Source of the DNA: a virus
Reading direction: 5' to 3' (one strand)
IMG/VR virus record: IMGVR_UViG_3300034115_000003
Coordinates: 1-23,952 of that record
Length of the DNA stretch: 23,952 nucleotides
The notes beneath the pieces are model-generated. The model saw nothing but the letters and a program-made list of their open reading frames with translations. It was not told where the DNA came from and ran no database searches. Below, piece after piece: positions 1 through 23,952 of the stretch. A program made the position numbers and the translations under genes. Numbering within the stretch: the first letter of the stretch is position 1; every line of letters starts with the position of its first letter.

Positions 1-768
1 TCACTACAGGCACCTATTCTCGATGAAGAGAGGCAGCAGCTTAACTCACAGGGTGGACTTGCAAATCCCGTATTTGGTGGGACTCTGCAGCTTGACCCTG
101 AGCGTGATGCTACTAAGCTAGTGACTAGGTCACTTCTGTTGGAGCATGAGCTTCTGGTTTCTGCTCTAATTCGTGATCCAGCACAGTACGCAGCGGCTAA
201 CAAGATCACGCTGTCTGGTACTTCTCAGTGGAGTGACTACACAGCTACGTTGCCAGCCTTGCCGGTATCAAATCCGGTTAACGATCTAATGGTTGCTATG
301 CGGGCTATCTATTCTGCTACAGGTAGATATCCAAATACGCTAGCTGTTCCCGCATTGGGGATGAACTACATCGAAAACCATCCACGTATTATTGATCGCT
401 TCAAGTCTTTCAACTTGACTGATCCTGAGGCGTTCCGTAAGCTGACTGGTTTCGATGGTACTATCCTTCCGGTCGACAGCGTTTACAACGCTGCTAATAA
501 CCTCGATGCTACTCAAGCAATTACGTCATTTTGGGGTAAAGATGTTTGGCTGGGAATTGTAGATCCAGTTCCGGGTCAGAACACCTTTACTTTCGGTAAG
601 ACGTTTGCTCAGACATATCCAGATGGTAGTACTCGCCCTGTTGATAGATGGCGTGAAGAGCCACGTAAGGCAGACATTGTTCGTGTGTCTTACAAGTACG
701 ATACTAAGATCATCGCTGCTGGCGCTGGCTATCTCTTCACCACGGCGTTTGCTTCTGGCGCTTTCTAA
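1..768 (+). CDS. major capsid protein, 5'-truncated by the window edge
   Basis: The frame is open from base 1, so the gene starts before the window and 255 residues of its C-terminal part are visible. It forms the icosahedral head shell. The stretch around ALIRDPAQYAAANKITLSG, followed by QWSDY, a helix beginning LMVAMRAIYSATGRYPNTL and a C-terminal beta-rich region (VSYKYDTKIIAAGAGYLF), is the pattern I know from HK97-fold major capsid proteins of Mu-like and actinobacterial phages. A GTG at 121 is only an internal codon: the reading frame continues upstream in the same style and no ribosome site precedes it. The neck genes that follow fit a capsid gene here. The family is recognised by motif memory, not by alignment. 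Confidence 0.85.
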   Translation, partial: SLQAPILDEERQQLNSQGGLANPVFGGTLQLDPERDATKLVTRSLLLEHELLVSALIRDPAQYAAANKITLSGTSQWSDYTATLPALPVSNPVNDLMVAMRAIYSATGRYPNTLAVPALGMNYIENHPRIIDRFKSFNLTDPEAFRKLTGFDGTILPVDSVYNAANNLDATQAITSFWGKDVWLGIVDPVPGQNTFTFGKTFAQTYPDGSTRPVDRWREEPRKADIVRVSYKYDTKIIAAGAGYLFTTAFASGAF

Positions 769-789
769 TAGAAAGGAGGTAATAAACAA

Positions 790-1149
790 ATGGCTAAGCA
801 AATTGCTTGGACTACGTTCATCACAGGACGTAATGACTACGGGCAGGTTACTGAAACGATCAAGCCCGGTGATAGTGTTACACAGGACGCACTTGGTGTT
901 GATGATGAAGAATACGCAGAACTCTTGGACGTTGGGGCTATTAGGGAGGAAGCTTATCCCAAGAACATTCCCAATGATATGTCTCCTGTAGAGTTCTACG
1001 CTATGCAGGACGGTCAGCTTGAACGCGGTGAGCTTTCAGATAAAGAAGCTGAAAGTGTTATGAAGCGTCAGGCTAAGCAGCTTGAAGGGGTGCCTGACGA
1101 AGAGACACCCGTAGAAGAAGCAAAGAAGTCAGAGGTAGTTAGTTCATAA
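790..1149 (+). CDS. small post-capsid protein, function unknown
   Basis: A 119-residue acidic protein directly after the capsid gene, preceded by a strong ribosome site (AGAAAGGAGG, 770-779) that fixes the ATG at 790. The N-terminal half is folded-looking and includes a segment of the form PGDSV, then EYAELLDVGAI. The C-terminal third is rich in Glu and Lys and likely flexible. A similar short pattern (PGETV, then GALLEI) occurs in the small gene before the sheath. Genes in this position often encode head decoration, head fibre or scaffold-related proteins, but nothing here proves that. It ends in TAA, whose last A is the first base of the next ATG, so the two are probably translationally coupled. 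Confidence 0.75.
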   Translation: MAKQIAWTTFITGRNDYGQVTETIKPGDSVTQDALGVDDEEYAELLDVGAIREEAYPKNIPNDMSPVEFYAMQDGQLERGELSDKEAESVMKRQAKQLEGVPDEETPVEEAKKSEVVSS

Positions 1150-1604
1150 TGGCAGAGATACTAGCTTCTATTGACGATATCAATGCGAATCTACCTTCGA
1201 TAGACAATGTACCTGTAGTCGAAGCTACGAGTGAGAACGCTGATCTAATTCAGGTCAGCGTTGCCCGAGTAGTAAGGGGTTACTTGTCTAGTGCTGTTGA
1301 TGGAGCCACCCTAATGAGTTGGGTAGATCCCGACAGTACTCCTGATATCGTCAGAGAAGTTGCTGCTATGTTGATTGCGGCACAGGTATACTTCAACTTC
1401 GCAGCACGTACATCTCTTACATTGGAAGATACTAACTTTGCTCAGAAACTGTACGACAAAGCAATCCTGATCCTAGATAAGATCCTAGCCGGTCTTATCA
1501 TAATTGGTGATGAAGTCCCTGTAGTAACAGAAGCGATGACAGCCGATGACTTCTGGCCTGTTGATGACACTGACAGAGCCTTCACCATGTCTATGGAGCT
1601 TTAG
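1149..1604 (+). CDS. head-tail connector (adaptor-like) protein
   Basis: A 151-residue protein starting one base inside the previous stop (TAATG). It opens with a short domain naming pattern seen in neck adaptors (EILASIDDINANLPSID). A helical middle follows: LIQVSVARVVRGYLSSAVD and VREVAAMLIAAQVYFNFAA. Another helix (FAQKLYDKAILILDKILAGL) comes before an acidic tail. A mostly helical protein of about 150 residues right after the capsid genes fits the gp6/gp15-type adaptor that sits between portal and tail. The assignment rests on position, length and helix pattern; the exact family is not certain. Confidence 0.6.
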   Translation: MAEILASIDDINANLPSIDNVPVVEATSENADLIQVSVARVVRGYLSSAVDGATLMSWVDPDSTPDIVREVAAMLIAAQVYFNFAARTSLTLEDTNFAQKLYDKAILILDKILAGLIIIGDEVPVVTEAMTADDFWPVDDTDRAFTMSMEL

Positions 1605-1610
1605 GTAGTA

Positions 1611-2237
1611 ATGACTTCTGCATTCGGTACTATACTCACAGCATCTAGTCTAGAACGATCAACGATGACTCTGCTCAAGAAGTGGTTCCCAACCTATCTA
1701 CGAGAGATAGAAAGGATAGAAGGGTGGGAGAGAGAACCACTTGTTGAGCCGAGAAATTATACCACACGTAATTCCTTTGATGATCTTGTTGGTGAAGAAA
1801 TGCCCAAGTGCGTAGTTCTTAGCCCAGGGCTGTTTCAGGTTCCAACTCATCCTGAGTCAAACGGCTATTACAACGCCGTTTGGCAATTGGGTGTAGGTGT
1901 GGCCTGTGCTGCTCCTAATGAAGAACTCGCGGATCAGATGGTTAAGATGTATGGGGCAGCAGCTAGAGCTATTCTGCTCCAACATCAAGACCTAGAACGT
2001 GAAGAAGAGGACGTCATAGGAGTACAGTGGCTAGACGAGAACTATGAGGATTTGCCGATTGAAGATCAACTAATGCTATACAAGTACGCCGCTATCTATT
2101 GCGGTGTTGAAGCTGAAAAGGTCACTAGCAGGTTCATGCGACCTCCGTTCGTTGACGAATCAGCACAGATCCTCGATCAGATCGAAGAGGTAATACTAGA
2201 ACTTCCCGACTATGATCTAACAGTAACTAATACTTAA
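1611..2237 (+). CDS. neck protein, probable tail terminator-like
   Basis: A 208-residue protein starting 6 bases after the previous stop; only a weak ribosome site is seen. The middle contains alternating strands (CVVLSPGLFQVP, then YYNAVWQLGVGVACAA) and a helix (ELADQMVKMYGAAARAILLQH), followed by another strand region (YKYAAIYCGVEAEKV). This beta-alpha-beta order with a long helix, placed between connector and gpG/gpS-like genes, resembles tail terminator or neck proteins that cap the tail tube at the head end. No diagnostic residue is visible, so the role is an inference from synteny. It ends in TAA overlapping the next ATG by one base. Confidence 0.55.
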   Translation: MTSAFGTILTASSLERSTMTLLKKWFPTYLREIERIEGWEREPLVEPRNYTTRNSFDDLVGEEMPKCVVLSPGLFQVPTHPESNGYYNAVWQLGVGVACAAPNEELADQMVKMYGAAARAILLQHQDLEREEEDVIGVQWLDENYEDLPIEDQLMLYKYAAIYCGVEAEKVTSRFMRPPFVDESAQILDQIEEVILELPDYDLTVTNT

Positions 2238-2776
2238 TGCTGAATTTCCAGCTACTTGTATTTGGTGATAAGATAGTAACAGCCAAATATAGAGCTATGG
2301 CTAATGCGACAGGTAATCTTATTCCTTCTTTTCACGAAGTAGAAGATTATCTGATGGATATTACTGGACGACAGTTCGATTCGCAAGGTCGTAGAGGCGG
2401 TGGTTCATGGAAACCGTTGTCACCCAAATGGGTAGCTCGTAAAGCCCGTATGGGAGGCGACACCCGTATCCTACATTTTGATAAAGCACTACGTAGGTCG
2501 GTTACTAAGCGAGGGGCTGGTGGACAGATTCTAGAATATACACCTACCTCTCTTACATTCGGTACTAGTATAGCATATGCAGCAAGACACCAGTTCGGAC
2601 ACGGAAAAACGCCTAGACGCAAATTTCTAGTCATTCTTCCACTAGACAGAAAAATGATAACTGAGATGATCCAGAGTCACATTATGACACCCTGGGTTAA
2701 AACCGGAGTACTAGCCTTTGGAGGCGGAAAAATGCTTAGAGGCCCAAGAGGTAGGTTCATGGGGGTGAGTAGATAA
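2237..2776 (+). CDS. tail completion / virion morphogenesis protein (Mu gpG, P2 gpS type)
   Basis: A 179-residue basic protein. The block with FDSQGRRGGGSWKPLSPKW, then RILHFDKALRRSV and SIAYAARHQFGHG with PRRKFLVI, is characteristic of the Phage_tail_S / virion morphogenesis family: the family needs a W-x-P-L core, an 'L..tG.L..S' segment and a 'YA..hQfG' segment. Proteins of this family act when tail and head are joined. The chosen ATG overlaps the previous stop (TAATG at 2235-2239); an internal ATG at 2298 would drop about 20 residues but lacks that coupling. The next gene follows with no gap. Confidence 0.8.
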   Translation: MLNFQLLVFGDKIVTAKYRAMANATGNLIPSFHEVEDYLMDITGRQFDSQGRRGGGSWKPLSPKWVARKARMGGDTRILHFDKALRRSVTKRGAGGQILEYTPTSLTFGTSIAYAARHQFGHGKTPRRKFLVILPLDRKMITEMIQSHIMTPWVKTGVLAFGGGKMLRGPRGRFMGVSR

Positions 2777-2950
2777 ATGGCAAGTAATGAGTACTACGCG
2801 CCTCTGAATGGTGGTATTGTCGATCTTGTTAGCGGTGCTAGTGTAGCTCCCGGCGAGACTGTCAAGCTATCCTCAGAAGCAGCTAAAGAAAATGCAGATG
2901 CGATTGAGCGCGGTGCGCTCCTTGAAATTAAGAAAGGAGGTGACAAGTAG
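2777..2950 (+). CDS. 57-residue protein before the sheath, unknown function
   Basis: This small gene fills the space between the tail completion gene and the sheath. It begins with ATG immediately after the preceding TAA (2774-2776) and ends in TAG at 2948-2950, whose G starts the sheath GTG. The product begins MASNEYYAPLNGG and has a compact pattern with PGETVKLSSEAAK and ERGALLEIKKGG. Its last codons (AAG AAA GGA GGT GAC) form the Shine-Dalgarno sequence of the sheath gene, so its translation should be tied to sheath production. Mu-like phages also carry a very short gene (DUF2635) just upstream of the sheath; this may be its counterpart, but I see no firm sequence proof. Confidence 0.75.
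   Translation: MASNEYYAPLNGGIVDLVSGASVAPGETVKLSSEAAKENADAIERGALLEIKKGGDK
2933..2943 (+). promoter_or_regulatory. strong ribosome binding site for the sheath gene, inside the preceding gene
   Basis: AAAGGAGGTGA lies seven bases before the GTG at 2950 and matches the full anti-Shine-Dalgarno complement. It decides the GTG start and is itself coding sequence for the final residues of the 57-residue gene. Confidence 0.8.
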
Positions 2951-4380
2951 TGCGACCAGGTGTTAACATTGTTATCAGTGAAAACACACCGATTCGTACT
3001 CCACCTACTGATACTGGTGTATGGTTTCTTAGTGGTCTAGCCGACAAAGGTCCAACAACCTCAGCTAGACTGATTACCAGTCTTAGCGAGTACGTTAAAT
3101 ATTTCGGTGATAGAGTATCTTACGGTATACTTTACGATGCTCTAGACGTGTTCTTCCGTGAAGGTGGTACAAGGGCTTACGTTACTCGCGTAGTCGGCCC
3201 TGCTAATGTTACAGCGTTCAAGCTATTGCTTGATGCTGGTGCTGCTAACACTTTGCGAGTCGAAGCTAACTCCCCTGGTGAATGGGGCAATGCTCTTAAC
3301 GTACAGGTTGTCGCTGGCGGTGCCGGCGGTTCCTTCGTACTGGTTATTTCACACGATGTACTAGGAGAGCTTGAAAGGTCAGGCGATCTAATTGACAAAG
3401 CTGCCGCATTTGAGTGGGCAGAAAATAGCAATTGGATCGTATTGATAGATCAGGCATCTTTGCTCGATCCTGCTGTTGTCGCTGTTCAGTCACTTGCTGG
3501 TGGTCTAGATGATCGTGCCAGCATTGTTGATGCACAGTGGACAACTAGCCTTACTAGGTTCTCACGTGATTTGGGACCAGGGCAAGTTAGTTTCCCAGGT
3601 AAGACTACAACTACTCTGCATGGTATTCTAATGACTCATGCAGCAGCTAACAACAGGGTAGCTATCCTAGACTTTGTGGATACTCCCACAAAAGCTACTT
3701 TCATCACTGAGGCAGAGCTTCTACGCGGAGCCAATGCTAAGTGGACAGGTGTATGGCAACACTGGCTATTGGTTCCCGGTATCACACCAGGTACTACCAG
3801 GACTGTTCCACCATCTGCTCTTATTGCAGCTAAGGCCGCATACGCAGATTCTATCGGTAGTCCTAATACTCCTGGTGCTGGTGATCTTGGCATTGCTAAC
3901 TACGTAACTGGTCTATCTCAGCCAACTTGGAATGATCTTGATTTGCAGGAATTGAATGGTCAGGGTGTTAACTCCATCATCATGAAGTATGGTGTTCCTA
4001 GGGTATTTGGGTGGCGTACTCTTGCTGATCCAGATACCGATAGCGAATGGAACAACATGGGTAACAGCAGGCTAATTATGCAAATCGCTGCTGAGGCAGA
4101 TGCTCTTGGTGAGACTTACCTGTTCGATGAAATTGATGGACAGGGTAGAGTGATCGCGTCTTACGGTGGCGCATTGACAGCCATGCTTATGCCGTATTGG
4201 AACATCGGTAGCCTTTATGGGCTTACGGCAGAAGAAGCGTTCCAGGTAGATGTTGGTCCTTCCGTGAATACACCTACTACAATCGCTGACAAGCAGCTAC
4301 GCGCACTTGTTATGGTTCGACCATCTCCGTTTGCTGAGATGATTACGATCGAGATTGTCAAACAACAGGTTAATGAGTAA
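2950..4380 (+). CDS. contractile tail sheath protein
   Basis: A 476-residue protein forming the contractile outer tail cylinder. The N-terminus (MRPGVNIVISENTPIRTPP followed by a TDTGVWFLSGLADKGP segment) and the next block (ITSLSEYVKYFG, LYDALDVFFREGGTRAYVTRVV) are the hallmark of phage tail sheath proteins. So is the C-terminal part around YWNIGSLYGLTAEEAFQVDVG, with KQLRALVMVRPSPFAEMITIEIV. Length matches the usual 380-500 range. It is followed at once by the tube gene, the standard order. The central part (about residues 110-200, IDKAAAFEWAENSNW region) looks like the variable surface domain. A GTG start is used, set by the strong upstream ribosome site. Confidence 0.93.
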   Translation: MRPGVNIVISENTPIRTPPTDTGVWFLSGLADKGPTTSARLITSLSEYVKYFGDRVSYGILYDALDVFFREGGTRAYVTRVVGPANVTAFKLLLDAGAANTLRVEANSPGEWGNALNVQVVAGGAGGSFVLVISHDVLGELERSGDLIDKAAAFEWAENSNWIVLIDQASLLDPAVVAVQSLAGGLDDRASIVDAQWTTSLTRFSRDLGPGQVSFPGKTTTTLHGILMTHAAANNRVAILDFVDTPTKATFITEAELLRGANAKWTGVWQHWLLVPGITPGTTRTVPPSALIAAKAAYADSIGSPNTPGAGDLGIANYVTGLSQPTWNDLDLQELNGQGVNSIIMKYGVPRVFGWRTLADPDTDSEWNNMGNSRLIMQIAAEADALGETYLFDEIDGQGRVIASYGGALTAMLMPYWNIGSLYGLTAEEAFQVDVGPSVNTPTTIADKQLRALVMVRPSPFAEMITIEIVKQQVNE

Positions 4381-4391
4381 GGGGGTGTGAA

Positions 4392-4841
4392 ATGAGCGGA
4401 CCAACTAGACAAGACACCTTTTCCGTCATCGTTCTAGTAGAGAATGTTACCCTACCAAACAGGCCAATGCAGAATTTGGGTGTTTGGGATAAGAAGGATG
4501 GTGGCGAGATTGACTCGGAAGAGTATAAGTTTAGTCCCGGTGGTATGGCTGCGACTGTATCTCTAGGAGGTAAGAAGAACGTCGGTAATCTCACAGTCAG
4601 TAGACTATACCGACTTGAGAGAGATCATGGTAGCGAGACACCAATGTTGATTGCTGGTGTTGGTAAAGCTAAGATGATCGTTCAACAGCAACCACTAGAT
4701 ATCAACGGTAACTCGTTTGGTCGTCCTCTGGTATGGAGAGGCACTCTAAAGCGTCATACGCCTCCACCACACGATTCAGAGAGTTCTGATGCTGCCCTAG
4801 TCGAACTTGAAATGACGGTTGAAGGTGAGCCAACAGCATAA
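4392..4841 (+). CDS. tail tube protein (myovirus type)
   Basis: A 149-residue protein directly after the sheath, with AAGGGGGTG (4379-4387) as ribosome site. It shows the alternating strands and Gly/Pro turns of a tube subunit: FSVIVLVENVTLPNRP, then EEYKFSPGGMAATVSLGG, the loop NVGNLTVSRLYRLERDHG and a closing strand VELEMTVEG. Tube subunits stack into hexameric rings inside the sheath and form the channel for DNA. Length and position agree with the family. I did not recognise a closer relative. Confidence 0.85.
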   Translation: MSGPTRQDTFSVIVLVENVTLPNRPMQNLGVWDKKDGGEIDSEEYKFSPGGMAATVSLGGKKNVGNLTVSRLYRLERDHGSETPMLIAGVGKAKMIVQQQPLDINGNSFGRPLVWRGTLKRHTPPPHDSESSDAALVELEMTVEGEPTA

Positions 4842-4860
4842 CGAATAAAGGAGAGAGAAA

Positions 4861-5451
4861 GTGACAGAACCAGAAGTAACGCCTTGGTCAGATGAGGAAG
4901 TAACTAGTCCACTAGTTAACCAAGTAACAGATCCAGAAGATACAAGCGTAAACGGTAAGTTGTCTATTACCGATCGTTTGCGTCTACAGCATAAAGAGCA
5001 GGTTGACCAGAAATTCAAGGATATTGATATCCCTGGGTTCAACGGCGATCTTTTCTGTAGGTATATTCATATTGATGGCAAACAGCTAGATGCCATTGGA
5101 GTCAAGGTTAGAGCGGAATTTCGCAATCGCGGAGAAAGGGTCTTTGCCTCGACTTGCGACAACATGATCCTAGCCTGCGATGAGTTTTGGGTTAGAGATG
5201 ATGGTAGAGAAATTCCATTTAGAGAAGCTCCTGGGTATAAGGGTCCTAGAGATATACCTGTCAGGTACGACATTGAACTGGCACAAGCTCTAGGTTTCGC
5301 TGAACACGTATCAGATCCACCAACAGCCCGCAGTATCGTACTTGGTCTGTTTGCTGGTAATGATCTAGCTGTCAATGCTCATGGAGCTAGACTCATGAAT
5401 TGGTTGATGCAGATAGGTTCAGAGATGGATGCCCTATTGGGGGAAGTGTAG
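4861..5451 (+). CDS. tail assembly chaperone, short (pre-frameshift) form
   Basis: A 196-residue protein with a GTG start preceded by AAAGGAGAG (4846-4854). The gene sits between tube and tape measure, where the two-frame tail chaperone (lambda gpG/gpGT type) is found. The N-terminal 45 residues are acidic and low in complexity. A beta-rich region follows (GDLFCRYIHIDGKQLDAIGV), then a helical C-terminus (DIELAQALGFAEHV, RSIVLGLFAGNDLAVNAHG, RLMNWLMQIGSEMDALLG). Its last codons run through G GGG GAA before TAG, and an open -1 frame continues from there to the tape measure gene. The chaperones bind the tape measure during tail building and are not in the finished virion. Confidence 0.78.
   Translation: MTEPEVTPWSDEEVTSPLVNQVTDPEDTSVNGKLSITDRLRLQHKEQVDQKFKDIDIPGFNGDLFCRYIHIDGKQLDAIGVKVRAEFRNRGERVFASTCDNMILACDEFWVRDDGREIPFREAPGYKGPRDIPVRYDIELAQALGFAEHVSDPPTARSIVLGLFAGNDLAVNAHGARLMNWLMQIGSEMDALLGEV
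5439..5445 (+). other. candidate -1 ribosomal slippery site (G GGG GAA)
   Basis: In the chaperone frame the codons read TTG GGG GAA GTG TAG. The tRNA on GGG (5440-5442) can re-pair perfectly one base upstream on GGG (5439-5441), moving the ribosome into the -1 frame, which stays open to 5651. The A-site re-pairing (GAA to GGA) is imperfect, so this would be mainly P-site slippage. The stop codon two codons later gives a pause. Confidence 0.65.
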
Positions 5452-5651
5452 GGCGCGACGAGGTTGAACTGGCTGCTTATGTAGTTCTTGCAGGTATTCC
5501 TCTCGACAAGTTTCTTGCACTTGATGATCCTTTCGAGATCAATATGTGGAACGCTATAGCAGCCAGAACAATTCAGCTAAAACAGAAACTCGACGAAAAT
5601 CGCGCCAAAATGATATCCAACGCTGTAGGTAAGATGCTGTCTGGTAAGTAA
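5442..5651 (+). CDS. tail assembly chaperone, frameshift extension (T part)
   Basis: About 69 residues read in the -1 frame after the slip, giving a fused protein of about 263 residues. The only start codon of the isolated frame is a TTG at 5400 with no ribosome site, so independent translation is unlikely. The extension is helical: ELAAYVVLAGIPLDKFLALDD, then FEINMWNAIAARTIQLKQKL and a basic end (RAKMISNAVGKMLSGK). This is the usual composition of a T domain that contacts tape measure and tube subunits. The TAA at 5649-5651 overlaps the tape measure ATG by one base. The start given is the first codon after the slip. Confidence 0.7.
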   Translation, partial: GSVGRDEVELAAYVVLAGIPLDKFLALDDPFEINMWNAIAARTIQLKQKLDENRAKMISNAVGKMLSGK

Positions 5652-7552
5652 TGGCAACTGAACGCATAGACATAGTAACTAGACTTCGCGGTGTACTTGC
5701 GTATATCCGTGATGCTAATGCTGCCGCTGCTGCTACAGGTAGATTGGGTACGGCGGCAGAACTGGCGGGACGGAAGATGGAACACGCGGGTCGTCGAGGA
5801 TTCCTGATGAATCAGGCAATCTTCACTATGCGTCGTTACTTGTACAATGCTACATTGGCCGCTACTGCTCTAGGTGCGGCTGCTGCCTATATGGGATTCA
5901 GATTCAATGCTAGTGTTCAACGTACCACGATAGCCCTAGAGTTTCTATCTAAGGGCCAGTTCGATGCTAAGACGCAGATGAAAGAGTTTCTGCAAATTGC
6001 ACGTGATACTGCGTTCTTGCCTCAGCAGGTAGTTGATATTGGTCAGTCCTTTATCGCATTCGGATTCACGGCTGAGGAAACCAATAGAACGCTTCGTGCC
6101 ACAGCAGATGCTATTGCTGCACTAAACCTACCTCAAGATGCGATTCATCGTATTCTGTTCGCTCTTGGTCAGATCAGAGTAAAAGGTAGGGTCATGGGTG
6201 AAGAGTTGCGTCAGCTTGCTAACGCCAACATTCCTGCCTACGAATATCTGGCACAGGCGTTTGGTAAGAACGTAACTCAGTTGAATAAGATCGGTGATGC
6301 GAACATTCCAGCACAGGCTGGTATTGAAGCTATCGTAGCTGGCTTGGAAAGACAGTACGGTGGGGCTTCGGAGCGTATTCGTGAAACCACCACAGGACAG
6401 TTTGAAATCCTGAAAGGTGATCTTCAAGCTATTATGGGTGGAATCACGTTCACGGCGTTTGAAGCAGCAGGTGGTAGGCTTGAGCGTATAACCGATGTTA
6501 CTGGCAAGATGTTCAAGCTTGCACTAGAAGGTAATCTCACATTCTATGACATGGTACGAATTCTTGACGATGCAACTGGTGGAGTATTCCATCTAGTGAC
6601 AGCTATGGAGTCTTTGCATGGTTGGCTCAAAGCTACGTGGGGTAGCGTGAAACTGGTGCTATCTGTTCTATCGCCGTTCATCAAGATAACTCTTATAGCT
6701 GTATATATTTTGCTAGAAGTAACTACAGCTATTCAGAACTTCATTCATCTAGGTGGTCGTCCTCTAATAATCATCCTACAAATCTTGGTTGCCATGTGGA
6801 TACTTGAAACCTTGTTCAAGAAGATTTCTGTAGCATGGACAAAACGCGCTCTGTTTTGGGATAAGCTAAGTACCTTGTGGATAGGACGCAAGGCCAAGAT
6901 GCTCAAACTGGCGTCGATATGGAATTACTTGTTTGCTACATCTACCATGACTGTATGGAGTGCCGAGAAAAAGCAGTATACACAACTTGTCAAAACTGGT
7001 GCATTGCTGAGGCTTTACACGTTCATCACCACAGCGGCAGCAGGAGCCACGTTCTTGCTTAGTCTAGCTTTCTGGACTAGTCCAGTAGGATTGATTACGG
7101 CATCAGTAATTGTTCTAGCGGGTGTTTTGGTATTTCTAGAATTGAAATTCCGTGCAGTTACAAGAGCTGTTGAATGGTTGACTCAAAAATGGAAAGAATT
7201 GTCAGATTCCATAACTAGAAGCAAACTAGGTTTTCTATTTAAAGGCGGTGGCCTGATAGAAATGCTAGGAGGTCCATCTACCGGAGGTACAAGTATCCTA
7301 GACCTTATCGGTGGTGGGGGTGGTACGGCTTCCTTTGCTGGAATGGGACAGAGGGCAATAGGTATGCCTGCTGGTGGTCCGGCTGGACCTATAATGCCTG
7401 TAGAGGGTCAACCACTTGATATGGCAGCTTTGACTCAGGGCGGCACAGCACCTATTAGGGTGACGATCGTTCCACAGAAGATTGAGCTTGACGGACGTGA
7501 AGTAGCTGAGGTGGTTTGGAAGCATCGTCTTGATAGGCAGGCTCGTAGATAA
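5651..7552 (+). CDS. tape measure protein
   Basis: A 633-residue protein that sets tail length and lies in the tube lumen. The region at about residues 75-270 (SVQRTTIALEFLSKG, ARDTAFLPQQVVDIGQSFIAFGF, QIRVKGRVMGEELRQLANA, then a TTTGQFEILKGDLQAIMGG segment) matches the conserved tape-measure N-terminal domain. Long hydrophobic stretches follow: about 345-372 (LVLSVLSPFIKITLIAVYIL), about 375-395, and about 465-505 (ATFLLSLAFW, GLITASVIVLAGVLVFLEL). They would suit membrane insertion during DNA entry. The C-terminus is Gly/Pro-rich with a basic end. At roughly 0.15 nm per residue this predicts a tail near 95 nm, short for a myovirus. The gene is the largest of the tail block before the baseplate genes, as expected. 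Confidence 0.9.
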   Translation: MATERIDIVTRLRGVLAYIRDANAAAAATGRLGTAAELAGRKMEHAGRRGFLMNQAIFTMRRYLYNATLAATALGAAAAYMGFRFNASVQRTTIALEFLSKGQFDAKTQMKEFLQIARDTAFLPQQVVDIGQSFIAFGFTAEETNRTLRATADAIAALNLPQDAIHRILFALGQIRVKGRVMGEELRQLANANIPAYEYLAQAFGKNVTQLNKIGDANIPAQAGIEAIVAGLERQYGGASERIRETTTGQFEILKGDLQAIMGGITFTAFEAAGGRLERITDVTGKMFKLALEGNLTFYDMVRILDDATGGVFHLVTAMESLHGWLKATWGSVKLVLSVLSPFIKITLIAVYILLEVTTAIQNFIHLGGRPLIIILQILVAMWILETLFKKISVAWTKRALFWDKLSTLWIGRKAKMLKLASIWNYLFATSTMTVWSAEKKQYTQLVKTGALLRLYTFITTAAAGATFLLSLAFWTSPVGLITASVIVLAGVLVFLELKFRAVTRAVEWLTQKWKELSDSITRSKLGFLFKGGGLIEMLGGPSTGGTSILDLIGGGGGTASFAGMGQRAIGMPAGGPAGPIMPVEGQPLDMAALTQGGTAPIRVTIVPQKIELDGREVAEVVWKHRLDRQARR

Positions 7553-8049
7553 TGGTCGGTAGAGTTACATTTAGATCTAAGACGAAGCCTGTATTGACTG
7601 TGGAATGTTGGCTAGGAGCAGAAAGAGCACAAGTCACAGGAGGTTATGGAGGATGGGAAATTGTAGAACGTCCTCGTAAAACGGGAGTTACTCAATGGAA
7701 CGGTCGTCAGCCCTACACTATGAGTGTTCCTATTTTGATTGATGGTTTCTCAGAAAGAGAAGAAGTTGAGAGTGATTGCTTCACTCTTGAGCAGATGGCT
7801 TTGCCTTGGGGCAAGGAACCTCCTGTTATCAAGATAATCAGCAATGCTGTACCTCACACAGACCTAGATTGGGTTGTGGCTAATATAGAGTGGGGAGAAG
7901 CAATTAGTGGTAAATTTAACGGGAAGAGGATCAGACAAGAAGCTACGGTAGTTTTTCTTAGATATAACGCCGCAGATAAACTACAGCTAACCGCGGCCGC
8001 ACATGCTAGAAATAAGAAAAAGGGTGATACCCTCTTTAGGATTAGATAA
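7552..8049 (+). CDS. tube-to-hub linking tail protein (XkdP / CIS-tube-like position)
   Basis: A 165-residue protein starting one base inside the tape measure stop. Visible blocks are a strand-rich N-terminus (GRVTFRSKTKPVLTVECW), a GGYGGWEIVERPRKTG segment, a PYTMSVPILIDGF strand and a late beta region (DWVVANIEWGEAISG, ATVVFLRY). The final residues are basic (ARNKKKGDTLFRIR). In contractile systems the gene between tape measure and hub encodes a protein joining tube and hub, often with a LysM end. No LysM repeat is visible here. The assignment is from position and overall pattern, and the family is uncertain. Confidence 0.55.
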   Translation: MVGRVTFRSKTKPVLTVECWLGAERAQVTGGYGGWEIVERPRKTGVTQWNGRQPYTMSVPILIDGFSEREEVESDCFTLEQMALPWGKEPPVIKIISNAVPHTDLDWVVANIEWGEAISGKFNGKRIRQEATVVFLRYNAADKLQLTAAAHARNKKKGDTLFRIR

Positions 8050-10073
8050 TGGCTAATCGACTAAAAAACAAAAGACAGAAGCTACAACTATCCCGGCTGG
8101 AAAAGGATGCCCAGCTTCTATCAAAAGATTTGGACCTAACTGATCTCGCCTTCATAACTAGGCGTCTGCCTAATATGAAGTTTAGTGAGGCTGTTACAGA
8201 TGGAGAAGTTATCAGGACTATTGAGGGTGCTTCTACAGTTACCATTGAAGTTACTGATCCTTACGGCCTCATCAAAAACTCTGGTAGATTGGCCCGTGAA
8301 GTAGATATCAAGATAGATGGATTGTGGTTCCGCTTAGTGGCGTTCAGAAAAACGGGCACTAAAACTAATCTGACGTTTGAGTCTAGAGAAGTAGCTATCC
8401 TACGGACTTATGACAACAAGCGTATTGCGGCTTGGGGTCAATTGACTAGAGCAAGGTTCGCTCAGATACTCGTCAACGAGGTCAAGCAATTCAAGATTCC
8501 TTTCGTATGTCCTGAATTGAAGAAAACTAAGTTTGAGAAGGATAAAGCAAAAGAAGATAAACTACGTGATAGGAATCCAGGCTTTGGTGATTGGCCTTCG
8601 GCTATTGCTATGGCTGCTTCTAAAGGCAAGCCTATCACTATTAAAGGTAGAGCGCCTGTTACTGCACAATTAGAGGTAATAGAGAAGGTTCTTGATGTAG
8701 GTCATAATCTGTCTGCTACTGGACGGTTGGGTGGAGTTACAAGAAAAATCCTAGTTTGTGCCATAATGACTATCATCCAAGAAGCCACAGCTTACAACAA
8801 ACCTTTTGGTCATGGCACTTCTGTGGGCGCCTTTCAGTTGATTGACATTCATGGCACAGTAGAATGGCGCATGAATTTGAATAACTCAGCTAATTGGTTT
8901 TACGAACGAGCCGTTAAATTCGCACAGGATCACCCAAACGCTCAGTACGCAGAAATATGTCAAGGTGCTCAACGTAGTGCATTTCCTGATGCTTATAGCC
9001 AGTGGAGAGTTGAAGCTGAACGACTAGTAACGGCCTACGGTATAGCTGGTGGTGCTAATTCTAGTAACAGTGATACTGCCGCCGCTAATAACATGGGAGA
9101 TTGGCAACAAGAAGCGGGAGTAGATGACTTCCAGTTTATGCGTGGTCGGCCTAAGACTCTTCCAGGTGGTAAGAAAGGCTTTGAAAAAGAGAATAGCTGG
9201 GATTGTCTGAATAGGCTTGCAGAAGAAGTACACTGGCGTTGTTTTGAAGTAAGCGGTAGAGTCTACTTTATCAGTGAGCCCTACTTATTCAGAAGTGCAC
9301 CAAGAATGCGTATCTCTGAGAGTACAGAAGGTGTAGATTGGGTAGACTTCGACTACGATATCAACAAGAAGAACGGACAAATCACAGTTACCTGTAACGT
9401 GGATAGATGGGCTGCTCCACCGGGAAGTATCCTTGAAATTTTTGATTCGGGTATAGCTAATGGTCGATGGTTGATAACCGACATTAGACGACCTATCCAT
9501 AGTATCAAGGCAACTATCACTCTAAAGAAACCACGACCTAAACTGCCAGAACCTAAGAAGGACGATCTTACAGGTATAGGTGATTACAGGAATACCAAAG
9601 AATACTCACCTACTCCTGGATACTCACCTGATCCACCAGGGCAGTATCCATCTGGTAATGCTCTACGTGATGCTGTATTGAACAGTCCTAACATCACGTT
9701 TAGCAGAACATCTCAGTCTAACGACATTAAGTTTGGTCTGGTCAAACCACAGGTCCTTAAGTTCATGCTGGCGTTCAGCGAGGCAGGCTTTCCTATAAAA
9801 GTCACTAGTATGCGCTCTGACCATTCTGCTAATACCAGCTCTGGTAATCCTTCCGCTCATGGTTTTGGCTTGGCTCTAGACATGGGTAACTACGGAAGCG
9901 ATAACCCAAGGACTCCTACAGCTATGAGATGGATTGCTGACTTTCAGCCACAACTAGGATTCTCTCAACTAATTGGACCCAATAATGAATTGGTGATTCC
10001 ACTAGGTCACTACGACAAGAAAACACTTGAGCAGCATGACGATCATATCCATGTGGGGTGGCATATTCCATGA
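8049..10073 (+). CDS. baseplate hub protein with lysozyme-like and M15 peptidase domains
   Basis: A 674-residue multidomain hub. Residues about 30-205 and 350-495 look like one hub fold (gpD/gp27/XkdQ type, with ASTVTIEVTDPYG and WDCLNRLAEEVHWRCFEV), interrupted by a lysozyme/transglycosylase-like domain at about 206-330. That domain has a candidate catalytic E245 (IIQEATAYN), the SVGAFQL turn and QRSAFPDAYSQWRVEAERL. A Pro-rich linker (495-535, YSPTPGYSPDPPGQYP) leads to a C-terminal peptidase domain. There SAHGFGLALD (602-611) fits the SxHxxGxAxD zinc motif of M15 enzymes, with H604 and D611, and DDHIHVGW (664-671) gives H666/H668. It would open the cell wall during tail penetration. Domain calls are from motifs. 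Confidence 0.85.
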   Translation: MANRLKNKRQKLQLSRLEKDAQLLSKDLDLTDLAFITRRLPNMKFSEAVTDGEVIRTIEGASTVTIEVTDPYGLIKNSGRLAREVDIKIDGLWFRLVAFRKTGTKTNLTFESREVAILRTYDNKRIAAWGQLTRARFAQILVNEVKQFKIPFVCPELKKTKFEKDKAKEDKLRDRNPGFGDWPSAIAMAASKGKPITIKGRAPVTAQLEVIEKVLDVGHNLSATGRLGGVTRKILVCAIMTIIQEATAYNKPFGHGTSVGAFQLIDIHGTVEWRMNLNNSANWFYERAVKFAQDHPNAQYAEICQGAQRSAFPDAYSQWRVEAERLVTAYGIAGGANSSNSDTAAANNMGDWQQEAGVDDFQFMRGRPKTLPGGKKGFEKENSWDCLNRLAEEVHWRCFEVSGRVYFISEPYLFRSAPRMRISESTEGVDWVDFDYDINKKNGQITVTCNVDRWAAPPGSILEIFDSGIANGRWLITDIRRPIHSIKATITLKKPRPKLPEPKKDDLTGIGDYRNTKEYSPTPGYSPDPPGQYPSGNALRDAVLNSPNITFSRTSQSNDIKFGLVKPQVLKFMLAFSEAGFPIKVTSMRSDHSANTSSGNPSAHGFGLALDMGNYGSDNPRTPTAMRWIADFQPQLGFSQLIGPNNELVIPLGHYDKKTLEQHDDHIHVGWHIP

Positions 10074-12061
10074 GTATGTTCGACGATCTTCCGGCTAGAG
10101 AAATACTCGACGGTAATTGGTCGGGTAAAATTGCTACTAATGTCAGTTCAGTAGATGATCCCGTTTACGTGACTATCAATTCTTTTGGTAAGACTCACAG
10201 GTTTGGTCCTTGTAGATGGGTAACACGCGGTACCTCTCTACCTAATCGTGGTGATGTATGTCTGGTAACATTCGACGAAAATCAACGTGCCTATGTTATT
10301 GCTTGGTGGGATGGTACTCTAGGCGGCGGTGGCGGTGGCGGCGAGGTTGGCCCTGGCGACATTGGTACCACAGAACTGGCAGACAATGCGGTAACTAAAC
10401 CTAAGATGGCTGACAATTCGGTTAGCGCAGCAGAGATTGAAAATGATACAGTTACACACAATGAGATAGCTGTTGCTAACAAGGATGGTGCGGCTGCCAC
10501 TCCTTCTCTACGTACTCTAGGTACTGGTTCTGCACAGGCCGCTGCTGGTAACGATGCTAGATTGAGTGATTCCCGTATTCCTACGGCACACGGTGATTCA
10601 CTACATGATGCGACTGTAGCTTCACTTTCTTCTGGCATCGTACCTAATGCTGAATTAGGATCAGGTACTCCAGATAGTACTAAATTCCTACGTGGTGATA
10701 GAATATGGGCTGTGCCTGCTGGTGGTGGCGACTTTCCAATAATTGATGTAAAAGCAGATTTTGGGGCAGTAGGAGATGGATCAACAGATGACTACGACGC
10801 GTGGCAGGACGCTTTTGATGCTATTCCTGCCGCTGGTGGAGCTATTTTGGCACCACCTGGACCGTATCTAATTAACTCTGGAACTGGATTTACTATCAAG
10901 CCCTATACAACAATTATAGGTACTAGTTATCCAAGATATTATTCCGCGGTTGAGCCTGTATCAAATTGCTATTTAAAGATCGGAGCCGGCTTTACAGGAT
11001 CTAGCTTGTGGGCGCCGCCTGGTACGATTCGTAACGTCTCGTGGCAGAACATAGGACTCTTTGGTATGGGTTTGGGTACTCCTGGCTCTGGCGGAAAACA
11101 CTGTATTCGATTTCCCGATCTTGCTGATGTAACGGGTGAAATGGGAATTTCTTTTGAGAATGTTCATATCGCAGGTTGGACAGGATCAGGAGTGTGTGGT
11201 CGTTTGCATGTTGGGTCGTTCGTAAATTGTCATATCTCAAACTGTGGTTACTGGTGTATCGAGACAATAACTGGCACGAACAATCGTTGGAATGATGTTA
11301 AGTTCCTAGGCGGATTTCTGTACTATGGACGTTCTGGCTGTTTAGCTTTCGATGGAGGTACTACTACTGCTAATATTGGTTTTATAGAAACACGCTTTGA
11401 ACGTGGAGGCAATCAACCAGGAAGCCCACTTTCTCCATACAACACAGATGCTCCCGGTGTGCTACTAGGAAATGCAGAATGGATTCGTTTTATTGGTACG
11501 AACACGGATGGAAATACGGGTCATGGTTATCATCTACGTCGTACGGCTGCCGATTCAAAAAGAGTACGTGGTATTGAATTTACAAGTACCCATCAAGGAA
11601 GGGATGGTGGGGGCGACCAATCTACATTGCCTACCAGAGCATCTATTGCTTGTCTAGGTTTTAATGGATCAAATAGAGTCGAGCAAATTCGAGTGAACGG
11701 CGGAAAGAACGTGGCAGGTAAAGCAGATGATGGTGGGGGAGGTATCGTTTCTCCAAAACATGGAGTCATGCTAGATTACGTTTATGACGCAGTTTTCAAT
11801 GAGTACGATGCTGAGGAAGCAACATTCGGGAGTACAATTGCAAACCGTTGGAATATTGGGGCGGGTGGAATTTCTCAACTATGGCGCACTAGGGTCAATG
11901 ACCAACGTGCTGGAATCTTCTCATTCCCATCACTGGGTAGTGGTACCCCACCTATAGTTGCTGACGGTTCTGGTGAGTTCACACAACTTTGGTACGACGA
12001 GAGTACTAATAAAATTATGGTTCGTGAAGGTGGCAGCAACTTTGGAGTGGTTGTAGCATAA
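10070..12061 (+). CDS. spike-like OB-fold protein fused to a pectate-lyase-type beta-helix (candidate depolymerase)
   Basis: A 663-residue protein. The ATG at 10070 overlaps the hub stop (ATGA) and is preceded by GGGGTGG; a GTG at 10058 is less likely. Residues about 15-82 (DPVYVTINSFGKTHRFGP, GDVCLVTFDENQRAYVIAWW) look like the OB domain of baseplate spikes such as P2 gpV and T4 gp5. A seven-Gly linker (85-91) follows, then a fibre collar (92-215) with ELADNAVTKPKMADNSVSA. From about 224 a pectate-lyase-superfamily segment (DVKADFGAVGDGSTDDYDAW, then GGAILAPPGPYLI) begins a long beta-helix. The gene lies exactly where gpV sits in P2 order, before gpW, gpJ and gpI. It probably binds or cuts a surface polysaccharide; catalytic residues are not assigned. 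Confidence 0.8.
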   Translation: MSMFDDLPAREILDGNWSGKIATNVSSVDDPVYVTINSFGKTHRFGPCRWVTRGTSLPNRGDVCLVTFDENQRAYVIAWWDGTLGGGGGGGEVGPGDIGTTELADNAVTKPKMADNSVSAAEIENDTVTHNEIAVANKDGAAATPSLRTLGTGSAQAAAGNDARLSDSRIPTAHGDSLHDATVASLSSGIVPNAELGSGTPDSTKFLRGDRIWAVPAGGGDFPIIDVKADFGAVGDGSTDDYDAWQDAFDAIPAAGGAILAPPGPYLINSGTGFTIKPYTTIIGTSYPRYYSAVEPVSNCYLKIGAGFTGSSLWAPPGTIRNVSWQNIGLFGMGLGTPGSGGKHCIRFPDLADVTGEMGISFENVHIAGWTGSGVCGRLHVGSFVNCHISNCGYWCIETITGTNNRWNDVKFLGGFLYYGRSGCLAFDGGTTTANIGFIETRFERGGNQPGSPLSPYNTDAPGVLLGNAEWIRFIGTNTDGNTGHGYHLRRTAADSKRVRGIEFTSTHQGRDGGGDQSTLPTRASIACLGFNGSNRVEQIRVNGGKNVAGKADDGGGGIVSPKHGVMLDYVYDAVFNEYDAEEATFGSTIANRWNIGAGGISQLWRTRVNDQRAGIFSFPSLGSGTPPIVADGSGEFTQLWYDESTNKIMVREGGSNFGVVVA

Positions 12062-12378
12062 TGGCTGATATACCACACTTCGCTATACCATTCAGGATTG
12101 ACGGTGCTAGAGGCGCAATCGTAAACGAACAAGATTCCGATGAGGAAATCACAGATTGCGCAGAAACCGTACTTAGGTATGAAATAGGTCAAAGACCTGA
12201 AAGACCAGAATTTGGTATACCTGACCAGACTTTCGCTGAACCCGAACCAGACGTTTCACTAATTCAAGAAGCTCTAGTTAGGTGGGAACCTAGGACAAAT
12301 CTCATAGTAGGAGAGTCTGTGGTTGATACAATAGACGAGCTTATCACTAAAATAAGAGTGGAGGCAGCGCATGAGTGA
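12061..12378 (+). CDS. baseplate wedge protein, gp25 / gpW family
   Basis: A 105-residue protein starting one base inside the previous stop. IPFRIDGARGAIVNEQDSDE, then a helix-rich part ITDCAETVLRYEIGQRPERP with EFGIPDQTF, matches the gp25-like fold of the sheath-initiating wedge component. The typical EPR-like region appears here as the RWEPRTNLI segment near residue 75. Its length is usual for the family. It nucleates the sheath at the baseplate. The next gene starts eight bases before its stop, and GGAGG about 6-8 bases ahead of that ATG lies within this gene. Confidence 0.88.
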   Translation: MADIPHFAIPFRIDGARGAIVNEQDSDEEITDCAETVLRYEIGQRPERPEFGIPDQTFAEPEPDVSLIQEALVRWEPRTNLIVGESVVDTIDELITKIRVEAAHE

Positions 12379-14044
12379 ACAGTTCATTGACGTTCCAATT
12401 ACGACCGATCCAGAAGTATTGGCTCAGTTGGCGTTTGACTACCTACAGGCTAATATACCTGATTGGGTACCTAACGACGCAAACCTGGAAACCATCCTAA
12501 TTGAAGCTTCTGCTCTTATGGCAGCCGAAGCCAGGGATGTAGCAAGTACCGTTCCTACCGAGATTTTTAGGTATTTTGGTGAATTGGTTGGTATCCTTCC
12601 ACAAGAAGCAACACGAGCCACAAGCACAACCGAATGGACTATGATTGACAACCAAGGATACACTATTCCTGCTGGTACTCAGATAGGAATTAGGACAGCA
12701 GGAGACGTACTGATTCCATTTGAAGTTATGGAAGATGTAGTGATCCTTCCAGGCGCAACCATCGCCAGCAACGTTGAAATTCTGGCAACAGAAACGGGAA
12801 TTGAGGGTTCTGGCCTACCTGATACCAGCGTCGTAGAACTCATTGATACTCTAGATTTCGTTACCACTATTACTCTAGAGACTCTTACTACTGGCGGGGT
12901 TGATGCTGAGGATGATGACGTTTACCTAAATCGCCTAGTTGCGAGATTGCAAATGCTTGCTCCACGTCCTATTCTAGCTCGTGACTTTGCGGTGTTTGCT
13001 CAAGATATAGCAGGAGTAGATAGGGCCATAGCTGTTGATGGATATAACCCATTCCACAACAAACTCAATGCTAATCAGTCCAGCCTGGAAACAGACGCCT
13101 CTGGTTGGGAAGCTGAAACCAACTGTGCTGTATCCCGTCAGACTACTGTAGCAGAAGATGGTATAGCATCTCTTAGGCTACGTTCTACAGCCGGCGGTAA
13201 TATGTCGGGTATGACTACTAGAACAGGAGTCAATCCGGTCACGGGTATTCCTGGAGAGTTTTGGAGTGCTATAGCAGACTTTCGTTCCGCCGTTTCAGCG
13301 AGGACTTGCAAGGTGTTCATACATTGGATCAATGGTGCTGATGCCATCATTTCTTCTATAAGTTCTGCTGGCGCCGCTGATACTACTTCTGGTTGGACTC
13401 AACAAACCATCTCAGGTATTGCCCCCGCTGGTACAGTTAAGGTGGTCGTAGCTGTGCAGGTTCTTGCTACAGGCGGCGCGAGCGAGGATCACTTCGTTGA
13501 CAAGATTCAACTACGTAAAGGTCCAGGTACAGATTGGGTTATCGGTGGAACAATTGAAACCGGAAACGAACGTATGGTAGCTGTAGCTGCCGTTGACATT
13601 ACAGGAGAAGCTGTTAGTGCAGGAATAAAAACTGATGTTGACGCATATCTACAATCAATGCGTGAGGTCAACTTCATAGTGAACATGATGGACCCAACTT
13701 ACACTACCATTGACGTTACGTTTACTGCTGTAGCTCTTGATGGATGGCTACCAGCCGATGTTGAAGCGGGTGCTGAGCAAGCTATGATTGATTACTTGTC
13801 ACCTATGAATTGGGGTCTTCCAGATGTTGTAAGTTTTGGAGATAACCCATCACCTATGTGGTTAAACAAACCTATTCTCAGATATCTAGAACTAGCACAG
13901 GTGTTGAATAATGTAGGTGGTCTTGACTACATTACCGCTCTGACCTTTAGACGTGGTGCAGACGCATTCGCACAGACCGACCTTGCTCTAGCTGGTGCTA
14001 TTCCTTTGCCACGAGCAGGCGTAATCACAGGAACGGTTACATAG
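12371..14044 (+). CDS. baseplate wedge protein J (gp6/gpJ family) with an inserted binding-like module
   Basis: A 557-residue protein. Residues 1-225 and about 398-557 make up the expected baseplate J body: DWVPNDANLETILIEASALM, the TIPAGTQIGIRT strand pair, GGVDAEDDDVYLNRLVARLQ, and later ERMVAVAAVDITGEAVSAGI with VNFIVNMMDPTYTTIDVTFT. Between them, at about 227-398, lies a beta-sandwich-like module. It opens LNANQSSLETDASGWEAE, has GIASLRLRSTAG and closes with DHFVDKIQLRKGPG, like the CBM-type modules of phage tails. J proteins join wedge components in the baseplate. The insertion makes the protein longer than the family core, and the module probably points outward. Binding specificity is unknown. 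Confidence 0.85.
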   Translation: MSEQFIDVPITTDPEVLAQLAFDYLQANIPDWVPNDANLETILIEASALMAAEARDVASTVPTEIFRYFGELVGILPQEATRATSTTEWTMIDNQGYTIPAGTQIGIRTAGDVLIPFEVMEDVVILPGATIASNVEILATETGIEGSGLPDTSVVELIDTLDFVTTITLETLTTGGVDAEDDDVYLNRLVARLQMLAPRPILARDFAVFAQDIAGVDRAIAVDGYNPFHNKLNANQSSLETDASGWEAETNCAVSRQTTVAEDGIASLRLRSTAGGNMSGMTTRTGVNPVTGIPGEFWSAIADFRSAVSARTCKVFIHWINGADAIISSISSAGAADTTSGWTQQTISGIAPAGTVKVVVAVQVLATGGASEDHFVDKIQLRKGPGTDWVIGGTIETGNERMVAVAAVDITGEAVSAGIKTDVDAYLQSMREVNFIVNMMDPTYTTIDVTFTAVALDGWLPADVEAGAEQAMIDYLSPMNWGLPDVVSFGDNPSPMWLNKPILRYLELAQVLNNVGGLDYITALTFRRGADAFAQTDLALAGAIPLPRAGVITGTVT

Positions 14045-15195
14045 TGCCTCAGCCCTCTGTTAGTCAATCAGCCGAGAACTTGTACGAAATCCTAAAGCCG
14101 TTGGCTTACGCTGATGAGAGGTATGGCTGGCCTCTATTACATCTTTGTGAGGCTAGTGTAGGATCGTTACAGCAAGTCAATAATTATGTAGGATCACAGG
14201 ATGATGAGTTCCCAAACTGGTCAGCACTAGTTGACATTGATAGAGCGCCCGATGAGACTCTGCCCTGGTTGGGTCAGTTGGTTGGAGTTGTAGTTCCTAG
14301 GCAAGAAATTCTCGAAACCGATTCAGACTATGCAGTAAGAATTCGGGAGTACATTCGTGGAACCCCCGGATTCAAGAGAGGCTCTCCTAGTGCTATGGTT
14401 GTTGCTGTTCAGCAGTATCTAACAGGAACCAAGCAAGTTATCTTCCGAGAACGTAACGGTGGAGCATACAAGCTAACCGTTAAGACTCGCCGTGACGAGA
14501 CACCACCAGAAGATTGGGAATCAACAAACATTCTAACCAACGGGGGTCTTGAGACAAATACAACTGGATGGTCAGTAGTTAACGGTACCATAGCGCGTAT
14601 AGTATCACCAGGAAAGTTTGGTGATGCTTATGGTGCCGTAACATGCACAGCACCTACAGTATTTACAGCAATTCACGATTCACCGATATCTGGTGCTACA
14701 GCAGGACGAGAGTTCTCAGGATCAGTTTGGGCAAGAGGGGTAGGAGCACAAATCGGTGAGATGTGTGGCCTTGGTATTGAAGAACGTGGTGGTGCTTCGG
14801 GAGCGGTTTCTTTTGGTTTTGATTTTATTACATTAACTGAGGATTGGCAAAGAGTTACGGCTAGTGGTCCTATAGCAGCAAACGACAGAACTACTGCCCG
14901 TTTGTTTATAGATGGAAACAACGCAAGCCCCGGAGAAATATTCCACATTGATGGAGCGCAAATGGAAGAAAAGCCCGATGCAACACCTTATATAGAGACG
15001 AACGGTGCTCCTGCAAGTAGAGGTAGCGGATTTGGTCCAGTAGGAGATGCTCTAAGGACACAGAAGCCTGGTGGTATCATTCTCACGTATGAAGTTATAG
15101 ATGGACAGGATTGGCAGAACGTGATTGATACACAAGCAAGTTGGACTACGACTATAGCAGCGTATCCAACGATTGACGCCTTGGAAGAAGGATAG
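14044..15195 (+). CDS. tail protein I-like baseplate protein with an inserted carbohydrate-binding-like module
   Basis: A 383-residue protein with GTG start overlapping the previous TAG (TAGTG). Residues 1-155 fit the P2 gpI / tail protein I family: ENLYEILKPLAYADERYGWP, then DETLPWLGQLVGV, YAVRIREYIRGTPGFKRGSP and MVVAVQQYLTGTKQV. About 335-383 return to that core (RTQKPGGIILTYEVIDGQDW). Residues about 158-325 form an inserted module. It begins NILTNGGLETNTTGWSVVNG and ends with EIFHIDGAQMEEKPDATPYI, a signature of CBM_4_9-like beta-sandwiches seen in many phage tail proteins. gpI completes the wedge and anchors fibres. The fibre genes follow at once. Confidence 0.82.
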   Translation: MPQPSVSQSAENLYEILKPLAYADERYGWPLLHLCEASVGSLQQVNNYVGSQDDEFPNWSALVDIDRAPDETLPWLGQLVGVVVPRQEILETDSDYAVRIREYIRGTPGFKRGSPSAMVVAVQQYLTGTKQVIFRERNGGAYKLTVKTRRDETPPEDWESTNILTNGGLETNTTGWSVVNGTIARIVSPGKFGDAYGAVTCTAPTVFTAIHDSPISGATAGREFSGSVWARGVGAQIGEMCGLGIEERGGASGAVSFGFDFITLTEDWQRVTASGPIAANDRTTARLFIDGNNASPGEIFHIDGAQMEEKPDATPYIETNGAPASRGSGFGPVGDALRTQKPGGIILTYEVIDGQDWQNVIDTQASWTTTIAAYPTIDALEEG

Positions 15196-15990
15196 ATGCC
15201 TGATATTTCAGATCGTTGGAGTATTCCATTTCCTACCGTAAACGATCCCGCCAACATGGACGACCAAATCAAAACGATGGCGGAATCTATAGACGATCAC
15301 GCTAAAGACCTTACTCAAGGAACCTTTGCTAATCGTCCAGCGGCAGGCACGTATGGTCGTTACTACTACGATACGACTCATCTAGTTCTTTGGAGAGATA
15401 ATGGTACAGTTTGGAAGCCTTCAAGTGCTACGGAACTCACAACGGGCACGTTACCCAGCAACCCCGATGAAGGACAAACTGTAGACGTGTTGGTAGATAG
15501 TACTCTTGGAATTGTATGGAGATTTCGTTATAGACCAAGCTCTTCAGAGTCGAGTCCGTATAAGTGGGAATCTGTTGGTAATGTTCCAAGCTTGTCACAC
15601 GTAATTGAAACTAGTCTAAACACCACATCTACCTTCTATCAGACTTACAATCCCGAAATTATCCTTCCATTCAGAGGTATATACGATGTGGAGTTTGGAG
15701 CTCATATGTACACTAACGTAGCACCCGGTGGTGTAGCAGCTATGTCCGTTTGGGAAGGAACGTCGGTTCCCATACCTGCTGACTCACCTGCGCTGGATGA
15801 GCTTGCTGCCTATTGTGATGTTTATCCATATGCCAATCAAGCTTCTGCTCATGGATCTAGATTGCTTAGAAGAGGATTTGGTTCTACACCCCCAATTACG
15901 GTAAGAAATGTTTATAGAACATTCGGAGGACTTAATACAACTTTCCACTCGCGTTGGATGAAGATTACTCCTGTGGTGGTGTCTGCATAA
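15196..15990 (+). CDS. tail fibre / receptor-binding protein, paralogue 1
   Basis: A 264-residue protein beginning immediately after the gpI stop. An N-terminal domain (residues 1-75) has WSIPFPTVNDPANMDDQIKT, a short helix with IDDHAKDLTQG, RPAAGTYGRYYYD and LWRDNGTVWKP. A middle strand pair (VWRFRYRP, YKWESVG) and a C-terminal beta-sandwich (GIYDVEFGAHMYTN, HSRWMKITPVVV) follow. The two next genes share this whole plan, so the gene is one of three tandem paralogues. Position after gpI suggests a short fibre or tip protein that contacts the host surface. No catalytic motif is seen. Confidence 0.75.
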   Translation: MPDISDRWSIPFPTVNDPANMDDQIKTMAESIDDHAKDLTQGTFANRPAAGTYGRYYYDTTHLVLWRDNGTVWKPSSATELTTGTLPSNPDEGQTVDVLVDSTLGIVWRFRYRPSSSESSPYKWESVGNVPSLSHVIETSLNTTSTFYQTYNPEIILPFRGIYDVEFGAHMYTNVAPGGVAAMSVWEGTSVPIPADSPALDELAAYCDVYPYANQASAHGSRLLRRGFGSTPPITVRNVYRTFGGLNTTFHSRWMKITPVVVSA

Positions 15991-16817
15991 TGCCATCTAC
16001 TCCACGCAGCGGCATACCATATCCAGCTGTAGGAGATCCTCCGAATTTCCCTGTCCAGATGGATGCAATAGCTACAGCAATTGATAACATGGCCAAGGAT
16101 GACCAAGGCTTGTTAGCAAATAAGCCAATAAGTAGTCCAAGCGTACCAGGAAAGATGGGTCGTTACTACTACGCAACTGATTCTGGAGTTCTATACAGGG
16201 ATCATGGAACTGGTTGGTCTGCTGTATACGCATCGGAAATTGGTACGACAATGCCAGGGTCTGCTCCTGTTGATTACACTCAGTGGACTATGCTGATGCC
16301 GACAGAGGGTGCCGGCTTCGGACACCACGCCGAAGAATCTTTTATAAATGTAGAGTGGGCATTTCGTTACGTCGCTTCTGAACCTACATACAAATGGGTT
16401 TTTGTGGGTGGACCACCTGTCATTTACACCGTGAAGAACTCGGACATTTTGAGCACCACTAGTACAACATATGCACAACTTGGCGATGTGATAGATCCAC
16501 AACTACAGATCGACCTACCTCGCGCCGGTGTTTATGAAATTGAGTTTGGCGCAAATATGTGGAATAGCACAAATGACACTGAAGTATTGGCTAGCCTATC
16601 TTTGCTAGGTGCGGCCGCTAGCGATAACGATGCGATACGTTCCAACGTAGTAGGAGTTGCGGGATTCCCCAACACTATTGCCCATCAACATTGTCGTAGG
16701 ATTCTTCAGAAAACTTTGGCAACGCCAGGAATTGTTGCTTTTAGATATAGAGTTCCTGGGGGCACAGGCAACTGGCGAGGACAACATCTATCAATTAGAC
16801 CAAAGGCGATTATTTAA
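15990..16817 (+). CDS. tail fibre / receptor-binding protein, paralogue 2
   Basis: A 275-residue protein; the ATG at 15990 overlaps the previous TAA by one base and is preferred over an in-frame codon at 15954 that would overlap deeply. It shares with its neighbours SGIPYPAVGDPPNFPVQMDA, the KDDQGLLANKP segment, MGRYYYATDSGVLYRDHGT, an FRYVASEPTYKWVFVGG strand pair and a C-terminal domain with GVYEIEFGANMWN ending RGQHLSIRPKAII. It is slightly longer in the linker (about residues 85-115, GSAPVDYTQWTMLMPTEGAG). It lies between paralogues 1 and 3 and likely forms a related trimeric fibre. Confidence 0.75.
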   Translation: MPSTPRSGIPYPAVGDPPNFPVQMDAIATAIDNMAKDDQGLLANKPISSPSVPGKMGRYYYATDSGVLYRDHGTGWSAVYASEIGTTMPGSAPVDYTQWTMLMPTEGAGFGHHAEESFINVEWAFRYVASEPTYKWVFVGGPPVIYTVKNSDILSTTSTTYAQLGDVIDPQLQIDLPRAGVYEIEFGANMWNSTNDTEVLASLSLLGAAASDNDAIRSNVVGVAGFPNTIAHQHCRRILQKTLATPGIVAFRYRVPGGTGNWRGQHLSIRPKAII

Positions 16818-17579
16818 ATGCCGAGCACACCACATCACGCAATACCTTATCCGCTAGGAAGTGAAATTCCTAGTGGTCCTGCCCACCTGCAAACCCTAGC
16901 TCTCTCTATAGACGATCATGTTAAGGATCTAACAGGGCTGTTGAGCGCTAGGCCCGCCGCAGGATCGGCAGGACGTTTGTACCACGCTACAGACAACGGT
17001 TTGACATACCGTGACAATGGCACCACATGGCAAGCTCTACAAAACATCCCATTTATTACAAGCTGGCCGCCACCGGCTGCTCTAGCAGCAGATGGAGTAG
17101 TGATTGATTATTTGGCCGCTACAAGCTCCATCTATAGATTGCGTTATCGTGCTGCTTCTTCTTCTCCCTATAAATGGGAAGTCATAAGCGCACCAGCAAT
17201 TCACGCCGAAACTTTAGCGGAACACCTTGAAATTAATAACACATTTAATGGTACTGCTCCTAGCGTCACAGCTATACGTGAAGGTGATTATTGGATTGAA
17301 CATGGGTGTAATGTTTACCAAGACGCCTCATCTACACACATGACCATGTATATGAGTTACGCCGTAGGAGCAATAGCAGCACAGAATGCAGATGCAATCA
17401 CCAGCTTCCAGGCACAAAATGCGGATCTGACACACTTTTCTCACATGCGTGGTAAGCGCAAGAATGCTATACCAGCGGGTGCTGCGATAGTGGCCAAATA
17501 CAAAGTCAGCTTCAATGCTGGCCCGACTGCACATTTCAGGAATAGATGGATTCGGATTCGGCCCATTAGAATAATCTAA
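16818..17579 (+). CDS. tail fibre / receptor-binding protein, paralogue 3
   Basis: A 253-residue protein whose ATG directly follows the TAA of paralogue 2. It keeps the shared plan: HHAIPYPLGSEIPSGPAHLQ, IDDHVKDLTGLLSARPAAG, GRLYHATDNGLTYRDNGTTW, YRLRYRAASSSPYKWEVIS, and a C-terminal domain ending FRNRWIRIRPIRII. The C-terminal part is the most divergent of the three (GDYWIEHGCNVYQDASSTHM), as expected for a receptor-contacting region. A perfect-looking hairpin sits inside its first codons. The endolysin follows after a short spacer with a ribosome site. Confidence 0.75.
   Translation: MPSTPHHAIPYPLGSEIPSGPAHLQTLALSIDDHVKDLTGLLSARPAAGSAGRLYHATDNGLTYRDNGTTWQALQNIPFITSWPPPAALAADGVVIDYLAATSSIYRLRYRAASSSPYKWEVISAPAIHAETLAEHLEINNTFNGTAPSVTAIREGDYWIEHGCNVYQDASSTHMTMYMSYAVGAIAAQNADAITSFQAQNADLTHFSHMRGKRKNAIPAGAAIVAKYKVSFNAGPTAHFRNRWIRIRPIRII
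16851..16876 (+). other. strong hairpin inside fibre paralogue 3
   Basis: CCGCTAGGAA and TTCCTAGTGG pair over 10 positions (one G-T wobble) around a loop of six bases (GTGAAA). It lies about 33 bases after the start codon of paralogue 3 and has no U-run, so it is not a terminator. It could slow translation or be chance. Confidence 0.4.
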
Positions 17580-17593
17580 AGAAAGGAGAGAAC

Positions 17594-18286
17594 ATGGGCG
17601 AAGTAATCAATAGAAGAGAGTGGGGCGCACGTAACCCTAGGTGTCAAGAAGCATTACCAGTAAGTTCTACAAAAGGTATTGCTGTTCATTACTCAGGTAC
17701 TATGGCTGAGGCAGATATGGATGGCGGTTCTGTAATGCGCTCGCACCAACGCTATCACATGGACACGAAAGGTTGGTGTGACATTGCTTACACTGGTGAA
17801 TTCAACGACGAAGGTGAACGTTACGAAGGTCGTGGTTTTGGGAAGAGAACTGCAGCTAACGGAACAAATAAAGGGAACGACGACTATTACGCCTTTTGTT
17901 TCCAAGGCGCTGACAAAGCCGGTCGTGATGACGTAGGACCAAAAGGTAGAATGGCTCTAGCTGAGTTTATCTACGATTACCAGAAAGCTGCTAGTGGCCG
18001 TATGCCGATTGTCAAGCCTCACAGTGACTTCACTAGTACAGCATGTCCTGGTGATGAACTACGAGCTTACATCGCAACTAAGGGTTGGCTAGTAGAGAAG
18101 CCCGGTACTAAGAAGTATCCTAAGTTCTTCTTCCTGTTTGCTCAGTGGTATCTTGGTGAAGGTAAGTTCGAGACATTCGGACCACACAACTACTCTGTGC
18201 GTCCTCATCAATTGCCAGGACGATTCACTCCACAAAACGCAGTTCTTCTAGCTGCACTACGACGGTTTGTTAAAAATCGTAAGTAG
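17594..18286 (+). CDS. endolysin, N-acetylmuramoyl-L-alanine amidase (amidase_2 / PGRP fold)
   Basis: A 230-residue enzyme that cuts the amide bond between muramic acid and the stem peptide at the end of infection. GAAAGGAGAG (17581-17590) fixes the ATG. INRREWGAR opens the amidase_2 fold. Candidate zinc ligands are H32 (GIAVHYSG), H143 (KPHSDF) and C151 (TACPGD), with T149 nearby, as in T7-type amidases. The catalytic domain spans about 1-165. The remaining 65 residues (KKYPKFFFLFAQWYLGEG, then FTPQNAVLLAALRRFVKNRK) are no binding domain I recognise and may bind the wall. No signal peptide is present, so export through a holin is expected, and membrane genes follow. Confidence 0.9.
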   Translation: MGEVINRREWGARNPRCQEALPVSSTKGIAVHYSGTMAEADMDGGSVMRSHQRYHMDTKGWCDIAYTGEFNDEGERYEGRGFGKRTAANGTNKGNDDYYAFCFQGADKAGRDDVGPKGRMALAEFIYDYQKAASGRMPIVKPHSDFTSTACPGDELRAYIATKGWLVEKPGTKKYPKFFFLFAQWYLGEGKFETFGPHNYSVRPHQLPGRFTPQNAVLLAALRRFVKNRK

Positions 18287-18297
18287 TTAAATGGCTA

Positions 18298-18501
18298 ATG
18301 GTAGAACCCAACAACAACAACAACAACAGAAAATGGACTATAACCAAAGAGAAGGTATTAATGTTCTCAGGCTTAGCGGTTATAGGTTTCCAACTAATTC
18401 ACGTACAAATTTTTCGTGGCCCTTTCCATTTGGAATTCTTGCTCGCGGGATTAGCTTTATGTGGCGTGAGTATTGCACAATGGGGGGACCACAAGAAGTA
18501 A
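18298..18501 (+). CDS. small two-helix membrane protein, holin candidate
   Basis: A 67-residue protein with N-terminal MVEP and six Asn in a row encoded by a CAA repeat. Two hydrophobic segments follow, about 18-37 (EKVLMFSGLAVIGFQLIHVQ) and 43-61 (FHLEFLLAGLALCGVSIAQ). A short charged tail (DHKK) ends it. Size, two helices and position next to the endolysin suggest a holin. The ATG at 18298 has only a weak ribosome site, so coupling to the endolysin (12 bases upstream) is likely. A competing ATG at 18291 reads another frame that lacks the hydrophobic pattern in this part. The last 22 bases overlap the next gene. Confidence 0.65.
   Translation: MVEPNNNNNNRKWTITKEKVLMFSGLAVIGFQLIHVQIFRGPFHLEFLLAGLALCGVSIAQWGDHKK
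18309..18329 (+). repeat. CAA trinucleotide repeat (six CAA plus CAG)
   Basis: Six CAA units followed by CAG, inside the holin candidate, where it encodes six Asn (AAC) and one Arg. Unit changes would keep the frame and alter only the length of the Asn run. Confidence 0.85.
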
Positions 18502-18689
18502 CAAAGGAAGTGATAAAGGTGAGGACCCCGGCAGCGTTAAAGCAAGTAATGGCACCAATCGAGATTCATATTACTTGCCGATCACGTCTGCGGAAGTGGG
18601 CATTCGACAATGCTTATACTTTAATGTTCCTTTCAGCGATGTTTGTAGTAACGTGGTCAGTAATTGTGTTAGTGCATTATGTTATTTGA
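18480..18689 (+). CDS. second small membrane protein, holin/antiholin candidate
   Basis: A 69-residue protein in the -1 frame relative to the preceding gene, overlapping it by 22 bases. The N-terminal 40 residues are charged (EVTKEVIKVRTPAALKQV, ITCRSRLRKW). One hydrophobic helix follows at about 46-67 (YTLMFLSAMFVVTWSVIVLV). The ATG at 18480 lacks a clear ribosome site. The protein could be made by translational coupling, or as an extension of the upstream protein through a -1 slip at G GGG GAC (18483-18489). The pair looks like a holin with a regulator, but function is inferred from place and topology. Confidence 0.6.
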   Translation: MGGPQEVTKEVIKVRTPAALKQVMAPIEIHITCRSRLRKWAFDNAYTLMFLSAMFVVTWSVIVLVHYVI

Positions 18690-18703
18690 GAGGAGGTAGT
18701 TAG

Positions 18704-19186
18704 ATGAATGAAGAAGAGGCAACGGAAGGAGAAGCTGGTAAGCCAGGAGAGCCACCTATAGGACAACAAGGTGGTAAAGGTGGTGAAGGTGGTCGTGGTG
18801 GCCGTGGTATACCAGAAGGTGCAGGCGGTGTTGGTGGTGCTGGCGGTAAAGGCGCTACAGGAGAACAAGGTCCAGTAGGTCCTAGAGGTAAAGGTGGAAA
18901 GTACGAAGCTATCCATCCTTATAGATGGAGAGCACTAACAATTTGGATCGTCTTGTTTACTCTGGTTGGCATAATTGGCATAAGAGAAAATAGAGAGCGA
19001 ATTAATGACATTCAGACAAGCCGTGTTGAATCTTGTAGAGCCAATTACGATGGTATGCGTACGATATTTCTAACGTTCCTTCCGCCTCATGAATCTCGTA
19101 GTCCGGAACAAATAGAAAGTCTAGCTAAATTCGATATAATGATTGCAGAACTGAAAAGTAAGTGTGATGTTCAAACCGATCAATAA
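18704..19186 (+). CDS. membrane protein with collagen-like N-terminus
   Basis: A 160-residue protein with a strong ribosome site (GAGGAGG, 18690-18696). Residues about 11-66 are Gly-X-Y-rich and collagen-like (GKPGEPPIGQQGGKGGEGG, later GATGEQGPVGPRGKGGK). One transmembrane helix lies at about 77-93 (ALTIWIVLFTLVGIIGI). A C-terminal domain of about 65 residues holds two Cys (C111, C154) and FLPPHESRSPEQIESLAKFD. The C-terminal pattern resembles small membrane proteins in lysis cassettes of actinobacterial phages (memory, not alignment). Function is unknown: a holin partner or another lysis accessory is plausible. Collagen repeats are usual in phage fibres, and their presence on a membrane protein is odd. 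Confidence 0.7.
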   Translation: MNEEEATEGEAGKPGEPPIGQQGGKGGEGGRGGRGIPEGAGGVGGAGGKGATGEQGPVGPRGKGGKYEAIHPYRWRALTIWIVLFTLVGIIGIRENRERINDIQTSRVESCRANYDGMRTIFLTFLPPHESRSPEQIESLAKFDIMIAELKSKCDVQTDQ

Positions 19187-19198
19187 AGGTAGGTGAAA

Positions 19199-19456
19199 AT
19201 GTATAAAGCACTTACATACGTCAATCTTCCACCAGACAACAGAAAGGCACCAGGTGATTCAATTTCTGAAAAAGAGTTGAAGGATGCTGGACAGACCGTC
19301 GAGGATGTAGAAGTTCTGATTAAGCAGAAGGCTATTGGTGCACAAGATGCGGAAATCAACAAGGCACATGCACCAATCGAGATCATAGTAAATACAACGG
19401 ACGTTGTCAACGTAATCACTAGTGAAGTAGGAAGGAGTGATGAACACAATGGTTAA
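19199..19456 (+). CDS. small hypothetical protein, unknown function
   Basis: An 85-residue soluble protein beginning MYKALTYVNLPPDNRKAPGD, with a helical middle (EKELKDAGQTVEDVEVLIKQ) and a strand PIEIIVNTTDVVNVI. The ATG at 19199 follows AAAGGTAGGTG at good spacing, and a GTG at 19193 lies within that ribosome site. I recognise no family. It begins the second structural cassette and overlaps the start of the next gene by a few bases, so it may serve with that protein. Confidence 0.65.
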   Translation: MYKALTYVNLPPDNRKAPGDSISEKELKDAGQTVEDVEVLIKQKAIGAQDAEINKAHAPIEIIVNTTDVVNVITSEVGRSDEHNG

Positions 19457-20003
19457 TTGGGAAGCTCACGCGGTTGTAGAGAAGTGGTCTGAGGAAGCAT
19501 GTGACTTCGCTCGTAAGCGACTCTACATTCCTAAAATTGAGCCTGTACCATCGTTTGAACTAAGAAGGTTGGTAGGCATTGCTGAGGAGTTTGAAGAAGC
19601 TCATGGTAACTTGCTACTCAACCAGGGTATCGCACATCTAGAAGATCAGTTGATCGGTGCTACTACTAACCCGAACAACAACACTGAAACACGTCTAGGC
19701 GTAGGCAACTCTGCTACTGCCGAGGCTGCTACACAGACCGATCTACAAGCCGCAGCAGGCGCAGCTAACAGGCAGTTCAAGTTGATGAACGCAACATATC
19801 CATCTAGGGCTGCTCAGACGCTAACATTCCAGTCTGATTACACTACTGGTGAAGCTAACTTCATCTGGAACGAATGGTGCATCGACAGCGGTACTGCTGG
19901 TGGTACAACTGTTACTGCTCCTATTCTAAATCGTAAGGTAGCTTCACTAGGTACCAAGACCACAGGTACTTGGACGCTTACGGCAACAGTAACACTATCG
20001 TAA
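19449..20003 (+). CDS. minor structural protein with beta-rich C-terminal domain
   Basis: A 184-residue protein. Residues about 1-60 are helical (VVEKWSEEACDFARKRLYIP, RLVGIAEEFEEAHG). The remainder holds a pattern I know from phage structural proteins: LGVGNSATAEAATQTDLQAA, a YPSRAAQTLTFQSDYTTGEA segment, FIWNEWCIDSG and a closing TGTWTLTATVTLS strand. This is likely a virion decoration or tip protein. AAGGAG (19432-19437) lies 11 bases before the ATG at 19449; ATG at 19440 and GTG at 19437 are nearer but too close to that site. The start is therefore moderately sure. The gene overlaps the previous stop. Confidence 0.7.
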   Translation: MVNWEAHAVVEKWSEEACDFARKRLYIPKIEPVPSFELRRLVGIAEEFEEAHGNLLLNQGIAHLEDQLIGATTNPNNNTETRLGVGNSATAEAATQTDLQAAAGAANRQFKLMNATYPSRAAQTLTFQSDYTTGEANFIWNEWCIDSGTAGGTTVTAPILNRKVASLGTKTTGTWTLTATVTLS

Positions 20004-20010
20004 CAAGTAA

Positions 20011-20586
20011 GTGGCTTCTACTGGCAAAGTCATTGCCGGAACAGGAACTAGTGTAGCTCCTGGTGATCTTGCTTGGACTGATCCAGGAAACGTCACGGTT
20101 GATGATATCAGTGTAGCGTCCTGTGGCGATCTACAGCCACCTAATGATAGCGAGTACCTAGTCGCTACCAACTTCGGACTAACGATTCCTACTGATGCAA
20201 CTATAGATGGAGTTATCACTTATAGATGGCTATATCAAGATAATCTGGCTCACGTCATTCTACGCGATCTGATACTTTTCAAAGCAGGTTCTCCTGTTGG
20301 TCTCGATCAAGGACCTAATGCTTCTCTTATTCTTGAAGGTGGTGGGCAAGCCGAAGAGTCTCGTGGAAGTGCCTCTGATCTTTGGAATTTGTCGGGCACA
20401 CTAACACCTGCGTATTGCAATGCCTCCGACTTTGGTTGGGGTATTCGTGTAGATTCCATAGGCGGGGTCGATATTGAAATCTGTTACTGCGATTACATGA
20501 AGATAGAGGTGTTCTATACAGAAGAGGAACCTCCACCTAGTACGCCGTTCTTTCCTAGGTATCCTACTATGAATGCAAGGTGGTGA
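20011..20586 (+). CDS. minor structural protein, jelly-roll-like domain
   Basis: A 191-residue protein read from GTG at 20011, 7 bases after the previous stop. The blocks LAWTDPGNVTVDDISVASCG, SEYLVATNFGLTIPTDATID, a strand VILRDLILFKAGSPVG, DLWNLSGTLTPAYCNASDFG and the end MKIEVFYTEEEPPPST match a beta-sandwich domain common in phage tail and fibre proteins. That domain carries a typical WTDP start, LVATNFG middle and ITVYYT end. A Pro/aromatic tail (FFPRYPTMNARW) closes it, similar in style to tails of its neighbours. The precise role is unknown. Confidence 0.65.
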   Translation: MASTGKVIAGTGTSVAPGDLAWTDPGNVTVDDISVASCGDLQPPNDSEYLVATNFGLTIPTDATIDGVITYRWLYQDNLAHVILRDLILFKAGSPVGLDQGPNASLILEGGGQAEESRGSASDLWNLSGTLTPAYCNASDFGWGIRVDSIGGVDIEICYCDYMKIEVFYTEEEPPPSTPFFPRYPTMNARW

Positions 20587-20590
20587 TGAA

Positions 20591-20791
20591 GTGAGTGAAA
20601 TTGAAGAAGAGACAATAGAAGGCAAGCCCATGAAATTCCGTGTTAAGAGCAAAGTAGGTGTGTACTATGCTAATGAACGTAGTGCGCTAGAGAAAATCAT
20701 TCGACAACATATCATTGCGGGTGCTCCTGACATTGCAATCAGTATTGCACCCGATGATGATATTCCTATGGTGGTGGTAAATAATGGCTAG
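20591..20791 (+). CDS. small hypothetical protein
   Basis: A 66-residue protein from GTG at 20591, with AAGGTGGTGATG (20578-20589) ahead of it; an in-frame ATG at 20573 would add six residues but would lie in its own ribosome site. The sequence is acidic at the start (SEIEEETIEGKP), followed by KFRVKSKVGVYYANERSALE, a helix and a strand pair at the end (IAISIAPDDDIPMVVV). It is not recognised. It overlaps the next gene by 8 bases, indicating coupling. It may be a small virion component of this cassette. Confidence 0.5.
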   Translation: MSEIEEETIEGKPMKFRVKSKVGVYYANERSALEKIIRQHIIAGAPDIAISIAPDDDIPMVVVNNG

Positions 20792-21212
20792 ATATTCAGG
20801 AGGCATGGTAGTCGCCGGCGCTGGTACCACAGTACGACCTGTGCTGGGTTTGTTAAGTACGGCCGCTATCACAGCTTTGATGAGAGAGATCAAACTTGAG
20901 AACCCTACAGCTACGGCATGTACCTATGAGGTCGTTAGATTTACGGGCGGTACAGCTGGTGCTGATGTAGCTGAAGTCGATCATAGGCCAGATAGTCCTG
21001 CCGCGTCTTGTTTGCTTAAACAACTCTGGACGGCTGATGCCACAATTGTTGAGAAAACAGGTGACATTTGCTATCTTCCTGCTGGTGCCGCCGAAGTAAT
21101 GACATTCGGTGACAGCGGTCTAACAACTGCTCTAGGTTCTACGGCAGGAATCGGTGTAGTTCCTATAGGTACTGGTCAGTTGATTATTGCCAAGTTCGCT
21201 TGGGATGAATGA
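20784..21212 (+). CDS. minor structural protein, beta-rich
   Basis: A 142-residue protein whose ATG overlaps the previous stop by 8 bases. It opens MARYSGGMVVAGAGTTVRPV, then has LMREIKLENPTATACTYEVV, RFTGGTAGADVAEVD, a SCLLKQLWTADATIV strand, and ends VPIGTGQLIIAKFAWDE. This is a pattern I associate with small beta-rich virion proteins of actinobacterial and environmental phages. No enzyme motif is seen. Placed among other beta-rich proteins, it probably decorates the tail or fibre tips. Confidence 0.65.
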   Translation: MARYSGGMVVAGAGTTVRPVLGLLSTAAITALMREIKLENPTATACTYEVVRFTGGTAGADVAEVDHRPDSPAASCLLKQLWTADATIVEKTGDICYLPAGAAEVMTFGDSGLTTALGSTAGIGVVPIGTGQLIIAKFAWDE

Positions 21213-21222
21213 GTAGCAAGCT

Positions 21223-22086
21223 GTGAGCTTAGCTTATCCTATCCCTATCTATTTACCTCGCAGGAAAAGGATTATTTCTCCTGGGGAATGGCTACGAGAT
21301 AAAATCAAAGAGCGTGGGATAGAACGCGAGACGATCCTGCGAGTTGCGCCTAGTTGGGCCGGCTCGACCAGCCAGGCCGCCGAACTGGACTCCTCGATCG
21401 ACCTCGTACTCAGCTTGGGCACGATCGCTGCTGACGATATAATCATCGTTCGCCAAGGTTATCGTGGGCCGTCGTCTGTAACGCTGAATACGCCTACTCA
21501 CGCTTCACTGACATTCGCTCCGATCATGGCTCAGACAGGAGGGGCGATCTCTCAGCAACGCTCATGGTGGGCGCGAGCAGCAGGCGGCGAGGTGGATTCA
21601 ACCGTAACGTGTACCAAGACTTCTGGTGCTCTTGCCTACAGCGTCGATGCTGACCGCTACTTAGATTGCAAAACGACTGGTTCGCCTATTGATCCGACTG
21701 TTGCGGGTGTTGGAGCGTTGCAGGACAGTACTGGGGCAGGGCCAACAGTCACGTTTGAAACCATGAATATCGCTAGTATAGAATCTTTGGTCGTTGTTCA
21801 TTACTTAGAAGCTGACGATGAACAGACGGCAACGGTAGGTTGGGGAGCTTCGGACGTGACATTTACTCAGCGAGCGAAGAAGCTTTCCTCTATCGGTTTG
21901 GACACAGGTTGGATTATCTGGACGGGAGTACCTACTGATACTGCTCCCGCGACTACGACGTGGACGCAGACGGCTGCTGATGAATACAGTCTTCAACAGT
22001 TTGCACTACTTCCCGAACCTACCATTCCGCCAGATCCTCTACGCAACGTTAGACAAGCAAGAATGCCTAGAGGTTGGAATAACTAA
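21223..22086 (+). CDS. structural-like protein with distinct codon use
   Basis: A 287-residue protein from a GTG at 21223; no good ribosome site is visible. The N-terminus is basic (LPRRKRIISPGEWLRDKIKE). A beta-rich body follows (DLVLSLGTIAADDIIIVRQG, VTFETMNIASIESLVVVHYL, ATVGWGASDVTFTQRAKKL) and a Pro-rich tail ending RQARMPRGWNN. The body resembles concanavalin-like or fibre-head sandwiches found in tail accessory proteins. Thr ACG, Ala GCG, Ser TCG and Leu CTG/CTC are more frequent than in neighbouring genes, and CTA is scarcer (about 3 CTA). The difference hints at a separate origin. Confidence 0.6.
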   Translation: MSLAYPIPIYLPRRKRIISPGEWLRDKIKERGIERETILRVAPSWAGSTSQAAELDSSIDLVLSLGTIAADDIIIVRQGYRGPSSVTLNTPTHASLTFAPIMAQTGGAISQQRSWWARAAGGEVDSTVTCTKTSGALAYSVDADRYLDCKTTGSPIDPTVAGVGALQDSTGAGPTVTFETMNIASIESLVVVHYLEADDEQTATVGWGASDVTFTQRAKKLSSIGLDTGWIIWTGVPTDTAPATTTWTQTAADEYSLQQFALLPEPTIPPDPLRNVRQARMPRGWNN

Positions 22087-22092
22087 CTAGAT

Positions 22093-23439
22093 ATGCCACG
22101 TTATCCACTAGAACGTTGGCCTAGCTGGGCACAACCCAAACGAGGTTCGTGGGTTCGTTCAGCCATACCTTCTGAGGCTGCCACACCTATCAATGATAGT
22201 GATGCAAGTGCAGCAGGCGTTGACCTAGGAGTACTAACTGCTGTTCTAGTTAGTGCCGATGCTTCGGCTGCCGGTGTTGATACCGGCGTACTTCTTGCCA
22301 AACCTATATCCGCCGATGTAAACGGTACGGTCACTGAGAACCAGCTAGTCACTGTACCTATCGCAAGTTCTGACGTTAACGGCGCAACCACAGAGAATAC
22401 GGTTCTAGTTGCTAGACCTATTACTGCCGATACAGGCGTAGGAGTCGATACAGCCACACCCGCGTTTGCTACTACGCAAACACAAGCTGGTACAGGTGTC
22501 GATGCAGCTACACTTCTAGCTAAGCCGATTACTTCCGACGCTAACGGTACCGTCTCTGAGGGTTCTTCAGTAGTTGAGAGAGAATTCAAGTTTGATAGCG
22601 ATGAGAACTTCTCCTACGGCGAGGGACTACTGTTCCTCATCTCTCTCGCACAGATTCCTAGCAATGACAGCAACGGTGTAACCACCGAGGTTAGCACACT
22701 AGTTGCAAGACCCATCACAGCAGACGTTAACGCGACCTTTGTTGACAACGGTACTCTACTTGCTAATCCCATCACTAGTGATGTTAACGGTACTGTTACT
22801 GAGAACCAAACAGCAGCGGTGCCTGTTGTTAGTAGCGATACTAACGGGGTAACTACAGAGAACTCTACGCTAGTTGCTACTCTCTCAAGTACCGACGTAA
22901 ACGGTGTAACCACAGAGGTAAATACACTTACAGCGCAAATTCCGGCCAGTGATACTGGACCTCAAGTTCCCGCGTTCTTCGGTCATGTTATATTTGCTAG
23001 ACCCATCACCAGCGATGTTAATGGTGCCACCACTGAGAACTCTACCATCTCGGTACCGATCGTAAGTGCGGATACTAACGGCGCCACCACACAGAACACA
23101 ACTCTGCTGGCTAAGCCCATATCTACCGACACATCTGTAGGTGTCGATGCTGCCACAGTAACTAGGGCATTTGTTGTTAACAGTGATGCTGCAAGTTTCC
23201 TAGACCTCAACAACCTTAATGCAGTAATTACCTCTAGCGAAACTGGTACAGGAATTGATAATGGGATTGGTAGCAGCGGTGTAAGTAGAATCAGCCACGA
23301 CTTCGGATTCGGTTACGATTCTCAGGAAAGACTACCAGTGATGTTTACTAACGAGGCCGTAGGTACCATGACACTTCGACCAAGAGCAAAGGGAAAAATA
23401 GTAGTCCTCAAAAAGGAGGGAGAGTTGATTAAACGGTGA
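22093..23439 (+). CDS. repeat-rich structural protein
   Basis: A 448-residue protein. A basic aromatic N-terminus (RYPLERWPSWAQPKRGSW) precedes about 20 degenerate repeats of 18-20 residues from residue 34 to about 416. Two kinds alternate: units with SDVNGTVTEN (for example about 72-89, 227-244, 305-322) and units with DTGVGVD (for example 110-129). Most end with LVARP, LLAKP or LVTVP. A basic tail ends the protein (RPRAKGKIVVLKKEGELIKR). Repeats with a conserved Asp-Val-Asn-Gly turn suggest a beta-solenoid or beta-roll rod, perhaps metal-binding (inference). A fibre shaft or decoration is plausible. It ends in TGA overlapping the next start. No family name is assigned. Confidence 0.65.
   Translation: MPRYPLERWPSWAQPKRGSWVRSAIPSEAATPINDSDASAAGVDLGVLTAVLVSADASAAGVDTGVLLAKPISADVNGTVTENQLVTVPIASSDVNGATTENTVLVARPITADTGVGVDTATPAFATTQTQAGTGVDAATLLAKPITSDANGTVSEGSSVVEREFKFDSDENFSYGEGLLFLISLAQIPSNDSNGVTTEVSTLVARPITADVNATFVDNGTLLANPITSDVNGTVTENQTAAVPVVSSDTNGVTTENSTLVATLSSTDVNGVTTEVNTLTAQIPASDTGPQVPAFFGHVIFARPITSDVNGATTENSTISVPIVSADTNGATTQNTTLLAKPISTDTSVGVDAATVTRAFVVNSDAASFLDLNNLNAVITSSETGTGIDNGIGSSGVSRISHDFGFGYDSQERLPVMFTNEAVGTMTLRPRAKGKIVVLKKEGELIKR
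22192..23340 (+). repeat. tandem degenerate coding repeats (18-20 codons)
   Basis: The DNA encodes about 20 related units with the core motifs GATGTTAACGGT, GATACTAACGG and close variants. These recur at 54-60 base steps, interrupted by less similar units around 22585-22660 and 22940-22990. They are described with the gene that carries them. Confidence 0.8.
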
Positions 23440-23810
23440 CAGATATTCAAATGCCTAAAGGCGACACGTTTACGTTTGACGTGTTCGTCACCAGAGTCAA
23501 TGAGGTTACAGGAGTCGAAGAGATAGTCCCTCTATCTGGTGCTAGGGCTTGGTTCACAGCTAAGAAGATAAGTACGGATTCAGACGCTAACGCAATAATC
23601 GCTAAGGACTCGGTAACTGATCCATCCGAAGTTGTTATTACAGGAGTTGAGGGTAAGGTACGAATTACCATCGTACCCGCTGATACTGTAAGTTATCCAG
23701 GTAAGTATCTGGAATATGATGTTCAGGTAAAGGAGGTTGATGGTACAGTTACTACCGTACAAAAAGGTAGACTAGAACTAGGTAAGAACATCACAGTGTC
23801 CACAGCTTAA
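23436..23810 (+). CDS. Ig-like, BppU N-terminus-like protein
   Basis: A 124-residue protein. GTG at 23436 overlaps the previous TGA (GTGA); an ATG at 23451 is an alternative, and AAAAGGAGGG (23410-23419) lies a little far from either. The pattern MPKGDTFTFDVFVT, then VPLSGARAWFTAKKIS, a KVRITIVPADT strand and LEYDVQVKEVDGTVTTVQKG, ending GRLELGKNITVS, is that of the small Ig-like domain found at the N-terminus of BppU-type baseplate proteins. It occurs in many phages as a stand-alone gene. It probably attaches to or supports a fibre or receptor-binding protein. Confidence 0.75.
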   Translation: MTDIQMPKGDTFTFDVFVTRVNEVTGVEEIVPLSGARAWFTAKKISTDSDANAIIAKDSVTDPSEVVITGVEGKVRITIVPADTVSYPGKYLEYDVQVKEVDGTVTTVQKGRLELGKNITVSTA

Positions 23811-23824
23811 GGAGAGAATTGAAT

Positions 23825-23952
23825 ATGAATTCCACTACAGCGTTCGGTCTAAGGTGTTTAGGCACGGGACTATTTCTAGGAAATGCTGTGCTGCTAGCAG
23901 TAGTAGCAACAGCCGAGATTACACAAGATCATCTTATCCTCGCAGGTCTTAC
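23825..23952 (+). CDS. hydrophobic protein, cut by the window end
   Basis: An ATG at 23825, seven bases after AAGGAGAG, opens a frame that runs off the window. The 42 visible residues (beginning MNSTTAFGLRCLGTGLFLG) include a hydrophobic segment about 8-31 (GLRCLGTGLFLG, then NAVLLAVVATAEI). It may be a small membrane protein. No family can be assigned from this part. Confidence 0.55.
   Translation, partial: MNSTTAFGLRCLGTGLFLGNAVLLAVVATAEITQDHLILAGL

Follow-up and report, generated by a model that had tools for sequence, protein, structure and literature searches.

The window, by which the whole 23,952-base stretch of IMG/VR virus DNA that was analysed is meant, is a fragment of an uncultured phage and encodes a contractile tail comprising sheath, tape measure, hub, spike, a gp25/gpW-like protein, gpJ and gpI, followed by fibre-like genes. 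The gp25/gpW-like baseplate wedge gene (12061–12378; phrog_5026, E = 2.1e-7; PF04965, E = 1.8e-4, below the cut-off) is the upstream neighbour that fixes the order of the wedge operon. Downstream of it lie two real and adjacent ORFs on the same plus strand: gpJ (12371–14044; 557 aa), a baseplate wedge protein of the T4 gp6/Tri1 type assigned from PF04865, phrog_6, an AlphaFold model and the phi812 chain 9euf_C, and gpI (14044–15195; 383 aa), a second wedge protein of the Tri2/TmpF type assigned from its position after gpJ and from core profile matches. The closest isolates were Arthrobacter and Gordonia phages (25–32% identity), and a scan of genome contigs found no close prophage relative, returning only two remote Bacteroidota matches.

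Several other genes of the window have distinct features. The hub protein (8049–10073) has an endolysin-like middle (residues 195–333; phrog_10030, E = 3.4e-14), and near its C-terminus carries an SxHxxGxAxD ... HxH pattern resembling a peptidoglycan peptidase. The N-terminal part of the spike-like gene (10058–12061) resembles positions 2552–3646 of a related locus, L001, while its C-terminal part is pectate-lyase-like (PF12708, E = 5.8e-7) and seemingly missing from the L001 protein, making a depolymerase on the central spike possible. Beyond gpI, three tandem fibre-like ORFs (15196–17579; 264, 287, and 253 aa) have a common N-terminal region and divergent C-terminal halves, a collagen-like glycine-rich segment followed by a hydrophobic stretch occurs at 18704–19186 (a similar ORF is present in L001 at 7933–8232), and an ORF at 22093–23439 contains many 'ITSDVNGTVTEN'-like repeats and matched no family.

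The gpJ protein scored well above the gathering cut-off of PF04865 (Baseplate_J; 67.5 bits against 21.1) and was modelled by AlphaFold with a mean pLDDT of 91.7 from a 53-row alignment. A preliminary description of this DNA, made from the letters alone, had placed an insert at residues 227–398 of gpJ with a return to the family core, and this was borne out: the insert spans about residues 228–398 (13052–13564), with the N-terminal core (residues 1–227; 12371–13051) and C-terminal core (residues 399–557; 13565–14041) delimited by alignment with relatives in which the site is empty. In the gpJ of locus L010 (IMG/VR, 54% identity) 'DGYNPADSTYN' is joined directly to 'NERMVAVA', and in the window 170 additional residues separate 'DGYNP' from 'NERMVAVA'. 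The match to Arthrobacter phage gpJ proteins (~375 aa) is broken by the insert into two flanking segments, closer metagenomic relatives have 377–405 aa, and most relatives lack the insert. Further, the modelled core aligns to solved gpJ/gp6-type chains across the insert (phi812 9euf_C, Z = 20.3, 341 aligned, residues 9–557; 8kea_b, Z = 20.1). The strands of the insert (246–383) fall between core strands 218–223 and 402–408 in the model and, as read from this strand order, the insert bridges two neighbouring core strands, a hairpin.

Structurally, the gpJ insert is predicted to be a CBM-type jelly roll, forming an independent beta-sandwich in the model. Over a model range of 226–388 it matched the CBM22 structure 1dyo (Z = 16.2, rmsd 3.0, 151 residues aligned), and CBM families 22, 16, 61, and 4 as a group at Z = 14.6–16.2 and rmsd 2.5–3.4. 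It also matched the Douge central fibre and C-terminal tailspike domains of phages that bind sugars. HpiC1-type cyclases share the same list of structural matches, such that CBM-like folds also exist without a sugar ligand. At the profile level, the insert matched phrog_16363 (E = 3.1e-18) and was a sub-threshold relative of NF048003, the GTA head-spike-fibre domain (27.4 bits, E = 4.1e-6, under the cut-off of 36). Positions 171–312 of the phrog_16363 profile, annotated as 'unknown function', correspond to this CBM-like module, so that the annotation could be improved.

The gpI core had no Pfam family match, though its profile matched solved gpI-type proteins (9gtp_E, E = 7.8e-4; phi812 TmpF, E = 0.002; pyocin Tri2, E = 0.019) and Foldseek related it to 9eui_D (E = 8.9e-6). 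This core profile spans residues 8–164 of the window protein and picks up again at residue 334, giving an insert of about residues 156–333 (14509–15042) between an N-terminal core (residues 1–155; 14044–14508; 37–41% identity to the gpI of L001 and L011) and a C-terminal core (residues 334–383; 15043–15192), close to the 158–325 with return to core proposed from the letters alone. The closest gpI relative, that of L001, is an empty protein of 209 aa, though the L001 gpJ carries the gpJ insert; it runs straight through 'TRTAQTPSTTKTLADIIAAKPAALGLVY' where the window reads 'TRRDETPPEDW...insert...ALRTQKPGGIILTYEV'. With L010 empty at gpJ and L001 empty at gpI, the insert regions are not part of a core conserved in all relatives. 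The gpI insert passed the cut-off of 36 for NF048003 (65.8 bits, E = 6.8e-18). Its structural model was poor (pLDDT 24–40 in the first part) because only three alignment rows cover the insert, and its fold assignment therefore rests on sequence; the partial structural matches (Z = 8–9) come from a low-confidence model. Of the independent beta-sandwiches anticipated for the two inserts, that of gpJ is well supported by its model, and that of gpI is a candidate fold.

Modules of the same superfamily as the gpI insert were also found at the site used in the window in L107, L151, L174, L137, L010, and L009/L015. Other gpI proteins carry them elsewhere: L010, L015, and L166 at earlier sites, L043 before a core strand, L048–L051 at the N-terminus, and Gordonia phage GMA6 at the C-terminus. 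Arthrobacter phage KBurrousTX likewise has additional module-like domains on its gpI. Close to the N-terminus, Arthrobacter phage gpI (L003, 6057–7166; L037, L041, L053, L059) contains a further ~145 conserved residues that the module profile did not match, and L057 differs in sequence there.

Sequence comparisons support the assignment of both inserts to one CBM_4_9/CBM22-like superfamily, as had been suggested for CBM_4_9. A direct BLASTP comparison of the two aligned the LETD/N-x-x-GW motif only (E = 0.24), while a module profile built without gpI members matched the gpI insert among 2,015 sequences with an E-value of 1.9e-17, a somewhat optimistic value as the profile members were collected by an iteration that also saw gpI modules (HHalign probability, 98.3%). 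A profile of four gpJ inserts alone, without iteration, matched the gpI insert at E = 0.0029, and none of 2,000 shuffled control sequences were listed in either module-profile search (E up to 10). The joint family matched PDB chains of CBM4-2 (xylanase modules) and CBM22 (E down to 1.9e-9), and PF02018 (CBM_4_9) reached E ≤ 0.1 for 13 of its 35 members, with a lowest E-value of 5.5e-9; neither window insert reached the gathering score of CBM_4_9, and Pfam gave no match for them. The similar phrases that begin and end the two inserts ('ET..GW' and 'VDKIQL/IDGAQM'), pointed out in the preliminary description, do belong to related modules, yet they coincide with nearly invariant E and D columns and their neighbours across all 35 modules and are hallmarks of the family as opposed to marks of a recent copy. 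These columns may have a structural calcium role, by analogy with CBM families. In base composition (GC and GC3) the insert in gpJ is near its core, and GC3 is lower in gpI (0.26 versus 0.36–0.41), values not decisive for recent transfer.

A second scan of viral contigs yielded 80 gpJ loci, for a total of 114 distinct gpJ ORFs, 103 of them complete. Among the complete proteins, the hairpin was empty in 89, held the CBM-type module in 10 (all 548–562 aa), and held other modules, unrelated to the CBM module, in four (~70 aa in L009; ~100 aa in L011, L026, and L028), so that the site accepts more than the CBM type. Truncated proteins outside the 103 added two further CBM cases (L064 and L112) and a near-copy of L009 (L015). 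A core tree of 47 gpJ proteins, calculated with the insert columns excluded and evaluated over well-supported branches, forces at least six changes of the CBM label and at least three of the 100-aa label; parsimony does not distinguish gains from losses among these changes. Filled and empty sisters occur at 64–69% identity (L110/L121, L106/L125, and L109/L162), with support of 100/100 for grouping L110 with L121, L106 with L125, and L109 with L162 and L156, and the sister pairs differ by a single clean block with conserved flanks. The window gpJ itself groups with L009/L015 (96/83; 47-row tree), which carry the 70-aa module instead; in an earlier, smaller tree, a grouping of the window with L064 to the exclusion of L009/L015 was compatible with the data (p-AU = 0.457). 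On a 30-row core tree, single clades of the CBM-bearing gpJ (p-AU = 0.0004) and of all filled gpJ (p-AU = 3e-6) were both rejected. Filling of the two proteins varies independently, with both filled in the window and L107, gpJ alone in eight, and gpI alone in ten. As judged from these sequences, the gpJ hairpin is a turnover site, whose content has changed many times by filling, emptying, or replacement with another module. Outside the hairpin, the gpJ of L029 (4989–6386) has an 80-aa insert of another type after the position of window residue 525, which resembles tail fibre segments (phrog_9370).

The inserts are probably accessory, putative glycan-binding modules on the baseplate wedge. gpJ and gpI make up the wedge of a contractile-tail baseplate; each would display, on a loop at the surface of its conserved core, a beta-sandwich of CBM fold that folds autonomously, and the (gpJ)2-gpI stoichiometry carried over from phage A-1(L) would place up to 12 + 6 additional modules round the baseplate of each virion. 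The modules may bind host surface polysaccharide with low affinity and high avidity, and the phage could thereby hold on to or cross the capsule or exopolysaccharide ahead of main fibre engagement. Glycan binding is put forward by analogy, because analogues were tested in other phages (PMC11406892, PMC10688798, PMC13033339) and capsule binding by the RcGTA head spikes is cited in PMC13420450. Since the ends of the fold join a hairpin, wedge assembly could tolerate the gain or loss of a module, and the patchy distribution would follow from recombination between filled and empty alleles via their conserved flanks. A broader possibility, to which we give somewhat less than even weight, is that contractile wedges in general tolerate payloads structurally at the gpJ hairpin. 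Phages would then swap filled alleles, empty alleles, and unrelated modules that bind ligands by recombination via the conserved flanks, tuning host adsorption while leaving the fibres untouched.

Instead of binding glycans, the inserts might be structural adaptors that attach tail fibres or stiffen the wedge where it faces the hub or sheath, the CBM fold serving just as a sturdy beta-sandwich. The insertion domain of A-1(L) gp31, at another site, has one copy in the hub cleft and the other holding a long tail fibre (PMC10966104); the ligand-binding W69 of CBM4-2 aligns to a non-aromatic column in the module profile and in the window gpJ, in loops that align loosely; and the 100-aa module of the gpJ hairpin is similar both to the domain that ends major tail proteins at the C-terminus and to part of a tail-sheath family. 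We nonetheless regard an adaptor role as unlikely. The insert appears dispensable for assembly because close sister phages lack it with the rest of gpJ unchanged, it is replaced by unrelated modules, a substitution that specific docking would not easily allow, and the states of gpJ and gpI vary separately. A neutral decoration, with modules coming and going by illegitimate recombination to no advantage, would suit a patchy distribution in which three module types share one site and the majority of relatives are empty, but it is less probable still, given that, among strongly diverged sequences, the reading frame, the narrow length range of the CBM-bearing gpJ, and the hallmark E and D columns have all been preserved, unlike under neutral decay. 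Local duplication, with the module copied between gpJ and gpI in this lineage, is very improbable despite the adjacency of the genes and their like start and end phrases, as the two inserts share 18% identity, their grouping as sisters was rejected in both the window (p-AU = 0.0014) and L107 (p-AU = 0.0027), and gpJ modules group with gpJ modules from other phages.

The putative binding modules appear to follow their sites. The gpJ-site modules cluster together and a single origin was not rejected (p-AU = 0.16), nor was it for gpI-site modules (p-AU = 0.33). Because modules group by site while the core tree is patchy, one or a few fillings of each site, with filled alleles later lost or exchanged, are favoured over hopping of one domain between genes, as far as these phylogenies indicate. 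The preliminary suggestion of repeated insertion by one mobile domain type stands in that the sites are reused, though each site has its own module lineage.

Work on contractile phages usually looks to the fibres for host recognition, whereas here the wedge, a core assembly part, bears exchangeable modules of a sugar-binding fold at fixed sites. If the modules bind, host attachment would have a second layer, one that evolves fast and is masked by the 'unknown function' annotation of phrog_16363. The pairs of filled and empty sisters make the binding question testable, and the hairpin offers a natural insertion point for studies of wedge proteins. A literature search found no description of a CBM in a gpJ core protein, nor of one hairpin site used repeatedly by different types of module, while BFVD includes gpJ-like proteins of uncultured phages, one of them named 'CenC-like', such that databases already contain the combination.

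CBM insertion in baseplate proteins is already known, including in a wedge protein of a contractile phage, Vp4 Gp119 (Herelleviridae; PMC11406892). Gp119 has CBM folds that are missing from its homologue Deep-Blue Gp177, and it decorates B. cereus cells while the CBM-less homologue does not (PMC11406892). It is, however, another wedge protein (A511 gp105-like BW3; 831 aa), and the gpJ-like wedge protein of Vp4, Gp118, is without a CBM, whereas the window inserts occur in the gpJ hairpin and separately in gpI. The gpJ-type wedge protein of cyanophage A-1(L), gp31 (PMC10966104), likewise has an additional domain, though at residues 81–180 and with a fibre/hub docking role. For the RcGTA head-spike-fibre domain, the gpI insert is above the family cut-off and the gpJ insert sub-threshold; RcGTA spikes sit on the head, where they bind capsule according to work cited in PMC13420450, while the window module is in a wedge protein. 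The fold of the gpJ insert is shared with CBM families 22, 16, 61, and 4 and the Douge central fibre gp20 (Z = 13.9–16.2), albeit at 10–17% identity and with W69 of CBM4-2 falling on a non-aromatic column in loosely aligned loops, and the CBM-fold domains of Douge bind mycobacterial glycans (PMC13033339). The evolved Dit proteins of siphophages (PMC7291167, PMC10688798) have the same layout, with a CBM set into one loop of a core baseplate protein that is conserved and has empty classical homologues, and their inserts help adsorption (PMC10688798). The N- and C-terminal parts of gpJ similarly align to empty gpJ homologues with a CBM-type insert in between, with the difference that the evolved Dit core is a galectin-type Dit of a non-contractile tail, and the cores of gpJ and gpI in the window are of the T4 gp6/gp7 wedge type of a contractile tail.
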